A stretch of 64,000 bases of DNA from Zhihengliuella sp. ISTPL4 (GTDB lineage: Bacteria; Actinomycetota; Actinomycetes; Actinomycetales; Microbacteriaceae), in assembly GCF_002848265.1 (NCBI RefSeq), contig NZ_CP025422.1:682001-746000 (forward strand), read 5' to 3'. The notes beneath the pieces are model-generated. The model ran no database searches and had not been told where the DNA came from. It saw only the letters and a program-made list of their open reading frames with translations. Both the position numbers and the translations under genes were made by a program. This document shows, piece by piece, positions 1 to 64,000 of the stretch (its first letter is position 1; each line of letters opens with the position of its first letter).

Positions 1-2
1 TC

Positions 3-2597
3 GGGGCGGAGGACGGATTCGCTGCCTCGGCAGAGGACGAGACGGTCGTGGCCCTGCGCGTCGCGTATCGCCGGAACCTCGCGGAGATCGCGGCGTTCGA
101 TCTCAGCCACCCGCGACCCGAGGATGTCGTCGCCGCGGTTGCGGCTTCGCTTGCGGACCTCGCCGGCGCCGCCCTCGAGGCTTCGCTCGCGATCGCCCGC
201 ACCCGCCAGGCGCCGTCGGCGGGGCGCGACGCCGTCGCCACGGCCCAGCTGGCCGTGATCGGCATGGGGAAGGCCGGCGCCAGGGAGCTCAACTACGTCA
301 GCGACGTCGATGTCATCTTCGTCGGCGGCACGTCCGACGAGGAGGCGCTGTCCGAGCCGCAGGCGATCGACATCGCCACGCGTCTGGCCAGGGACACCAT
401 GCGCCACCTCAGCGCCATCGAGGTCGAACCGCCGCTCTGGGAGGTCGATGCGGCGCTGCGTCCCGAGGGCAAACAGGGCGCCCTCGTCCGCTCCCTCGCG
501 TCCCACGTCGCGTACTACGACCGGTGGGCGAAGAGCTGGGAGTTCCAGGCGCTGCTGAAGGCTCGTCCTCTCGCCGGCGATCCCGCACTGGGCGCCGCCT
601 ACATCGATGCCGTGCAGCCGCGCGTGTGGTCGAGCGCCGCCAGGGAGGAGTTCGTCGAGAGCGTCCAGCGGATGCGCGAGCGGGTCATGGAGCACATCGA
701 CCCGGAGGACGCCCCGTACCAGCTCAAGCTCGGCGCTGGCGGGCTGCGCGACATCGAGTTCACGGTGCAGCTCCTGCAGCTCGTGCACGGTCTCACCGAC
801 GAGTCGCTGCGCACGCGTGGCACGCTGGAGAGCCTTGACGCGCTGGTCGCCGGCGGCTACATCGGTCGGGCGGATGCGGGGACCTTCGCGGACGACTACC
901 GCGTGCTGCGGCTCATGGAGCACCGACTGCAGCTGCGCGACCTCAGCCGCACCCACCTCATGCCCAAGACGCCGGCGGGGCTGCGCATCCTGGCCCGCAG
1001 CACGAAGCTGGCGGACACGGGCGAGGGCGTCTGGGCCCGCTGGGAGAGCGTCCGGCGCGAAGTGCGCGACATCCATACCCGCCTCTTCTACCGCCCGCTG
1101 CTGAGCGCCGTGGCCGGGCTGCCCGAGGAGGAGCGCACCCTTTCCGCGGAGCAGGCCCACGACCGGCTCGCTGCGATCGGCTTCCGCGACCCGGCGGGAG
1201 CACTGCGGCACATCGGCGCGTTGACACGGGGACTCAGCCGCAAGGCGACGATCCAGCGGCACCTGATGCCCGTCATGGTGCGCTGGTTCGCCGATGGCAG
1301 CGACCCCGACTACGGTCTCCTGGCCTTCCGCCGCATCAGCGAGCGACTGGGCGACACATCGTGGTTCCTGCGCATGCTGCGGGATTCGTCCGGGGCAGCC
1401 GAAAGCCTCACTCGGCTGCTGTCGTCTTCGCGGTACATCGGGGAGCTGCTGGAGTGGATCCCGGAGTCGGTGGCCTGGCTGGACAGCGCCGAACGGCTGC
1501 GTCCACGCAGCGCGCGAGCGCTGGACGAGGAGGCCCGAGCGATCCAGACGCGCCATGAGACGGTCGCCGACGCGCTGCGGGCCGTGCGGGCTCTGCGGCG
1601 TCGCGAACTCCTGCGGACCGCCATGGCCGCGGTGCTCGACGTCGTCACCATCGAGGAGGTGGCCACCGCGCTCACCGACATCACGGATGCGACGATCCAG
1701 GCCGGCCTCCGCGCCGTTCTCCGCGAGGCCGTCCCGCCGGAGGACGCAGCGCTCGACTTCGCGGTCATCGGCATGGGGAGGTTCGGCGGTGCGGAGCTCG
1801 GCTTCGGGTCCGATGCGGACGTCCTTTACGTGTACGACGCGAACGGCGTCGACCCCGGCAGGGCGGAGAAGCTCGCGACGAGGATCGTGGCGGGTCTGCG
1901 CGAGCATCTGACCGATCATCGCCTTCCACTCGACCTCGACGCGGGTCTGCGGCCGGAGGGGCGCAACGGTCCGATCGTGCGGTCCATCGACGCCTACGCG
2001 GCCTACTACCGTCGCTGGTCGCTGTCGTGGGAGGCTCAGGCGCTGCTGCGGGCGCGTGGTGTCGCGGGCAGCGCGAAGCTCATGGGGCGGTTCATGGAAC
2101 TCGCGGACAGTATCCGGTACCCGCAGGCGGTCGACCTCCAGGGCCTCCGGGAGATCAAGCGGATCAAGGCCAGGGTCGAGGGGGAGAGGCTCCCGCAGGG
2201 AACCGACCCGCGTCGTCACCTCAAGCTCGGGCCGGGGACTCTCAGCGACGTGGAGTGGCTCGTGCAGCTTCTCCAGCTGCAGCACGCGACCGATGTCCCG
2301 GGCCTGCGGACCACGTCGACCCTGCAGGCGCTCGACGCCGCGGTGGAGGCCGGGCTCGTCGAGGAGGACGACGGGGAGCGCCTCCGGACGGCGTGGCTGC
2401 TGTCGAGCCGGCTCCGCTCGGGGATCACTCTCCTGACGGGTCAGACGAGCGACGTGCTGCCCGCTGATCGCCGTCAGCTCGATGCCCTGGCCCGACTTCT
2501 CGGCTATCCGCCGCGGTCGGCGACACCACTCGAAGAGGAGTACCTGGCCGTCACGCGGCGCGCCCGGAGGACCTTCGAGCAGCTCTTCTACGGCTAG
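3..2597 (+). CDS. glnE: Bifunctional glutamine synthetase adenylyltransferase/deadenylylase, 5'-truncated by window edge
   Basis: GlnE adenylylates and deadenylylates a tyrosine of type I glutamine synthetase in response to nitrogen status. The frame is open from base 3, so the first residues lie outside the window; 864 codons are visible against roughly 1000 for the family. Both nucleotidyltransferase modules are present: an N-terminal one with the SDVDVIF motif near base 300 and a C-terminal one with GSDADVLYVYD near base 1810. Each is followed by a conserved KLG(A/P)G segment (about 725-740 and 2222-2240). The in-frame GTG at 48 is internal and not the start. Its substrate, glnA, lies 6.7 kb downstream on the other strand, with the expected target tyrosine. 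Family identity is secure; the true start cannot be seen. Confidence 0.95.
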   Translation, partial: GAEDGFAASAEDETVVALRVAYRRNLAEIAAFDLSHPRPEDVVAAVAASLADLAGAALEASLAIARTRQAPSAGRDAVATAQLAVIGMGKAGARELNYVSDVDVIFVGGTSDEEALSEPQAIDIATRLARDTMRHLSAIEVEPPLWEVDAALRPEGKQGALVRSLASHVAYYDRWAKSWEFQALLKARPLAGDPALGAAYIDAVQPRVWSSAAREEFVESVQRMRERVMEHIDPEDAPYQLKLGAGGLRDIEFTVQLLQLVHGLTDESLRTRGTLESLDALVAGGYIGRADAGTFADDYRVLRLMEHRLQLRDLSRTHLMPKTPAGLRILARSTKLADTGEGVWARWESVRREVRDIHTRLFYRPLLSAVAGLPEEERTLSAEQAHDRLAAIGFRDPAGALRHIGALTRGLSRKATIQRHLMPVMVRWFADGSDPDYGLLAFRRISERLGDTSWFLRMLRDSSGAAESLTRLLSSSRYIGELLEWIPESVAWLDSAERLRPRSARALDEEARAIQTRHETVADALRAVRALRRRELLRTAMAAVLDVVTIEEVATALTDITDATIQAGLRAVLREAVPPEDAALDFAVIGMGRFGGAELGFGSDADVLYVYDANGVDPGRAEKLATRIVAGLREHLTDHRLPLDLDAGLRPEGRNGPIVRSIDAYAAYYRRWSLSWEAQALLRARGVAGSAKLMGRFMELADSIRYPQAVDLQGLREIKRIKARVEGERLPQGTDPRRHLKLGPGTLSDVEWLVQLLQLQHATDVPGLRTTSTLQALDAAVEAGLVEEDDGERLRTAWLLSSRLRSGITLLTGQTSDVLPADRRQLDALARLLGYPPRSATPLEEEYLAVTRRARRTFEQLFYG

Positions 2598-2610
2598 ACG
2601 GCCGGTCGAG

Positions 2611-2639
2611 TTGCACGATCGCCGTCCGTCGCTCAGAGT
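2611..2639 (+). promoter_or_regulatory. Candidate sigma-70-type promoter of the first lipid kinase gene
   Basis: TTGCAC at 2611-2616, a 17-bp spacer, then CAGAGT at 2634-2639. The hexamer ends 6 bp before the ATG at 2646, so transcription would begin at or next to the start codon (leaderless). Seen in sequence; activity is inferred. Confidence 0.45.
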
Positions 2640-2645
2640 GAGCGT

Positions 2646-3566
2646 ATGACCTCTCCTCGCATCGGCGTGATCTGGAACCCGACGAAGTCCGACCGGGATG
2701 TTCTCGGCGAGGCCGTCACCATCGCCTTCGGCGAGGAGGCCGACGTGCGGTGGGGCGAGACGACTCCGGATGACCCCGGCCGTGGCGTCGCGGCGAAAGC
2801 GGTGGAGGAGGGCTGTGCCCTCGTCATCGCGGTCGGCGGCGACGGCACGATCCGCGCCGTGGCGGAGGCTCTGGTCGGCACCGAGGTCGCTCTCGGGATC
2901 GTGCCGCAGGGCACCGGCAACCTGCTCGCGCGCAACCTCGGCGTGCCGCTCGAGGGCGTGCTCCCGGCGCTCGAGCACATCCGCGACTCCGAGCCCCACC
3001 GCATCGATCTCGGCTGGGTGGAGTTCGACGGCGAGGAGCACGCTTTCTCCGTCATGGTCGGCTTCGGCGTCGACGCGCAGATGCTCGTGGAGACCAACGA
3101 CGACCTCAAGGATCGCGCCGGCTGGCTCGCCTACGTGGAAGCGATGGGGCGGGCACTCGCGGGTACCGAGATGACGGACATCACGCTGCAGCTGGACGAC
3201 GAGGAACCGGAGGAGGTGCGTGGGCACACCCTGCTCGTCGGCAACTGCGGCATGCTCCAGGGAGGCATCCGTCTCCTGCCGGACGCCGTCCTCGACGACG
3301 GCCTCCTCGACATGCTGCTCATCAGCTCCGACGGGGCACTGCAGTGGCTCGACACCGTCCGCTCGGTCGTCTGGGACAACGGCATCCGTCGGATGATCGG
3401 GAACGTCGACCAGGCGGTCAGCACGGACTCCACGACTCACGTTTCGGCGGAGCGGATCCGCGTGCAGCTATCCGCGCCGCAGATGTTCGAGATCGACGGC
3501 GAGGAGATCGGCGAGATCGACGCGTTCACCGTCCGGGTGCAGCCGGGAGCCGTGCTCGTCCGCTGA
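2646..3566 (+). CDS. Diacylglycerol kinase catalytic-domain lipid kinase
   Basis: A 306-residue soluble member of the DAGK_cat / NAD-kinase-like fold, predicted to phosphorylate diacylglycerol or a related lipid with ATP at the membrane. Visible motifs are the nucleotide-binding VGGDGTI near residue 62 and GTGNLLARNL near residue 92, followed by the beta-rich C-terminal domain ending in the usual EIDGEEI segment. The ATG at 2646 is used because the next strong motif follows within 15 residues and a CAGAGT hexamer sits 6 bp upstream. Its stop codon abuts, with no gap, the stop of the convergent permease gene. A second paralogue lies at 45078-45992. The exact lipid substrate is unknown. Confidence 0.85.
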   Translation: MTSPRIGVIWNPTKSDRDVLGEAVTIAFGEEADVRWGETTPDDPGRGVAAKAVEEGCALVIAVGGDGTIRAVAEALVGTEVALGIVPQGTGNLLARNLGVPLEGVLPALEHIRDSEPHRIDLGWVEFDGEEHAFSVMVGFGVDAQMLVETNDDLKDRAGWLAYVEAMGRALAGTEMTDITLQLDDEEPEEVRGHTLLVGNCGMLQGGIRLLPDAVLDDGLLDMLLISSDGALQWLDTVRSVVWDNGIRRMIGNVDQAVSTDSTTHVSAERIRVQLSAPQMFEIDGEEIGEIDAFTVRVQPGAVLVR

Positions 3567-4715
3567 TCAGGCGACGGTCACCGCCGGCGGCGTCCTCTTC
3601 CTGTCCTGGTTGGGGAAGACGACCTTCTGCACGACGATGATGATGCTCGCGGCGACCGGGATGGCGACGAGAGCGCCCAGGATCCCGCCGAGCGCGCCAC
3701 CGGCCACCGCAGCGATGACCACCAGTGCGCCGGGGACGTCGACGGCCTTGTTCATGATCCGCGGGGAGAGCACGTACGCCTCGATCTGCATGTAGATCAG
3801 GTAGTAGATGATCGCGAACAGCGCGGTCGAGGGCGAGACGAACAGGCAGATCAGCGAGATGATGATCGACGCCGAGAGCGTTCCGACGAGCGGGATCATC
3901 GAACCGATGAAGGCGATCAGCGCGAGCAGCGCCGGCACCGGCGCGCCGATGATGGTCAGGAAGATGAGGCTCAGGATGCCGTTGGTGAGCGCGAGGCTCG
4001 CCTGACCGATGACGTAGCGCCCGACGGCACTGGAGACGTCCTCCAGGAGCTCGCTGAACGTGTCGCGCTGGTAAGCAGGGACGAACCGGGCGGCCACCCG
4101 CTTCATGCTGCGCAGCGACGCCATGAAGTACAGCGTGAGGATGAGCACGATCGTGACGCCGGTCAGTCCTCCGGCGATCCCTGCACCGACCGCGAAGACG
4201 CCGCCGCCGATGTCGAGGAAGTTGTCCGGGTTCTGCACGAAGCCGAGCGCGCCGTCGATGGCGTCCTGGATCGTCCCGCCGAACTGTCCGCTGACGTCCT
4301 TGAACCAGGCGCTCTTCGTGAACTCCTTGATCATCTCCGGACCGTCTTTGATGAGGTTCCCGATCTGCTCCACCAGCGTCGGGACGATGGCCAGAACGAT
4401 CCCGGCGAAGGCGAGGAGCACGCCGATCACGACTACGGCGACGGCCGCCGGACGGGGGAGCTTACGCTCGATGAACCGCACGATCGGATCGAGGCCGAGC
4501 GCCAAGAAGAGAGCGACGCCGATGTAGACCAGCACGGTGGCGAGCTGGCCGACGATGCCGCCGATCATGAGCGCGACGAGCACTCCGAGGGCACCGAGGA
4601 GACCGAACATGAAGGGGTTCGCCCTGGCACCGGCGACTACGCTCGTCGGCGACCGCCGCTGTGCGGACACGCTGGGTGCCTGATCCGGCGGTGCGATCAA
4701 CTTCCTGCGACGCAT
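3567..4715 (-). CDS. AI-2E family transporter (TerC/YdbI-type permease)
   Basis: A 382-residue polytopic membrane protein of the AI-2E_transport family (PF01594). These are permeases for varied substrates, some acting as Na+/H+ antiporters or autoinducer exporters; the substrate here cannot be read from sequence. It has a short basic cytoplasmic N-terminus, paired hydrophobic helices around residues 36-85, a central amphipathic stretch, then four to five C-terminal helices ending before a basic tail. The family signature region with PxxP-like turns (GAPVPALLALIAFIGSMIPL) is present. The start ATG at 4715 has GGGAGAGG just upstream. Expressed convergently with the lipid kinase. Confidence 0.85.
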   Translation of the reverse strand: MRRRKLIAPPDQAPSVSAQRRSPTSVVAGARANPFMFGLLGALGVLVALMIGGIVGQLATVLVYIGVALFLALGLDPIVRFIERKLPRPAAVAVVVIGVLLAFAGIVLAIVPTLVEQIGNLIKDGPEMIKEFTKSAWFKDVSGQFGGTIQDAIDGALGFVQNPDNFLDIGGGVFAVGAGIAGGLTGVTIVLILTLYFMASLRSMKRVAARFVPAYQRDTFSELLEDVSSAVGRYVIGQASLALTNGILSLIFLTIIGAPVPALLALIAFIGSMIPLVGTLSASIIISLICLFVSPSTALFAIIYYLIYMQIEAYVLSPRIMNKAVDVPGALVVIAAVAGGALGGILGALVAIPVAASIIIVVQKVVFPNQDRKRTPPAVTVA

Positions 4716-4785
4716 GGTCCTCTCCCTCTGTCGACACTCGACACTCGATCATCCTCCACCCGGTCCCGCGCGCTGCTCAGCGACA

Positions 4786-4802
4786 CCCGCCGGCTCGGCG
4801 GG
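4786..4802 (-). terminator. Short GC hairpin downstream of the Ser/Thr kinase gene
   Basis: CCCGCCG (4786-4792), a 3-base loop and CGGCGGG (4796-4802) form a 7-bp stem 17 bp past the kinase stop. There is no clear U tract, so its strength is uncertain. Confidence 0.4.
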
Positions 4803-4818
4803 CGTCGGGAGCGTCGGG

Positions 4819-6183
4819 TCAGTGGCTGCTGTTGCCCTTGCCGTTGTTGCCGTCGCGGCCCGGGCTCTTGCCTCGGTTCTCCTGCGCCTGCGGTGCGGCG
4901 TTCTCGGGCAGGCTCTCCTCGGCGACCGACTCAGTGACCGGTGCCGTCGGTGCCACCGGGGTCGCGGCCACCGGCTCCACAGCGACGGTCTCCGCCGGCT
5001 CGGAGTCGACGACGGCGTCCGCGGGAGCCGGCTCGACCGGCACGGAGTCCTCGACGCTGTCGAGGATCCTCGACGCACCGTCGAAGACGGCGCCCGAGCT
5101 GGCGAGAGCCTGCTCGCCGTGTCCGACCAGTGCTGCGGAGGCGGTGGTCACCGCGCCGAGGACGACCACGGCGGCGATGAGCAGGGACTCGCGACGACGG
5201 CGCGTGGGCCGCGCCGGGGATGCCCCGGGGCGCGCGGAAGCGGCGCGACGACGGGCGCGGGCCTCGGCGCGGGTGCGGGGGAGGGCGCCTGCCGTCGGCG
5301 CCGGGAGCGGCACGGTGAGGTCCGCTGCCATGTCTTCGGTGACGGGGAGATCGACCAGCCGGCGCAGTTCGCTTTCGACCTCCAGAGCGTGCGGCCGTGC
5401 TTCGGGCTCGATCGCCGTCATCGCGGTGAGCAGCCCGACCCACTCCGACCCCAGCTCCGCGGGGATCTCCGGCGCGATGTGGAGTCGGGCGAGGGCGGAT
5501 TCGACGCTGAGGGTGGGGGCGAAGCCGGGCTTGCCGGTGAGCGCCTCCAACAGGACGAGACCGAGCGCGTAGATGTCGACCGCGGGACGGATCTCACCGC
5601 TGCGCAACTGCTCCGGCGCCATGTAGGTCAGCGTGCCGAGCACGATTCCGGGGGTGGTGACTCGGGACGTGTCGATCGTGCAGGCGATCCCGAAGTCCGC
5701 GAGCTTCGCGCTCCATCGGCCGTTCGTGTCAGCCGGCGGGGTGAGCAGGACATTCGAGGGCTTGATGTCGCGGTGCACGATGCCGGCGCTGTGCACGGCG
5801 TGGAGGGCGGAGGCGATGTCCGCCCCGATCGTAGCGATCTCCCGAGGTGCGACCGTTGCGCGGGCCATTCGCTTGCTCAAAGTCGGTCCCGGCACGTACT
5901 CCATCACGAGGTACTTCGGTCGGGCGGGCTCGAGGTGCGCGTCGAGGAGGGTGACCAGGCCCGGGTGGTTGAGCCCCGCGAGGAGCGCCTTCTCCGAATG
6001 CACCCGCTCCACGGACACGACGGCATCGTCGGATTCGCGGAACATCTTCACCGCGACGGTGCGTTCGAGGGCGATGTCCTCGGCGCGATACACGGTCGCC
6101 ATGCCACCCATGCCGACAGCCTCCGCCAGGCGGTAGCGGCCGTCCAGAAGCGCGGCGGTGGGCGGGGCTTCCTGGGTGATCAC
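4819..6183 (-). CDS. Membrane-anchored serine/threonine protein kinase (PknB-like, no PASTA repeats)
   Basis: A 454-residue Hanks-type kinase. Residues 17-280 form the catalytic domain: glycine loop GMGGMA near 24-29, VAVK with the ATP lysine at about 46, HRDIKPSN at 137-144, DFG at 163-165 and the MAPEQ motif at 188-192. A basic linker leads to a single transmembrane helix near 334-353. The extracellular tail of about 100 residues is acidic and Pro/Ala-rich, then ends in a Gly/Asn/Lys-rich stretch; it has no PASTA or NHL repeat, so the sensed signal is unknown. The GTG at 6183 is chosen because GGAGG lies 5 bp before it and it precedes the kinase fold; a frame extension to 6285 has no such support. 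Confidence 0.88.
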   Translation of the reverse strand: MITQEAPPTAALLDGRYRLAEAVGMGGMATVYRAEDIALERTVAVKMFRESDDAVVSVERVHSEKALLAGLNHPGLVTLLDAHLEPARPKYLVMEYVPGPTLSKRMARATVAPREIATIGADIASALHAVHSAGIVHRDIKPSNVLLTPPADTNGRWSAKLADFGIACTIDTSRVTTPGIVLGTLTYMAPEQLRSGEIRPAVDIYALGLVLLEALTGKPGFAPTLSVESALARLHIAPEIPAELGSEWVGLLTAMTAIEPEARPHALEVESELRRLVDLPVTEDMAADLTVPLPAPTAGALPRTRAEARARRRAASARPGASPARPTRRRRESLLIAAVVVLGAVTTASAALVGHGEQALASSGAVFDGASRILDSVEDSVPVEPAPADAVVDSEPAETVAVEPVAATPVAPTAPVTESVAEESLPENAAPQAQENRGKSPGRDGNNGKGNSSH

Positions 6184-6319
6184 GGCGTCCTCCACTGGCG
6201 GGACCGGGTATCCCGACGATGTCTTCACGGTATCCGCGCAGAAAAAACACTGCGTTGGGGTTGACGTGGAGGCCGACACCTGCAACTACGGATCCGCCGC
6301 GAGCTGGGAGACTGGACGA

Positions 6320-6712
6320 ATGGCAGGGATTCACCACGTGGAGGTCTGGGTCGCCGACCTCGTGTCGGCGCGAGCTGAGTGGGGGTGGCTGCTCGGTGCG
6401 GTCGGGTTCGTCCGCGCCAGCGCGTGGCCGGAGGGCGAGTCCTGGGAGGCGGGTGGCGCGTACGTCACCCTCACCACATCCCCGAACCTCAGCGGCAGTG
6501 AACACGATCGTCGCGCTCCCGGCGTGAACCACCTCGCCTTTGCGGCGGGCCCGCCGAGCCGAGTGGACGCGATCATGGCGGCGGTCCCCGGGCACGGCTG
6601 GCGGCCGTTGTACGCGGAGCGCTACCCGCACGCCGGTGGGCCGGATCACTACGCCGGATGGCTGGAGAACTCCGCGGGCTTCAAGGCCGAGATCGTCGCC
6701 GACGAGCGCTGA
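6320..6712 (+). CDS. VOC family (glyoxalase/bleomycin-resistance fold) protein
   Basis: A 130-residue single-domain vicinal-oxygen-chelate protein. The N-terminus begins with the usual first strand and metal-ligand position (HHVEVWVADL); a second module starts at GVNHLAFAAG with its histidine, and the C-terminal HYAGWLENSAGFKAEIV resembles the closing strand with a glutamate ligand. It resembles small VOC proteins annotated as glyoxalase-like, but the substrate is not predictable. The ATG at 6320 is preceded 6 bp upstream by GAGACT. It is divergent from the kinase gene and convergent with the WXG cassette. Confidence 0.8.
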   Translation: MAGIHHVEVWVADLVSARAEWGWLLGAVGFVRASAWPEGESWEAGGAYVTLTTSPNLSGSEHDRRAPGVNHLAFAAGPPSRVDAIMAAVPGHGWRPLYAERYPHAGGPDHYAGWLENSAGFKAEIVADER

Positions 6713-6735
6713 CGCGGGCCCTGCCCGGAGCGCCG

Positions 6736-7020
6736 TTACCGCCAGAGGCGGGCGGCGGTGCTGGCGGTCTCCCTGGAGATGGCGTTCGCGGTGATGAGTC
6801 GGCGGTTGGCTTCGGCGAGGGCGGCCTTCATCCGGCGGATGGCGGTGTCCCAGTCCTGGTGGGCACGGTCGTATGCGGCCTGCGCCTCACCGGACCATGA
6901 GGATCGAAGTCGAGCGGCCTCCGCGTCGAGGGTGTCGAGCTGCTCCTGGAACTGCCGGACGGTGAGGGCGAGACGCGCGACGGTGTCGGCGATGGCGTCG
7001 TGACGGACGGCGACTCTCAT
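6736..7020 (-). CDS. WXG100-family small helical protein, last gene of the ESX-type toxin cassette
   Basis: A 94-residue, almost wholly helical protein with a WSG (WXG) turn at residues 42-44, the hallmark of type VII (ESX) secretion substrates and chaperone partners, which form helical hairpins. The length matches the family (about 100). Its ATG overlaps the stop of the preceding candidate immunity gene by ATGA (7017-7020), so it is translationally coupled and the cassette's fourth gene. Its place after the immunity gene rather than before the toxin is unusual; it may help export or hold the toxin. No ESX ATPase (EccC) gene is in the window, so the secretion machine must be elsewhere. Confidence 0.75.
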   Translation of the reverse strand: MRVAVRHDAIADTVARLALTVRQFQEQLDTLDAEAARLRSSWSGEAQAAYDRAHQDWDTAIRRMKAALAEANRRLITANAISRETASTAARLWR

Positions 7021-7502
7021 CGTTCCTCCGACAGCTCCTGGCTGAGGTCGAGCTCGCGGAGGACATACGGCTGAGCGACGGCGTCGGTGAGGTAGTACGT
7101 GTAGAAGATGACCGCGGCTTCGTCGGCGGTGAACACCTCGTTCGAGAACACGCGCACGGCACGGGTCTGACTGATCGGGATCAGAGTCGTCGTCCCGTCG
7201 ACGGGCTCGGCACGCCCGACCGTATACAGGTGGCTTTCGCCGTCAGGCCCGGGGAGCCGAACTTCCACGGTCATCTGATCGGCTGAACCGGCCGCCTGGA
7301 TGAACCCGTCTCCGCCATCTTGCGGAGTGACGATGATGCTCTCGAGGTTCGGGGCTCGCCAGATTACGTACGTGAACTTCTCTTGCCCGTCGAGGTGCCC
7401 GAGCATCATGCGCAGATGATCCGGGATGGGGCGGCGACGGTCGCTGATCCATCCGGTCATCCCTCGCGGGGTTGTCTCCGCGAACGGTCCGTAAAACGTC
7501 AA
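7017..7502 (-). CDS. Candidate immunity protein (Imm1-like) for the adjacent nuclease toxin
   Basis: A 161-residue cytoplasmic alpha/beta protein with no signal or membrane segment. It follows the toxin gene with a 4-bp ATGA overlap (7499-7502) and overlaps the WXG100 gene at its other end. A C-terminal segment around residues 125-150 (NEVFTADEAA followed by a Tyr-rich helix and YVLREL) resembles the Imm1 family as I know it, but this is recognition by eye. Position directly after the toxin domain is the usual place for an immunity gene in polymorphic toxin loci. Function is inferred from context; no enzyme motif is visible. Confidence 0.6.
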   Translation of the reverse strand: MTFYGPFAETTPRGMTGWISDRRRPIPDHLRMMLGHLDGQEKFTYVIWRAPNLESIIVTPQDGGDGFIQAAGSADQMTVEVRLPGPDGESHLYTVGRAEPVDGTTTLIPISQTRAVRVFSNEVFTADEAAVIFYTYYLTDAVAQPYVLRELDLSQELSEER

Positions 7503-8788
7503 GGAACGTACCTCACTTCGACGTGTGTGATAACGATGGGGTCGCCATCGAGTTTGCCATGCGCCGGGATGCCAGCGTTCACGCTGTCATCGAACTGCCT
7601 TTGCGTGCTTCCCGCGCTGTTATAGGAGGATCGAGCCGACTCTCCTGACTTCACCTCGATCGCGGTATAGGTGCCGTCGCTGTTTCGCTCGAGTCCGTCG
7701 TAGATGCGGCCGTTCTGAGGAGATCCGTCATAGTCGACCCGGACTTTCGTGCGGAGCACCTCCGCGCCGTGCTCGTCCGCATACTGGTCAAGTCCGATCT
7801 TCTCTTTGTCGACCCACGGCTTGTTCTCCTGACCGTTTGCGTATTTGCCCTCGTAGTCTCGTCCATCCCCGCGATCGACGCCCTTGCGGGGGTCGGCGGC
7901 TCTGTCGGTTTCGCGGAACCACCGCCCGGTTGCATCGCCGATGAGTCCGGCACCGACGCCGGCGACCCCGACACCTGCGGCGGCGATGGCGGGTGCGCCG
8001 GCGATGGCACCGACTCCGGTTACCGTCAGACCTCCGCCACCGACAGCGAGTGCGGCGCCTCCGATGAAGGTCGCAGCCCCGCCGAGGAGTTCGAGGATGA
8101 TGTCCGGGTGCTCCCACAGCGTCTGCGCGGAGACGGCGAGCATGTCCATCGTGGCCTGGAACGGCTGCACGACAGCAAGGGTGAACACCGCCTCGGTGAC
8201 GGCATGCTCGGCTGCGGTCGCGGCCTCAGCCTCGGTGAGCGGCATGCGCGCGGCCTCTGCAGCCCGGTCCAATCGGACAGCGCAGTCCCGGGCGAACACC
8301 TCCAGCGTCGCCCGGGCGTTGAACAGCACCTCTCTGGCCTGTTCATGCGCCGGACCGGACGGGTCGACGAACGGCACATCCATGTCCGGGTGCCGTAGGC
8401 CCCGCCCGACCCGAAGCTCCCGGACGTAAGTGCGGTGCGCGGCCAGTGCCGTGGCGGCCTGCTGCTCGGCCTCGTCCCACAGGGTGATGGCGCGCGCGGC
8501 CTCCTCTTGCGCCCACTCCAGCGCATCCGCCCAGGTGAACAGGGCATGAGCGCCCTCGCGGAGGCCGTCGCCGGCGTTCGACCAGTGCAGCAGCTGACGA
8601 TCGAAGCGCGCCAGGTACGCGTCGTAGGCCTCGCCCGTCCAGGTACCCTCATCATCGAGCGTCGCGAGCTGGTCGTGCACCCGGGCCGCAGCCAGGCCGT
8701 GTGCCTTCCACGCCTCGGCCGTCGCCCTGACCTCGCCGGGGGAGCCGGGAATGAGAGCGGCGGCGGACCGGGTCTGCCCGAGCTCCAT
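7499..8788 (-). CDS. WXG/LXG-like polymorphic toxin with C-terminal PD-(D/E)XK nuclease domain
   Basis: A 429-residue protein in three parts. Residues 1-220 are helical, with a WTG (WXG) turn at 50-52, as in type VII secreted effectors. Residues 230-285 form a Gly/Ala-rich hydrophobic stretch, possibly a membrane-crossing or packing segment. Residues 310-429 carry the toxin: YDG with Asp364, then Glu378-x-Lys380 in IEVKSG and a glutamine-bearing helix (STQRQF, 394-399), the arrangement of restriction-endonuclease-like PD-(D/E)XK nucleases. The ATG at 8788 overlaps the upstream stop by ATGA; a frame extension to 8959 runs through the upstream gene and is rejected. Predicted to cleave nucleic acid of rival cells or of itself without the immunity protein. 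Confidence 0.78.
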   Translation of the reverse strand: MELGQTRSAAALIPGSPGEVRATAEAWKAHGLAAARVHDQLATLDDEGTWTGEAYDAYLARFDRQLLHWSNAGDGLREGAHALFTWADALEWAQEEAARAITLWDEAEQQAATALAAHRTYVRELRVGRGLRHPDMDVPFVDPSGPAHEQAREVLFNARATLEVFARDCAVRLDRAAEAARMPLTEAEAATAAEHAVTEAVFTLAVVQPFQATMDMLAVSAQTLWEHPDIILELLGGAATFIGGAALAVGGGGLTVTGVGAIAGAPAIAAAGVGVAGVGAGLIGDATGRWFRETDRAADPRKGVDRGDGRDYEGKYANGQENKPWVDKEKIGLDQYADEHGAEVLRTKVRVDYDGSPQNGRIYDGLERNSDGTYTAIEVKSGESARSSYNSAGSTQRQFDDSVNAGIPAHGKLDGDPIVITHVEVRYVP

Positions 8789-9078
8789 CACTCTTCCCAG
8801 ATCATTGCATCGACCTCGGCCTTCGCGGCATCCGTCCCCTCGTCGAAGATCCGGGCCGTCGTCGCCAAACGCTCGGTGAAATCGTCGCTGTCTGTCACCC
8901 GGGCCGCGAGGCCCGCAGACCAGGCTTCGGCGAACCGCCCAGAGGCTGCGACCACCCACTCGTGGCCGGCGCTCGTCGACGGGGTGAGGTCGGTCGACCC
9001 GACGTCTGCGATGATGCGCCGCGTCTTCGCCGCCATCGTCCGCAACACGTCCGTGTCGACCTCATAGTCCTGCGACAT
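8788..9078 (-). CDS. Small ESX-like helical protein opening the toxin cassette
   Basis: A 96-residue helical protein at the head of a four-gene overlapping run. Size, helical content and position immediately before a WXG toxin fit an ESX/WXG100-type partner or a DUF of the same class, though the WXG turn is degenerate (a lone Trp at about residue 53 followed by SAG). It overlaps the toxin start by ATGA. AGAGGG lies 4 bp before the ATG at 9078. A TATGCT hexamer on the minus strand at 9122-9117 is a candidate -10 for the whole cassette. Partner role is inferred. Confidence 0.65.
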   Translation of the reverse strand: MSQDYEVDTDVLRTMAAKTRRIIADVGSTDLTPSTSAGHEWVVAASGRFAEAWSAGLAARVTDSDDFTERLATTARIFDEGTDAAKAEVDAMIWEE

Positions 9079-9239
9079 GCCGCCCTCTTCCTGCGAGCCC
9101 CCCGGCTGCGGAATCGAGCATAGGCGAAGACGGCGTCACATGATAGGACGGAATGTATGAATATGTGGGTGAAACATCCCCAAATGAGTACTCAGGCGCA
9201 TGGTTGCTTTCGTCGCACGGTTCCCTTACACAGCGAAAC

Positions 9240-9265
9240 AGCCCGCCCCCAGATGGGGACGGGCT
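9240..9265 (-). terminator. Intrinsic terminator of glnA
   Basis: An 11-bp near-perfect stem (9240-9250 with 9255-9265) and 4-base loop, 21 bp beyond the glnA stop. On the minus strand the stem is followed by GTTTCG, a weak U run. Confidence 0.7.
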
Positions 9266-9286
9266 CTTTCGCGATCCGCGGTCGGC

Positions 9287-10711
9287 TCAGACGCCGAAGT
9301 ACAGCTCGTACTCGAACGGGTGCGGACGCTGAGCGATCGGAAGTATCTCGTTCTCGTACTTGTAGGAGATCCAGGTCTCGATGAGCTCCTCGGTGAACAC
9401 GCCACCCTCGAGGAGGAACTGGTGGTCGGCGCGGAGCGCCTCGAGCGAGTCCAGCAGGGAGTTCGGCACCTGCGGGATGTTCTTGGCCTCCTCGGGCGGG
9501 AGCTCGTAGAGGTCCTTGTCGACGGGCTCGTGCGGCTCGATACGGTTCTTGATGCCGTCAAGACCCGCCATGAGCTGCGCAGCGAAGGCGAGGTACGGGT
9601 TGCCCGAGGCGTCGGGGGCGCGGAACTCGATGCGCTTGGCCTTCGGGTTCGAGCCCGTGATCGGGATACGGATCGCAGCGGAGCGGTTCCCGGCCGAGTA
9701 GACCAGGTTGACCGGAGCCTCGAAGCCCTTGACCAGACGGTGGTAGCTGTTCAGCGTCGGGTTGGTGAAGGCGAGCAGTGCCGGCGCGTGTGCCAGGATG
9801 CCGCCGATGTACCACCGCGCGATGTCGCTGAGCTGACCGTAGCCGGCCTCGTCGTAGAACAGCGGCTTGCCGTCGTTCCACAGCGACTGGTGGGTGTGCA
9901 TACCCGAGCCGTTGTCGCCGTACAGCGGCTTCGGCATGAAGGTGGCGACCTTGCCCCACTCCTCGGCGGTGTTCTTGACGATGTACTTGAACTTCAGGAT
10001 GTCGTCCGCCGCGTGCACCATGGTGTCGAAGCGGTAGTTGATCTCCTGCTGGCCGGCCGTGCCCACCTCGTGGTGGGAGCGCTCGAGGATGAAGCCCGCA
10101 TCGATGAGCTTGAGAGTGATGTCGTCGCGCAGGTCGGCCGTCTTGTCGACCGGGCTGACGGGGAAGTAGCCGCCCTTGTAGGGGGTCTTGTTGGCGAGGT
10201 TCCCGCCCTCCTCCTCGCGGCCGGTGTTCCACGCGGCCTCCTCGGAGTCGACCTTGTAGAAGCTCTCGCCGGCGGTCACGGAGTAGCGCACGTCGTCGAA
10301 GATGTAGAACTCGGCCTCGGGGGCGAAGAACGCGGTGTCGGCGATGCCGGTGGAGGTGAGGTACTTCTCCGCCTTCTTCGCGACCTGACGCGGGTCCTTC
10401 GAGTAGATCTCGCCGGTGCGCGGGTTGTAGATATCGAAGATCATCACGAGCGTGCTCGCCTCGCGGAAGGGGTCGATGTACGCCGTCGTCACATCCGGGA
10501 TGAGCTGCATGTCCGACTCGTGGATGCTGGCGAAGCCGCGGATGGAGGAGCCGTCGAACAGCTGTCCGTCCGTGAAGAAGGCCTCGTCGACCGTCGCCGC
10601 AGGGATGTTGAAGTGCTGCTGCACACCAGGGAGGTCGGTGAAACGGATGTCAAGGAATTTGACGTCGTTCTCCTTGATGTAGGCCAGTACCTCGGACGAA
10701 TCTTTGAACAT
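9287..10711 (-). CDS. glnA: Type I glutamine synthetase
   Basis: A 474-residue GSI, the usual length, making glutamine from glutamate and ammonia with ATP as a dodecamer. Motifs include FDGSSIRGF near residue 50, the active-site [11 protein letters not shown] loop near 208 and NRSAAIRIP near 340. The LYELPPEEA segment holds the tyrosine (about 402) that GlnE adenylylates, so this is the regulated GSI-beta form. The ATG at 10711 has AGGAG 6 bp upstream. The promoter region holds a complete GlnR-type box, indicating nitrogen control at transcription as well as by GlnE. Confidence 0.97.
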
Positions 10712-10756
10712 GTACGACTCCTGTGATGCGGATCGATGGCTTCGGGGCCACTCTGC

Positions 10757-10762
10757 ACAGTA
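10757..10762 (-). promoter_or_regulatory. Candidate -10 element of glnA
   Basis: TACTGT on the minus strand, 10 bp downstream of the GlnR-type box and about 45 bp before the glnA start codon. The amt promoter has a hexamer at the same distance from its box. Confidence 0.5.
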
Positions 10763-10772
10763 CGGACGGGGG

Positions 10773-10810
10773 ATTTCTCCACGGTATCCGCTTTGTTTCG
10801 TCCGTGTTAC
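10773..10810 (-). promoter_or_regulatory. GlnR-type binding box upstream of glnA
   Basis: Read on the minus strand: GTAAC, 6 bp, GAAAC, 6 bp, GATAC, 6 bp, GAAAT. This matches the known actinobacterial GlnR arrangement (alternating gTnAC and GaAAC half-sites with 6-bp spacers). The 38-bp box ends 10 bp before the TACTGT hexamer, covering the -35 region as an activator would. Confidence 0.85.
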
Positions 10811-10846
10811 AGCGTGAGCAGGATCGGAGGGCATCCACAGCCTCGG

Positions 10847-10858
10847 TAGGCTGGAGGG
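10847..10858 (+). promoter_or_regulatory. Leaderless -10 (TAGGCT) of the RDD gene
   Basis: TAGGCT at 10847-10852, then 6 bp to the GTG at 10859. Transcription would start at the start codon. Confidence 0.55.
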
Positions 10859-11254
10859 GTGACGGATGCTGTGAACACGTACCCCGGTGAGCGACTCGGA
10901 CTCCCGGAGTCCGGACCGGGGAGCATCGGTCGCCCTGGACGTCGGATCGGAGCCCTCGCGATCGACTGGACGGCAGCCGTCATCCTCTCCGTCGCGTTCT
11001 TCCAGTACGACCCGTTCGCCACGCTGCTCATCTTCGGCGTGGTACAGATCCTCTTCATCCCGACCGCCGGCGGCAGCCCTGGGCACCGCATCCTCGGTAT
11101 GCGCGTCGTCCGTCTGGACGGCGGATGGGTCGGTCTGTGGCGCCCGATCGTGCGCACCCTGCTGCTCCTGATCGTGATCCCGGCCGTCGTGTGGGACCCG
11201 GATCAGCGCGGTCTGCACGACAAGGCCGTGGGCACGGTCCTCATCCGAGCCTGA
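10859..11254 (+). CDS. RDD family membrane protein
   Basis: A 131-residue small membrane protein of the RDD family (PF06271). The name-giving pattern is recognisable: [10 protein letters not shown] near residue 28 with the Arg and Asp, a first helix (about 33-48), a second helix (about 53-68), [13 protein letters not shown], and a C-terminal helix (about 99-113). Members are small integral membrane proteins of mostly unknown role, some linked to Na+/H+ exchange. The GTG at 10859 is chosen because of the TAGGCT hexamer 6 bp upstream. Divergent from glnA, as often seen in actinobacteria; a link to nitrogen metabolism is not shown. Confidence 0.85.
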
Positions 11255-11257
11255 CGC

Positions 11258-11737
11258 TCAGTCGCGGCCGCGGTTGCGCCGGCGCGCCTCGCGGGGCGCT
11301 CTACCGCCGAGGAAGGAACGCGCCGGATCGACGATGTACCCGCGCCGCAGCGCTTCGCGGCCGATCAGCATTCGGAAACCCATCTCGTCCCGGTTGCTCA
11401 GCGTCACCTCGGCCATGACCTCGCGGTCGACGAGCCGGATCATCAACTGCACGACGAGACGCTCCTGCGCGTGCCCGGACGAACTCCGGACGGCCCGGCG
11501 GTCGTGGATGGGAGACTCCACGACGACGGCGTCCTCCTGGCTGTCCTGCCAGGGCTTCACGCGGAAACGCGCCCAGGCCTCGCCGTCGCGTTCGAACTCC
11601 TGGATGTCGAAGGCGTGCAGCGACGACGTGCGGGCGCCGGTGTCGATCTTGGCTTTGATCCAGTCGACGCCGAGATCGGGCAGGCTCACCCACTCGCGCC
11701 ACCCCGTAAGGGTGTTTGAATGGGTAGACCTACTCAC
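11258..11737 (-). CDS. RimK-associated protease (PF05618, 'ATP-dependent zinc protease' family)
   Basis: A 159-residue protein with the family's early GWREWVSLPDL, the KIDTGARTSSLHA motif near residue 25 and the FRMLIGREALR motif near 130. The DTGA core resembles the aspartic-protease (retropepsin) motif, so the zinc-protease name of the family may be misleading. These proteins are found beside RimK-type ATP-grasp ligases, as here: rimK starts 27 bp away on the other strand. A role in processing or removing RimK-added glutamates or peptides is inferred from that link. GTG 11737 is preferred (AGGA 9 bp before); ATG 11746 is an alternative. Confidence 0.75.
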   Translation of the reverse strand: MSRSTHSNTLTGWREWVSLPDLGVDWIKAKIDTGARTSSLHAFDIQEFERDGEAWARFRVKPWQDSQEDAVVVESPIHDRRAVRSSSGHAQERLVVQLMIRLVDREVMAEVTLSNRDEMGFRMLIGREALRRGYIVDPARSFLGGRAPREARRRNRGRD

Positions 11738-11744
11738 CTGATAC
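11716..11744 (+). promoter_or_regulatory. Possible rimK promoter lying inside the divergent protease start
   Basis: TTGAAT at 11716-11721, 17 bp, TGATAC at 11739-11744. Only 27 bp separate the two divergent start codons, so promoters must overlap coding sequence; this is the best candidate I see for rimK. Confidence 0.25.
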
Positions 11745-11764
11745 ATCCTGGCAGGAAATCCCCC

Positions 11765-12952
11765 GTGAAGATCGCAGTGCTGTCCCGTGCGCCGCAGGCG
11801 TACTCCACCCAACGCCTCCGCGCGGCCGCACTGCAGCGGGGCCACAACGTGAAGGTGCTCAACACGCTGCGCTTCGCGATCGACCTGACCTCCGACGAGC
11901 CCGATCTGCATTATCGGGGCCGGCAGCTCAGCGACTACGACGCGATCCTTCCTCGCATCGGCAACTCGATCACGTACTTCGGCACCGCCGTGGTGCGGCA
12001 GTTCGAGCAGATGGACGTCTACACCCCCAACACGGCGAACGGCATCTCCAGCGCGCGCGACAAGCTCCGCGCGAATCAGATCCTCTCCCGGCACAACATC
12101 GCTATGCCGCCGACCGCCTTCGTGCGCAACCGCGCCGACGTGCGACCGGCGATCGAGCGCGTCGGCGGCGCTCCCGTGGTGATCAAGCTGCTCGAGGGCA
12201 CCCAGGGCATCGGCGTGATCCTCGCGCCTCAGGTCAAGGTGGCGGAAGCGATCATCGAGACGCTGCACTCCACCAAGCAGAACGTTCTCATCCAGAAGTT
12301 CATCTCCGAGAGCCGAGGCCGCGACATCCGCGCGCTCGTCGTCGGGGACCGCGTCGTCGCGGCGATGCGGCGATCGGCGGCGGGAGACGAGTTCCGTTCC
12401 AACGTGCACCGCGGCGGCTCGGTCGAGGCGATCGAACTGGACCCCGTCTACGAACGGGCGGCGGTGCGGTCCGCGCAGATCATGGGCCTCCGCGTCGCGG
12501 GCGTCGACATGCTGGAGGGCGATGAGGGTCCGCTGGTGATGGAGGTCAACTCCTCGCCCGGTCTGCAGGGCATCGAGACGGCGACCAAGCTGGACGTCGC
12601 AGGCGCGATCATCGACTACATCGCCGGTCAGGTCGCGTTCCCGGAGATCGACGTGCGGCAGCGCCTCACCGTCTCCACCGGCTACGGCGTCGCGGAGCTC
12701 ATGGTGCACGGCGCGGCCGACCTCGTCGGCAAGACGCTGGGGGAGGCGGGCCTGTGGGAGCGCGACATCACCGTGCTCACCCTGCACCGCGGGGTGAGCG
12801 TCATCCCGAACCCGCGAAAGCACGTGGTCCTCGAACCCGACGACCGCCTGTTCTGCTTCGGCAAGCTGGATGAGATGCGTTCGATGATCCCCGAGCGTCG
12901 TCGCCGTCGGGCGAAGGTGCGCCGCCTGCCCAAGCAGCCGCTCTCGGAATGA
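11765..12952 (+). CDS. RimK-type ATP-grasp ligase fused to an RCK_C (TrkA-C) domain
   Basis: A 395-residue protein. Residues 1-295 form a RimK ATP-grasp ligase that would join glutamate (or another amino acid) to a protein or peptide end: the lysine of VVIKLLEGTQGIGV near 140, QKFISES near 178 and the Mg-binding EVNSSPGLQGIE near 260. Classical RimK ends about here. Residues 300-375 match an RCK_C domain (VGKTLGEAGLWERDITVLTLHRG...VLEPDDRLFCFG), normally a ligand-sensing domain of K+ channels and transporters, suggesting small-molecule control of the ligase. The tail is very basic. GTG 11765 follows AGGA by 8 bp. Divergent from the RimK-associated protease. Confidence 0.85.
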   Translation: MKIAVLSRAPQAYSTQRLRAAALQRGHNVKVLNTLRFAIDLTSDEPDLHYRGRQLSDYDAILPRIGNSITYFGTAVVRQFEQMDVYTPNTANGISSARDKLRANQILSRHNIAMPPTAFVRNRADVRPAIERVGGAPVVIKLLEGTQGIGVILAPQVKVAEAIIETLHSTKQNVLIQKFISESRGRDIRALVVGDRVVAAMRRSAAGDEFRSNVHRGGSVEAIELDPVYERAAVRSAQIMGLRVAGVDMLEGDEGPLVMEVNSSPGLQGIETATKLDVAGAIIDYIAGQVAFPEIDVRQRLTVSTGYGVAELMVHGAADLVGKTLGEAGLWERDITVLTLHRGVSVIPNPRKHVVLEPDDRLFCFGKLDEMRSMIPERRRRRAKVRRLPKQPLSE

Positions 12953-12957
12953 GAGAA

Positions 12958-12988
12958 GCGCGGCCGCCCTCGATGAGGACGGCCGCGC
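12958..12988. terminator. Bidirectional hairpin between rimK and the DUF4191 gene
   Basis: A 14-bp stem with one mismatch (12958-12971 with 12975-12988) and 3-base loop, between two convergent stops. No U tract on either side. Confidence 0.6.
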
Positions 12989-13009
12989 TCCGCAGTTCAG
13001 GGGTGCCGA

Positions 13010-13720
13010 TCAGCGCGGACGCTGCGCGCGCACCTTCGTCGGGTCGATCCCCTTCGGGATGGGGAGCGACGAGAGGGACTGCGACACGGAGTCGATGCGA
13101 CGGATGACCGCTGCCATCGTGGCCTTGTCGATGGCCTTCGGCAGCTTCTTGATGGTCTTCGCGAGGTCGGCGATCGGCACCTCGTCCTCACCGTGACCGA
13201 CGTAGAGCACTGTGATCGGCACACCGTGGGCGACGCGCTGCGCGCGGCTGCGCTCCTCGTTGACGAGACGCGTGAGGCGCCCGCGGGCACCCTCGCCGAC
13301 GACGACGATGCCGCCGCGGCCGACCGTGCGGTAGACCGCCTCCTGCGTCTTCGGGTTGATGCCGACGGGCGTTTCAGAGGCCTGCCACTGTCGACCCAGG
13401 CTCGTGCTGAGCACGTGACCGGTCGCGCCGGGCATGCCGTCGATCTTCGTGTACATGGCCGACGTCGAAAGCCGGGTCATCAGGAACAGGGCGCCGAGGA
13501 CGCCGAGCATGAGGCCCGTGATGGCCCAGAGGATGAGCGTCCACACCTGGAACGGCGGGATCAGATAGCCGGCGAGGAGGCCGAGCAGCACGCCGCCGAT
13601 GAGGATCGCGGCCTGCGCCCACGGGAGCCAGGGGTAGGCCTCGCGCGTGAACCGGAAGAGGGACTTGATCTGGGAGAAGAACCCAGGACGCTTCTCGGGT
13701 TCGGGAGCACGCTTTGCCAT
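13010..13720 (-). CDS. DUF4191 domain-containing membrane protein
   Basis: A 236-residue protein matching the actinobacterial DUF4191 family, function unknown. A short basic cytoplasmic N-terminus is followed by two transmembrane helices near residues 33-56 and 60-82, then a cytoplasmic domain with the conserved GRGGIVVVGEGARGR loop near 133 and a C-terminal region ending IPKGIDPTKVR. In this phylum the gene is commonly found near lipoate/2-oxoacid dehydrogenase genes, and sucB-lpdA lie 2 kb away here. The ATG at 13720 is preceded 7 bp by TAGGCT on the same strand. Confidence 0.85.
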   Translation of the reverse strand: MAKRAPEPEKRPGFFSQIKSLFRFTREAYPWLPWAQAAILIGGVLLGLLAGYLIPPFQVWTLILWAITGLMLGVLGALFLMTRLSTSAMYTKIDGMPGATGHVLSTSLGRQWQASETPVGINPKTQEAVYRTVGRGGIVVVGEGARGRLTRLVNEERSRAQRVAHGVPITVLYVGHGEDEVPIADLAKTIKKLPKAIDKATMAAVIRRIDSVSQSLSSLPIPKGIDPTKVRAQRPR

Positions 13721-13727
13721 GGAGACC

Positions 13728-13733
13728 AGCCTA
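13728..13733 (-). promoter_or_regulatory. Leaderless -10 (TAGGCT) of the DUF4191 gene
   Basis: TAGGCT on the minus strand, 7 bp before the ATG at 13720. No convincing -35. Confidence 0.55.
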
Positions 13734-13873
13734 CCGAGTCCGCGGCCTTCGCGATGCCGTCGTTCGCGCGCAGCGGAGCGCATGGCTTCGTCTCTCCTCC
13801 ACAATCGGAATCGCTGTCCGATCTCGTCCCAGCGAGACTGGGCTCGATCGCGAGGACGCACCGGTCGGCTGTG

Positions 13874-15322
13874 ATGGATCGCATGCCGAATGAGCCTGAG
13901 CCCCTGACCGAAGACCAGGCTGTGCTTCCGCAGGCGCACCGCACCATCCGACTCCTCGACGCGGCGGAAGGGCCGTTCCGCGGCGCACTCGTGACGACGC
14001 CGGACGGGCTGGCCGTCCGCCACGACGCCGAGGGTCTGGCCGGCTGGGGCGGCTGGCGGTACGCAGGGGCGCAGCACATCGCGGCACCGCTCGACATCAT
14101 CCGCCGAGCGCGCGGACACGACGTCCTCCTGCCGTGGTGTGCAGAACGCGTGGAGACCTCAATCGACCGCCGCCGTCGGTCGCGCGGGCGCCTGTCGACG
14201 GGGGAGGTGGGCACGGTGGCGGTGAGCATGCTCCGCGGGCTCGCGGAGCTCGGTCCCGCGGAGTGCGGAGCGATATCTGGCTCGTGGTGGCTCACCGATG
14301 CCGGGCGCCCGGTGTTCGTTCTGGGACCGGGGCGCGAGGCGGTTCACACCGTGCTGGATCTCCTGGAAAGCCTGCGCGAGGAGTGCGCGGACAAGATGCT
14401 CGCGCGGGTTCTCGACCGTGTGCACGACCGGCTTCAGGCGGCGGCAGAGCGACGTCGGGTGCCACGGCGGCTGCTCGAGGAGGCGGAGCGCGAGCTGCTC
14501 GAGATCGCGACACCGCGGCCCCTGGAGCGCGAGGCGGCCGGGCACGTCGAAGCGACGGGCGGCGTCGGTGTCCGGAGTGCTCTGCGGCCTCGGGTCCGCG
14601 TGGAGCCTCCTGCGCCCGCTCTGTTGCGGGATCGGAGCGGGAGACACGGGCGTCCGCGAAGGGCCCGGCGCCACGGCACCCTTCCCCTCCTCACGGCGAT
14701 GCAGGGTCGTGGGGAACACGTGCTCCGTGCCGGTCGAGCCCTCGTCAGGCGCCGCGCGGGGAGCCGGCCGAACAGGGGAGGAGAGAGCCGGGGCGCACGG
14801 TCCCGGAGAGCGGGGCTGATCGTCGTCGCTGGTGCATGCGCAGGCGGCGTGCTCCTCCTCGGACTGCTCTGGCCCAGCGAGCGCGACGGTTCGGCTGCGG
14901 CGCCATCCGGGAGCATGTCGGTCGGTTCGGGGCGGTCGTCGGAAGTCACCCCGAAGACCGCGACATCGCCGATGCCGACCCCCGTGAGGTCAGCCCGGAC
15001 AGCATCGCCGACGATCGAGGGACCGGAGGCCGCCCTGCCGGCGCTGGTGGCGGGGATCAGTCGGTGCCGGGAGAACGGCGACACCGTCTGCGCGGACGCG
15101 GTCGCCCCGGGCTCCGACGGCGTCGTGGCCGCGGCCGCGGTCACCGAGGCGGAGGGGCAGGCGGCTCTGGTCGATCAGTACGGCGACATCGCGGTGTTCG
15201 AGTACGCGTCCCTGCCCGACGACGTCGGCTCCGGGGGGCCGGCACTGATCGTCGTGCTCGTGCACACGGACGAAAAATGGCTGGTCCGCGACGCATATCG
15301 CGTCGCGGACCAGCCGAAGTGA
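13874..15322 (+). CDS. Unknown single-pass membrane protein, possible degenerate kinase-like N-terminal domain
   Basis: A 482-residue protein that I do not recognise as a named family. Residues 15-200 contain a segment (about 105-165: LSTGEVGTVAVSMLRGLAEL ... WWLTDAGRPVFVLGPG) that recalls the helix, catalytic loop and DFG region of protein kinases, but HRD, DFG and the ATP lysine are absent, so at most a pseudokinase. An Arg-rich linker leads to one transmembrane helix near residues 313-333, then a Ser/Thr/Pro-rich stretch and a small extracytoplasmic domain (about 390-482) ending in DEKWLVRDAYRV, reminiscent of a NTF2-like strand. Starts ATG 13874 or 13883 are both possible; no strong ribosome site. 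Convergent with sucB. Confidence 0.6.
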   Translation: MDRMPNEPEPLTEDQAVLPQAHRTIRLLDAAEGPFRGALVTTPDGLAVRHDAEGLAGWGGWRYAGAQHIAAPLDIIRRARGHDVLLPWCAERVETSIDRRRRSRGRLSTGEVGTVAVSMLRGLAELGPAECGAISGSWWLTDAGRPVFVLGPGREAVHTVLDLLESLREECADKMLARVLDRVHDRLQAAAERRRVPRRLLEEAERELLEIATPRPLEREAAGHVEATGGVGVRSALRPRVRVEPPAPALLRDRSGRHGRPRRARRHGTLPLLTAMQGRGEHVLRAGRALVRRRAGSRPNRGGESRGARSRRAGLIVVAGACAGGVLLLGLLWPSERDGSAAAPSGSMSVGSGRSSEVTPKTATSPMPTPVRSARTASPTIEGPEAALPALVAGISRCRENGDTVCADAVAPGSDGVVAAAAVTEAEGQAALVDQYGDIAVFEYASLPDDVGSGGPALIVVLVHTDEKWLVRDAYRVADQPK

Positions 15323-15336
15323 GGCGAAGCCTGGGG

Positions 15337-17121
15337 TCAGGCGCCGAGCTGACCGCTGAACTGCGCGGCCTCGAGACGAGCCTTCACCGCACCGAGGAAG
15401 CGTGCCGCGTCGGCACCGTCGATGATGCGGTGGTCGTAGGACAGCGCCAGGTACACGTACGAGCGGACCGCGATCGCATCAGTGCCACCGACCTTGACAA
15501 GACCCGGGCGCTTGACGACCGTGCCCGTGCCGAGGATCGCCGACTGCGGCAGGAAGACCACGGGAGTGTCGAACAGCGCGCCGCGCGAACCCGTGTTGGT
15601 CAGCGTGAACGTGCCGCCGGCGAGCTCGTCGGGCTTCAGCTTGTTGTCGCGCGTGCGTGCCGCGAGGTCGGCGATCTCGTGCGCGATCTCGGCGATGTTC
15701 TTCGACGCGGCGTCGCGGAGCACCGGCGTGAGCAGGCCGCGCTCGGTGTCAACCGCGATCGAGACGTTCTCGGAGGCCGGGTAGACGATCTGCTCGCCGT
15801 CGACCGTCGCGTTGATGATCGGGAAGGCCTGGAGAGCCTCCGCCGCGGCCAGCGCGAAGAACGGGAGGAAGGAGAGCTTGTCGCCGGTCTTCTCGAGGAA
15901 CGACGCCTTGACGCTGTCGCGGTATTCGGCGAGAGCGGTGACGTCGACCTCGACCACGGTGGTGAGCTGGGCCGTCTGCTGCATCGACTCGACCGCGCGC
16001 TTGGCGAGAACCTTGCGCAGGCGCGACATCGGCTGAGTGGTCCCGCGCAGCGGCGACACCTCGAGCGGTGCCGGCGCCGGTGCGGCGGCGGCTGCCGGGG
16101 CACTGGTGGCGGACTCCGCGGCCTTGAGGACGTCCTCCTTGCGGATGCGTCCGCCGACACCGGTGCCCTTGACCGTCGCCAGGTCGACGCCCTGCTGGGC
16201 GGCCAGACGACGCACGAGCGGGGTCACATAGAGGTTGTCGCTCTCGGTCGGCAGCGACAGCTTCGGGGCGGCGGGCTCTGCAGCCGCCGGAGCGGCCGGA
16301 GCGGCCGGCTGCGCGGACGCTGCCGGTGCCTCGGTCTGCGAAGCCGGAGCGGCGGGAGCCTCGGCCTGCGGAGCCGGAGCGGGAGCCTGAGGCTCCGCAG
16401 CGGGAGCCTCGGCCTGCGGGGCCGGAGCGGCGGGAGCCTCGGCCTGCGGAGCGGCGGGAGCCTCGGGCTGAGCCGCGGGAGCAGCGCCGGAACCGACGCG
16501 CGCCAGCACGGCGCCGACCTCGACGGTCTCGTCCTCACCGGCGACGATCTCCTGCAGCACGCCGGCGACCGGCGAAGGGATCTCGGTGTCGACCTTGTCG
16601 GTGGAGATCTCGAGGAGCGCCTCGTCGACCTCGACCGAGTCGCCGACCTGCTTGAGCCACCGGGTGACGGTGCCCTCGGTGACGCTCTCGCCGAGCTCGG
16701 GGAGCACGATGTCGGTCGCGTCGCCGGACGGCGCCGCGGGCGCGGACTCGGCGGGCGCGGACTCGGCGGGAGCCTGCTGCTCCGCTGCGGGAGCCGCGGC
16801 GGGCTCCGGAGCGGCGGGGGCGGCGGCTTCGGCCGGAGCGGCTTCGGCGGCAGCAGGGGCATCGCCGGCGGGGGCCGCGCCGCTACCGTCGCCGATGCGG
16901 GCCAGCAGAGCACCGACCTCGACGGTCTCGTCCTCGGCCACGAGGATCTCCTCGATCACGCCGGTGACCGGGGAGGGGATCTCGGTGTCGACCTTGTCGG
17001 TCGAGATCTCGAGCAGGCCCTCGTCCGCCTGGACGGTGTCTCCCACCTGCTTGAGCCAGCGGGTGACCGTACCCTCTGTGACGCTCTCACCGAGAGCGGG
17101 GAGGACCACGGATGTGCTCAT
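15337..17121 (-). CDS. sucB: Dihydrolipoamide succinyltransferase, E2 of 2-oxoglutarate dehydrogenase, two lipoyl domains
   Basis: A 594-residue E2 acyltransferase. Two lipoyl domains carry the [12 protein letters not shown] motif with lipoyl lysines at about 43 and 176. They are joined by long Ala/Pro/Glu-rich linkers (about 80-135 and 212-290) of near-repeated APAAP-type units. A peripheral-subunit-binding domain lies near 297-335, and the catalytic domain from 355 on ends with the active-site [11 protein letters not shown]. It could serve both pyruvate and 2-oxoglutarate complexes, as shared E2 does in many actinobacteria. AAGGAG lies 8 bp before ATG 17121. It follows lpdA (E3) by 66 bp on the same strand, so E2 and E3 are probably co-expressed. 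Confidence 0.92.
16210..16500 (-). repeat. Low-complexity Ala/Pro/Glu-rich coding repeat in sucB
   Basis: About 290 bp of imperfect GC-rich tandem units coding for [14 protein letters not shown] segments, the flexible linker between the second lipoyl domain and the E3-binding domain. A shorter stretch of the same kind lies at about 16725-16880. Such tracts vary in length between strains. Confidence 0.75.
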
Positions 17122-17187
17122 GACTGAGTCTCCTTCAGAAGTTGTATGACGCTTGTCTAGCTTAGTGACTCGGGCACCGGTTGGTGC

Positions 17188-18561
17188 TCAGAGGGCGTGC
17201 AGGGGCTTTCCGGCCAGCGCGAGGAAGGCTTCGCCGAGGGCCTCGCTCTGGGTCGGGTGGGCGTGGATGAGCGGCGCGATGTCCTCGGGATGGGCCTCCC
17301 ATGCGACCGCGAGCTGCCCCTCGGTGATGAGCTCGCCGACACGGTCACCGAGCAGGTGGACGCCGAGGACGGGACCATCCTTGAGGCGGACGACCTTGAC
17401 CAGGCCACCCGTGCCGATGATCTCGCTCTTCCCGTTCCCGGCGAGGTTGTACTCGTAGGAGTGGACCGCATCGGCACCGTGCGCGTTGATCGCCGCCTCC
17501 TCCGTGAGGCCGACCGAGGCGACCTCGGGGCTGGAGTAGGTGACCTTCGGGATCTGCACGTCGGGCACGTTCACGGGGGAGAGGCCCGCGATGCGCTCGG
17601 CGACCGCGATCCCCTGCTGGAACCCGCGGTGGGCGAGCTGGAGGCCGGGCACGATGTCGCCGACCGCCCACACACCGGGGACGGCGGTGCGGAGGTCGCC
17701 GTCCACCGTCACGAACCCGCGGTCCAGGCGCACGCCGGCTTCCTCGAACCCCAGGTCCGCGGTGACGGGGCCGCGACCGACGGCGACGAGGAGGTAGTCG
17801 GCGGTGAACTCCTTGCCGTCTTCCAGGGTGACGGTGACGGACGAGCCGTCCTGCATGGCGCTCTGGAAGCGCACGCCGAGGGAGTACTGGATGCCGCGGC
17901 GCCGGAACGCCCGCTCGAGGCCCTTGCTCATCGCGATGTCCTCGTTCGGGACGAGGTGGGGCAGCGCCTCGACGATCGTCACCTCGGCGCCGAAGGAGCG
18001 CCACACGCTCGCGAACTCGACGCCGATCACGCCGCCGCCCAGGATGAGCACGCGGTCGGGGATGACGTCCAGGGCGAGTGCCTGCTCGCTGGTCAGGATC
18101 CGTCCGCCGATCTCGAGCCCCGGCAGCGAGCGGCTGTACGACCCGGTGGCGAGGATGACGTCCGTGCCGACATAGACGTCGTCGCCGACGCTGACGCTCC
18201 GGTCGGCGTTCAAGCGGCCGAATCCGGCGACCGTCGTGATGCCGCGCGCCTTCACGAGCCCCTCGAGGCCCTTGTACTTCTTCGCGACGATGCCCTCGCG
18301 ATACGTGCGGACGCCCGCCGGGTCGATCCCGCCGAACGAAGCCGTGACTCCGACGGAGGAGGCGTCACGCACGTGGTCCGCGACCTCGGCGGCGTGCAGC
18401 AGCGCCTTCGTGGGGATGCACCCGCGGTGCAGGCACGTCCCGCCCACCTTGTCCTTCTCGATCAGTGCGACGGACTTGCCGAGCTCGCTCGCTCGCAGTG
18501 CCGCGGCGTACCCGCCGCTGCCGCCGCCCAGGACGACGATGTCGAAGGTGTGGGTTGTCAT
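17188..18561 (-). CDS. lpdA: Dihydrolipoyl dehydrogenase (E3)
   Basis: A 457-residue flavoprotein disulfide reductase that reoxidises lipoyl groups with NAD+ in 2-oxoacid dehydrogenase complexes. It has the FAD Rossmann motif GGGSGG at about 10-15, the redox-active disulfide in GGTCLHRGCIP (about 40-50), a second NAD-binding motif GGGVIGVE near 180, and the C-terminal catalytic HPTQSE. Two ATGs are possible: 18570 overlaps the pepA stop by ATGA but sits 1 bp from GGAGG; 18561 is 10 bp from it and preferred. The run pepA-lpdA-sucB appears to be one operon. Confidence 0.94.
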   Translation of the reverse strand: MTTHTFDIVVLGGGSGGYAAALRASELGKSVALIEKDKVGGTCLHRGCIPTKALLHAAEVADHVRDASSVGVTASFGGIDPAGVRTYREGIVAKKYKGLEGLVKARGITTVAGFGRLNADRSVSVGDDVYVGTDVILATGSYSRSLPGLEIGGRILTSEQALALDVIPDRVLILGGGVIGVEFASVWRSFGAEVTIVEALPHLVPNEDIAMSKGLERAFRRRGIQYSLGVRFQSAMQDGSSVTVTLEDGKEFTADYLLVAVGRGPVTADLGFEEAGVRLDRGFVTVDGDLRTAVPGVWAVGDIVPGLQLAHRGFQQGIAVAERIAGLSPVNVPDVQIPKVTYSSPEVASVGLTEEAAINAHGADAVHSYEYNLAGNGKSEIIGTGGLVKVVRLKDGPVLGVHLLGDRVGELITEGQLAVAWEAHPEDIAPLIHAHPTQSEALGEAFLALAGKPLHAL

Positions 18562-18566
18562 GGGTG

Positions 18567-20045
18567 TCATGCCTCCGTGTGGGATGCTGCTTCGGCGAAG
18601 GCGATGATCGATCGGACCATCGCCCCCGTGGGGCCCTTCTCGGTGAAGCCGTAGGGAGCGCCGGCGTGTTCGCCGGATCCCGCGATGTCGAGGTGCACCC
18701 AGGGGATGCGCGGCGCGTCGTCTGCGTCCGAGGTACGGCCGACGAAGCGCCGCAGGAAGAGGCCGGCGAAGGAAGCGCCGCCCATCCGATCTCCCATGTT
18801 GGCGTTGATCATGTCGGCGATGGGGGAGTCGAGCGTCTCCTCCATGTAGGCGGGCAGCGGCATGTGCCACGCGGGCTCGCCGGTGCGGGCGGCGGCGGCG
18901 AGGAACTCCGCGACCGTGTCGTCGTCGCCGAACACACCGGTGTGGCGGTGGCCGAGGGCCGCGACGATCGCGCCGGTCAGGGTCGCGACGTCGATGATGA
19001 CGTCGGGGTTCTCCCGGCTCGCGGCGACCAGGCCGTCGGCGAGGACGAGCCGCCCCTCCGCGTCGGTGTTCAGCACCTCGACGGTGGTGCCGTCGAGGAT
19101 GCGGATGACGTCGCCGGGGCGGAGAGCCCGACCGGACGGCATGTTGTCGGTGATGCAGAGCCAGGCGGTCACGTGCACGGGGAGCCGGAGGGCGGCGATG
19201 GCGCGGAGCGCGGCGAGGGAGGTCGCGGCACCGGCCATGTCGAACTTCATGCCGACCATCGAGGCCGCGGGCTTGAGCGACAGACCACCGGTGTCGAAGG
19301 TGATGCCCTTGCCGACGAGAGCGATGTGCCGCTGCGCGTCGGCCGGTGCGTAGTCGAGGCGGACGAGGCGCGGCGGCCGGTCGGAACCCTGCCCGACGCC
19401 GAGGATGCCCCCGAAGCCCTGCTCGGCGAGAGCGGTCTCGTCGAGGATCTCCACGGTGACGTCGAGGTCGGCGACGCTGTCGGCGGCGCTCTGCGCCAGC
19501 TGCGCGGGGCTCTGCCATTCGGCGGGCACGTTCACGAGGTCCTTGATGAGCGCGACGGCCTCGCCGGTGGCGTGGGCGCGGGCGATCGTCGCGTCGTCGA
19601 GCGGGGCGTGGAGGATGACCGCCGTCGCGCGCTTCTTCTTGCCGTTCTCGGCCCGGTAGTCGTCGAAGCGGTAGCCGCCGAGGACGGCGCCCTCCGCCGC
19701 CGCGGCGGCGTGCTCCTCGAGCCCGCCCGCGAGGCCGAGCGAGACGGTGTCGAAGCCGGTCAGAGAGCGGAGAGCCGTGCCGGCTGCGCTCCGCACGGAC
19801 GCGTCGTCGATGGTGGACCCGACGCCGACGACCGCGAACGGGAGCGTCGTCACCTCGGGGGCGTAGACCCGTGCGAACGCTCCGGCGGCGCCGGTGAAGC
19901 CGACGCCTGCGAGGACGTCGGCGAGACCGGGGTGAGCCGCCAGGGGCTCGGCCGACTCGGAGAGATCGGGGACGACGAGCACTGCGGCATCGGCAGCGCT
20001 TCCGGGGAACTGATCGGTGGTGTGCGAGAGCACGGGAAGCGTCAT
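18567..20045 (-). CDS. pepA: Leucyl aminopeptidase (M17)
   Basis: A 492-residue cytoplasmic M17 metallo-aminopeptidase releasing N-terminal residues from peptides, with two metal ions per site. The C-terminal catalytic domain carries the metal-binding KGITFDTGGLSLKP near residue 245 and the family signature NTDAEGRL near 325; the N-terminal domain is less conserved, as usual. ATG 20045 is preferred over an in-frame ATG at 20054 because the TAGGAT hexamer lies 7 bp before it and overlaps the other. First gene of the pepA-lpdA-sucB run. Confidence 0.92.
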   Translation of the reverse strand: MTLPVLSHTTDQFPGSAADAAVLVVPDLSESAEPLAAHPGLADVLAGVGFTGAAGAFARVYAPEVTTLPFAVVGVGSTIDDASVRSAAGTALRSLTGFDTVSLGLAGGLEEHAAAAAEGAVLGGYRFDDYRAENGKKKRATAVILHAPLDDATIARAHATGEAVALIKDLVNVPAEWQSPAQLAQSAADSVADLDVTVEILDETALAEQGFGGILGVGQGSDRPPRLVRLDYAPADAQRHIALVGKGITFDTGGLSLKPAASMVGMKFDMAGAATSLAALRAIAALRLPVHVTAWLCITDNMPSGRALRPGDVIRILDGTTVEVLNTDAEGRLVLADGLVAASRENPDVIIDVATLTGAIVAALGHRHTGVFGDDDTVAEFLAAAARTGEPAWHMPLPAYMEETLDSPIADMINANMGDRMGGASFAGLFLRRFVGRTSDADDAPRIPWVHLDIAGSGEHAGAPYGFTEKGPTGAMVRSIIAFAEAASHTEA

Positions 20046-20052
20046 GCTCTCC

Positions 20053-20058
20053 ATCCTA
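20053..20058 (-). promoter_or_regulatory. Leaderless -10 (TAGGAT) of pepA
   Basis: TAGGAT on the minus strand, 7 bp before ATG 20045. It also decides the start, since the upstream ATG overlaps it. Confidence 0.55.
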
Positions 20059-20147
20059 GGATCTCCGCCCGACGGTCAGCGGCCCGGCGGCCTGGGTGTG
20101 TTCGCTCTCAGCGAGACACGTCAGAGCCCCGCTTCGGGTGCGGCTCG

Positions 20148-20153
20148 TAGCAT
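20148..20153 (+). promoter_or_regulatory. Leaderless -10 (TAGCAT) of the PAC2 gene
   Basis: TAGCAT then 6 bp to the ATG at 20160. Confidence 0.55.
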
Positions 20154-20159
20154 GGAGAC

Positions 20160-21101
20160 ATGCCCTTCTCCGGAGAGATCCACGAACGCGTCGCGAACGC
20201 TCCCACGGTGCCCCACGGCCTGCCTCTCGTGATGTTGCTCACCGGTTTCACCGACGCGGGCAGCGCGGTGTCCGGGCTCATCGACCATCTGCGGGAGACG
20301 ACGTCCCCGCAGCCGCTGGCGATCTTCGACAACGACGTGCTGCTCGATTACCGGGCACGACGCCCTGTCATCTCGTTCGACCAGGACCACCTCGCCGAGT
20401 TCCGCCCGCCGCGCCTCGAACTCTCCCTCGCCACGGACGCGCTCGGACGCCCGTTCCTGCTCCTCACGGGGTACGAGCCCGACTTCGCCTGGAACGCCTT
20501 CGCGGAGACGGTGCTGGATCTCGCCGCGGAGTTCGAGGCATCGGGGCTGCACTGGGTGCACTCCATCGCGATGCCCGTGCCGCACACGCGTCCGATCGGC
20601 ACCACCGTGAGCGGGAATCGACGCGATCTCGTGGTGTCGCACTCCGTGTGGCGTCCGCGCACCCAGGTCCCGGCGACCGCGGGTCATCTGCTCGAGTTCC
20701 GGTTCGCGGAGCGAGGCGAGCGGGTCGTCGGCTTCGTGCTGCTCGTGCCGCACTATCTCGCGGAGACGGAGAACCCCGAAGCGGTCAGCGCGGCGGCGGA
20801 GAAGCTCATGGCTTCGACCGGACTGGTGCTCATGCTCGACGCCGTGCAGGAGCGGCGGGCGGACTACATCGCCCGCGTCGACGAGCAGGTCGCCGCGAAC
20901 GACGAGCTGCAGCAGATGGTGCACAACCTCGAACGCCGCTACGACGCCTACATGGCGGGCCGGGATCCCGAGGACGACTCGTACGACGAGGGCGGCTTCA
21001 GCGAACGCGACCTGCCCAGCGCGGACGAGCTCGCTGCCGAGCTCGAGCGTTACCTGGCCACTCGTCCGTCCGGCGACGACGACAAGCCGGGCCGCGGCTG
21101 A
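20160..21101 (+). CDS. PAC2 family protein (proteasome assembly chaperone-like)
   Basis: A 313-residue member of the PAC2 family (PF09754), found in most actinobacteria with or without a proteasome. The core spans residues 20-230, with conserved LPLVMLLTGFTDAG near 22, the acidic FDNDVLLDYRARRP near 58 and LLTGYEPDFAWNAF near 100. The C-terminal part is helical and acidic. Role in bacteria is not established; a chaperone or nucleoside-hydrolase-like binding role has been suggested for the fold. It is divergent from pepA and upstream of the sigma gene, an arrangement common in this phylum. Confidence 0.88.
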   Translation: MPFSGEIHERVANAPTVPHGLPLVMLLTGFTDAGSAVSGLIDHLRETTSPQPLAIFDNDVLLDYRARRPVISFDQDHLAEFRPPRLELSLATDALGRPFLLLTGYEPDFAWNAFAETVLDLAAEFEASGLHWVHSIAMPVPHTRPIGTTVSGNRRDLVVSHSVWRPRTQVPATAGHLLEFRFAERGERVVGFVLLVPHYLAETENPEAVSAAAEKLMASTGLVLMLDAVQERRADYIARVDEQVAANDELQQMVHNLERRYDAYMAGRDPEDDSYDEGGFSERDLPSADELAAELERYLATRPSGDDDKPGRG

Positions 21102-21141
21102 ATCTCCCGCAGCGGATCGCGCGCGAATGCGTCCTCATCGC

Positions 21142-21151
21142 CATACGTATG
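21142..21151. other. 10-bp palindrome CATACGTATG in the sigma factor leader
   Basis: A perfect palindrome followed by GCGATACT, inside the 167-bp gap before sigA. It could be a protein site near a promoter or chance; nothing else supports a function. Confidence 0.25.
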
Positions 21152-21201
21152 CGATACTAGGAGTCCGACCCGTTGTCAATCGGTGTTTTCGAGCACTGGA
21201 C

Positions 21202-21230
21202 TTGACAAGGGTCTTACTAGTGTCCGAAAT
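21202..21230 (+). promoter_or_regulatory. Candidate promoter of the principal sigma factor
   Basis: A consensus TTGACA at 21202-21207 with CGAAAT 17 bp downstream (21225-21230). The -10 match is poor; TAGTGT at 21218 is closer to consensus but badly spaced. Offered as the likely promoter region only. Confidence 0.3.
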
Positions 21231-21268
21231 GTCCCGGGGTCTCCCAGCGGCCCCGTGAAAGGCGAAAC

Positions 21269-22510
21269 GTGACTCCTGCCACGACGAAGAACACGCGGAC
21301 GAAGAAGGCCGATCAGATCACCGCGGATCCCGAGGTCGAGGACGTCGAAGCGACCGAAGCGGCTCCCGCCCCCAAGCGTGCCGCGGCCAAGCGCGCCCCC
21401 GCGAAGAAGAAGAAGGCGGACGAGGTCGTCGAAGAGGACGAGGCCGCCGCCCCCGAAGGCGCCGAGGACGCCGCGGGCGACGACGAGGAAGAGGACGCGA
21501 AGCCGGCCTTCACCGAGCCGCTGCCGACCGGCGCGATCGTCATCTCCTCCAAGGACGACGAAGAGGTCCCGGTCTACTCGACCCAGATCACCGGTGCCAC
21601 GGCCGACCCGGTCAAGGACTACCTGAAGCAGATCGGAAAGGTCGCGCTGCTGAACGCGGCCGAAGAGGTCGAGCTCGCGATGCGCATCGAGGCGGGTCTG
21701 TTCGCGGAGGAGAAGCTCTCCGCGATGTCTCCCGCCGAGAAGACGAGCCAGCTCGGACTCGACCTGCAGTGGGTCGCCCGTGACGGTCAGCGCGCGAAGA
21801 GTCACCTCCTCGGCGCGAACCTCCGTCTCGTCGTCTCCCTGGCCAAGCGCTACACCGGTCGCGGCATGCAGTTCCTGGATCTGATCCAGGAGGGCAACCT
21901 CGGCCTCATCCGCGCCGTCGAGAAGTTCGACTACACCAAGGGCTTCAAGTTCTCGACCTACGCCACCTGGTGGATCCGTCAGGCGATCACCCGCGCCATG
22001 GCCGACCAGGCCCGCACGATCCGCATCCCGGTGCACATGGTCGAGGTCATCAACAAGCTCGCCCGCGTGCAGCGGCAGATGCTGCAGGACCTGGGTCGCG
22101 AACCCACTCCGGAAGAGCTCAGTCGCGAGCTCGACATGACCCCGGAGAAGGTCGTCGAGGTGCAGAAGTACGGCCGCGAGCCGATCTCGCTGCACACGCC
22201 GCTCGGTGAAGACGGAGACAGCGAGTTCGGTGACCTCATCGAGGACACCGAGGCCGTGGTCCCCGCCGACGCCGTGGGCTTCACGATGCTGCAGCGTCAG
22301 CTCGAGCAGCTGCTCGACTCGCTCTCCGAGCGCGAGGCCGGCGTGATCCGGATGCGCTTCGGTCTGGGCGACGGTCAGCCGAAGACGCTCGACCAGATCG
22401 GCGACACCTTCGGCGTGACGCGTGAGCGCATCCGTCAGATCGAGTCCAAGACGATGGCGAAGCTGCGCCACCCGAGCCGCTCGCAGTCGCTGCGGGACTA
22501 CCTCGAGTGA
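21269..22510 (+). CDS. sigA: Principal (group 1) RNA polymerase sigma factor
   Basis: A 413-residue primary sigma factor (RpoD/HrdB/SigA). The first 100 residues are a Lys/Ala-rich then acidic disordered region typical of actinobacterial SigA. Region 1.2 ([25 protein letters not shown]) starts near 112; region 2 includes [24 protein letters not shown] and the promoter-melting [15 protein letters not shown]; region 3 follows; region 4.2 has the -35-reading helix-turn-helix [11 protein letters not shown] near 390. GTG 21269 has AAAGG 6 bp upstream. The next gene overlaps its stop. Confidence 0.97.
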
Positions 22511-23202
22511 TGCAGGCGAACGAGGGCAAGGCGCTCGAGACGAGTGTCGACGGAAAGAGCTACGCACGGATCCCGCTGCGCACCCGCGTCGTGATGCCGG
22601 ATGACGACCTCGACGCCATCATCACCGAGTACGCGAAGGATGCCGTCCAGCCTGGCGACCTGCTGTTCGTGACCGAGAAGATCGTCGCGATCACGCAGGG
22701 CCGCTCGTACCGCCTGGACGAGATCAAGCCGCGGAAGCTCGCGCTGTTCCTGTCGAAGTACGTCACCCGTACGCCGTACGGCATCGGTCTCGGCATGCCC
22801 GAGACGATGGAGATGGCGCTGCGGGAGTGCGGCACGCCGCGCATCCTCTTCGCGGCGGCCGTCTCGGCGATCACCAAGGCCTTCGGACGCAAGGGCGACT
22901 TCTACCGCATCGCGGGGGATAAGGCCCGTGCGATCGACGGCCCCACCAAGCACACCATTCCTCCGTACAACGAGGCGGTCGTGCTCGGGCCGAAGGACCC
23001 GGACCGGGTTGCGGCACACCTGAAGACGCTGATCGGTGGCCAGGCCGAGGTGGCCGTGGTCGACATCAACGACCTCGGCGGGAACATCCTCGGCTCCACG
23101 CTGGACAAGGCGGGGGAGCTGCGGCTCGTGAAGATCCTCGGCGACAACCCGCTCGGTCAGGGCCTCGAGTCCACGCCGCTCGGTATCGTCCGCGCGGTCT
23201 GA
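22510..23202 (+). CDS. CofE-like gamma-glutamyl ligase domain protein (F420-0:L-glutamate ligase family)
   Basis: A 230-residue protein of the F420-0:gamma-glutamyl ligase (CofE) fold, the family that adds glutamates to the F420 side chain with GTP. The family's PGDLLFVTEKIVAITQGR segment near residue 50 and the C-terminal VVDINDLGGNILG are present. Many actinobacteria keep this protein next to sigA without other F420 genes, so its true substrate is uncertain. Its ATG overlaps the sigA TGA (TGATG at 22508-22512), and a GTG at 22507 is the alternative start, so it is coupled to sigA. A strong hairpin follows. Confidence 0.8.
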   Translation: MQANEGKALETSVDGKSYARIPLRTRVVMPDDDLDAIITEYAKDAVQPGDLLFVTEKIVAITQGRSYRLDEIKPRKLALFLSKYVTRTPYGIGLGMPETMEMALRECGTPRILFAAAVSAITKAFGRKGDFYRIAGDKARAIDGPTKHTIPPYNEAVVLGPKDPDRVAAHLKTLIGGQAEVAVVDINDLGGNILGSTLDKAGELRLVKILGDNPLGQGLESTPLGIVRAV

Positions 23203-23227
23203 GCGGACCGTCCCACCCCTTTACGAC

Positions 23228-23267
23228 CGAACCGGCCCCTTGCGTGCGAACGCAAGGGGCCGGTTCG
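23228..23267. terminator. Perfect 18-bp hairpin between convergent genes
   Basis: 23228-23245 pairs with 23250-23267 without mismatch around a 4-base loop. No U tract on either strand. It separates the CofE-like gene from the convergent ATP-grasp gene. Confidence 0.65.
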
Positions 23268-23286
23268 TACGTATGGGGCCGGTTCG
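23256..23286 (+). repeat. Direct repeat GGGGCCGGTTCG
   Basis: Two copies at 23256-23267 (the 3' arm of the hairpin) and 23275-23286. The second copy lets the 5' arm pair with either, offering an alternative fold. Confidence 0.5.
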
Positions 23287-23297
23287 CTTCGACAGGC

Positions 23298-24314
23298 TCA
23301 GAAGCCGATGACCTCGCGATAGCGCGGCTTGTGGCCGGTGCGGATGCCGGTGACGCTGGGCTTGTTCTCGTAGACACCCGCACCCCAGTTGCCCTCGACG
23401 AGTACGGGGCCGTCCGGGGTCACGACGACGTCCCAGCCGACGTACTGCACCTGCGGCACGACGCGGGCGACCTGATCGATGAACGCCCGCACCTCGTCCA
23501 TGTAGGGCAGCTGGAAGTCGGCGATGCGGAAGCCCGAGTCCGGGTGGGTCTCGTGAACGTGACCGTGCGAGTCGTAGCCCGCCCCCACGGCGTGCCCGTT
23601 CTCATCGAGCATCGTGTAGAAGCCGCCGAACGTCATCTGGTCGCTCACCGCGCCGCGGCCGAACTTCTGTGCCATCGCGAGGATGTGCGCCTTCTCGCCG
23701 TCGAAGAACGCCGTGATGCGGGTGGTGTTCACGGTTCCGGGGCAGACCGCCGCCAGATCGTCGTGCTGGCGGATGACCTCTTCGATCAGCAGCTCGCCGC
23801 GATCGAGGAGACCGCGGTGGAACTCGGTCCAGTCCGTGATGTCGGCCGCGTGGTACCGGTGCACGCCGGTCCCGGCTTGGCCGACCGGCTCCTTCGTGAC
23901 GATGGTGCCGAGGCGCTCCGTGAGGGCGCGGACCTCGTCCGCGTTCCCCTCCTCGACCACCATCCACTCACGGTGCAGGTGCGCGGAGAACTTGCGGTTG
24001 AACTCGATCTTGTCCTGGAAGATCCAGCGGAAGTCGGGGTGGTCGTACTTCTGCGAGAGCTGGTTGGAGACCGGGTGCGTCATGTACGTCTCGCGCTCGG
24101 CACGGTTCAGCATCGCGAAGTCGTAGTCGATGTAGTCCTGGAAGCCGACGTTGTGACGGGCCGCCGACCAGAGCATGTCGGCGACGATCGTGGGCACGGG
24201 CCGGTGATGCTGGGCCGAGGCCTCCTTGGCCCGTTCGAACACCGAACCGACGTCGATGCGGCGGGCACGGCCGAGGAGGTAGCGGATGCGGGGCGCGAGA
24301 GAAAGACGAGACAT
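23298..24314 (-). CDS. Sugar-transfer-associated ATP-grasp protein (ATPgrasp_ST)
   Basis: A 338-residue protein matching the 'sugar-transfer associated ATP-grasp' family, predicted to form an amide or ester bond on a cell-surface or small-molecule substrate using ATP. Motifs: an N-terminal helical region, nucleotide-binding VTKEPVGQAGTGV near 140, IEEVIRQHD near 178, and the Mg-ligand segment VLVEGNWGAGV near residue 310, where Glu and Asn would bind metal. GGAG lies 5 bp before ATG 24314. It is divergent from two alanine-racemase-fold genes (85 bp between starts), suggesting a D-amino acid or related product is its substrate. Substrate unknown. Confidence 0.8.
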   Translation of the reverse strand: MSRLSLAPRIRYLLGRARRIDVGSVFERAKEASAQHHRPVPTIVADMLWSAARHNVGFQDYIDYDFAMLNRAERETYMTHPVSNQLSQKYDHPDFRWIFQDKIEFNRKFSAHLHREWMVVEEGNADEVRALTERLGTIVTKEPVGQAGTGVHRYHAADITDWTEFHRGLLDRGELLIEEVIRQHDDLAAVCPGTVNTTRITAFFDGEKAHILAMAQKFGRGAVSDQMTFGGFYTMLDENGHAVGAGYDSHGHVHETHPDSGFRIADFQLPYMDEVRAFIDQVARVVPQVQYVGWDVVVTPDGPVLVEGNWGAGVYENKPSVTGIRTGHKPRYREVIGF

Positions 24315-24385
24315 GGAGCTCCGGGTCTAGGGATCGACGTCCCAGTCTACGCGGGGAGCCCCCAGGCTCCTGGGAGTGCGGAAGC

Positions 24386-24398
24386 TAGGCTGGAGGAC
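24386..24398 (+). promoter_or_regulatory. Leaderless -10 (TAGGCT) of the first racemase-like gene
   Basis: TAGGCT at 24386-24391, 7 bp, then GTG at 24399. It sets the start of that short gene. Confidence 0.55.
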
Positions 24399-25103
24399 GT
24401 GTGTGACACGAGTTCGAGTGCGCTTCCGCAAGCGATGATCTCGCGTTCGGCCCTCGCCGCCGGCGCGTCCGCGGCGATCCGGGCGGGAGGGACGACGGCC
24501 GACCTCCGGCGCGATGCCTGGGGTCACGGTCTGCTCGCCGTCGCCCATGCGGTCACCGCCGCCGGCGCCGCAGAGGTGCTCGTGGACTCCCCGGGCGAGG
24601 TCGAGGCGCTGCGCCTCGAGGGCATCCGTGCCACCACGACCGGCGAACCGGACACCGATCCCGCGCTGCTCTACGGTCTGCCGAGCGCGGCGGGTGCCTC
24701 GGCCACCCCTCCGGTCATGAGACTCGTCGGTCGGGTGATGTCCACCAAGCGTCTGCGAGCGGGGGAGGCCGTCTCCTACGGCTATACCTTCCGGGCCGCA
24801 ACGGACACCGTCGTCGCGCTCGTCACGGGCGGGTACGCCCAGGGCATCGTCCGCGCCCTCGGCAATCACGCCGACGTCGAGGTGGACGGCGCGCTTCGCC
24901 CGATCATCGGGCGTGTCGCCATGGACGTGTGCGTCATCGATCTGCAGGGCGGCGCGGCGGACGTGGGGGATCCGGTGACCTACTTCGGTGGGACCGGGCC
25001 CGCTTCCGACGCGATCGGCCACTGGGCCGCGGTCACCGGGATGACGCCGGCGGAGCTCGTCGCCGTTCCCGGCGCGCACGCCGTGCGCGGATGGGAGGCA
25101 TGA
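24399..25103 (+). CDS. Partial alanine-racemase-fold protein: C-terminal domain intact, barrel mostly lost
   Basis: A 234-residue relative of alanine racemase. Residues 36-44 (RRDAWGHG) correspond to the K-x-N-A-Y-G-H-G loop that holds the PLP lysine, but Arg37 replaces the lysine. Only about 60 residues of the eight-stranded barrel remain. The C-terminal beta domain (105-234) is well kept: VSYGYT with the position of the catalytic tyrosine (about 128), GGYAQG near 144 and GRVAMD near 171-176. It therefore cannot be a complete racemase alone. GTG 24399 is set by a TAGGCT hexamer. It overlaps or abuts the second racemase-like gene, which keeps what this one lacks. Confidence 0.75.
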   Translation: MCDTSSSALPQAMISRSALAAGASAAIRAGGTTADLRRDAWGHGLLAVAHAVTAAGAAEVLVDSPGEVEALRLEGIRATTTGEPDTDPALLYGLPSAAGASATPPVMRLVGRVMSTKRLRAGEAVSYGYTFRAATDTVVALVTGGYAQGIVRALGNHADVEVDGALRPIIGRVAMDVCVIDLQGGAADVGDPVTYFGGTGPASDAIGHWAAVTGMTPAELVAVPGAHAVRGWEA

Positions 25104-25111
25104 TGGGAGGC
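25091..25111 (+). repeat. Tandem ATGGGAGGC repeat carrying two ribosome sites
   Basis: ATGGGAGGC at 25091-25099 and 25103-25111. Each copy puts GGGAGG 4 bp before an ATG (25103 and 25115), so the second racemase-like gene has two well-spaced starts, one overlapping the upstream stop. Confidence 0.6.
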
Positions 25112-25114
25112 CCG

Positions 25115-26152
25115 ATGCGACCTGAGCTGCGACTGGACAGCGCCGTGTTCCGCGCCAACGTCGCGGCGGTGCGGGACCGGCTGGGCGAATCCACGCTGAT
25201 GCTGGTCCTGAAGGACGACGCGTACGGTCACGGTCTCCGCTGGGCGGTCGAGACCGCGCGGGAGGCGGGGGTCACCTCATTCGGCAGCTATGACGTGCGC
25301 GGAGGCCTCGACGTCCGACGTATCGTCGGGGCGGCGGCTTCCGTGTTCGCCTGGGCGACCTCGACCGACGAGGAGATCGACGAGGCGCTCCTGCAGGACA
25401 TCGAGCTCGGGGTCGGGACGGTCGAGTACCTGCGGCGCATCATCGCGCGGGCGGAGGTCCTCGGCGTGCGCGCGCGGATTCACCTGAAGATCGACACCGG
25501 ACTGCACCGCAACGGCGTGCGCCCGGAGGATTGGCCGGCGGCGGTGGCGGAAGCGAGGGCGGCCGAGAGCGCGGGCACCCTCGCGCTCGTGGGAGTGTGG
25601 AGCCACATCGCGGAGGCGAGCGACGCCGAGGACGACGAGGCCCAGTCCGTATTCCTCGATGCCGTGCAGCACACCGGCCTGTCCGGAGCTGTGCCGGAGG
25701 CCCTGCACCTCACGGCGTCGGCGGCATCCTGGTGGCGTCCGGAGCTGCGCGGCACGGTGTCGCGGATCGGGGCGTTCTGCTACGGCATCCGTTCGGCGGA
25801 CGGCCCGGATCTCGACGGCGTGCAGCCGGCGGCACGCCTCGTCGCCCCGGTCGTCCGGGTCGACGGCGACGCCGCGGTCGTCGCCGTCGGCAGTCTCGAC
25901 GGCCTCCCCTCGACACTCGCCGGAATGGCAGTCGGTACTCCGGCCGGCCCCCGCGTGGCCGCCGAGGTCGGTCTGGCGACGACGACGGTCGCCGGCTGGC
26001 CGGGCATGGCCGTCGGTGACGAGGTGACGATCTTCGGCCCCGGCGTACAGGGGGAGGACACAGCAACGACCCTCGCCGAGCGGATCGACACGGTGGGCGA
26101 GGAGATCCTCACCCGACTCGGTCCGCGGATTCGGCGGAGGGTCGTGGAGTGA
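25115..26152 (+). CDS. Alanine-racemase-fold protein keeping the PLP-lysine barrel but lacking the catalytic tyrosine motif
   Basis: A 345-residue fold-III PLP protein. The PLP lysine is at about residue 33 in VLKDDAYGHG; the barrel continues with HLKIDTGLHRNG near 127, a WSHIAEA segment near 165 and the phosphate-binding RIGAFCYGI near 217. In the C-terminal domain the SYG tyrosine motif is missing and the usual GRxxMDQ reads EVGLATT, though the closing VGDEVTIFG strand is kept. Active racemases form dimers in which the tyrosine comes from the partner, and the preceding gene supplies that motif. ATG 25115 (GGGAGG 4 bp upstream) is preferred; 25100 and 25103 are alternatives. Confidence 0.78.
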   Translation: MRPELRLDSAVFRANVAAVRDRLGESTLMLVLKDDAYGHGLRWAVETAREAGVTSFGSYDVRGGLDVRRIVGAAASVFAWATSTDEEIDEALLQDIELGVGTVEYLRRIIARAEVLGVRARIHLKIDTGLHRNGVRPEDWPAAVAEARAAESAGTLALVGVWSHIAEASDAEDDEAQSVFLDAVQHTGLSGAVPEALHLTASAASWWRPELRGTVSRIGAFCYGIRSADGPDLDGVQPAARLVAPVVRVDGDAAVVAVGSLDGLPSTLAGMAVGTPAGPRVAAEVGLATTTVAGWPGMAVGDEVTIFGPGVQGEDTATTLAERIDTVGEEILTRLGPRIRRRVVE

Positions 26153-26170
26153 CCCGGCTGGGCCGGGTCA
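26150..26170. terminator. Hairpin including the racemase-like stop codon
   Basis: 26150-26158 pairs perfectly with 26162-26170 (9 bp, 3-base loop). It overlaps the TGA at 26150-26152 and faces the convergent DUF7455 gene. Confidence 0.5.
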
Positions 26171-26178
26171 GTCGCTGA

Positions 26179-26397
26179 TCAGACCGTCTCGATGAGGCGA
26201 GCGGTCTCGTCGTGCCAGCTGGTGGCCACGCTGCGCAGCTTCTCTTCGTACTTGCGGCCGTGGTGGGCGCAGAAGAGCAGCTCGGAACCGTTGACCTCAG
26301 CGGCGATGTAGGCCTGCGCTCCACACGAGTCGCAGCGGTCCATCGCGGTCAGGCGGTACTCGACAGCGGAGGTCTCACGTTCGGTCGTTGCATTCAT
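26179..26397 (-). CDS. DUF7455-type small zinc-ribbon protein
   Basis: A 72-residue protein with two cysteine/histidine pairs, CDSCG near 23-27 and FCAHH near 43-47, which would bind one zinc ion. This matches a small conserved actinobacterial family near the sigma/topoisomerase genes, function unknown. ATG 26397 is chosen because GGAGG lies 7 bp before it; the frame extends to 26451 without support. Divergent from parE. Confidence 0.8.
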   Translation of the reverse strand: MNATTERETSAVEYRLTAMDRCDSCGAQAYIAAEVNGSELLFCAHHGRKYEEKLRSVATSWHDETARLIETV

Positions 26398-26565
26398 CTC
26401 GGGGCCTCCTCGGGTGTCGGCGTCCTTGTTGGTCGTGCTCAATACAACCACGCTGCACCTGGGGGCATGCCCGGTCGACGGCGTGTTTCGCTCAGCGCGT
26501 ACGCGCCCACCCGCGAAGGCGGCGCCCCCGGGGAGTGTCTGCGAGGGGCAGCTCCCTCCCGCGAA

Positions 26566-26571
26566 TAGACT
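26566..26571 (+). promoter_or_regulatory. Leaderless-type -10 (TAGACT) of parE
   Basis: TAGACT, then 8 bp to GTG 26580. Confidence 0.5.
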
Positions 26572-26579
26572 CGGAGATT

Positions 26580-28691
26580 GTGAATGCCGAGTACTCCGCC
26601 CATCATCTCCAGGTGCTCGAAGGACTCGAAGCGGTCCGCAAGCGCCCCGGCATGTACATCGGCTCGAACGGTTCGCCCGGGCTCATGCACTGCCTCTGGG
26701 AGATCATCGACAACTCCGTCGATGAGGCGGTGGCCGGCAACGGCTCGCGCATCGACGTCATCCTCCACGACGACGGCAGCGTCGAGGTGCACGACCGCGG
26801 TCGCGGCATCCCCGTCGACGTGGAGCCCCGCACCGGCCTGACCGGCGTCGAGGTCGTCTACACGAAGCTGCACGCCGGAGGGAAGTTCGGTGGCGGCTCC
26901 TATGCCGCTTCGGGCGGTCTGCACGGCGTCGGCGCCTCGGTCGTGAACGCGCTCTCCGAGCGCCTGGACGTCGAGGTCGACCGCGGCGGCAAGACGTACG
27001 CCATGTCGTTCCACCGTGGCGAGCCCGGCATCTTCCAGGACTCCGGGGAGAAGCGCCCCGACGCGCCGTTCACCCCGTTCGAGGAGAACAGCGAGCTGCG
27101 CGTCGTCGGCAAGGCACCGCGCGGCGTCACCGGCACTCGCGTGCGCTACTGGGCCGACCGCCAGATCTTCACGAAGGACGCCGCCTTCCAGCTCGCGGAG
27201 CTGGAGACGCGGGCTCGGCAGACGGCCTTCCTGGTCCCCGGGCTCGAGATCGTGGTGCGCGACGAGCGCGCCGCGAGCGCCGTCGTGGGGGAGGACGGCA
27301 CGCCGACGGGCCCCGTGGAGACCTCGTACCTCTATGAGGGCGGCATCTCGGAGTTCGTGGACTACCTCGCGGTCGACCCGCCGGTGACCGATACCTGGCG
27401 TATCCAGGGCGAGGGCACGTTCACCGAGACCGTGCCCGTGCTGCAGCCCGACGGGCACATGGTGGCGACCGAGGTCGAGCGCGTCTGCGCCGTCGACATC
27501 GCCCTGCGCTGGGGCACCGGCTACGACACCCGGATCCGCTCCTTCGTGAACATCATCTCGACGCCGAAGGGCGGCACGCACCAGCAGGGCTTCGAGCAGG
27601 AACTGCTGAAGGCGCTGCGCAGTCAGGTCGAGCAGAACGCGCGCCGGCTCAAGGTCGGCAACGACAAGCTCGAGAAGGACGACGTCCTCGCCGGTCTCAC
27701 CGCCGTCCTCACGGTCAATGTGCCGGAGCCGCAGTTCGAGGGCCAGACGAAGGAGGTGCTCGGCACGCCTGCCGTGCGCCAGATCGTCGCTCAGGTGATG
27801 CGCAAGGACCTGCAGCAGCGTTTCACCTCCACGAAGCGCGACGACAAGAGTCAGGCGACGCAGCTGCTCGACAAGATCGTCTCCGAGATGAAGGCCCGGG
27901 TGTCCGCACGGGCACACAAGGAGACGCAGCGCCGCAAGAACGCGCTCGAGTCGTCGACGCTGCCGACCAAGCTCGTCGACTGCCGGACGAACGACGTGGA
28001 GCGCAGCGAGCTCTTCATCGTCGAGGGCGACTCGGCTCTCGGCACGGCGAAGAACGCGCGCAACAGCGAGTTCCAGGCGCTGCTGCCGATCCGCGGGAAG
28101 ATCCTCAACGTGCAGAAGGCGTCGGTCGGCGACATGCTGTCCAACGCCGAGTGCGCGTCGATCATCCAGGTGATCGGGGCCGGCTCCGGGCGGACCTTCG
28201 ACATCGACGCGGCGCGCTACGGGAAGATCATCCTCATGAGCGACGCCGATGTCGACGGGGCGCACATCCGGACCCTCCTGCTCACGCTCTTCTTCCGCTA
28301 CATGCGGCCTCTCATCGAGCACGGACGGGTGTTCGCGGCCGTGCCGCCGCTGCATCGGATCATCGTCATCAACCCGGGCTCGAAGCCGAACGAGACCATC
28401 TATACCTACAGCGAGCAGGAGCTGCACGCGCTGCTCGCGAAGCTCCGGAAGGCCGGCAAGCGCTGGCACGAGCCGATCCAGCGTTACAAGGGGCTCGGAG
28501 AGATGGACGCGGAGCAGCTCGCGAACACGACGATGGACCGTTCCGGTCGCCTGCTCCGCCGAGTGCGGATGGAGGACGCCGAGGCCGCGGGCCGCGTCTT
28601 CGAGCTGCTCATGGGCAACGAGGTCGCTCCGCGTCGCGAGTTCATCATCGACTCCGCCGACCAGCTCTCGCGGGAGTCCATCGACGCCTGA
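26580..28691 (+). CDS. parE: Type IIA DNA topoisomerase subunit B (topoisomerase IV ParE-like)
   Basis: A 703-residue ATPase subunit that works with ParC to decatenate DNA. The GHKL ATPase domain has ENx-type IIDNSVDEA near 38, the DRGRGIPVD loop and GGLHGVGASVVNAL near 110. The transducer domain follows, then the TOPRIM domain with EGDSALG near 482, PIRGKILNV and DADVDGAHI near 556, ending in QRYKGLGEMD. Named as topoisomerase IV rather than gyrase because it is not beside dnaA/recF and its A-subunit gene is convergent; gyrase B is highly similar, so this rests on context. GTG 26580 is the start (VNAEYSAHH). Confidence 0.88.
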   Translation: MNAEYSAHHLQVLEGLEAVRKRPGMYIGSNGSPGLMHCLWEIIDNSVDEAVAGNGSRIDVILHDDGSVEVHDRGRGIPVDVEPRTGLTGVEVVYTKLHAGGKFGGGSYAASGGLHGVGASVVNALSERLDVEVDRGGKTYAMSFHRGEPGIFQDSGEKRPDAPFTPFEENSELRVVGKAPRGVTGTRVRYWADRQIFTKDAAFQLAELETRARQTAFLVPGLEIVVRDERAASAVVGEDGTPTGPVETSYLYEGGISEFVDYLAVDPPVTDTWRIQGEGTFTETVPVLQPDGHMVATEVERVCAVDIALRWGTGYDTRIRSFVNIISTPKGGTHQQGFEQELLKALRSQVEQNARRLKVGNDKLEKDDVLAGLTAVLTVNVPEPQFEGQTKEVLGTPAVRQIVAQVMRKDLQQRFTSTKRDDKSQATQLLDKIVSEMKARVSARAHKETQRRKNALESSTLPTKLVDCRTNDVERSELFIVEGDSALGTAKNARNSEFQALLPIRGKILNVQKASVGDMLSNAECASIIQVIGAGSGRTFDIDAARYGKIILMSDADVDGAHIRTLLLTLFFRYMRPLIEHGRVFAAVPPLHRIIVINPGSKPNETIYTYSEQELHALLAKLRKAGKRWHEPIQRYKGLGEMDAEQLANTTMDRSGRLLRRVRMEDAEAAGRVFELLMGNEVAPRREFIIDSADQLSRESIDA

Positions 28692-28703
28692 GGGCGGAGG
28701 CGA

Positions 28704-28742
28704 CGAGAAAGGGGACCCGGCGAGGCCGGGTCCCCTTTCTCG
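28704..28742. terminator. Perfect bidirectional terminator between parE and parC
   Basis: 28704-28721 pairs with 28725-28742 (18 bp, 3-base loop). The arms contain AAAGGGG/CCCCTTT, so each strand ends with a short U run within the stem. Confidence 0.8.
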
Positions 28743-28751
28743 TGGGACGGA

Positions 28752-31193
28752 TCAGACGAGCGTGCGGCCGATGCTGCCGATGACGCCGTCGATCGGCTGA
28801 CCGGAGGCGTCGCGACGCGCTCCGGGCTCGGGGAGCTTGCGCACCGCGCCGGTGGGGTCGACGGCCAGAGCCGGGGTCGGGCCGACCCAGGCGACGGTGA
28901 GGCGGTCCTCGCCCTTCAGGAAGGCGTGGGCGCGGACGCCACCGGTCGCGCGTCCCTTGGACGGGTATTCCGTGAACGCCGAGACCTTCGCGCGGCCCGG
29001 CTCGGTGCCGGGAAGGACGCTGTCCGCACCGGAGACCGTGGCGACGACGGCTTCGGCGTCCGGGCTGACGGCGCCGAAGAAGAGGACCGCGGCGCCCGAG
29101 CCGAGCTTGATGCCCGCCATGCCGCCGGCCGGCGCGCCCTGCGGACGGACCGCCGAGGCCGAGAACCGTAGCAGCTGCGCATCCGTCGTCAGGAACACGA
29201 GGTCCGCGTCGTCCGCCGCGTCGGCCACACCGACCACGGAGTCGCCGGTCTTGAGGCCGATGACCTCGAGGTCCGGACGCACCGGCAGGGTCGACGGCAC
29301 GATCCGCTTGACGATGCCCTGCGCGGTGCCGAGGGCGACCGGGGTGTCGCTGTCGAAGCGGACGAATCCGAGGATGCGCTCGCCCTTGGTCGTGATCCCC
29401 AGGTAGTCTCGCAGCGGAGTCCCCGCGGCGAGCTGTACGGAGGTGCCGGGCACCGAGGGCAGGTCGACGGGGGAGAAGCGGACGACGCGTCCCGTGCTCG
29501 TGAGCGCACCGACCTCCCCGCGCACCGTCGTCTCGACGGTCGCGAGGATGGCGTCGTGCTTGCTCCGCCGAGCAGGGGCGGTGAGCTCCTGCCCTTCGGT
29601 GAGGTCCACGCGCACGGCACGACCGGTCGTCGACAGGACCACGGTGGTCGGAGCGTCGGCGATCTGCAGATCCACCGCGCCCTTCGTCGCGCGGGGCTTC
29701 GGCGGGGCCGCATTCATCAGCAGGGTACGGCGCGGCGTCCCGTAGGCCTCGGCCACGGCGTCCAGCTCCTGCGCGACGGCCGCGCGCAGCAGCGCCGGGC
29801 TGGCGAGCAGCTCCCGCAGCGACGCGATCTCCGCGAGGAGGGCGTCTCGCTCCGCCTCGAGCTCGATGCGAGAGAACTTCGTCAGGCGCCGCAGCCGCAG
29901 CTCGAGGATGTACTCGGCCTGCGGCTCGCTGAGGTCGAACACGGAGCGGAGCCGGGTGCGTGCCTGCTCCGTGTCGTCCGAGGACCGGATGACCTGGATG
30001 ACCTCGTCGATGTCGAGGATCGCGATGAGCAGACCCTCCACCAGGTGCAGGCGCTCCTCCCGGCGTGCGAGGCGGTAGCGGCTGCGGCGGGTGATGACCT
30101 CGATGCGGTGGCCGACGTAGACGCTGAGCATCTCCTTGAGCCCGAGGGTGCGGGGCTGGCCATCGACGAGCGCGACGTTGTTGATGCTGAAGGAGTCCTC
30201 CAGCGGGGTGAGCCGATAGAGCTGCTCCAGCACGGCGTTCGGATCGAAACCGGTCTTGATCCCGATCGCGACGCGGAGGCCGTGGTTGCGGTCGGTGAGA
30301 TCGGTCACGTCGCTGATGCCCTGCAGCTTCTTCGCCTGCACCGCGTCGCGGATCTTCTCGATCAGACGCTCGGGGCCGACCATGTACGGCAGCTCCGAGA
30401 CGATGATGCCGGTGCGGCGGGGACCCAGTGGCTCGATCGAGGTGCGTCCGCGGACCTTCAGAGCGCCGCGCCCGGTCGTGTAGGCGTCCTTGACGCCGTC
30501 GAGCCCCATCAGGATCCCGCCCGACGGGAAGTCGGGACCGGGGACGTACTCCATGAGGTCCTCGGTGGTGGCGTCCGGGTTCTCCAGCAGGTGGGTTGCC
30601 GCGGCGACGACCTCGATGAGGTTGTGCGGCGCCATGTTGGTCGCCATGCCCACCGCGATGCCGCTGGCACCGTTGACGAGCAGGTTGGGGAACGCCGCGG
30701 GCAGCACGGCGGGCTGCTGGAACTGGCCGTCGTAGTTCGGGATGAAGTCGACGACGTCCTCGTCGAGGTTCTCGGTCAGCGAGAGCGCGGGAGCGGCGAG
30801 GCGCGCTTCGGTGTACCTCGCGGCGGCGGGGCCGTCGTCCAGGGATCCGAAGTTGCCGTGACCGTCGACGAGCGGCACCCGGAGGGCCCACTCCTGCGCG
30901 AGGCGGACGAGCGCGTCATAGATCGCCGAGTCCCCATGAGGGTGCAGCTTTCCCATGACCTCGCCGACGACGCGGGCGCTCTTCACATGGCCGCGGTCCG
31001 GGCGCAGGCCCATCTCCGCCATCTGGAAGAGGATGCGACGCTGCACCGGCTTGAGCCCGTCCCTCGCGTCGGGGAGTGCGCGCGAATAGATGACGGAGTA
31101 GGCGTACTCGAGGAAGGAGCCCTGCATCTCGTGGGAGAGGTCGATGTCCTGGATGCGTTCCTCGACAGGCTCGGGCGGCGGGGTTTTCGGCAT
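28752..31193 (-). CDS. parC: Type IIA DNA topoisomerase subunit A (topoisomerase IV ParC-like)
   Basis: An 813-residue DNA-cleaving subunit. The N-terminal breakage-reunion domain starts with [24 protein letters not shown] near residue 32 and has the catalytic tyrosine in [10 protein letters not shown] near 128. The coiled-coil gate lies around 360-470, and the C-terminal beta-pinwheel carries blade motifs such as TKGERILGF and [12 protein letters not shown]; the exact gyrase GyrA box is not seen, supporting the ParC call. ATG 31193 has AGGA 5 bp upstream. Convergent with parE across a strong hairpin. Confidence 0.88.
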
Positions 31194-31224
31194 GGACTTC
31201 CTGAGGGCGTACGGGAGCCTGTGT

Positions 31225-31230
31225 CAGACT
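31225..31230 (+). promoter_or_regulatory. -10-like CAGACT of the phosphodiesterase gene
   Basis: CAGACT then 7 bp to ATG 31238; same geometry as the TANNNT leaderless starts but with C at the first position. Confidence 0.4.
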
Positions 31231-31237
31231 GGCTCGG

Positions 31238-32359
31238 ATGTCCTTCATGCTACCGTCCGCGCCGTCCGGCACCCGGAGCGTCGTCGGGGTGGCGGACGAC
31301 CTGTGCGCCGCGCTCCGAGGCGAATCCGCGACGCTGCCGCGCGCCGAATCGGCGGTTCTCGTCGTGATCGACGGCCTCGGCGCGATCAGCCTCCGCGGCC
31401 ATGCGGGGCATGCGCGGTCGCTGACCGCCGCGATGACGAAGAAGGACATCGCGCAGACGGTGTTCCCGACCACGACCGCCGCCGCGCTCACGAGCCTTAC
31501 CACCGGCGTCTGGCCGGGCGAGCACGGTCTCGTCGGGTACCGCGTCCGGGATCCCGAGCGGGACATCCTCGTGAATCAGCTCAGCGGGTGGGAGACGGAC
31601 GGCCTGGACCCGCTCACCTGGCAGGGGGCACCCACGATCTTCGAGCGCGCCGCTGCGGGGGGACGAGCGACGTTCGCGGTCGGGCTCGCCGCCTACGCGC
31701 ACAGTGGCTTCACCCGAGCGACGTTGCGGGGGGCGACGTTCGTCCCCGCGGCGACACCGGAGGAGCGCGTCGAGACCGCGTACGCCCTCGCTGAGCAACA
31801 CCCCGGTGCGCTCGTGTACTGCTATCTGCCGGAGGTCGACAAAGCCGGCCACAAGCATGGTGTCGCCTCCGCCGAATGGGTCGCCGCGCTGGAGCGCATC
31901 GACGGCGCGCTGTCCGTGCGCGTCCCGCCTCGCGTCGGCGTCGTCGTGACCTCCGACCACGGAATGGTCGATGTGCCGTCGCACCGTCAGGTGGTGCTGG
32001 AGGCGGAGCACCTCACCGGTATCCGCCACGTCGGCGGAGAGCCCCGGATGCTGCATCTCTATGCGGAGCCCGACGCCGACGCCGCACGGCTGACCGTACG
32101 CCTCCGCAGCGACCTCGAGGGCGTGGCCGACGTCGTCACCCGCACAGAGGCGGTGCAGACGGGTCTTCTCGGTCCCGTCGTCCGTGAGGACGCCCTCCGG
32201 CGCATCGGCGATCTTCTGGTCATCGCCACCGGCGTACGAGCGCTCTACGACGGCACAGCCGAGGACCAGCGCAATCGCGGCATGATCGGACAGCACGGAG
32301 CGCTCACGCCGGAGGAGACCAGGGTCCCGTTCCTGCGGTTCGGCGCGTTCGCCTCCTGA
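31238..32359 (+). CDS. Alkaline-phosphatase-superfamily phosphodiesterase/nucleotide pyrophosphatase
   Basis: A 373-residue member of the type I phosphodiesterase/nucleotide pyrophosphatase family (PF01663). The metal and nucleophile positions are visible: VIDGLG near 45, the threonine in FPTTTAAALTSL near 76, LPEVDKAGHKHG near 198, TSDHGMVD near 237 and the histidine of GQHGAL near 352. No signal peptide is evident, so it is probably cytoplasmic. The substrate (nucleotide, phosphonate or lipid phosphodiester) is not predictable. Divergent from parC. Confidence 0.85.
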   Translation: MSFMLPSAPSGTRSVVGVADDLCAALRGESATLPRAESAVLVVIDGLGAISLRGHAGHARSLTAAMTKKDIAQTVFPTTTAAALTSLTTGVWPGEHGLVGYRVRDPERDILVNQLSGWETDGLDPLTWQGAPTIFERAAAGGRATFAVGLAAYAHSGFTRATLRGATFVPAATPEERVETAYALAEQHPGALVYCYLPEVDKAGHKHGVASAEWVAALERIDGALSVRVPPRVGVVVTSDHGMVDVPSHRQVVLEAEHLTGIRHVGGEPRMLHLYAEPDADAARLTVRLRSDLEGVADVVTRTEAVQTGLLGPVVREDALRRIGDLLVIATGVRALYDGTAEDQRNRGMIGQHGALTPEETRVPFLRFGAFAS

Positions 32360-32377
32360 CGCGGAAGCGGGAGCGGC

Positions 32378-33424
32378 TCACTCGTCGGTACGTGCTCCGA
32401 AGACGATCTCGTCCCAGGACGGCATGGCGTTCCTCCGGCGTCGCCGGCCGGTGCCTTCGCCGTCGCCGCCCGCCGGCTGACGGGGTGTCGGCTCCGGAGC
32501 CTCCGGCTCATCGTCCGGTTCTTCCAGTGCTGCGAACAGGGCGATCGGGTCGGGCTCGTCGTGGTTCTCCTCCACGTCGCGCTCGATCGGCGACGGCTCG
32601 CGCTGGCCCCGGCGACGGCGCAGGGCTTCCAGGAGGTCGGCGGTCTCCGGGCTCGTCGAGGCGGCGTCGGGTGCGCGGTTGATCGCGGCATCCTGGACGG
32701 CGGGGGCCGAGCGCTCCGGCTGAACCGGCTCCTCCGCGTCCGCGGCGGGCGCAGGAACGAGGCGAGGACCGAACGCGCCGGAGTCGAAGCGGCTGTCGTC
32801 CTTGTAGGGCGAGGTGGCGCGGTCGGCTTCCACAGCCCGCAGGCGAGGGATCAGCCCGTCCGGGAGGGACCCCTGCCGCGAGAGTTGCGTGGCGTCGGCG
32901 TTCAGGGGGGAGAGGGCGCTGCGCCGCGGGTCGAAGCTCCAGCGCGCGTCGTGCTCGACGTCGTTGGCGGAGAACTCCAGCTTGATGATCCAGCCGGATT
33001 CCTCCTTCCAGCTGGCCCAACGCTCGGACGATGCGCCCACTTCGGCGAGTTTGGCGCGGACGGCGGCGCCGAAGGTCGGCTGGGCGTCCGGCTCGACCTC
33101 GCTGCCGATGAGGACGGGCACGGCTAGCGCCTGCCCGATGATGTGCTCACGCTCGGCGAGGACCGGACCCTCGAAGCGGGCGACGTCGTCGACGCTGATC
33201 CCGAGGAGCTCGGCGACCTCGGCAGCGGTGAGTCCGGCGCGGATCTGCGCCTGGATGTCCCGCGGACTCGCGGCGAGCTTCTGCGCCGCCGGCTCGGCTT
33301 GGCGGGTGGCGCGGCGGATCTCCCGCTGCAGCACGGCGTCGATGGGCAGCGCGAACCGCTCGCCCGCCTCGGTCGCGAGGACGAGCACTCCTGCTTCTGT
33401 GCCGACGATGGTGACGTTTTCCAT
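32378..33424 (-). CDS. sepH: Septation protein SepH (DUF3071)
   Basis: A 348-residue protein of the SepH family, which in Streptomyces and Mycobacterium binds FtsZ and promotes cell division. Residues 1-185 form the conserved domain, including the helix-turn-helix-like TAAEVAELLGISVDDVARFEGP near 66-88 and the WSFDPRR segment near 165. Residues 190-348 are disordered, acidic and Pro-rich, with a basic GRRRRRNAMPSWDEIVFG end that is conserved in actinobacterial homologues. AGAGGGG is 7 bp before ATG 33424. Confidence 0.9.
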   Translation of the reverse strand: MENVTIVGTEAGVLVLATEAGERFALPIDAVLQREIRRATRQAEPAAQKLAASPRDIQAQIRAGLTAAEVAELLGISVDDVARFEGPVLAEREHIIGQALAVPVLIGSEVEPDAQPTFGAAVRAKLAEVGASSERWASWKEESGWIIKLEFSANDVEHDARWSFDPRRSALSPLNADATQLSRQGSLPDGLIPRLRAVEADRATSPYKDDSRFDSGAFGPRLVPAPAADAEEPVQPERSAPAVQDAAINRAPDAASTSPETADLLEALRRRRGQREPSPIERDVEENHDEPDPIALFAALEEPDDEPEAPEPTPRQPAGGDGEGTGRRRRRNAMPSWDEIVFGARTDE

Positions 33425-33531
33425 GCGAATGCCCCTCTGATGGGTGTGCGTTCATGGTGTCACGCCGGACCGGTCGGACCAGGGAATACGGCGGGCGTGC
33501 CGTGAGTTTGCCCTGCTGCATGGGAGGGCAT

Positions 33532-33560
33532 TTGCGAAACGCCCGCCGGTCATGCAAACT
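33532..33560 (+). promoter_or_regulatory. Candidate promoter of the DUF4193 gene
   Basis: TTGCGA at 33532-33537, 17 bp, CAAACT at 33555-33560, giving a leader of about 57 bp. The 199-bp gap between sepH and this gene holds nothing else I can name. Confidence 0.4.
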
Positions 33561-33623
33561 ATGGCCGCCGATTACCCGACGGCGCACCCGCCCACTCGCA
33601 CCATGAAAGTGGAGATTCACCGC

Positions 33624-33917
33624 ATGGCAACCGATTACGACGCTCCCCGAAAGAGTGAAGACGACTCCGAGTCGATCGAAGCCCTCAAGGAGCGTGTGCC
33701 GGACAAGCTGTCCGGCACGACCGGAGACGAGGACTCCGACAACCCGTCGAACTTCGATCTCCCTGGCGCGGACCTCTCCGACCTCGAGCTGGATGTCGTC
33801 GTGCTGCCCGCGCAGCAGGACGAGTTCACCTGCATGAGCTGCTTCCTCGTGAAGCACCGCTCGCAGCTCGACCACGAGGGACCCGATGGCCCCATCTGCA
33901 AGGAGTGCGCTGCCTGA
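33624..33917 (+). CDS. DUF4193 family zinc-binding protein
   Basis: A 97-residue acidic protein conserved across actinobacteria, function unknown. The C-terminus has two CxxC pairs (CMSC near 73 and CKEC near 92), a likely zinc site; the N-terminal half is acidic and probably disordered. ATG 33624 is chosen over an in-frame ATG at 33603 because GGAG lies 9 bp before it. It sits between sepH and DUF3093-dut in the order usual for the phylum. Confidence 0.88.
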   Translation: MATDYDAPRKSEDDSESIEALKERVPDKLSGTTGDEDSDNPSNFDLPGADLSDLELDVVVLPAQQDEFTCMSCFLVKHRSQLDHEGPDGPICKECAA

Positions 33918-33940
33918 GCAGCTCTCCGAGCGACGCCTCA

Positions 33941-33971
33941 CGCGCCCCCGACCTTCCCGGTCAGGGGCGCG
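33941..33971. terminator. Hairpin between DUF4193 and DUF3093 genes
   Basis: 33941-33953 pairs with 33959-33971 with one mismatch, 5-base loop, between convergent stops. Confidence 0.6.
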
Positions 33972-33991
33972 CTGTCGTTTTCCGGGGCGGG

Positions 33992-34456
33992 TCAGCCCCG
34001 CGCCGCGCGGATGGCCGCGGCGAGACGGTCGGGGGTGCGGGTCGAGATCGTCCACGCGATGACGGGATCGGCCTCGTCGGTGTTCGGCACCACCACCAGG
34101 CCGTCGATGCCGCCGCGGATGAGGTGCCACCCGCGAGCCGGGAGCTCCGGCCCTCGTGCGGCCCGCGCCTCGTCGCCGGTCAGCGCCACCGGTTCGCCGA
34201 GGTAGCGCACGTCGATGTGGGCGCGTCCCGCGCGGAGCACGCCGCTCTGCACCGACACGACTGGAGCGAGGACGATCGCGGCCACGACGAGGAGCGCGGA
34301 GACCGCGGCGCCGAGGAGCAGCGCGAAGGTCGAGCCCACGGGCACGAAGATCAGGGACACCATCGGGCCTGCGAGGGCGATGGTGACCAGCAGCCACAGG
34401 CTGGGGGCCAGGCGTTCGCGGTAGTGGGGACGTGTGTCCGTGGCGGGGTTCTGCAT
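33992..34456 (-). CDS. DUF3093 domain-containing membrane protein
   Basis: A 154-residue protein of the actinobacterial DUF3093 family, found divergent from dut in many genomes. Two transmembrane helices near residues 18-38 and 43-65 precede a soluble domain with the conserved RYLGEP and RGPELPARGWHLIRGGIDG motifs and a final WTISTRTPDRLAAAI segment. ATG 34456 is taken (GAGG 3 bp upstream); ATG 34465 is in frame and equally possible. The dut -10 element overlaps this start. Function unknown. Confidence 0.83.
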   Translation of the reverse strand: MQNPATDTRPHYRERLAPSLWLLVTIALAGPMVSLIFVPVGSTFALLLGAAVSALLVVAAIVLAPVVSVQSGVLRAGRAHIDVRYLGEPVALTGDEARAARGPELPARGWHLIRGGIDGLVVVPNTDEADPVIAWTISTRTPDRLAAAIRAARG

Positions 34457-34462
34457 TAGCCT
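34457..34462 (+). promoter_or_regulatory. Leaderless -10 (TAGCCT) of dut
   Basis: TAGCCT then 6 bp to GTG 34469; it lies against the divergent DUF3093 start codon. Confidence 0.55.
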
Positions 34463-34468
34463 CATGGG

Positions 34469-34939
34469 GTGACCGATTCCGTTGATGTCCCCATTATCGC
34501 CGCAGTGGTCCCCGGCTACGCGCATCCGGGTGACGCCGGCGCCGATCTCGTGGCCGCCGAGGCCGTGCGGCTGGAGCCGGGGGAGCGTGCGCTCGTCCCC
34601 ACCGGCGTGCGCATCGCCCTGCCGGACGGTTATGCGGCTTTCGTGGTGCCCCGCAGCGGGCTGGCGGCGAAGCACGGCATCTCGATCGTGAATTCCCCGG
34701 GGACCGTCGACGCCGGCTACCGGGGAGAGATCAAGGTCAGCCTGATCAACACGGACATCCACAGCGCGTACGATGTCGCCGTCGGCGATCGCATCGCACA
34801 GCTGATCGTGATGCCCGTCACCCGTGCCCGGTTCCTTCCGGTCGACGAGCTGCCGGACAGCGTCCGCGGCGCCGGCGGATTCGGATCGACCGGCTATCAG
34901 GCACAGACTCCCGAGAACGAAGCAGGACAGGCGAAATGA
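34469..34939 (+). CDS. dut: dUTP diphosphatase
   Basis: A 156-residue trimeric dUTPase that hydrolyses dUTP to dUMP and pyrophosphate, keeping uracil out of DNA. The conserved motifs are present in order: HPGDAGADL near 17, PRSGLAAKHG near 62, GTVDAGYRGEI near 80, DRIAQLIVMP near 106 and the C-terminal GAGGFGSTG near 138, which closes over the active site. First of three genes (dut-DUF3710-DUF3159) joined by 4-bp overlaps. Confidence 0.96.
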   Translation: MTDSVDVPIIAAVVPGYAHPGDAGADLVAAEAVRLEPGERALVPTGVRIALPDGYAAFVVPRSGLAAKHGISIVNSPGTVDAGYRGEIKVSLINTDIHSAYDVAVGDRIAQLIVMPVTRARFLPVDELPDSVRGAGGFGSTGYQAQTPENEAGQAK

Positions 34940-35523
34940 CCGACAGCAACGACACCCCCTCCAAGTCGGCGCCGGAGAACCGCGCCACCGAGGGACCGTT
35001 CGACGACTCCGAGGCGAACCCCGTCCGCCCGTACATCGACCTCGGCGGGATCAAGATCCTGCCCCGCGAGGGCCTGAACCTGCGGCTCGAGGTGGAGGAG
35101 CAGAGCAAGCGCATCGTGGCGGTCGGGCTCGACTACGCCGAGTCGTCGCTCCAGGTGCAGCCCTTCGCCGCTCCGCGCAGCGGCGGTCTCTGGGACGAGA
35201 CGCGCGTCCAGCTGCGCGACCAGGTCAAGGCGCAGGGCGGTCGGGTCGAGGAACGGGAAGGTCCGCTCGGCAAGGAGCTCCTCGCCGAGGTGCCCGCGAC
35301 AGCCAGCGAGGGCTCCGGCCTGCGCCTCGCGCGCTTCATCGGCATCGACGGGCCCCGCTGGTTCCTCCGCGGCGTCATCGGTGGCGCGGCCGCCTCGGAC
35401 CCCGAAGCCGCGGCGAAGGTCGAGGATCTCTTCCGCTCGATCGTCGTCGTGCGCGGAGGAGCGCCCATGCCGCCGCGCGACCTCATCCCGCTGAAGATGC
35501 CGGCGACGCCGGGCTCCGCGTGA
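34936..35523 (+). CDS. DUF3710 domain-containing protein
   Basis: A 195-residue soluble protein of the actinobacterial DUF3710 family, function unknown. Conserved features are the early YIDLGGIKILPREGLNLRLEVEE segment (about 35-58), QPFAAPRSGGLWDETR near 76 and FIGIDGPRWFLRGVIGG near 135. It overlaps dut by ATGA (34936-34939) and the next gene by GTGA (35520-35523), so the three are co-translated. Stable linkage to dut across the phylum suggests a nucleotide- or DNA-related job, which is inference only. Confidence 0.87.
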   Translation: MTDSNDTPSKSAPENRATEGPFDDSEANPVRPYIDLGGIKILPREGLNLRLEVEEQSKRIVAVGLDYAESSLQVQPFAAPRSGGLWDETRVQLRDQVKAQGGRVEEREGPLGKELLAEVPATASEGSGLRLARFIGIDGPRWFLRGVIGGAAASDPEAAAKVEDLFRSIVVVRGGAPMPPRDLIPLKMPATPGSA

Positions 35524-36254
35524 CCACGCCGGACGCCGAGGAGCCGCGCGCGCAGAGCGCATCGGAGATCCTCGGAGCAGCGCTCGGAGGCGCGGCGCGC
35601 AAGGCAGGACTCGACCCGTCCGAGAGCGCGAGCACGCACAAGGTGGTCTGGTCGGCCATGGGTGGCTGGCGCGGGATCCTCGAGTCGGTCCTGCCGAGCC
35701 TCGCGTTCGTGATCCTGTTCACCCTTCGGCCGGAGCCCCTGCTGCTGCCCCTGGGAGTGTCCGTCGGTCTGGCCGCCGTGTTCACCGTCGTCCGCCTGGT
35801 GCAGAAGTCTCCGCCATCGGCCGCCCTCGGCGGGCTCATCGCGGCCGTTGCCGCCGCGGGACTGGCGCTGTGGACGGGCCGCGGCGAGGACAACTTCGTT
35901 CCCGGCCTCATCACGAACGCGGTCTACGGCTCCGCGATCCTCGTCTCCGCGCTCATCGGCTGGTCCGTCATCGGCCTCGCCGTGGGCTTCCTCATGGGGG
36001 AGGGCACCGCCTGGCGCGCCGACCGTCGCAAGCGGCGGGCCTTCTTCTGGCTCGGCATCGCCTGGGCCGTGCTGTTCTTCACGCGACTGATGGTGCAGTT
36101 CCCGCTGTACCTGGCCGGCGACGTCACCGCCCTCGGCACCCTCAAGCTCGTGATGGGGCTGCCGCTGTTCGCGCCGCTGATCGCCGTGACCTGGCTGGTG
36201 GTCCGTGCGCTCTATCCCCGCGCGTCGTCGCACGACGACCCCGCGGCGGCGTGA
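35520..36254 (+). CDS. DUF3159 domain-containing membrane protein
   Basis: A 244-residue polytopic membrane protein of the DUF3159 family. A soluble N-terminus of about 55 residues leads to five or six hydrophobic helices between 60 and 235; GWRGILESVLPSLAFVILF and the NFVPGLITNAVYG motif are typical. The charged loop RADRRKRRAFF near 165 is probably cytoplasmic. GTG 35520 overlaps the DUF3710 stop. Function unknown; last gene of the dut cluster. Confidence 0.85.
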   Translation: MTTPDAEEPRAQSASEILGAALGGAARKAGLDPSESASTHKVVWSAMGGWRGILESVLPSLAFVILFTLRPEPLLLPLGVSVGLAAVFTVVRLVQKSPPSAALGGLIAAVAAAGLALWTGRGEDNFVPGLITNAVYGSAILVSALIGWSVIGLAVGFLMGEGTAWRADRRKRRAFFWLGIAWAVLFFTRLMVQFPLYLAGDVTALGTLKLVMGLPLFAPLIAVTWLVVRALYPRASSHDDPAAA

Positions 36255-36256
36255 TA

Positions 36257-36282
36257 GATTTATCTCGACATCAAGATAAATC
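36257..36282. promoter_or_regulatory. 26-bp palindromic operator upstream of aconitase
   Basis: Arms GATTTATCT and AGATAAATC are exact inverted repeats around an 8-bp core that continues the symmetry (11 of 13 base pairs matched). It begins 3 bp after the DUF3159 stop and 125 bp before acnA. It is strikingly AT-rich for this DNA. A MarR-type regulator such as TamR, known to control aconitase in Streptomyces, is a candidate ligand by inference. Confidence 0.7.
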
Positions 36283-36407
36283 ACGGGCTTTCGCCGGTGA
36301 CCAGCGCGGAGCAGACTGGTTAGGTCCCCCTTGCTAGCCGCGCGGCCGCACCGGCGAGCAAGATGGAGGCGCCTGTCGCTCCCATCCGAATAGAAGGAGA
36401 CGGATTC

Positions 36408-39242
<2,835 letters not shown>

Positions 39243-39251
39243 TCCGCATAT

Positions 39252-39289
39252 CCGAAGGGGCTCGTGTCCACCGACACGGGCCCCTTCGG
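39252..39289 (+). terminator. Terminator of acnA
   Basis: 39252-39268 pairs with 39273-39289 (17 bp with one G-T wobble, 4-base loop), 9 bp after the stop. Confidence 0.75.
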
Positions 39290-39397
39290 CGTGTCAAGGG
39301 CCTCTCGTCCTCGGGGGATTCACGGCTCCGAGCGGTAGGATCGGGAAGGCGTCCGCACCCGCTCGGACGCTTCGCCGAAGCCTGTGAGGAGGCGCAG

Positions 39398-41338
39398 ATG
39401 CCCATTCTTCCGAGCATCTCTGGACCGCGCGATCTTGATCGGCTGACGCCGGAGCAACTGGAAGAACTCGCATCCGAGATCCGCGCCTTCCTCGTCGAGA
39501 ACGTCTCCCAGACCGGGGGTCACCTCGGTCCGAACCTCGGGGTCGTCGAGCTGACGATCGCGCTGCACCGCGTGTTCTCCTCTCCGGAGGACCCCTTCAT
39601 CTTCGACACGGGCCACCAGTCCTACGTCCACAAGATCCTCACCGGTCGCCAGGACTTCTCGAAGCTGCGCGTCCGGGAGGGGCTGGCCGGCTACCCGCAG
39701 CGCGCGGAGAGCCCTCACGATGTCGTCGAGTCGTCCCACGCCTCCAGCTCGCTGAGCTGGGCCGACGGGGTCTCGCGTGCTCTCACCGCCACCGGGCGCT
39801 CCGACAGGCACGTCGTCGCGGTCGTCGGCGACGGCGCACTGACCGGCGGGATGACGTGGGAGGCGCTGAACAACATCTCCGACGACAACGACCGCAACCT
39901 CGTGATCGTCGTCAACGACAACGGGCGTTCGTACGCGCCGACCATCGGCGGCATGTCTCGCTTCCTCAACCGGGTCCGCACCGCGGCGGCCTACAAGGAC
40001 CTCCACCACAAGTCGGATCGTCTGTTCCGCGCGTTCGGGCCGGTGGGACGCGCGGTGTTCCGCGGCGTGCGCGGCGGTACCCACGGATTCCTCTCGCGGT
40101 TCACGAACAACGAGGCGCTGTACTCCAACCTCGACATCAAGTACCTCGGCCCCGTCGACGGGCATGACCTGCCGGCGCTGCTGGAGACGCTGGAGCTGGC
40201 GAAATCGTACGGTGCGCCCGTCATCGTGCACGCGATCACCGAGAAGGGCCGCGGCTACCAGCCCGCCCGCGATGACGAGGCCGACCAGTTCCACGCCGTC
40301 GGCAAGATCGACCCGACGACGGGGGAGACCCTGTCGTCGGGCGGCCGCGGCTGGACGGATGTCTTCTCCGACGCCCTCGTGAAGGTCGGCGAACGCCGCT
40401 CGGACGTGATCGCCATCACGGCGGCCATGCTCCGACCCACCGGCCTCGCGCCCTTCGCGGAGCGGTTCCCCGACCGCGTCTACGACGTCGGCATCGCCGA
40501 GCAGCATGCGGTGGCCTCGGCCGCCGGGCTCGCGTACGGCGGTCTGCACCCGGTCGTCGCGGTCTACGCCACGTTCATGGGGCGCGCCTTCGATCAGGTC
40601 CTCATGGACGTCGCGCTCCACCGTGCCGGCGTCACGTTCGTGCTCGATCGCGCGGGCGTCACGGGCCCGGACGGCCCGAGCCACCACGGCATGTGGGATC
40701 TCGCGATGCTGCAGATCGTCCCCCACATCCGCATCGCTGCGCCCCGCGACGGCGCGCGACTGACCGAGGCGCTGGACGAGGCGGTCGCCGTGGAGGAAGC
40801 TCCGACCGTGATCCGCTTCCCGAAGGGCGACGTGTCCGCCGATCTGCCGGCGCTCGAGCGTCTCGCGGACGGCGTGGACGTGCTCGCGCGGGGTGAGGGG
40901 GAGGACGTCCTCATCGTCGCGATCGGCCCCTTCGCCGCCCTGGCCGTCGACGTGGCCGACCGGTTGCGCGCCCAGGGCATCGACGCCACCGTGATCGACC
41001 CGCGGTGGGCGATCCCCGTGCAGCCGTCCGTCGTCGAACTCGCCGCACGGCACCGCCTGGTGATCACCCTGGAGGACGGCATTCGCGTAGGCGGCATCGG
41101 TACGCGCGTGCGGCAGGTGCTCCGCGAGGCGGGCATCGACACGGCCGTCGACGAACTGGGCCTTCCCGACGAGTTCATCGACCACGCATCACGCGACCAG
41201 ATCCTCGCGGACGCCGGCCTCACCGCCTCGAAGATCGCCCAGGACGTCGTGGCGCAGGTTCTCGGTACGCGCATCCCGAAGGCCCGTCACGCCGGCGAGA
41301 CCGGCGCGATCGAGCTCCCGCTTCACGAACGGCACTGA
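39398..41338 (+). CDS. dxs: 1-deoxy-D-xylulose-5-phosphate synthase
   Basis: A 646-residue thiamine-diphosphate enzyme that condenses pyruvate and glyceraldehyde 3-phosphate, the first step of the MEP isoprenoid pathway. Motifs: GHQSYVHKILTGR near 70, the ThDP-binding GDGALTGGMTWEALNN near 146-161, VNDNGRSYAPTIGGMS near 170, and DRAGVTGPDGPSHHG near 418 of the pyrimidine domain. GAGGAGG lies 5 bp before ATG 39398. A TAGGAT hexamer at 39336-39341 is a possible -10. Convergent with glpD. Confidence 0.95.
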   Translation: MPILPSISGPRDLDRLTPEQLEELASEIRAFLVENVSQTGGHLGPNLGVVELTIALHRVFSSPEDPFIFDTGHQSYVHKILTGRQDFSKLRVREGLAGYPQRAESPHDVVESSHASSSLSWADGVSRALTATGRSDRHVVAVVGDGALTGGMTWEALNNISDDNDRNLVIVVNDNGRSYAPTIGGMSRFLNRVRTAAAYKDLHHKSDRLFRAFGPVGRAVFRGVRGGTHGFLSRFTNNEALYSNLDIKYLGPVDGHDLPALLETLELAKSYGAPVIVHAITEKGRGYQPARDDEADQFHAVGKIDPTTGETLSSGGRGWTDVFSDALVKVGERRSDVIAITAAMLRPTGLAPFAERFPDRVYDVGIAEQHAVASAAGLAYGGLHPVVAVYATFMGRAFDQVLMDVALHRAGVTFVLDRAGVTGPDGPSHHGMWDLAMLQIVPHIRIAAPRDGARLTEALDEAVAVEEAPTVIRFPKGDVSADLPALERLADGVDVLARGEGEDVLIVAIGPFAALAVDVADRLRAQGIDATVIDPRWAIPVQPSVVELAARHRLVITLEDGIRVGGIGTRVRQVLREAGIDTAVDELGLPDEFIDHASRDQILADAGLTASKIAQDVVAQVLGTRIPKARHAGETGAIELPLHERH

Positions 41339-41361
41339 CGGGCCCGTTGCCGCGAGCCTTG

Positions 41362-42819
41362 TCAGGGGCTGTCGGTGAGGGTCTCGGCGACGATCCGCTC
41401 CACGGCTCCGAGAGCTCGGGCGCGCTCATCGGGCACCAGCCCGATCCGCGTGCGGCGGTCGAGCACATCAGCTGCGGTGAGTGCGCCCTGAAACCGGACC
41501 GCGTGCTCGACGGCGGCCCGGAAGAGCGCGCTGCCCGGGACCACGGCGTCCTGCGAGCCATCTCCCGGTGCGGGATCGTCGATCAGGCGCAGGGTCGCGG
41601 TGCCGCTGGGGCCGCCCCGGAGTCCGCGCTGCCGCACGGCGAGGTCTACGGCATCCTCCGCCATCCGACGGTAGGTCGTCAGCTTGCCGCCGAGAACGGA
41701 GATGACGCCTGACTCTGAGGTGCGCACGAGATGACGACGTGAGATGTCCGCGGTCTCGGACGCTCCGGTGTCGACGAGCGGGCGGAGGCCGGCAAACGCC
41801 CCGCGGACCCGGTGCCGCGCCAGGGGCACCGCGAGCAGGCGGTTCAGCGTCTCCAGGAGGAAGGTGATCTCCGCCTCCGTGGGCTCGGCGACGGAGGGGA
41901 TGGGTCCGGGCGCATCGACATCGGTGAGCCCGACGATGACACGCCCTCCGCGCTGCGGCAGGGCGAACACGTAGCGGCTGATGGAACCTTCCAGCGGGAT
42001 GGTCAGCGCCGTCACGGGATGGCCGAGGTCTGCGGCGTCCAGGAGGATGTGGGTGCCACGGCTCGGGCGTATCGCGAGGCCGTGATCGAGGGTCGCCGCC
42101 CAGACACCGGTGGCGTTGATCACCGTCCGCGCCCGGATGTCGATGCGCTGCCCGGTGAGCGTGTCGGTCACCGCTGCACCGTCGGCGTGCAGCCGCTCGG
42201 CGCGTACTCGGGTGAGGATCCGCGCGCCGAGACCCGCCGCCGTGCGGGCGACGGCCACGACGAGGGCAGCGTCGTCCGACAGCTGGCCATCGTATGTCAC
42301 CATGCCGCCCCGCAGGCCACGAGGGTTCAGAGCGGGGAACAGGCGCAACGCTCTCGCCGTCCCGACGGGGTGCGGGCCCGGCAGGACCTTCCCGCTCGTG
42401 CGTACCTGCAGGCGCAGAAGGTCGCCCATCGCCATCCCCGCGGCTCCGGCCCCACGCTGGCGACCGCTGACGCCCGGGGCGAAGGGGAGCAGCTGCCCGA
42501 GCGGACGGATGAGGTGGGGGGCGATCACCGACATCAGCAGGTGCCGCTCCCGCGCACTCTCGCGCGCCGTCGCCACGTCCCCCGTCGCGAGGTACCGCAG
42601 CCCGCCGTGGACGAGTTTGGAGCTGAACCGGCTCGTTCCGAACGCGAGGTCCTCCGCCTCGATCAGCGTCACGCGAAGGCCGCGGGATGCGGCGTCCAGC
42701 GCAACGCCCGTCCCGGTGATCCCGCCGCCGACCACGAGGAGGTCGCAGGTGCCGTCCGCCGCGGCGGCGAGATCGCTTCGGCGGCGGGCCGCGTGGAGGG
42801 CGGTCGGGGCGGAGATCAT
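41362..42819 (-). CDS. glpD: FAD-dependent glycerol-3-phosphate dehydrogenase
   Basis: A 485-residue membrane-associated flavoenzyme oxidising glycerol 3-phosphate to dihydroxyacetone phosphate. The FAD motif GGGITGTGVALDAASRG is at about 31-47, the FSSKLVHGGLRYL signature at 65-77, and YVFALPQRGGRVIVG and GGKLTTYRRMAEDAV near 370 are typical. The C-terminal DAO_C domain is shorter than in long homologues (about 560 residues), so membrane or quinone contacts may differ. Its ATG overlaps the stop of the upstream TetR gene by ATGA. Confidence 0.9.
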   Translation of the reverse strand: MISAPTALHAARRRSDLAAAADGTCDLLVVGGGITGTGVALDAASRGLRVTLIEAEDLAFGTSRFSSKLVHGGLRYLATGDVATARESARERHLLMSVIAPHLIRPLGQLLPFAPGVSGRQRGAGAAGMAMGDLLRLQVRTSGKVLPGPHPVGTARALRLFPALNPRGLRGGMVTYDGQLSDDAALVVAVARTAAGLGARILTRVRAERLHADGAAVTDTLTGQRIDIRARTVINATGVWAATLDHGLAIRPSRGTHILLDAADLGHPVTALTIPLEGSISRYVFALPQRGGRVIVGLTDVDAPGPIPSVAEPTEAEITFLLETLNRLLAVPLARHRVRGAFAGLRPLVDTGASETADISRRHLVRTSESGVISVLGGKLTTYRRMAEDAVDLAVRQRGLRGGPSGTATLRLIDDPAPGDGSQDAVVPGSALFRAAVEHAVRFQGALTAADVLDRRTRIGLVPDERARALGAVERIVAETLTDSP

Positions 42820-43424
42820 GGCCGGAGGTGGCCGTCCAGTGCGGCGCGGAGCTCGCGTTCCCAGGCCTTCTCGTCGATGAGGTCGGCCACCGTGCCGTGC
42901 GACAGCACGGCGGACTGGGCGATCAGGAGCAGCATGACGGCGATCTCGCCGGGATCACCCGCGCGCACCGAGTCCTGGGCCTGCGCCGCCGCGATCGCGT
43001 CGGCGAGCCACTGGAGGATGAGTCGCTGGCTGGACCCGACCCGGTGCAGGGTGTACCGCGTGAACGCCTCGGGTTCCTCGTCGAGGAGGTGGCCGTACAC
43101 GGGGTCGGCCCGGAACAGGGAGGTGAACCGCAGCACGTCCGCGACGAGCGCATCCCGGGAATCGACTCTCTCGGGGAACGCGCTGAGGAGATCGGCGACC
43201 CGTCGCAGAAGCGCGGATCGGACGACGTCGTCGGCATCCCGCCACGTCCGGTAGATGGTGGGCCGGCTGAGACCGGAACGACGTGCAAGGGCGGCGATCG
43301 TCACCCCGTGGACGCCGGCGCGGACGAGCAGGTCGTCAGCGGCGTCGAGGACTCGACGCTGCGTGGCGTCCCAGGCGGGCGTGGAGCTTTCCGAGCGAAC
43401 GGCGGGTGGTTGACGTTCTTCCAT
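42816..43424 (-). CDS. TetR-family transcriptional regulator
   Basis: A 202-residue regulator. Residues 20-66 form the TetR DNA-binding domain (RRVLDAADDLLVRAGVHGVTIAALARRSGLSRPTIYRTW), followed by a helical ligand-binding domain. It is co-transcribed with glpD (ATGA overlap) and its start lies 20 bp from that of the divergent flavoprotein gene. The 20-bp gap contains GTGTCACAC (43428-43436), a short inverted repeat that could be its operator, so it probably controls both arms of the cluster and itself. The inducer is unknown; a lipid or glycerol-derived compound is a reasonable guess. Confidence 0.88.
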   Translation of the reverse strand: MEERQPPAVRSESSTPAWDATQRRVLDAADDLLVRAGVHGVTIAALARRSGLSRPTIYRTWRDADDVVRSALLRRVADLLSAFPERVDSRDALVADVLRFTSLFRADPVYGHLLDEEPEAFTRYTLHRVGSSQRLILQWLADAIAAAQAQDSVRAGDPGEIAVMLLLIAQSAVLSHGTVADLIDEKAWERELRAALDGHLRP

Positions 43425-43444
43425 GATGTGTCACACTGTAACCC
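43425..43444. promoter_or_regulatory. Twenty-base divergent promoter/operator between tetR and the AGPS-like gene
   Basis: TACAGT (minus, 43440-43435) and CACACT (plus, 43432-43437) overlap by 3 bp and lie 10 and 7 bp from their start codons. The inverted repeat GTGTCACAC (43428-43436) overlaps both. Neither gene has a clear ribosome site. Confidence 0.45.
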
Positions 43445-45076
43445 ATGGAGCAGGCGAACGGCAGAGGGGCCGACAGGCCCGAGATGCGCTGGAACGGCTG
43501 GGGCGACCCGGATCGGGCGAAGGACCTTCCGCTCGCGGTTCGAGGACTGCTGCCCCTGCTCCTCGGACACGTTCCCCGTCCGCCGCGTCCGCCCGCGCTG
43601 GAGGACGTGCGCGTGCGGCCTTCACGACTGGCCGCGGATGATCTCGACGCGCTGGCTGCGGCGGTCGGCCCCGATGCGGTGGACATCACGACGTCGGCGC
43701 GCCTCCGGCACGCCGGAGGCCGTTCCACGCCCGACCTTCTGCGACGACGCCATCCCGAGCAGGATGCCCCCGACGTCGTCGTGTTCCCCGCGGACCATGA
43801 CGCCGTGCGCGCCTGCCTCGCGCTGGCGGGGGAGAGTGGGATCGCGGTGATCCCCTTCGGTGGGGGAACGAGCGTCGTCGGGGCGCTGGACCCGGAGACC
43901 GGCCCGCATCGTGCGGTGCTCAGCCTGGACCTGCGCCGGCTCTCCGGCCTGCTCCGGCTCGACGAAGTGAGCGGCGAGGCGACCCTCGCGGCAGGTACCA
44001 CCGGACCCGAGGCGGAAGCGCTGCTGTCGGCGTACGGGTTCGAGCTGGGGCACTTCCCGCAGAGCTTCCGGTATGCGACCATCGGCGGTTTCGCCGCGGC
44101 TCGGTCGTCCGGACAGAACTCGGCGGGCAACGGGCGCTTCGACGCGATGGTGACCGGGATCCGCGTCGCGACGCCCACGGGGGATCTCGACCTCGGCCGC
44201 GCGCCGGGATCGGCGGCCGGGCCCGATCTCCTCCGCCTCTTCCTGGGCTCCGAGGGGATCTTCGGCGTGATCACCGAGGTCCGGGTCCGGGTGCATCCGG
44301 TGCCGACGGAGCGGATCTTCGAGTCGTGGACCTTCCCGGATTTCGACCGCGGCGCCGATGCGCTGCGGCGGGTGGTGCAGCAGGGCGCGGGTCCCACGGT
44401 CATCCGCCTCTCCGACGAAGCCGAGACGGCGGTGAGCCTCGCCCAGGTCGGCCGGATCGGGAAGGCTCTCGCCAAGGGAGCCAGCGTCGTGACGGTGTTC
44501 GAGGGCGAGGACGCCGCCGGCCGCCGGGACCGGACCGCCGCGATCCTCGCCGCGGCGGGTGGCCGCAGTGCCGGCACCGGCGACGCGGAGGAATGGGCGG
44601 CGGGACGATTCGACGGCCCGTACCTGCGCGACGCCCTGCTCGACGCCGGGGTGTTCTGCGAGACGCTGGAGACCGCGAGCACCTGGTCGAATCTCCGCAC
44701 GCTCAAGGAAGCGGTCGAGGCGGCTCTGCGCGACGGCTTCGACGCGGCGGATGCCCGCTCGTACGTCATGTGCCATGTCTCCCACGTATATCCGACGGGA
44801 GCCTCCCTCTACTTCACGGTGCTCGCCGGGCTGCGACAGGACCCGCTCGAGGCGTGGACGGTCGTGAAGGGGAGGGTGAACGACGCGATCCTCGCGAACG
44901 GCGGGACGATCAGCCACCATCATGCCGTGGGTCGTGATCACGCCCCGTGGCTTGCGGAGGAGATCGGGGAGACCGGCGTGCGGATCCTCACCGCCGTGAA
45001 GCGGGAGCTGGACCCGCGCGGCATCATGAACCCGGGGGCCGTCCTCGCGGATGTGCCGACGAGGGCGACCCTCTGA
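43445..45076 (+). CDS. FAD-linked oxidase of the alkylglycerone-phosphate synthase (AGPS) type
   Basis: A 543-residue vanillyl-alcohol-oxidase-fold flavoprotein. An early RWNGWGDP, the PCMH FAD-binding domain with IPFGGGTSVVG near 138-148 and FRYATIGGFAA near 214, and the C-terminal SHHHAVGRDHAPW near 492-504 closely resemble alkyl-dihydroxyacetone-phosphate synthase, the enzyme that makes the ether bond of ether lipids; many bacterial homologues act on other substrates. It heads a three-gene run with a lipid kinase and a GMC oxidoreductase, and is divergent from tetR-glpD, which makes dihydroxyacetone phosphate. Confidence 0.82.
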   Translation: MEQANGRGADRPEMRWNGWGDPDRAKDLPLAVRGLLPLLLGHVPRPPRPPALEDVRVRPSRLAADDLDALAAAVGPDAVDITTSARLRHAGGRSTPDLLRRRHPEQDAPDVVVFPADHDAVRACLALAGESGIAVIPFGGGTSVVGALDPETGPHRAVLSLDLRRLSGLLRLDEVSGEATLAAGTTGPEAEALLSAYGFELGHFPQSFRYATIGGFAAARSSGQNSAGNGRFDAMVTGIRVATPTGDLDLGRAPGSAAGPDLLRLFLGSEGIFGVITEVRVRVHPVPTERIFESWTFPDFDRGADALRRVVQQGAGPTVIRLSDEAETAVSLAQVGRIGKALAKGASVVTVFEGEDAAGRRDRTAAILAAAGGRSAGTGDAEEWAAGRFDGPYLRDALLDAGVFCETLETASTWSNLRTLKEAVEAALRDGFDAADARSYVMCHVSHVYPTGASLYFTVLAGLRQDPLEAWTVVKGRVNDAILANGGTISHHHAVGRDHAPWLAEEIGETGVRILTAVKRELDPRGIMNPGAVLADVPTRATL

Positions 45077-45077
45077 G

Positions 45078-45992
45078 ATGGGGCACATCGCAGTGCTGTC
45101 CAACCCGCTGTCCGGAAAGGGCCGCGGGCGCCGGATCGCCGAGGAAGCGCTCGAATACCTGCGACGGCGGGGCGCGGACGTGCGCGTGTACGTCGGAGAG
45201 TCGGCCGCGGACACACGACGACTGGCGCAGACCGCAGTGGACGCGGAACCGGACGGACTCGTCGTGGTGGGCGGCGATGGCACCCTGTCAGGCATCCTCG
45301 CGGTCGTCTGCGCGGCGGCCGTCCCGGTCACGCTGGTGCCCGCGGGCACCGGAAACGATCTGGCGCGAGCGCTCGGGTTGCCCCGCACGGATGTACCGGA
45401 AGCGGTCGAGCTCGCCCTGACGGGGGCGCCCCGCGCTGTCGACGTCGGTGAGGTGCGGACGACGACGGGCACGTCGCTGTTCCTCACCGTGGCGGCTCTG
45501 GGCTTCGACGCCCGAGTGAGCGATCGCACCAATCGCCTCCGCTGGCCCTCCGGAGTGTTGCGGTACTACCTCGCGCTGCTGATCGAGCTCATCCGGCTGC
45601 GTCCCCTCGATTTCACGATCCGTGCCGATGACGGCCCGATGACCCCGGCCCGCGGCACCCTCGTGGCGGTCGGGAACACGGCCAGCTACGGCGGGGGGAT
45701 GCCGGTCTGCGTGGGCGCGGCCCCGGACGACGGCGCCCTCGACGTCGTCGCCGTGGGCCCCCTCGGCCGCATTCGGCTGCTGCGCCTGTTCCCTCTCCTC
45801 CTGCGCGGGACGCACCTCGCGCGGCCCGAGGTGCAGCACCTCCGCGCCCGCACCGTCACGGTCTCCGCTCCGGGCCTCGTGGCCTACGCGGACGGCGAGC
45901 GCGTGGGGGAGGAGTCCTGCACGATCTCGGTCCGGGCGGGCGCACTGACCGTTATGACCCGGGCGGAGCGGAGGGACGCGCATGTTCGATGA
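45078..45992 (+). CDS. Diacylglycerol kinase-type lipid kinase (second copy)
   Basis: A 304-residue DAGK_cat protein. Motifs: LSNPLSGKGRG near 7, VVGGDGTLSG near 63 and PAGTGNDLARALGL near 90, closer to the YegS/BmrU group with GTGND than the copy at 2646 (GTGNL). ATG 45078 is one base after the upstream TGA, implying coupled translation. The context suggests phosphorylation of an ether- or glycero-lipid made by its neighbours. It overlaps the GMC gene by 11 bp. Confidence 0.87.
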   Translation: MGHIAVLSNPLSGKGRGRRIAEEALEYLRRRGADVRVYVGESAADTRRLAQTAVDAEPDGLVVVGGDGTLSGILAVVCAAAVPVTLVPAGTGNDLARALGLPRTDVPEAVELALTGAPRAVDVGEVRTTTGTSLFLTVAALGFDARVSDRTNRLRWPSGVLRYYLALLIELIRLRPLDFTIRADDGPMTPARGTLVAVGNTASYGGGMPVCVGAAPDDGALDVVAVGPLGRIRLLRLFPLLLRGTHLARPEVQHLRARTVTVSAPGLVAYADGERVGEESCTISVRAGALTVMTRAERRDAHVR

Positions 45993-47646
45993 GGACGTCG
46001 TCATCGTCGGGTCGGGCTTCGGCGGCTCCGTCGCGGCCCTCCGGCTCACGGAGAAGGGCTACCGCGTGCGTGTGTTCGAGGCCGGGCGGCGCTTCGCCGA
46101 CGAGGACTTCGCGAAGACGAGCTGGGACGTCCGTCGCTACCTCTGGGCCCCGGCGCTCGGATGCTTCGGCGTGCAGCGCATCCACCGGCTTCCGCACGTC
46201 ATGATCCTCGCCGGTGCGGGCGTCGGCGGCGGGTCGCTGAACTACGCGAACACGCTGTACGAGCCGGGTGCGGCGTTCTTCGCCGACCCGCAGTGGGCGT
46301 CGATCCGGGACTGGAGCGCGGCTCTGGCCCCCCACTACGCCACGGCCAAGCGCATGCTCGGCGTGGTGGAGCGCTATCCGCACGACGGGCCGGTCGAGCG
46401 CATCATGGCCGGGGCCGCCGAGGACCTCGGGGTGGGGACGACGTTCCGCCGGGCACCCGTCGGCGTCTGGTTCGGCGAACCAGGGCAGCGCGTCGCCGAC
46501 CCGTTCTTCGGCGGTGAGGGCCCCGAGCGCACGGGCTGCACGCTTTGCGGCAACTGCATGGTCGGCTGCCGCGTCGGCGCGAAGAACACCCTGATGAAGA
46601 ACTACCTCGCCCTCGCCGAGCGCCGCGGGGCGGTCATCGAGCCGCTGCGCACCGTGACCGAGGTGCGCGAGCTGCCTGCGGGCGGATTCTCGGTCACGAC
46701 GCGGCGGAGCGGTGCCTGGCTCCGGCGGCGTGAGCAGACCGTCACCGCGCGAGAGGTCGTCCTGGCAGCGGGGACCTGGGGCACCCAGCAGCTCCTCCAT
46801 CGGATGAAGGCCGCCGGAGCGCTGCCACGGGTCTCTGATGCGATAGGCCGCCTCACCCGTACGAATTCGGAGGCCTTGGACGGCGCCGTCGCCGTCCAAG
46901 TGCCGGAGAAGATGGAACTGGCGCGGGGGGTGGCGATCACGACCTCGTTCCACGTCGACGACCGCACGCACGTCGAGAACGTCCGCTACGGCCCAGGGTC
47001 GAACCTCATGGGCGCACTCGCCACCGTGCTGGTTCCCGGCGATCGCTCTCTTCCTGGACGCATCGCCACGCTGGCGGGGCAGGTCCTCCGCCGGCCTGCT
47101 CGCTCCCTGCGCCTCGCCTCCCTGCGGCGCTGGAGCGAGCGGGGGATCATCGCGCTCGTCATGCAGACCGCCGACAACTCGCTCACCCTGTCTCTCCGGC
47201 GTCGCCTCGGGCGGACGCAGCTCACGAGCGCCCAGGGGCATGGAGCGCCGAACCCCAGCCATCTGCGGGAGGCGCATCGCGCCGCCCGGGCCATCGCCGC
47301 ACGCCTGCAGCGTGAGGGCGGGGTGCCGGCCGAAGCGCGAGGCTCCTGGCCGGAGGTCTTCGGGGTCCCTCTCACGGCACACTTCCTCGGCGGAGCGGTG
47401 ATCTCGGGTTCGCCGGAGGAGGGCGTGGTGGACGAGTATCAGCGCGTGTGGGGACACCCCGGGCTGCACGTCGTGGACGGCGCTGCTGTGCCGGCGAACC
47501 CGGGAGTGAACCCCTCCCTGACCATCACCGCCCTCGCGGAACACGCCCTGTCGTCTTGGCCGCGGTGCGGCGAGCCGGATACGCGGCCGGCGCCGGGAAC
47601 GACACAGGGGGCCACGCCGTCGGCGCGACCCCCTGCGGAGACGTGA
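45982..47646 (+). CDS. GMC-family FAD oxidoreductase (cholesterol-oxidase-like)
   Basis: A 554-residue flavoprotein. The N-terminal Rossmann motif VVIVGSGFGGS is at 6-16, GAGVGGGSLNYAN near 75-87, and the C-terminal VVDGAAVPANPGVNPSLTITALAE near 500 is the GMC/cholesterol-oxidase signature including the active-site Asn. A Cys-rich CTLCGNCMVGC insertion near 180-190 is notable: it could bind a metal or Fe-S centre and is seen in a subset of these proteins. Substrate unknown, likely an alcohol on a lipid. GGAGG lies 7 bp before the ATG. Its stop abuts the fadB stop. Confidence 0.83.
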   Translation: MFDEDVVIVGSGFGGSVAALRLTEKGYRVRVFEAGRRFADEDFAKTSWDVRRYLWAPALGCFGVQRIHRLPHVMILAGAGVGGGSLNYANTLYEPGAAFFADPQWASIRDWSAALAPHYATAKRMLGVVERYPHDGPVERIMAGAAEDLGVGTTFRRAPVGVWFGEPGQRVADPFFGGEGPERTGCTLCGNCMVGCRVGAKNTLMKNYLALAERRGAVIEPLRTVTEVRELPAGGFSVTTRRSGAWLRRREQTVTAREVVLAAGTWGTQQLLHRMKAAGALPRVSDAIGRLTRTNSEALDGAVAVQVPEKMELARGVAITTSFHVDDRTHVENVRYGPGSNLMGALATVLVPGDRSLPGRIATLAGQVLRRPARSLRLASLRRWSERGIIALVMQTADNSLTLSLRRRLGRTQLTSAQGHGAPNPSHLREAHRAARAIAARLQREGGVPAEARGSWPEVFGVPLTAHFLGGAVISGSPEEGVVDEYQRVWGHPGLHVVDGAAVPANPGVNPSLTITALAEHALSSWPRCGEPDTRPAPGTTQGATPSARPPAET

Positions 47647-49788
47647 TCAGCGGCTCTCGATGCCGCGGATCTGCGGGGTGTGGAACGAGCCGCCGAACGC
47701 GCGCTCGGACGCCCCTTCGCGGTCGAGGTACGGCGATGCCCCGCCGTCGATGAACGGCCAGCCCGCACCGAGGATGAGGCACAGGTCGATGTCCTCGACC
47801 TCCGGGACCACGCCCTCGTCGAGCATCAGCTTGATCTCGGTCGCGAGTCCGTCCTGCACGCGCTGCAGGATCGTGGCCGCCGACGCCGGGCTCTTGCCGA
47901 CGGCGGGCGCCAGGACCTTCTCGGCCTGCTTCGTCCAGCCGACCACGCGGCCGCCCTTGTCCTTCTCCACGACCTGGTCGAGCTCAGCCAGGGCGTGGAA
48001 GTTCTCGTTGGCGTAGAACCGGTCCGGGAACGCGCGCACCATGGTGTCCTGCACGTGCGCGGCGACCTTCCAGCCGACGAGGTCGATGAGCTGGAAGGGT
48101 CCCATCGGCAGGCCGAGCGGCGCGAACGCCTTCTCGACGTCGGCGATCGGCGTGCCCTCGTAGACGGCGCGCGCCGCCTCGCCCATGACCTTCGCGAGCA
48201 GACGGTTCACCACGAAGCCGGGCGCATCCGCGGTGAGCACCGCGTTCTTGCCCAGGTTCTTCGCGACGACGAAAGCCGTCGACAGCGCGGTGTCCGCGGT
48301 CGTCGGCGTCTTCACGATCTCGATCAGCGGCATGACAGCGACCGGGTTGAAGAAGTGGAAGCCGACGAGCCGCTCCGGGTGGGCGAGCTTCGCGCCGATC
48401 TCCTCGACCGACAGCGACGAGGTGTTCGTGGCGAGCACCGCGTCCTCCGCGATGATCTTCTCGATCTCGCCGAAGACCTGCTGCTTGACGCCGACCTCCT
48501 CGAACACCGCCTCGATGACGAAGTCGCAGTCCGCGTAGAGGCTCTTGTCCGTCGTGCCCGTGACGAGACCGCGCAGCTTGTTCGCGGTGTCCGCGTCCAC
48601 ACGGCCCTTCGCCTCCAGCTTGCCGATCTCCTCGTGGATGTAGGCGACGCCCTTGTCCACGCGCGCCTGGTCCAGGTCGGTGATCAGCACCGGCACCTGG
48701 AGCTTGCGCACGAACAGCAGCGCGAACTGGCTGGCCATGAGACCCGCACCGATGATGCCGACCTTGGTCACCTTCTTCGCGAGCTGCTTATCCGGCGCGC
48801 CGACGGGACGCTTGGCGCGCTTCTGCACGAGGTCGAAGGCGTACATCGAGGCGGCGAACTGGTCGCCGGTCACGAGCTCTGCCAGTGCCTCGTCCTCGCG
48901 GGCGAACCCTTCCGCCTTGGTGCCGCTCTTCGCCTTGTCGAGCAGTTCGAGGGCGGCGTACGGCGACTTCGGCACGGTGCCGATCTTGGACTCCAGCATG
49001 CCGCGCGCCATCTTGATGGCGATCGGCCACTTGGTGAGGCGCTCGATCTTGCCCGGCTCGTTCTTACGCACGACCTTCTTGCCGCCGAGGACCGCGTCCG
49101 CCCAGGCGAGCGAGTTCTCGAGGTAGTTCGGCGCGGGGAAGATGGCGTCGAAGATGCCGAGGTCGAAGGCCTGCTGCGGCTTCAGCATGCGGTTCTGCTT
49201 GAGCGGGTTGGAGATGACCACCTCGAGGGCGTTCTCGATGCCGATGAGGTTCGGCAGCAGGTACGCCCCGCCCCAGCCGGGGATGATGCCGAGGAAGACC
49301 TCGGGAAGCGCCACGGCCGCCGCCGACGCGTCGACCGTGCGGTACGTGGAGTTCAGCGCGATCTCCAGGCCGCCGCCGAGCGCCAGACCGTTCACGAATG
49401 CGAACGACGGCACGCCCAGCTCGCTCAGCTTCCCGAGCACCTTGTGGCCGAGCTGGGCGATCAGCCGCGCGTTGTCCCGGGAGCCGACCTTGCTGATGTC
49501 CGAGAGGTCGGCACCGGCGGCCATGATGTACTGCTTGCCGGTGATGCCGACCGCTTGGATCTCGCCGGCCGCCGCGCGGCTCTTCAGGCCGTCGAGTGTC
49601 GCGCCGAGTTCGGTGAGGGTGGCCGGACCGAGGGTGTTCGGGCGGGTGTGGTCCCGACCGTTGTCCAGCGTGATCAGGGCGAGGACCTTGCCCGACGCGA
49701 GGCGGATGTCACGCACGGGGGAGTGCGTGATGACCTCTCCCTCGGTGAGCGCCTGGATGGGCGAGAAGTCGACGTCGTCGTAGCTCAC
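47647..49788 (-). CDS. fadB: Multifunctional fatty-acid oxidation protein: enoyl-CoA hydratase and 3-hydroxyacyl-CoA dehydrogenase
   Basis: A 713-residue FadB/FadJ-type enzyme for two steps of beta-oxidation. Residues 20-230 are the crotonase domain with the oxyanion loops (AAGADLS near 93 and GLALGGGLEIAL near 140) and the catalytic glutamate region. The NAD-binding 3-hydroxyacyl-CoA dehydrogenase starts at VGIIGAGLMASQFA near 352, with the catalytic HFFNPVAVMPLIEIV near 480 and a C-terminal helical domain ending near 700. GTG 49788 overlaps the fadA stop by GTGA, so the two form the usual beta-oxidation pair. Confidence 0.93.
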   Translation of the reverse strand: MSYDDVDFSPIQALTEGEVITHSPVRDIRLASGKVLALITLDNGRDHTRPNTLGPATLTELGATLDGLKSRAAAGEIQAVGITGKQYIMAAGADLSDISKVGSRDNARLIAQLGHKVLGKLSELGVPSFAFVNGLALGGGLEIALNSTYRTVDASAAAVALPEVFLGIIPGWGGAYLLPNLIGIENALEVVISNPLKQNRMLKPQQAFDLGIFDAIFPAPNYLENSLAWADAVLGGKKVVRKNEPGKIERLTKWPIAIKMARGMLESKIGTVPKSPYAALELLDKAKSGTKAEGFAREDEALAELVTGDQFAASMYAFDLVQKRAKRPVGAPDKQLAKKVTKVGIIGAGLMASQFALLFVRKLQVPVLITDLDQARVDKGVAYIHEEIGKLEAKGRVDADTANKLRGLVTGTTDKSLYADCDFVIEAVFEEVGVKQQVFGEIEKIIAEDAVLATNTSSLSVEEIGAKLAHPERLVGFHFFNPVAVMPLIEIVKTPTTADTALSTAFVVAKNLGKNAVLTADAPGFVVNRLLAKVMGEAARAVYEGTPIADVEKAFAPLGLPMGPFQLIDLVGWKVAAHVQDTMVRAFPDRFYANENFHALAELDQVVEKDKGGRVVGWTKQAEKVLAPAVGKSPASAATILQRVQDGLATEIKLMLDEGVVPEVEDIDLCLILGAGWPFIDGGASPYLDREGASERAFGGSFHTPQIRGIESR

Positions 49789-50990
49789 TTCTTCTTCTTT
49801 CCGTCGTAGTGCGGGTTCTCCCAGATGACCGATCCGCCCTGACCGAGGCCGACGCACATCGCCGTCAGGCCGTACCGCACGTCGGGGCGCTCGGCGAACT
49901 GGGCCGCGAGCTGGATCATGAGGCGGACGCCGGACGCGGCCAGCGGGTGACCGACGGCGATCGCGCCGCCCCACGGGTTCACACGGGGGTCGTCGTCGTC
50001 GATGCCGAAGTGGTCGAGCAGGGAGATGACCTGGATGGCGAACGCCTCGTTGAGCTCGAACAGACCGATGTCGGAGATGTCGAGACCGGCCTTCCTGAGC
50101 GCCTTCTCGGTCGACGGGATCGGACCGATGCCCATGATCTCCGGCTGCACGCCCGCGAAGGCGAACGAGACCATGCGCATCTTCGGTGCGAGGCCGAACT
50201 CCTTGACGGCGCCGCCGCCGGCGAGGAGCGACATCGTCGCGCCGTCGGTGAGCGGCGAGGAGGTACCGGCGGTGACGCGTCCGTGCGGACGGAACGGCGT
50301 CTTGAGGCCGGCGAGGTCTTCCATCGTGGTCTGCGGACGGCGGCCCTCGTCCTCGGTGGCGAGGCCCCAGGCGCCGTCGGCGCCCTTGATCGCGACCGAC
50401 ACGAGGTCCGGCTGGATCTTGCCGGCGTCGTAGGCGGCCTGCACCTTCTGCTGGCTGCGCATGCCGTACCGGTCGGAGCGCTCCTTGGTGAGGTGCGGGA
50501 AGCGGTCGAAGATGCGCTCCGCGGTGACGCCCATGTTGAGCGCGCCGGGGTCGACCATCTTCTCCGCCACGAAGCGGGGGTTCGGGTCGGCGTTTCCGCC
50601 GATCGGGTGGTGACCCATGTGCTCGACGCCGCCCGCGAGGGCGAGGTCGTACATGCCCACGCCGATCGAGGCGCCCATGGTCGTCACGCTCGTCATCGCG
50701 CCGGCGCACATGCGCTCGACCGCGAGTCCGGGGACGGTCTGGGGGAGCCCGGCGAGGATCGCCACCGATCGCCCGAGGGTGAGACCCTGGTCGCCGGTCT
50801 GGCTCGTCGCCGCGATGGCGACGTCGTCGATGCGGTCCGCCGGCACGGCCGCGTTGCGCTCCATCAGGCCGATGGTCGCCTTCACGGCGAGGTCATCCGC
50901 GCGGGTGTTCCAGTACATGCCCTTTTCGCCGGCGCGCCCGAAGGGGGTGCGCACTCCATCGACGAAGAAGACGTCCGAGATCTCGGCCAC
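49785..50990 (-). CDS. fadA: Acetyl-CoA C-acyltransferase (3-ketoacyl-CoA thiolase)
   Basis: A 401-residue thiolase that cleaves 3-ketoacyl-CoA to acetyl-CoA and a shortened acyl-CoA. The nucleophilic cysteine is in VERMCAGAMTS near 92, the histidine in GHPLAASG near 353 and the second cysteine in AMCVGLGQGG near 383. GTG 50990 has GGAGG 4 bp before it. TAGACT on the minus strand about 25 bp further upstream is a possible -10. First gene of fadA-fadB. Confidence 0.94.
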   Translation of the reverse strand: MAEISDVFFVDGVRTPFGRAGEKGMYWNTRADDLAVKATIGLMERNAAVPADRIDDVAIAATSQTGDQGLTLGRSVAILAGLPQTVPGLAVERMCAGAMTSVTTMGASIGVGMYDLALAGGVEHMGHHPIGGNADPNPRFVAEKMVDPGALNMGVTAERIFDRFPHLTKERSDRYGMRSQQKVQAAYDAGKIQPDLVSVAIKGADGAWGLATEDEGRRPQTTMEDLAGLKTPFRPHGRVTAGTSSPLTDGATMSLLAGGGAVKEFGLAPKMRMVSFAFAGVQPEIMGIGPIPSTEKALRKAGLDISDIGLFELNEAFAIQVISLLDHFGIDDDDPRVNPWGGAIAVGHPLAASGVRLMIQLAAQFAERPDVRYGLTAMCVGLGQGGSVIWENPHYDGKKKK

Positions 50991-51063
50991 TCTGCCTCCA
51001 AGTTAGTGCGGTGGCCTCAGTCTATGAACGGCCGGAAACCGGGAGGAATCGGTTGGATCGAAC

Positions 51064-52257
51064 CTACGAAGCGGTCGCGGACGTGGTGTCGGGCGATTGC
51101 GCCGCCTCTACAAAGGCGTCGGCGATCTTCTGTGCAGTCTGTTCAACCTGCCAGGGGCGCGCCCCGAGCGCGGCCAGGGCGGCGCCGATCTCTTCCGCCG
51201 TGGTACCGGGGCCGTCCCACGCGACCCGGCGCAGGTACTCGGGGGTGAGGAGGTTCTCGGTGGGCATGCCCAGCTCCTCCGCGACCGCCTCGACGGCAGG
51301 ACGGGCGGCCTTCAGGCGGGCGTCGGCCTCCGGGTTGCGGTCGCCCCAGGCGCGGGGCGGGGGGAGCGCGTCGCTCGGCACGCGTTCGCGCGGCAGCGTC
51401 TCCGCGGCACGGCCGTCGACGATCGCCTGCCACCAGCGGTCGAGCTGGGTACGGCTCGCGCGGCCCTGGAACTCCTTGACCCCGGCGAGGGCCTGCTTGG
51501 AGGCGGGATTGGCGAGGACAGCGGCCACGAGGGAACGGTCGGGCACGAGGCGCCCGGGGGAGATGTCCTGCTGCTGCGCGTACATCTCGCGGGCCTCCCA
51601 GAGCGCGCGGGCGACGGCGAGGTTGCGGGCCCCACGGACCTGGTGGAGTCCGCTCAGGCGGCGCCAGGGGTCCTCCCGGGGAGCCTTCGGCGCACGGGCC
51701 AGGGTGGCAGCGAACTCCTGGGCGGCGAACGCGGTCTTGCCCTGCTCCTCGAGCTCGGCGACCAGCGCGTCCCGGACGTCGATGAGGTGCAGGACATCGA
51801 GGGCTGCGTAGTCGAGCCAGGAGTCCGGGAGCGGGCGCGTCGACCAGTCCGCGGCGGAGTGCTCCTTCTTCAGGGTGATGCCGAGGGTGTCCTCCACGAC
51901 GGCGGCCAGTCCCACCCGGTCGTGACCGAGGAGACGGGAGGCGAGCTCGGTGTCGAAGATCTCCTTCGGCTCCAGGTGCAGCTCGCGCAGCGACGGCAGA
52001 TCCTGGCTCGCGGCGTGGAGGACCCACTCGACGTCGCCGATGGCCTCCTGCAACGGAGCGAAGTCGCCGATCGCCGGCGGGTCGAAGAGGAACACCCCGG
52101 CGTCGCGCCGGAAGACCTGCACCAGGTACGCGCGCTGCGAGTAGCGGAACCCGGACGCCCGCTCCACGTCCACGGCCACGGGGCCGGTGCCTGCGGCGAG
52201 CGCAGCACAGGCTGCACGGAACTCCTCGGTATCGGAGATCACGGAGTATTCAGTCAC
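51064..52257 (-). CDS. rnd: Ribonuclease D with HRDC domain
   Basis: A 397-residue DEDD 3'-5' exonuclease. Exo I is VAVDVERASGFRYSQRAYLVQ near 27-47, Exo II lies around 80-90 (VLHAASQDLPSL), and Exo III with LDYAALDVLHL near 148, where acidic residues bind two metals. An HRDC helical domain covers about 205-285, for RNA binding. Acts in tRNA and other stable-RNA 3' processing. GTG 52257 overlaps the DUF3000 stop by 8 bp, as in many actinobacteria. Confidence 0.92.
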   Translation of the reverse strand: MTEYSVISDTEEFRAACAALAAGTGPVAVDVERASGFRYSQRAYLVQVFRRDAGVFLFDPPAIGDFAPLQEAIGDVEWVLHAASQDLPSLRELHLEPKEIFDTELASRLLGHDRVGLAAVVEDTLGITLKKEHSAADWSTRPLPDSWLDYAALDVLHLIDVRDALVAELEEQGKTAFAAQEFAATLARAPKAPREDPWRRLSGLHQVRGARNLAVARALWEAREMYAQQQDISPGRLVPDRSLVAAVLANPASKQALAGVKEFQGRASRTQLDRWWQAIVDGRAAETLPRERVPSDALPPPRAWGDRNPEADARLKAARPAVEAVAEELGMPTENLLTPEYLRRVAWDGPGTTAEEIGAALAALGARPWQVEQTAQKIADAFVEAAQSPDTTSATAS

Positions 52258-52831
52258 GTACAGCCTTTCGCGCGCCGATCACGGCGATGCCCTCGGAACC
52301 CGGCGGAAGCCCCGCCAGCATTCCGACCAGCTCGGCCCATGCTTCGACGTGCGGTCGGAACGGGCCCTCCGGAGTCCAGGACGCCCGCAATTCTATCTGT
52401 GCGCCGTCTCCCTCGTCGGCGAGACCGCCGAACCCCTTCGACAGCGTCTTCGTCGACGTGCCGGACGGGGAGTGGTAATTCGCCTCTCGCGAGTCCAAGG
52501 CGTCGACGAGCCAGGACCACGTCACGTCGGCGAGCAGGGGGTCCGTGCCGATCTCGGTCTCCAGAGGGGCCTGGGCGAAGATCACGATCCGCCACGCACC
52601 GCCCCAGGCATCCGGCTCGTCCGGGTCGTGCAGCAGGATGAACCGGCCGGTCCCGTAGACGGAGTCGCCGTCCTCGCCCGGGCGGACGTCGGCGGAGAGG
52701 GCGATCGCGAAGGGCGCGAGGTTCTGCGGCGTGGGGATCTCGCGGACCGCGATGTCGTCACGGAACGCGGTCGCGCGCAGTTCGGCGACGGCGGCGTCGA
52801 AGGGCGTCCCGGCCTCGGGGTGTGCGGTCAC
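52250..52831 (-). CDS. DUF3000 domain-containing protein
   Basis: A 193-residue soluble protein of the actinobacterial DUF3000 family. Conserved stretches are the early TPFDAAVAELR, the central FILLHDPDEPDAWGGAWRIVIFAQAPLE (about 87-114), and WSWLVDALDSREANYHS near 130. The family is nearly always upstream of rnd, as here, with overlapping frames. Function unknown. GTG 52831 is set by TAGCCT 6 bp upstream. Confidence 0.87.
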   Translation of the reverse strand: MTAHPEAGTPFDAAVAELRATAFRDDIAVREIPTPQNLAPFAIALSADVRPGEDGDSVYGTGRFILLHDPDEPDAWGGAWRIVIFAQAPLETEIGTDPLLADVTWSWLVDALDSREANYHSPSGTSTKTLSKGFGGLADEGDGAQIELRASWTPEGPFRPHVEAWAELVGMLAGLPPGSEGIAVIGARKAVRD

Positions 52832-52837
52832 GGCAAC

Positions 52838-52847
52838 AGGCTAGAGT
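52838..52847. promoter_or_regulatory. Overlapping divergent -10 elements for DUF3000 and the hydrolase
   Basis: TAGCCT on the minus strand (52843-52838) lies 6 bp from GTG 52831, and TAGAGT on the plus strand (52842-52847) lies 9 bp from ATG 52857. They share 2 bp in a CTAG core. Confidence 0.5.
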
Positions 52848-52856
52848 CGGAAGGCG

Positions 52857-54014
52857 ATGAAGAGTCTCAGGCACGCCGTTGCGATCGTTGTCCCCGCCCT
52901 CCTCGCCCTGGGCGCCGCCGTCGGCTTCCTCGTGCTTGCGGTGGCGCGACGTGTCGTGACGCCGCTGCGGAGCCGCATCCAGGACACGGAGATCCTCGCG
53001 ATCGACACCGCCGCCCAGACGATCGAGCTCGGCCGCACCCTCGATACCGAGCTGCCGGGGCGATACGGCCTCTTCACCACGGGCACCTACGGCTATGTGA
53101 AGCTCGGCGCCGTCCTCAGCGCGGACAGCACGACGGTACGCCGCAAGCTCCTCACGAAGATCGAGCCGGGCGCGCGGGTGGACCGGGGCGCTTCCTTCAG
53201 CGGCAGCTACTACACGTCGCCGAGCGAGCTGCACCTGCGTTGGGAGAACGTGCTCATCGGCTCTCCGGCGGGACCCTGCCCCGCGTGGTTCTTCCCTGGG
53301 GACTCCTCGACCTGGGTCATCCAGGTCCACGGTCGCGGAACAACGCGGGCCGAGTGCCTGCGTGCCGTGCCGGTGATGCACGCGGCGGGAATGCCTACGC
53401 TCGTGGTGTCGTACCGCAACGACGGCGAGGCGCCGCGGACCAAGGCGGGGGCCTATGCGCTCGGGGCATCCGAGTGGCGCGATGTCGACGCCGGGATCGC
53501 CTATGCGCTGCGTCACGGCGCGGAGCGCGTCGTGCTGATGGGCTGGTCCATGGGTGGGGCGGTGTCCTTGCAGGCCGCGGTCAACTCCGGCCATCGGGAT
53601 CGCATCGCGGGAATCATCCTGGAGTCGCCGGTCGTCGACTGGCGCGCGGTGCTGCGCTTCCAGGCCCGGATCGCCCGGGTGCGCGAACCCCTGCCCGCCC
53701 TCGCGATGGGGGCGCTGCAGCTGCCGCTCACCGCGAAGCTCAGCGGAGCCGACGAGCCCATCCTGTTCGACCGTCTGGACATGGTCGCCCGAGCCGACGA
53801 ACTGCAGGCACCGGTCCTCATCCTGCACAGCGATGACGACGGCTTCGTCCCGGCGGACGCCTCGCACGCCCTGCAGGAGGCGCGGCCGGACCTCGTCACC
53901 ATGCCGCGCTTCACGGTCGCGCGGCACACCAAGCTCTGGAACTATGACGAGAAGGGCTGGAGCACCGCCCTCACGGAATGGCTCGCGGCGCAGGGGCTCA
54001 GCGCTTCTGCCTGA
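52857..54014 (+). CDS. Membrane-anchored alpha/beta hydrolase
   Basis: A 385-residue protein with an N-terminal hydrophobic anchor (about 8-32) and an alpha/beta-hydrolase domain from residue 130. The nucleophile is the serine of GWSMGG near 228, the acid is in LHSDDDGFV near 326 and the histidine in ARHTKLW near 355. The early region of about 100 residues before the fold is family-specific. Similar actinobacterial proteins are annotated as dienelactone-hydrolase- or peptidase-like; substrate unknown. GGAAGG precedes ATG 52857 closely. Its 3' end overlaps sufE on the other strand by 17 bp. Confidence 0.82.
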   Translation: MKSLRHAVAIVVPALLALGAAVGFLVLAVARRVVTPLRSRIQDTEILAIDTAAQTIELGRTLDTELPGRYGLFTTGTYGYVKLGAVLSADSTTVRRKLLTKIEPGARVDRGASFSGSYYTSPSELHLRWENVLIGSPAGPCPAWFFPGDSSTWVIQVHGRGTTRAECLRAVPVMHAAGMPTLVVSYRNDGEAPRTKAGAYALGASEWRDVDAGIAYALRHGAERVVLMGWSMGGAVSLQAAVNSGHRDRIAGIILESPVVDWRAVLRFQARIARVREPLPALAMGALQLPLTAKLSGADEPILFDRLDMVARADELQAPVLILHSDDDGFVPADASHALQEARPDLVTMPRFTVARHTKLWNYDEKGWSTALTEWLAAQGLSASA

Positions 54015-54438
54015 CCTGGTTCTTCGCGCGCATCAGCATGCCGGTCATGCCGCCGATCCGCAGCGGTGACACGGCCTTCGTGAGGCCGATCGACTGCGGG
54101 TAGTCCTCGGGGATCGCCAGGACCTCGTCCGCCGTCAGCCCGGTGAGGCCCTGCACGAGGATGCTCGCGAAGCCCCGGGTCGTCGGTGCCTCTTCCGGGG
54201 CCGTGGCGTGCATGGTCACGACATCGTCGTGGACTTCCACGTAGATGTAGACCGGCGACTGGCACTCCGCGACGCGCTCGCACATCTCCGGGTGCGCCGC
54301 CACCTCGTCGGACACGGCGGGCAGCTCGTCGGCGTATTCGAGGAGCAGCAGCAGGCGGTCCGATTCCGGGGTCTCCAGGAATCCGTCGCGTATCTCGGCG
54401 AGGGTCTCAGGCAGGACGGAGGCGTTCATCCCCGCCAT
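53998..54438 (-). CDS. sufE: SufE family protein
   Basis: A 146-residue sulfur-acceptor protein that stimulates cysteine desulfurases by taking sulfur onto a conserved cysteine, here in ECQSPVYI near residue 58. The C-terminal family segment SIGLTKAVSPLRIGGMTGML is present. ATG 54438 has GAGG 7 bp upstream; ATG 54429 is an alternative. It lies 9 bp after the sulfurtransferase gene sseA on the same strand, a common actinobacterial pair in sulfur trafficking. Confidence 0.9.
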   Translation of the reverse strand: MAGMNASVLPETLAEIRDGFLETPESDRLLLLLEYADELPAVSDEVAAHPEMCERVAECQSPVYIYVEVHDDVVTMHATAPEEAPTTRGFASILVQGLTGLTADEVLAIPEDYPQSIGLTKAVSPLRIGGMTGMLMRAKNQVRQKR

Positions 54439-54447
54439 TCTCCCACC

Positions 54448-55341
54448 TCAGACGGTCCCGGGCTCCGTGCCCGTCACGATCGGGACGCGCACCGCGCTGC
54501 CCCACTCCGTCCACGAGCCGTCGTAGTTGCGGACGTTCTCGAAGCCGAGGAGGTGCTTGAGCACGAACCAGGTGTGGCTCGAGCGCTCCCCGATGCGGCA
54601 GTAGGCCACGACGTCGTCGCCGTCCTGCAGCCCGGCGCCGTCGCGGTAGATGGCGTCGAGTTCCGCACGGCTCTTGAAGCCGCCGTCCTCGGCGACGGCC
54701 TTCGCCCACGGCACGCTCTGCGCGGTGGGGATGTGGCCGGCCCGCAGCGTTCCCTCCTCCGGGTAGGCGGGAGCGGTGGTCCGCTCGCCGCTGTACTCCT
54801 CCGGTGAGCGCACGTCGATGAGCGGGTTGCCGAGGTGGGCGAGCACGTCCTCCTTGTAGGCACGGATGGCCGAGTCGTCGCGCTCCACCACCGGGTACTC
54901 CGTGGCGGGACGGTTCGTCGCCTCGCGGGTCAGCTGTCGGCCCTCCGCGATCCAGCGGTCACGACCGCCGTCGAGGAGGCGCACGTCCTCGTGGCCGAAG
55001 AGCGAGAACACCCACAGTGCGTAGGCGGCCCACCAGTTGTTCTTGTCGCCGTAGATGACGACCGTGTCGTCGCGGGCGATGCCCTTGCGGCTCAGCAGCT
55101 CGGCGAAGCCCTCGCCGTCGACGTAATCACGCACGACCGGGTCGTTCAGCTCGGTGTGCCAGTCCACCTTCACTGCTCCGGGGATGTGGCCCGTCTCGTA
55201 GAGGAGGACGTCCTCGTCGGACTCGACGACCACGAGACCCGGCTCTCCGAGGTGGGCGGCGAGCCACTCGGTCGTCACCAGGCGGCCGGGCTCGGCGTAC
55301 TCGGCGAACTTGGGGGAGGAGGAGTCGAACTCGATGGCCAT
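54448..55341 (-). CDS. sseA: Thiosulfate/3-mercaptopyruvate sulfurtransferase (two rhodanese domains)
   Basis: A 297-residue tandem rhodanese. The first domain (about 20-150) is the inactive structural copy and contains [12 protein letters not shown]; the second (about 175-290) has the active-site loop [12 protein letters not shown] with the catalytic cysteine near 245. GGAG lies 5 bp before ATG 55341. Co-transcribed with sufE. The 144-bp gap to the divergent zapE gene has no feature I can name. Confidence 0.92.
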
Positions 55342-55485
55342 GGGGTCTCCGGAGCGGTGAGCGGGCGAGCGGGCGGTGCGGACGGCGTAGTGTGGATCCG
55401 TCCCTTCGACGATAGATCCTCCCCGCGCCCCCGGGACCCGATCCGTAAGACTTCGACACAGGCCGTTGCCTGATTCAGGACCGTG

Positions 55486-56523
55486 ATGACCGACCCGACC
55501 ACCCGTACCGGAACCGTCCACCTGACCGATCGCACGCCGACGGTCAGCGGACCTGAGATGCTCGCGAGCCTGGTGCCGCCGCCGCAGTTCGACGACGCCA
55601 CGTTCGACAGCTACCGGGCGGACCCCGCCTACCCGTCGCAGGAGGAGGCGAAGCAGACGCTGCTGCGTTTCGCCGGACGCGGTGCTCCCGTCAAGCGGGG
55701 CGGTCTGTTCAGTCGGGCGAAGAAGGAGCCGGAACTGAAGCCCGGCGTCTACCTCGACGGCGGCTTCGGCGTGGGCAAGACCCATCTGCTCGCGTCGATC
55801 TACCACGCGATGCCCGCGCGACGGAAGTACTTCGGTTCGTTCATCGAGTACACCGCCCTCGTCGGCGCCCTCGGGTACAAGAACACCGTGGATCTCCTCA
55901 AGGGTGCCGATCTGCTCTGCATCGACGAGTTCGAGCTGGACGATCCGGGCGACACGATGGTCATGACCCGGCTGCTGGGAGAGCTCGTGCCGACCGGCAC
56001 CCGGCTCGCGGCGACCTCGAACACCCCGCCGAACGCGCTCGGCGAGGGGCGGTTCGCCGCGCAGGACTTCCTGCGCGAGATCCACGCGATGTCGGACAGC
56101 TTCCAGACCCTGCGCATCGACGGCGTCGACTTCCGGCAGCGGGCGATCGACGGCCACGCCGTCGCGCTGGAAGACGCGGCGTACGACGCGGCGGTCGAGG
56201 CGGCCGCGGCGGACGGCGCTGTGTCGGACGATGCGTTCGACGACCTCATCCGGCATCTCGCCCAGGTGCACCCCTCGCGCTACATCAGGCTCATCGACGG
56301 GCTGCACCGCGTGGGCCTCCGGGGCGTTCGGCAGCTCACGGATCAGTCGGAAGCCCTGCGCTTCGTGGCGTTCGTCGACCGGGTCTACGACGCGCAGATC
56401 CCGATCCTCGCCACGGGCCTCGGCCTCGACGCCGTGTTCTCCGACGAGATGCTCGCCGGCGGCTACCGCAAGAAGTACCTGCGCGCCATCTCCCGGCTCA
56501 ACGCGCTCACGCATTCTGCGTAA
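55486..56523 (+). CDS. zapE: ZapE/AFG1-like ATPase
   Basis: A 345-residue AAA ATPase related to the cell-division factor ZapE and mitochondrial AFG1. Walker A is GGFGVGKTH near residue 91, Walker [15 protein letters not shown] near 145-158, and a sensor-like [15 protein letters not shown] near 180. The final region has [11 protein letters not shown] is 5 bp before ATG 55486; GTG 55483 is just upstream. Divergent from sseA. Confidence 0.9.
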
Positions 56524-56537
56524 GCCCGTAGTCCGGT

Positions 56538-56553
56538 GTAACGCGATGTTCAC
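56538..56553 (+). promoter_or_regulatory. Upstream partial GlnR half-site pair
   Basis: GTAAC, 6 bp, TTCAC at 56538-56553. It lies 31 bp (about three helical turns) upstream of the main box, in the same orientation, so could assist binding. Confidence 0.4.
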
Positions 56554-56568
56554 ACCCGGAGCGGTGCT

Positions 56569-56606
56569 GTAACAGCGAGGAAACAAACCTCACGCATGGG
56601 CGAAAT
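56569..56606 (+). promoter_or_regulatory. GlnR-type binding box upstream of amt
   Basis: GTAAC, 6 bp, GAAAC, 6 bp, CACGC (degenerate), 6 bp, GAAAT: the same 38-bp layout as the glnA box. It ends 10 bp before CACACT at 56617-56622, the same spacing as at glnA. The GGGCGAAATCGCCC hairpin at 56598-56611 overlaps its end. Confidence 0.82.
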
Positions 56607-56657
56607 CGCCCGTGGTCACACTGAAGCTCTCAATTACTTCGGATGTGAGGTTTTCCT

Positions 56658-57896
56658 ATGGATGCTCCCGGCAACATCTCGTGGGCGATCACCGCGACGG
56701 CACTGGTGCTGCTCATGACGCCCGGCGTCGCCTTCTTCTACGGCGGTCTCGTCAAGGCGAAGAGCGTCGTCAGCATGATGATGATGAGCTTCGGCTCGAT
56801 CGGACTCGTCGCCGTGCTGTGGATTCTCTTCGGCTTCTCCATGAGCGCCGTCGACAGCCCCACGGCCTTCGCGGGCAACCCGTTCGCGGACATCGGGCTG
56901 TCCAGCCTCGCCTCGGGTGAGGGCTCGAACGTCGCCCTGCTCAGCGTCGCGTACGGCGCCACCTTCGCGATCATCACCGTCGCCCTGATCTCCGGCGCGA
57001 TCGCCGATCGGGCGAAGTTCGGCAGCTGGCTGATCTTCGCCGGCGTCTTCGCCACGGTCGGCTACTTCCCGGTCGCGGCCTGGGTCTGGGGCGGCGGTTG
57101 GATCATGAACCTCGGCACGACCCTGTTCGGCGAGGACAGCGGCATCGGCGTGATCGACTATGCGGGCGGCACGGCCGTGCACATCAACGCGGGTGCCGCG
57201 GCGCTGGCCCTCGCCCTCGTGCTCGGCAAGCGCATCGGTTTCCAGAAGGGCATCCTGAAGCCGCACAACGTGCCGCTGACCCTCCTGGGTGCCGCGCTGC
57301 TGTGGTTCGGCTGGTTCGGCTTCAACGCCGGTGCGGAGTGGCTCGCCGAGGACATGGGCGGCGTGGGCCTCATCGGTCTGAACACGCTCGGTGCGACCGC
57401 GGCGGCGATCCTCGGCTGGATCCTCATCGAGCGCATCAAGGACGGCAAGCCCACCTCGGTCGGCGCTGCCTCCGGCGCGGTGGCGGGTCTCGTCGCGATC
57501 ACCCCGGCGTGCGCCAACCTCACCCCGGGCTGGTCGCTTCTGCTCGGCGCGGTGGCCGGCGTCGTCTGCGCTCTCGCCGTGGAACTGAAGTTCCGCCTGG
57601 GCTTCGACGACTCGCTCGACGTGGTCGGCATCCACCTCGTCGGCGGTCTCATCGGCACCGTGTACCTCGGCTTCTTCGCCACCGGCACCGGCCTGTTCGT
57701 CGGCGGCGACGCCCGCCAGCTCGCCGTCCAGGTGATCGCCGCCGCGGGCGTGCTGATCTACTCCTTCGTGGTGGCCTGGGTGATCGGCTTCGTGATCCAG
57801 AAGACGATCGGGTTCCGCATCACGAACGAGGACGAGATCGCCGGTGTCGACCAGGTCGTCCACGGCGAGGAGGGCTACGCTCTCGCGAACGCGTGA
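56658..57896 (+). CDS. amt: Ammonium transporter (Amt/MEP/Rh)
   Basis: A 412-residue ammonium channel with about eleven transmembrane helices, importing ammonia under nitrogen limitation. Visible features: the first helix with MTPGVAFFYGG near 20, FGFSMSA near 60, the pore histidine in DYAGGTAVHINAG near 165-177 and the second in VVGIHLVGG near 320. GAGG lies 7 bp before ATG 56658. It carries a GlnR box and has no adjacent glnK/glnD, which usually follow amt in other actinobacteria. Confidence 0.95.
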   Translation: MDAPGNISWAITATALVLLMTPGVAFFYGGLVKAKSVVSMMMMSFGSIGLVAVLWILFGFSMSAVDSPTAFAGNPFADIGLSSLASGEGSNVALLSVAYGATFAIITVALISGAIADRAKFGSWLIFAGVFATVGYFPVAAWVWGGGWIMNLGTTLFGEDSGIGVIDYAGGTAVHINAGAAALALALVLGKRIGFQKGILKPHNVPLTLLGAALLWFGWFGFNAGAEWLAEDMGGVGLIGLNTLGATAAAILGWILIERIKDGKPTSVGAASGAVAGLVAITPACANLTPGWSLLLGAVAGVVCALAVELKFRLGFDDSLDVVGIHLVGGLIGTVYLGFFATGTGLFVGGDARQLAVQVIAAAGVLIYSFVVAWVIGFVIQKTIGFRITNEDEIAGVDQVVHGEEGYALANA

Positions 57897-57903
57897 CGAC
57901 GGT

Positions 57904-57909
57904 TAGGGT
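57904..57909 (+). promoter_or_regulatory. Leaderless -10 (TAGGGT) of the PemK-like gene
   Basis: TAGGGT, 6 bp, GTG 57916. It overlaps nothing else and sits just after the amt stop. Confidence 0.5.
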
Positions 57910-57915
57910 GACCGT

Positions 57916-58509
57916 GTGGGCACGACCAGCAACGGCATCCTGAAGACACTCGCGGATCTCCTGCGTCGAGCAGTGAGCTCCCCCCGGGCGTCGCGGACCT
58001 CACCCGGTCCGCGACGCCCTGATGCGCGTCTGCGGACGGCCGAGGAGCGCGCGCGGCGGTCGGCATCGGATGCCGGCGTCGAGCCGGGACGCGCCCGCGG
58101 CACCGAGACCGTGCGGCTCGACGCCGGGCGCATGCCGGCCGTCCGCGTGTCCTATGCGCCGCAGCGGGACGGGGCCCCGGATGCGGGCGAGGTCGTCTGG
58201 ACCTGGGTGCCGTACGAGGAGAACGACGGCCGAGGCAAGGACCGACCGGTGCTGGTGATCGGACGGCAGTCCTCCGAACGGGTGTACGCGGTGCGGATGA
58301 CCAGCCGGCCGCACGACGGCGACCGCGACTACCTCTCGATCGGGAGCGGGGAGTGGGACGGGCAGGGCCGCGAGTCCTGGGTCGACATCGAACAGCTCTA
58401 CAGCGTCCACGAGCGTGGTCTCCGCCGGGAGGCAGCGGCCCTGGACCGTACCCGGTACGCCCGGGTCGCCGCGGCGCTCCAGCGGCGATACGGGTGGGCG
58501 CAGAGCTGA
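57916..58509 (+). CDS. PemK/MazF-like protein with long Arg-rich N-terminal extension
   Basis: A 197-residue protein. Residues 1-85 are basic and low-complexity; residues 90-197 match the PemK/MazF ribonuclease fold (GEVVWTWVPYEEN near 91, KDRPVLVIGR near 108, TSRPH near 124). No antitoxin-sized gene precedes it (amt ends 19 bp upstream) and none follows. Such lone, extended copies are common in actinobacteria and may not be toxins; the MazF acid/base residues cannot be confirmed by eye. Start set by the TAGGGT hexamer. Confidence 0.72.
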   Translation: MGTTSNGILKTLADLLRRAVSSPRASRTSPGPRRPDARLRTAEERARRSASDAGVEPGRARGTETVRLDAGRMPAVRVSYAPQRDGAPDAGEVVWTWVPYEENDGRGKDRPVLVIGRQSSERVYAVRMTSRPHDGDRDYLSIGSGEWDGQGRESWVDIEQLYSVHERGLRREAAALDRTRYARVAAALQRRYGWAQS

Positions 58510-58592
58510 GGCGGATGCCGCGTTCCCATCCGATGGGGGCAGGGCTCCGAACCTTGTCATGAGTCGCCGCCGGCGGCACCCAAGGAGGAATC

Positions 58593-58979
58593 ATGCGTTT
58601 CATCCCGACCAAGGTCCATGGAGTTCTCGACTACGTCGTCGGAATCGCTCTGATCGCCGCGCCCTGGCTCTTCGGCTTCGCCGGCGTGGGCGGAGCCCCC
58701 GTCGTCATCCCGATCGTCCTCGGCGTCGGCCTCATCGTCTACAGCCTCTTCACGAAGTACGAGTGGGGTCCGTTCGGTCTGATCCCCATGCCCGTGCACC
58801 TCGTCTTCGACATCGTCGCGAGCCTCTTCCTCGCCCTGTCGCCGTGGCTGTTCGGCTTCGCGGACGAGGCGCTGAACGTCTGGCTCCCGCACGTCGTCGT
58901 CGGTGCCGCCGTCATCGTCGTCGTGCTGTTCTCCCAGCCGCAGCCGCAGAGCACCCGCGGACGCCCCGCGATTGCCTGA
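58593..58979 (+). CDS. SPW repeat small membrane protein
   Basis: A 128-residue protein with four hydrophobic segments in two repeats, each with the SPW-type turn (APWLFGF near 22 and SPWLFGF near 82), the PF03779 signature. Function unknown; often linked to stress or cell-envelope genes. AAGGAGG lies 4-5 bp before ATG 58593, one of the strongest ribosome sites in the window. Confidence 0.87.
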   Translation: MRFIPTKVHGVLDYVVGIALIAAPWLFGFAGVGGAPVVIPIVLGVGLIVYSLFTKYEWGPFGLIPMPVHLVFDIVASLFLALSPWLFGFADEALNVWLPHVVVGAAVIVVVLFSQPQPQSTRGRPAIA

Positions 58980-58988
58980 CGCCGGACA

Positions 58989-59030
58989 CGACGAGGGGCG
59001 ACCGGATGGTGATCCGGTCGCCCCTCGTCG
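58989..59030. terminator. Perfect 19-bp terminator hairpin
   Basis: 58989-59007 pairs with 59012-59030, 4-base loop, between the SPW gene and the convergent small gene. Confidence 0.7.
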
Positions 59031-59040
59031 TCCCCGTGGA

Positions 59041-59214
59041 TCACTCCTCGGCGTCGGCGTCCGTTTGATGCTCCTGCTGCTGCTCGGTGTCGACCTGGGC
59101 GGGAGGCAGATCCTGGAGGAACTGGCGGTCGCTGTTCGGGTCGCCGCTCCCGTCTCCGGCGAGCGGATCCTGCGCGCTGACGTCGTCGGCGGGGATGTTC
59201 TCTCGTCCGTTCAT
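59041..59214 (-). CDS. Small acidic protein, unknown
   Basis: A 57-residue strongly acidic, Gln-rich protein, probably disordered, with no family I recognise. ATG 59214 has AGAGGA about 6 bp upstream and the frame ends just inside the SPW terminator, both mild support for a real gene. Similar small acidic proteins with NGREN-like starts occur in this group, but I cannot confirm it. Confidence 0.45.
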   Translation of the reverse strand: MNGRENIPADDVSAQDPLAGDGSGDPNSDRQFLQDLPPAQVDTEQQQEHQTDADAEE

Positions 59215-59326
59215 GTCCGGTCCTCTCACGCGGGGCGCCGGGTGCGCCCGTTCACACGGCAGTCTGCCTGCCGTCGGTGCGGAGCGGGATCCCCTGGTGC
59301 GATCCTGTGCGCAGTGATAGGTGTGT

Positions 59327-59752
59327 TCACCCTCGGAGCGCATCGCTGAGCCAGCGCGCATACTGATGCCAGGGGTCGCCATCCTGCTGCAGCACCGCGA
59401 TGTGGGCGCGGATCTCGGGGGTCAGCGTGAACCACTCACCGCCTTCGCGGGCGGAGGCGAACTCGCGGTGCCGCTGCTGTTCCCGCACGCGGTCGCCCCG
59501 TTCGAAGGCGAGGAGTTCGTCGTGGCGGATGCTCGCGAGGCGGCGCCGCGGCTGCCGGCTCGTGCCGATCTTCACTCTCCGGTCATAGCGGAGGTAGTAG
59601 ACGACGTCGATCCGCGGGAACGGGAGGTCGGGGTCGGGAGAGTCCCCGAAGCGCCAGCCGCAGAGCGCGCAGTGCCAGGCGTCGTCCGCTCGCGTCCCGG
59701 AGAGGCTCCCGCAGAGGGAGCAGGGTCCGGGGAGAAGACGGGGTTTCGGCAC
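59327..59752 (-). CDS. GIY-YIG-type (MUG113/T5orf172) protein with N-terminal zinc ribbon
   Basis: A 141-residue protein. The first 35 residues hold two CxxC pairs (CSLC near 11, CALC near 28), a likely zinc ribbon. Residues 48-105 match the GIY-YIG-like MUG113 fold: VVYYLRYDRRVKIGTS, an Arg-rich helix and the FASAREGGEWF segment, with the glutamate that would bind metal. Homologues are annotated as phage-like DNA-binding or nuclease proteins. GTG 59752 is set by TAGGCT 6 bp upstream. Unlinked to any mobile element here. Confidence 0.75.
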   Translation of the reverse strand: MPKPRLLPGPCSLCGSLSGTRADDAWHCALCGWRFGDSPDPDLPFPRIDVVYYLRYDRRVKIGTSRQPRRRLASIRHDELLAFERGDRVREQQRHREFASAREGGEWFTLTPEIRAHIAVLQQDGDPWHQYARWLSDALRG

Positions 59753-59758
59753 CGGAGC

Positions 59759-59764
59759 AGCCTA
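59759..59764 (-). promoter_or_regulatory. Leaderless -10 (TAGGCT) of the GIY-YIG gene
   Basis: TAGGCT on the minus strand, 6 bp before GTG 59752. Confidence 0.55.
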
Positions 59765-59843
59765 CGTCCGCCCCCGGACATCGGCCGCACCTGCCAGCAC
59801 CCGACGCTTCTGTCAACCACTGCCGCCGGGCATCGTCCCTTGC

Positions 59844-59849
59844 CAGACT
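59844..59849 (+). promoter_or_regulatory. -10-like CAGACT of the LLM flavoprotein gene
   Basis: CAGACT then 6 bp to ATG 59856. Confidence 0.4.
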
Positions 59850-59855
59850 CGGCCT

Positions 59856-60821
59856 ATGGTCTTCATCGGTTTCCACGCCTCCCACGAGCAGATCCCGCCG
59901 AGCGCCCTCTTGGAGGCGGTCATCAGTGCGGAGTGGGCCGGCTTCGACGGAGCCATGTGCTCCGATCACCTCGCCCCGTGGCTGCCTGAACAGGGGGAGT
60001 CCGGGTTCGCGTTCAGCTGGATCGCCGCGGCGCTGGCGCGCACCCGCTTCCCGATCGGCATGGTCAACGCCCCGGGGCAGCGCTACCATCCGGCTGTCGT
60101 CGCCCAGGCCTTCGGGACCCTGGAGGAGATGTTCCCCGGGCGATTCTGGGCGGCTCTCGGTAGCGGCGAGGCCATGAACGAGCATGTGACCGGCGACCCG
60201 TGGCCGGCGAAAGACGTCCGCAACGCCCGGCTGCGGGAGAGTGTGGATGTCATCCGTCGGCTGCTGGCCGGCGAGGAGGTCGACCACGACGGGCTGATCC
60301 GGGTGCATCAGGCCCGTGTCTGGAGCCGTCCGACGCAGCCCCCGCCGCTCTTCGCGACGGCCGTGAGTCCGGAGACCGCCGAGTGGGCTGCCGGGTGGGC
60401 GGATGGGCTGGCGACCGTGGCCCAGGAGCCGTCGGTGCTCCGGCGCGTCGTGGAGGCCTACCGCTCGGCCGGGGGAACGGGGCCCTGCATCCTGCAGACG
60501 CACGTGAGCTGGGGTGCCAGCGATGCGGAGGCGTTCGCGATCGCGAAGGAGCAGTGGCGGCAGGGCATCGTGACGCCTCCGCTCGCGTGGAACATCGAAC
60601 AGCCGGAGGATTTCGATGCCGCCGTCGGCGAGGTCGATGAGACGGCACTCCGGGCCGTCGTCGTCGTCGATCATGACGCCCGGTCGCTCGCCGGTCGGGT
60701 GGCGGAGCTCGTGGACATCGGGTTCGACCGCGTCTATCTGCATCACGTCGGACGGGAGCAGACCGGGTTCCTGAAAGCGGCGGCGTCCGAGATCCTGCCC
60801 GCGATGAGGGAGCTCGTATGA
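59856..60821 (+). CDS. LLM-class flavin-dependent oxidoreductase (TIGR03885-like)
   Basis: A 321-residue luciferase-like monooxygenase fold. Visible: an early GFHASHEQIPP, the AEWAGFDGAMCSDHLAPW segment near 25-42, ALGSGEAMNEHV near 98, and QTHVSWG near 213. It resembles the family of 'non-F420 flavinoid' LLM proteins found beside trehalose-synthase-like genes. The next gene overlaps its stop by ATGA (60818-60821), so it is co-expressed with that amylase-type enzyme. Substrate and whether it uses FMN or F420 are unknown. Confidence 0.82.
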   Translation: MVFIGFHASHEQIPPSALLEAVISAEWAGFDGAMCSDHLAPWLPEQGESGFAFSWIAAALARTRFPIGMVNAPGQRYHPAVVAQAFGTLEEMFPGRFWAALGSGEAMNEHVTGDPWPAKDVRNARLRESVDVIRRLLAGEEVDHDGLIRVHQARVWSRPTQPPPLFATAVSPETAEWAAGWADGLATVAQEPSVLRRVVEAYRSAGGTGPCILQTHVSWGASDAEAFAIAKEQWRQGIVTPPLAWNIEQPEDFDAAVGEVDETALRAVVVVDHDARSLAGRVAELVDIGFDRVYLHHVGREQTGFLKAAASEILPAMRELV

Positions 60822-62479
60822 AGATCACCGACACGAGCGACCTCTGGTGGAAGACAGCCGTCGTCTACTGCCTCGACGTGGAGACCTTCCTCGATGCGGA
60901 CGGCGATGGCGTCGGCGACCTCCGAGGTCTCGCACAGCGGATCGACTACCTGTCGCAGCTCGGCGTGACGTGCCTGTGGCTCATGCCGTTCTACCCGTCG
61001 CCGGACCTCGACGACGGGTATGACGTCAGTGACTTCTACGGCGTCGATCCCCGCCTGGGCACTCACGGCGACCTCGTCGAGGTGATCCGGACGGCCCGCG
61101 ATCGCGGCATGCGCGTCATCGTCGATCTCGTCGTCAACCACACCTCCGATCGTCATCCGTGGTTCCGTGCCGCGCTCCGCAGCGTGGACTCGCCCTACCG
61201 CGACTACTACGTCTGGCGGGACGATCCGCCGCCGAAAGGCCAGAAGAACACGGTGTTCCCCGGTCAGGCCGATGGCATCTGGACCAAGGACGAGAAGTCG
61301 GGGCAGTGGTACCAACACAGTTTCTACGAGCATCAGCCCGACCTGAACATCGCCAACCCCGTCGTCCGGGACGAGCTCGCGAAGGTGATCGGTTTCTGGC
61401 TGCAGCTCGGCATCTCGGGTTTCCGGGTCGATGCGGTGCCCTTCCTCCTCGAGATCCCGAAGACGGCTGATCTGGCCGACCCGCACGAGCTGCTCCGCGA
61501 CATGCGGCGCTTCCTGCAGCGCCGCTCCAGCGAGGCGATCCTCCTCGGAGAGGTCAACCTGCCGTATGAGGAGCAGCGGGCGTACTTCGGCGGCGCGGAC
61601 GGCGATGAACTCACGATGCAGTTCGACTTCGTCGGGATGCAGTCGCTGTATCTGTCGCTCGCGCGTCGTGATCCCGCGCCGCTCGTCGCCGCGCTCACCG
61701 CTCGCCCTGCCCTGGGCCCCGAAGTGCAGTGGGCGAACTTCCTCCGCAACCACGACGAGCTCACCCTCGACAAGCTCTCCGACGCCGAGCGGCAGGAGGT
61801 GTTCGACGCCTTCGCCCCCGACGAGCGGCAGCGGGTGTTCGGGCGCGGGATCACCCGACGGCTACCGCCGATGCTGGAGGGCGACCCCCGGCGGGTCCGG
61901 ATGGCGTACAGCCTGCTCTTCACCCTGCCGGGCACGCCCGTGCTCTTCTACGGCGAGGAGATCGGCATGGGCGAGAACATCGCCATCGAGGGGCGGCAGG
62001 CCGTACGGACGCCGATGCAGTGGTCGGCGGACCGCAACGGCGGGTTCTCCGACGCCCGCCCCTCGCGTCTGGTGGCGCCGCTTCCCACGGACGGTTACGC
62101 GCCGGCGCACGTGAACGCGGCCGCGCAGCTCGAGGACCGGGGATCATTGCTGCACTTCATCCGCGACCTGACCGCGCGCTACCGGGTGTCTCCCGAGCTC
62201 GGGTGGGGCACGTTCACGGTGATCGCGCAGCCGGAGGAAGCCCTGCTCGTGCATTCGCTGGAGGCCGATGTCGGACGGACCATCGCCCTCCACAACTTTG
62301 CCGAACGGCCCGCGACGACTCGCTTCCGACTGGAGGAGCCGGCGGGGACGACGCTCGTGGATCTCCTCGACGCGCAGCGCGTTCCCCTCGCCGACGACGG
62401 CCTGGTGGAACTGGAGCTCCCGGCCTACGGCTACCGCTGGTTGCGCGTCTCCCGGCCGGGGGACGGCAGGATTCTCTGA
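60818..62479 (+). CDS. GH13 alpha-amylase family, trehalose-synthase-like glucosyltransferase
   Basis: A 553-residue GH13 enzyme of the trehalose-synthase (maltose glucosylmutase) type. The catalytic triad is visible: nucleophile Asp in GFRVDAVPF near 206, acid Glu in LLGEVN near 247 and Asp in RNHDEL near 310; the early DLWWKTAVVYCLDVETFLDADGDGVGDLRG is typical of TreS-like proteins. It has a C-terminal beta domain and lacks the maltokinase fusion seen in some actinobacteria. Coupled to the LLM flavoprotein. May serve trehalose, glycogen or osmolyte metabolism. Confidence 0.84.
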   Translation: MKITDTSDLWWKTAVVYCLDVETFLDADGDGVGDLRGLAQRIDYLSQLGVTCLWLMPFYPSPDLDDGYDVSDFYGVDPRLGTHGDLVEVIRTARDRGMRVIVDLVVNHTSDRHPWFRAALRSVDSPYRDYYVWRDDPPPKGQKNTVFPGQADGIWTKDEKSGQWYQHSFYEHQPDLNIANPVVRDELAKVIGFWLQLGISGFRVDAVPFLLEIPKTADLADPHELLRDMRRFLQRRSSEAILLGEVNLPYEEQRAYFGGADGDELTMQFDFVGMQSLYLSLARRDPAPLVAALTARPALGPEVQWANFLRNHDELTLDKLSDAERQEVFDAFAPDERQRVFGRGITRRLPPMLEGDPRRVRMAYSLLFTLPGTPVLFYGEEIGMGENIAIEGRQAVRTPMQWSADRNGGFSDARPSRLVAPLPTDGYAPAHVNAAAQLEDRGSLLHFIRDLTARYRVSPELGWGTFTVIAQPEEALLVHSLEADVGRTIALHNFAERPATTRFRLEEPAGTTLVDLLDAQRVPLADDGLVELELPAYGYRWLRVSRPGDGRIL

Positions 62480-62491
62480 CCGCACGGAAAA

Positions 62492-62525
62492 CGCCGAAGG
62501 CCCCGGATGTCCGGGGCCTTCGGCG
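62492..62525. terminator. Bidirectional terminator between trehalose-synthase-like gene and tRNA-Val
   Basis: 62492-62506 pairs with 62511-62525 (15 bp perfect, 4-base loop). On the minus strand it is followed by GTTTTCC, so it ends the tRNA-Val transcript. Confidence 0.75.
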
Positions 62526-62533
62526 GGAGTCGG

Positions 62534-62606
62534 TGGGCGATACCGGACTCGAACCGATGACCTCTTCCGTGTGAAGGAAGCGCGCTACCAACTGCGCCAA
62601 TCGCCC
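62534..62606 (-). tRNA. tRNA-Val (anticodon CAC)
   Basis: A 73-base cloverleaf on the minus strand: acceptor GGGCGAT pairs with ATCGCCC, anticodon stem CTTCC/GGAAG with loop TTCACAC (CAC), T arm with TTCGAGT, discriminator A. CCA is not encoded. A minus-strand TAGTAT at 62635-62630 is a likely -10. Confidence 0.95.
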
Positions 62607-62695
62607 ATACCCGTGGGGTACGTCAACCGATACTACCCGACCGGCGGACGCCTCGATGACCAGTCCGGGAGACACGCGCGAGATTCGCCACGGGT

Positions 62696-62724
62696 TTGGC
62701 GGAGCGCGGATCATCGGCTAATGT
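62696..62724 (+). promoter_or_regulatory. Promoter of the tRNA-Gly gene
   Basis: TTGGCG (62696-62701), 17 bp, TAATGT (62719-62724), about 27 bp of leader before tRNA-Gly. One of the best sigma-70-type matches in the window; it may drive the three plus-strand tRNAs. Confidence 0.65.
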
Positions 62725-62757
62725 TTCATAAGTACCCGGGACAACCGGGAACGAAAT

Positions 62758-62830
62758 GCGGATGTAGCGCAGTTGGTAGCGCACAACCTTGCCAAGGTTG
62801 GGGTCGCGAGTTCGAGTCTCGTCATCCGCT
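62758..62830 (+). tRNA. tRNA-Gly (anticodon GCC)
   Basis: A 73-base cloverleaf: acceptor GCGGATG with CATCCGC, anticodon stem CAACC/GGTTG with loop TTGCCAA (GCC), T loop TTCGAGT, discriminator T. CCA not encoded. Confidence 0.95.
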
Positions 62831-62882
62831 CGAGTGCAGTAGGTCTTCTCGAAGATCGGCGGCACGTGGGGTCAATCCACAC

Positions 62883-62953
62883 GGTGGCGTGGCCGAGCGG
62901 CTAGGCACCGGCCTGCAAAGCCGTTTACACGGGTTCGAATCCCGTCGCCACCT
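62883..62953 (+). tRNA. tRNA-Cys (anticodon GCA)
   Basis: A 71-base cloverleaf: acceptor GGTGGCG with CGCCACC, anticodon loop CTGCAAA (GCA), T loop TTCGAAT, discriminator T as required for cysteine. CCA not encoded. Confidence 0.95.
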
Positions 62954-62980
62954 CACGGGAAAACTGAATAGCCCCAACGG

Positions 62981-63052
62981 GCGCGATTGGCGCAGCGGTA
63001 GCGCGCTTCCCTGACACGGAAGAGGTCACTGGTTCGATCCCAGTATCGCGCA
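62981..63052 (+). tRNA. tRNA-Val (anticodon GAC)
   Basis: A 72-base cloverleaf: acceptor GCGCGAT with ATCGCGC, anticodon stem CTTCC/GGAAG with loop CTGACAC (GAC), T loop TTCGATC, discriminator A at 63052. CCA follows in the DNA at 63053-63055, unlike the other three tRNAs here. Confidence 0.95.
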
Positions 63053-63060
63053 CCACGAAA

Positions 63061-63084
63061 CCCCCGGATTTCCGGGGGTTTTTT
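63061..63084 (+). terminator. Intrinsic terminator after tRNA-Val(GAC)
   Basis: Stem CCCCCGGA/TCCGGGGG (63061-63068 with 63071-63078) followed by six T (63079-63084), the only classical U-tract terminator in the window. Confidence 0.9.
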
Positions 63085-63143
63085 GCTGCCTCCGCAGCCT
63101 TCCTCCCGCCGAGTGCCTCTGCGGCCACTCGCACCGATCCGAT

Positions 63144-63159
63144 TCGAAGGTGTGTTCGA
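63144..63159. promoter_or_regulatory. Probable LexA (SOS) box
   Basis: TCGAAG, 4 bp (GTGT), GTTCGA: one mismatch from the actinobacterial LexA consensus TCGAAC-N4-GTTCGA. TATCCT at 63167-63172 is a likely -10, so the box covers the -35 and spacer, as expected for repression of the gene at 63199. Confidence 0.65.
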
Positions 63160-63198
63160 ATATCGGTATCCTGGACGTGGCCGGAGGAAGGAGCCGGT

Positions 63199-63519
63199 GT
63201 GGGGAACTCAGGTCGTGCACTCTCCGCGTACAACGACATGCGGTCGCAACACCAGGCGATCGAAGCGGCCGCGCGCCGGGGGACCCTGCAGACGCTGTCG
63301 GATCGAGAGCTCGCCCTGCGGGAATCCGCGGTCACGATCTACCCCCATGCTCTCCAGCGCCGGGTGCGGGCCTGGGTGCGTTTCGGCCCGGAGGCGATCC
63401 GCGTCGAGGCGAAGGTGGTCCGTTCCACTCCGCTCGCGGCGGGCATCGAGTTCCGTGCCGGCGAACGCACGTACCGTTGCTGGGTGTGGGGAAACGCCGT
63501 GCAACCCGTGGACGGCTGA
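63199..63519 (+). CDS. Small conserved-looking protein of unknown function under a probable LexA box
   Basis: A 106-residue soluble protein. Residues 1-55 are helical and charged; residues 58-106 look beta-rich (RRVRAWVRFG ... RTYRCWVWGNAVQPV). I recognise no family, signal or membrane segment. GTG 63199 has AGGAAGGAG about 5 bp upstream. The SOS-type operator 40 bp upstream predicts induction by DNA damage; its place after tRNA genes is otherwise uninformative. It could be a damage-induced division or DNA-associated factor, which is speculation. Confidence 0.7.
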   Translation: MGNSGRALSAYNDMRSQHQAIEAAARRGTLQTLSDRELALRESAVTIYPHALQRRVRAWVRFGPEAIRVEAKVVRSTPLAAGIEFRAGERTYRCWVWGNAVQPVDG

Positions 63520-63553
63520 GGGGATCGGGGTGGATGCCCGGTGTGTGTCCACA

Positions 63554-63591
63554 GGGAAACGCCCCGTCCGCAGTTTCACGGACGGGGCGTT
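63554..63591. terminator. Bidirectional terminator hairpin
   Basis: 63554-63568 pairs perfectly with 63577-63591 (15 bp, 8-base loop), arms ending GAAAC/GTTTC, between convergent genes. Confidence 0.75.
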
Positions 63592-63610
63592 TCGACGGTG
63601 CCGCTGCGGC

Positions 63611-64000
63611 TCAGACGCGCGCGGTGCCGGCGCCGTTCTGCGGCACGCGCGGCTCGCGACTCACGAAGATGCCGAGGAGCACCATGCCGATCGCCAGGCC
63701 GAGGTGCAGCCAGTTGTCGGCGTTGTTCACGGGCAGGAAGTTCAGCTGCTCGTTGCCGACCGCGATGAGGCCGTACAGCCAGACCACGAGGTACGCGAGT
63801 CCGCCGATGATGAGGTACAGGCGGGAAGCGCGCGGTGAGGCGGCGAGCGCGATGCCCGCGACGGCGAACAGGAGGTGCACGATGTTGTGCAGCACGGAAA
63901 CCTGGAAGATGCCGAGGAGCAGGGCCTCGGAGGCGGCCCCCGCTCCGTGGAGGTGCTCGGCCGAGTGGGTGAGGCCGGGGATGAACCCGGCGATGCCGAC
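63611..64000 (-). CDS. DUF4383 membrane protein, 5' end beyond the window
   Basis: The frame is open to base 64000, giving 129 codons of the C-terminal part. Hydrophobic helices are at the visible start (after GFIPGLTHSAEHLHG), around VLHNIVHLLFAVAGIALA, YLIIGGLAYLVVWLYGLI, and a last one after FLPVNNADNWLHLGLA; HNIVHLLFG-like and NNADNWLH motifs are hallmarks of DUF4383. Function unknown. An internal ATG at 63895 is not the start. Confidence 0.85.
   Translation of the reverse strand, partial: VGIAGFIPGLTHSAEHLHGAGAASEALLLGIFQVSVLHNIVHLLFAVAGIALAASPRASRLYLIIGGLAYLVVWLYGLIAVGNEQLNFLPVNNADNWLHLGLAIGMVLLGIFVSREPRVPQNGAGTARV

Follow-up and report, generated by a model that had tools for sequence, protein, structure and literature searches.

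Within the window, by which we mean the whole 64,000-nucleotide stretch of Zhihengliuella sp. ISTPL4 DNA that was analyzed (contig NZ_CP025422.1, positions 682,001 to 746,000), two adjacent genes each encode only part of an alanine racemase. This arrangement raises the question of whether their products are remnants of a lost enzyme or the two halves of a working one and, in the latter case, which amino acid the enzyme would racemize.

Complementary catalytic residues in two adjacent genes

Gene A (24399..25103, + strand) starts with GTG and encodes a 234-residue protein, which consists of a short remnant of the N-terminal barrel and a complete C-terminal domain. After 11 intervening bases it is followed by gene B (25115..26152, + strand), which starts with ATG and encodes a 345-residue protein with a complete barrel and a degenerate C-terminal domain. 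In Pfam, A matches Ala_racemase_C at 3e-28 and Ala_racemase_N at 0.011, which is under the cut-off, and B matches the entire Ala_racemase_N domain at 1.1e-40 as well as a degenerate Ala_racemase_C at 2.1e-9. Together, A and B comprise the N-terminal barrel and C-terminal domain of the alanine racemase superfamily fold (fold type III), with scores of 96.1 and 106.7 bits, respectively, on the Alr equivalog model TIGR00492, both below its curated cut-off of 168. In A, R37 (24507..24509, +) stands where alanine racemase has its PLP lysine (Geobacillus K39), and A keeps Y127 (24777..24779, +), the counterpart of the catalytic Y265', and M175-D176 (24921..24926, +), corresponding to M312'-D313'. The PLP lysine is found in B as K33 (25211..25213, +). 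A preliminary description of this DNA had placed two open reading frames at these coordinates, the first retaining the C-terminal domain but little of the barrel and having arginine for the PLP lysine, and the second retaining the lysine barrel without the tyrosine or Met-Asp motif. Both frames are present, and the Pfam matches and individual residues bear out both characterizations, with the degenerate C-terminal domain of B as an addition.

The distribution of these residues was followed in the best 80 among 239 B relatives, taken with their loci from named genomes that are nearly all titled Microbacterium. The residue counts given here and below exclude L244, L245, and the A and B proteins of the window. 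In this sample, lysine occupies the PLP-lysine site in 80/80 B proteins and 0/79 A proteins, with the A proteins having R (66), E (7), A (3), D (1), Q (1), or M (1) at that site. The catalytic tyrosine is distributed the other way (79/79 A, 0/80 B), as is Met-Asp (79/79 A, 0/80 B). B also conserves Tyr43, Arg136, and His166 in 80/80 proteins and Arg219 in 79/80. The preliminary description had considered that an alignment might place both lysine and tyrosine in both proteins; in the split pairs, the PLP lysine and catalytic tyrosine never occur in the same chain. In ordinary alanine racemase both subunits supply each active site, with Tyr265 coming from the partner (PMC3485190), and therefore only a site formed between B and A would be complete.

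Among the same best 80 of 239 relatives, A lies directly 5' of B wherever A is present (79/80 loci), and the single locus without it (L025) is on a contig that stops before A. With start codons assigned by script, 69 of the 79 loci show a 4-base overlap between A and B. The preliminary description had also named a frameshift error joining the genes as a possible refutation. The upstream location of the gene for the C-terminal domain, the separate stop codons of the two genes, and the position of A just before B in 79 loci show that the pair is not a frameshifted racemase.

The two genes also occur together across genomes. A profile for A, applied at E<=1e-45, detected A in 299 of 366 Microbacterium genomes and missed it in 67, and a profile for B was tested on 40 of the 299 A-positive and 40 of the 67 A-negative genomes. 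B was present at E<=3e-80 in 40/40 A-positive genomes, although fragmented in two of them (G521 and G534). Among the 40 A-negative genomes, 37 gave matches only at the level of ordinary Alr (about 5e-51 to 1e-66), two gave no match (G498, which is 59% complete, and G505), and one, G570, gave a strong B match that proved to be a fusion of A and B in a single 541-residue open frame. Therefore, the co-occurrence of two short proteins, which the preliminary description had suggested checking, stands at 40/40 A-positive and 0/39 A-negative genomes, plus one fusion. In the fusion, residues 52-135 match the racemase C-terminal domain and residues 199-439 the N-terminal domain, placing Lys and Tyr in one frame in permuted order, and the protein scores 227.9 on TIGR00492, above the cut-off of 168. 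A single-frame fusion of this kind is sequence evidence that the A and B parts act as one unit. The complementary residues, the 40/40 versus 0/39 co-occurrence, the natural fusion, and the intermediates described below strongly support the prediction of the preliminary description that A and B form an obligate heterodimer.

These data bear on two other explanations of the locus. If A and B were relics, either decaying duplicates without a joint function or the product of an assembly or frameshift artefact, the fragmented B found in a few genomes (G521 and G534 above, and loci L055 and L060) would be expected. However, both genes are under purifying selection (in seven pairs, dN/dS of 0.14-0.38 in A and 0.14-0.26 in B), gene order is constant in 79 loci, the residues are conserved, and the pair is spread family-wide, making decay or artefact highly improbable. 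The preliminary description had further suggested that the pair might work in one pathway with the product of the ATP-grasp gene on its upstream side (23298..24314, - strand; ATPgrasp_ST, PF14397, 3.8e-31). This gene is a divergent neighbor with a tblastn match in 61/80 loci among the best 80 of 239 relatives, which favors a common pathway, but it is found in 33/40 genomes scored with A and 34/40 scored without A. With no association between gene and pair, we consider a shared pathway improbable and place the ATP-grasp gene outside the system. An F420_ligase-like neighbor was also observed, in 59/80 loci of the best 80 of 239 relatives.

Pocket residues, wall chemistry, and the predicted substrate

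Protein B carries a pair of acids in its pocket: E167 (25613..25615, +), at position 169, and E329 (26099..26101, +), which takes the place of the specificity tyrosine Y354. Among the best 80 of 239 relatives, position 169 is E in 80/80 and position 354 is E in 78/80 with two gaps, and in 35 further B proteins the residues are D (22) and E (13) at position 169 and D (21), E (13), and one gap at position 354. The ordinary upstream copies of tandem racemases have N at position 169 and Y at position 354, each in 6/6. In 119 proteins with both sites readable, comprising split B, the fusion, and tandem acid copies with three gapped B omitted, the pair is E/E in 96, D/D in 23, and mixed in none; every readable B has E or D at the Tyr354 position and none has Y.

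Tyr354 is the inner-layer tyrosine that restricts the alanine racemase pocket to alanine, and the lysine and arginine racemases Lyr and Bar also lack it, having Thr391 and Ala393, respectively (PMC3485190). An acid pair in the pocket of B thus suggests a cationic amino acid substrate. In the case of a diamino acid, the acid pair would bind the ammonium group of the side chain. In an alignment with 1vfh, E329 of B falls opposite Y361, which is a phosphate-contact tyrosine in Table 2 of PMC3485190, and this phosphate-side acid could have a role other than substrate binding. An ordinary Alr-level match exists in addition to the pair in 40/40 genomes that have it, and in 37/39 genomes without it. 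The presence of this match beside the pair in all 40 genomes indicates that the pair is not the source of D-alanine. The window genome itself encodes two additional full-length racemases, one of which has His at position 354.

A heterodimeric racemase of the same build could instead act on alanine, serine, or glutamate, or produce a free D-amino-acid signal, with no part in a wall bridge. The fold and catalytic residues of A and B are those of alanine racemase, and the additional racemases of the window genome point to several racemase roles. However, with an ordinary Alr-level match in all 40 tested genomes that have the pair, and the alanine-fitting tyrosine exchanged for an acid in every readable B, we regard a substrate of this type as unlikely. 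Fold type III also includes non-racemases, and the phosphate-contact tyrosine is gone from B, both of which would suit a heterodimeric PLP protein that does not racemize, such as a PLP carrier, a decarboxylase-like enzyme, or a regulator. This possibility is less likely still: both racemase bases are invariant, one per subunit, and a PLP carrier would need no Tyr and Met-Asp supplied in trans.

The peptidoglycan of Microbacteriaceae belongs to group B (PMC10978784), and walls of Microbacterium contain D-Orn, L-Lys, or Dab depending on the species (PMC10757982). D-Orn is reported for M. sufflavum and M. galbinum and likewise for close reference type strains (PMC10757982); loci L011 and L034 come from strains of these two species, the only listed ones for which the wall type was matched. 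Two other descriptions give ornithine without its hand (PMC9998209, PMC11319209), and L-ornithine in one Microbacterium description (PMC10978784) counts against the D-Orn reading. The E/E and D/D forms were considered as a code for the length of the diamino acid, but they did not map simply onto the wall types reported: L203, putatively Lacisediminihabitans profunda with reported Dab and type B1alpha, is E/E and counters such a code.

As a proxy for position 3 of the peptidoglycan, we used MurE, taking 80 of 86 listed matches from 37 genomes that have the pair and 37 that lack it. DNPA is the MurE motif of the lysine-adding S. aureus enzyme (PMC3829189). A DNPA-type MurE was found in 9/37 lacking genomes and 0/37 having genomes, and DNPY in one having genome; with DNPY included, the comparison of 9/37 with 1/37 gives a Fisher p of 0.014, a weak signal from a test that ignores ancestry. 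The other 28/37 lacking genomes are without a DNPA-type MurE. The motif QHPR was confined to seven lacking genomes in one clade, HHPR was common to most lacking genomes and others, and in 30 MurE loci from further genera the motif showed no correspondence with E/E or D/D. On the MurE tree, seven changes are needed to explain which genomes have or lack the pair, so that the pair must have been lost or gained several times. One genome, G608, has a D/D pair closest to pairs of another genus.

From the acid pair, the ordinary Alr beside the pair, and the reported wall chemistry, we propose that A and B form a racemase that supplies a D-diamino acid to the wall bridge. In Microbacterium the product is likely D-ornithine for type B peptidoglycan, and elsewhere in the family it is likely the matching D-diamino acid. 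We assign a probability of about 60% to the full reading, in which A and B would be an obligate heterodimeric PLP racemase for a basic diamino acid, here D-ornithine, destined for type B peptidoglycan. In this model, B would provide the PLP barrel and the lysine K33, while A would contribute, across the dimer face, Y127 as the second catalytic base along with the M175-D176 loop. This complementation would leave one of the two sites of the ordinary homodimer. Both the mutual binding of A and B and the racemization are steps that we infer.

Distribution and origin of the split

Additional loci, at first 35 (34 split, one tandem) and later more, contributed 35 further split pairs, of which 33 are from 24 other genera and two from Microbacterium genomes (L093, L243). 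Their B proteins have Lys in 35/35, and their A proteins have Tyr in 35/35, whereas none of the A proteins has Lys (one gap); at the Met-Asp site, A has M in 35/35 followed by D in 31 and N in 4. The flanks of the 33 other-genus pairs contain gyrB or sigA in 30 cases and DUF7455 in the remaining three. Relative to gyrB, D/D pairs run in the opposite direction in 19/19 loci and E/E pairs in the same direction in 8/10. In other families, the matches listed for 184 genomes included no split form, the shortest open frame among them having 353 residues, although these frames run from stop to stop and a short gene could therefore hide within them. G692 and G695, which align with nearly the whole A profile, were considered as split A outside the family and proved to be full-length racemases with Lys, Tyr, and Tyr354. 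Short proteins that score as A, judged by their length and the profile alone, are named after Leifsonia, Diaminobutyricibacter, Diaminobutyricimonas, Agreia, Clavibacter, Lacisediminihabitans, Salinibacterium, Labedella, Glaciihabitans, Parafrigoribacterium, and Homoserinimonas. For five of these genera, a published table lists Dab, D-Orn, Lys, or Lys/Orn (PMC7033078).

Several loci have the appearance of intermediates. In L207 and L102, A still has its barrel with the PLP lysine absent, and L206 and L246-L250 each contain a tandem of two full-length racemases with all catalytic residues in both. The downstream tandem copy is E/E or D/D and the upstream copy is ordinary (Asn169, Tyr354); none of the gyrB-locus neighbors was found in the flanks of these tandem pairs. 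Trees were built by quick searches with SH-aLRT support, omitting L197, L242, L244, and L245 throughout and the B row of L093 from barrel trees, with the long rows alr2 and L204 omitted before the barrel-tree topology test. In the barrel tree, 47 acid-pair proteins (41 B and 6 tandem) form one clade with support of 99, within which E/E tandem copies adjoin E/E B rows and D/D tandem copies fall among D/D B rows, and a single clade of B only is rejected (p-AU 0.0003). Together, the acid-pair clade and the rejection of a single B clade suggest one origin of the acid pocket with at least two later splits, which seems the simplest reading of the barrel tree. The tree of the C-terminal domain (130 columns) places all B rows together (97) and the upstream tandem copies among A rows (96), with the acid tandem copies on the ordinary side, unlike in the barrel tree. 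Gene conversion between tandem copies could give a false impression of repeated splitting, and either fast decay or gene conversion could produce the grouping of B rows in the C-domain tree.

In the proposed history of the B lineage, a full-length racemase would first have gained the acid pair at positions 169 and 354 and then split at least twice. A bolder version is that this diacidic racemase decayed, independently and at least twice, into an obligate pair of complementary half-dead subunits that would make the D-ornithine, D-diaminobutyrate, or D-lysine of type B bridges, with repeated loss of the pair explaining the L-lysine walls of some Microbacterium; to this version we give a little under even odds.

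Relation to known systems

If the model is correct, A and B represent a racemase dependent on two inactive paralogues that apparently evolved more than once, with tandem copies, a dead copy that retains its barrel, split pairs, and refusion visible as steps in living genomes. The pair would reveal where the D-diamino acid of type B peptidoglycan comes from, a wall type on which taxonomists have long relied, and provide a gene marker for testing D-ornithine versus L-lysine walls and a natural example of one-site-per-dimer racemases. In the open-access literature, we found no report of a heterodimeric or split racemase, or of a racemase for the D-diamino acid of type B peptidoglycan.

VanT serine racemases share an Alr-type catalytic domain with A and B and have a changed pocket at the Tyr354 position, but are single-chain, membrane-linked proteins with a role in resistance. 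Alanine racemase itself (Alr, TIGR00492; M. tuberculosis 1XFC, Geobacillus 1SFT) has the same fold, with a PLP lysine barrel, a C-terminal domain, and an intersubunit site (PMC3485190). In contrast to A and B, it is a homodimer that has two sites and whose chains each carry both Lys and Tyr, whereas A and B are paralogues that each lack one half and have Glu or Asp in place of Tyr354. Lyr and Bar (4DZA, 4DYJ) resemble B in combining the Alr fold with a replaced Tyr354 and a pocket open to Lys or Arg (PMC3485190), but they hold both catalytic residues in a single chain and their replacement residues are Thr and Ala, where B has Glu or Asp. The closest parallels in subunit logic come from trypanosomatids. 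In deoxyhypusine synthase, duplicates became an impaired and a dead subunit, activity is 3000-fold higher in the heterotetramer, and neither gene is dispensable (PMC3663545); this is a different enzyme from a different kingdom, and one of its paralogues has limited activity. Trypanosoma AdoMetDC likewise requires a dead paralogue, prozyme, for activity, but there autoinhibition is relieved and catalytic residues are not shared (PMC5201418). Therefore, complementary inactive paralogues are already known (PMC3663545), and what would be new here is alanine-racemase chemistry in an obligate two-gene form.

Distribution of the split pair across the family

The profile of the C-domain subunit (A) matches 291 of the 299 family genomes at E<=1e-20, and at the same threshold it matches none of the five genomes of genus g50 (G049, G119, G174, G223 and G265). 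The pair formed by A and the lysine-barrel subunit (B) is of the D/D type, with aspartate at both positions 169 and 354 of B, in one Microbacterium genome (L243, G608), where it is closest in likeness to the pairs of genus g74, and its presence there possibly reflects replacement by transfer. A locus of Microbacterium type was also found in a record named Planococcus sp. APC 4015 (L081), which is probably misnamed.

Neighboring genes and additional enzymes

An F420_ligase-like gene (PF01996; window 22507-23202) has the sigma gene on one side and the pair on the other, and is present in 59 of the 80 loci with the best relatives of B (80 of 239). Two divergent ATP-grasp paralogues adjoin the pair in seven loci (L042, L045, L046, L049, L053, L056 and L084), with about 44-48% and 37-39% identity to that of the window. 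Additional MurE-like ligases with a DDD motif (L108, L109, L110 and L113) occur in three genomes that lack A (G430, G500 and G375), two of them adjacent to each other in G375. The window genome encodes a second full-length racemase (L002; G000:C1:2360050-2360688) with histidine at position 354, the site of the specificity tyrosine in ordinary alanine racemase, so this enzyme too may act on an amino acid other than alanine.

Tandem and single-chain forms

Tandem full-length racemases, with an ordinary upstream copy and a downstream copy carrying the acid pair (Glu/Glu or Asp/Asp at positions 169/354), were found in L206 and L246-L250, which belong to genera g32, g5 and g12. None of the neighbors from the gyrB locus appeared in the flanks read of these tandem loci. 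In L242 (G570, minus strand), the C-domain of A precedes B in one reading frame, giving a 541-aa open frame that constitutes a natural fusion, and from its sequence the product is predicted to be a permuted single-chain racemase.
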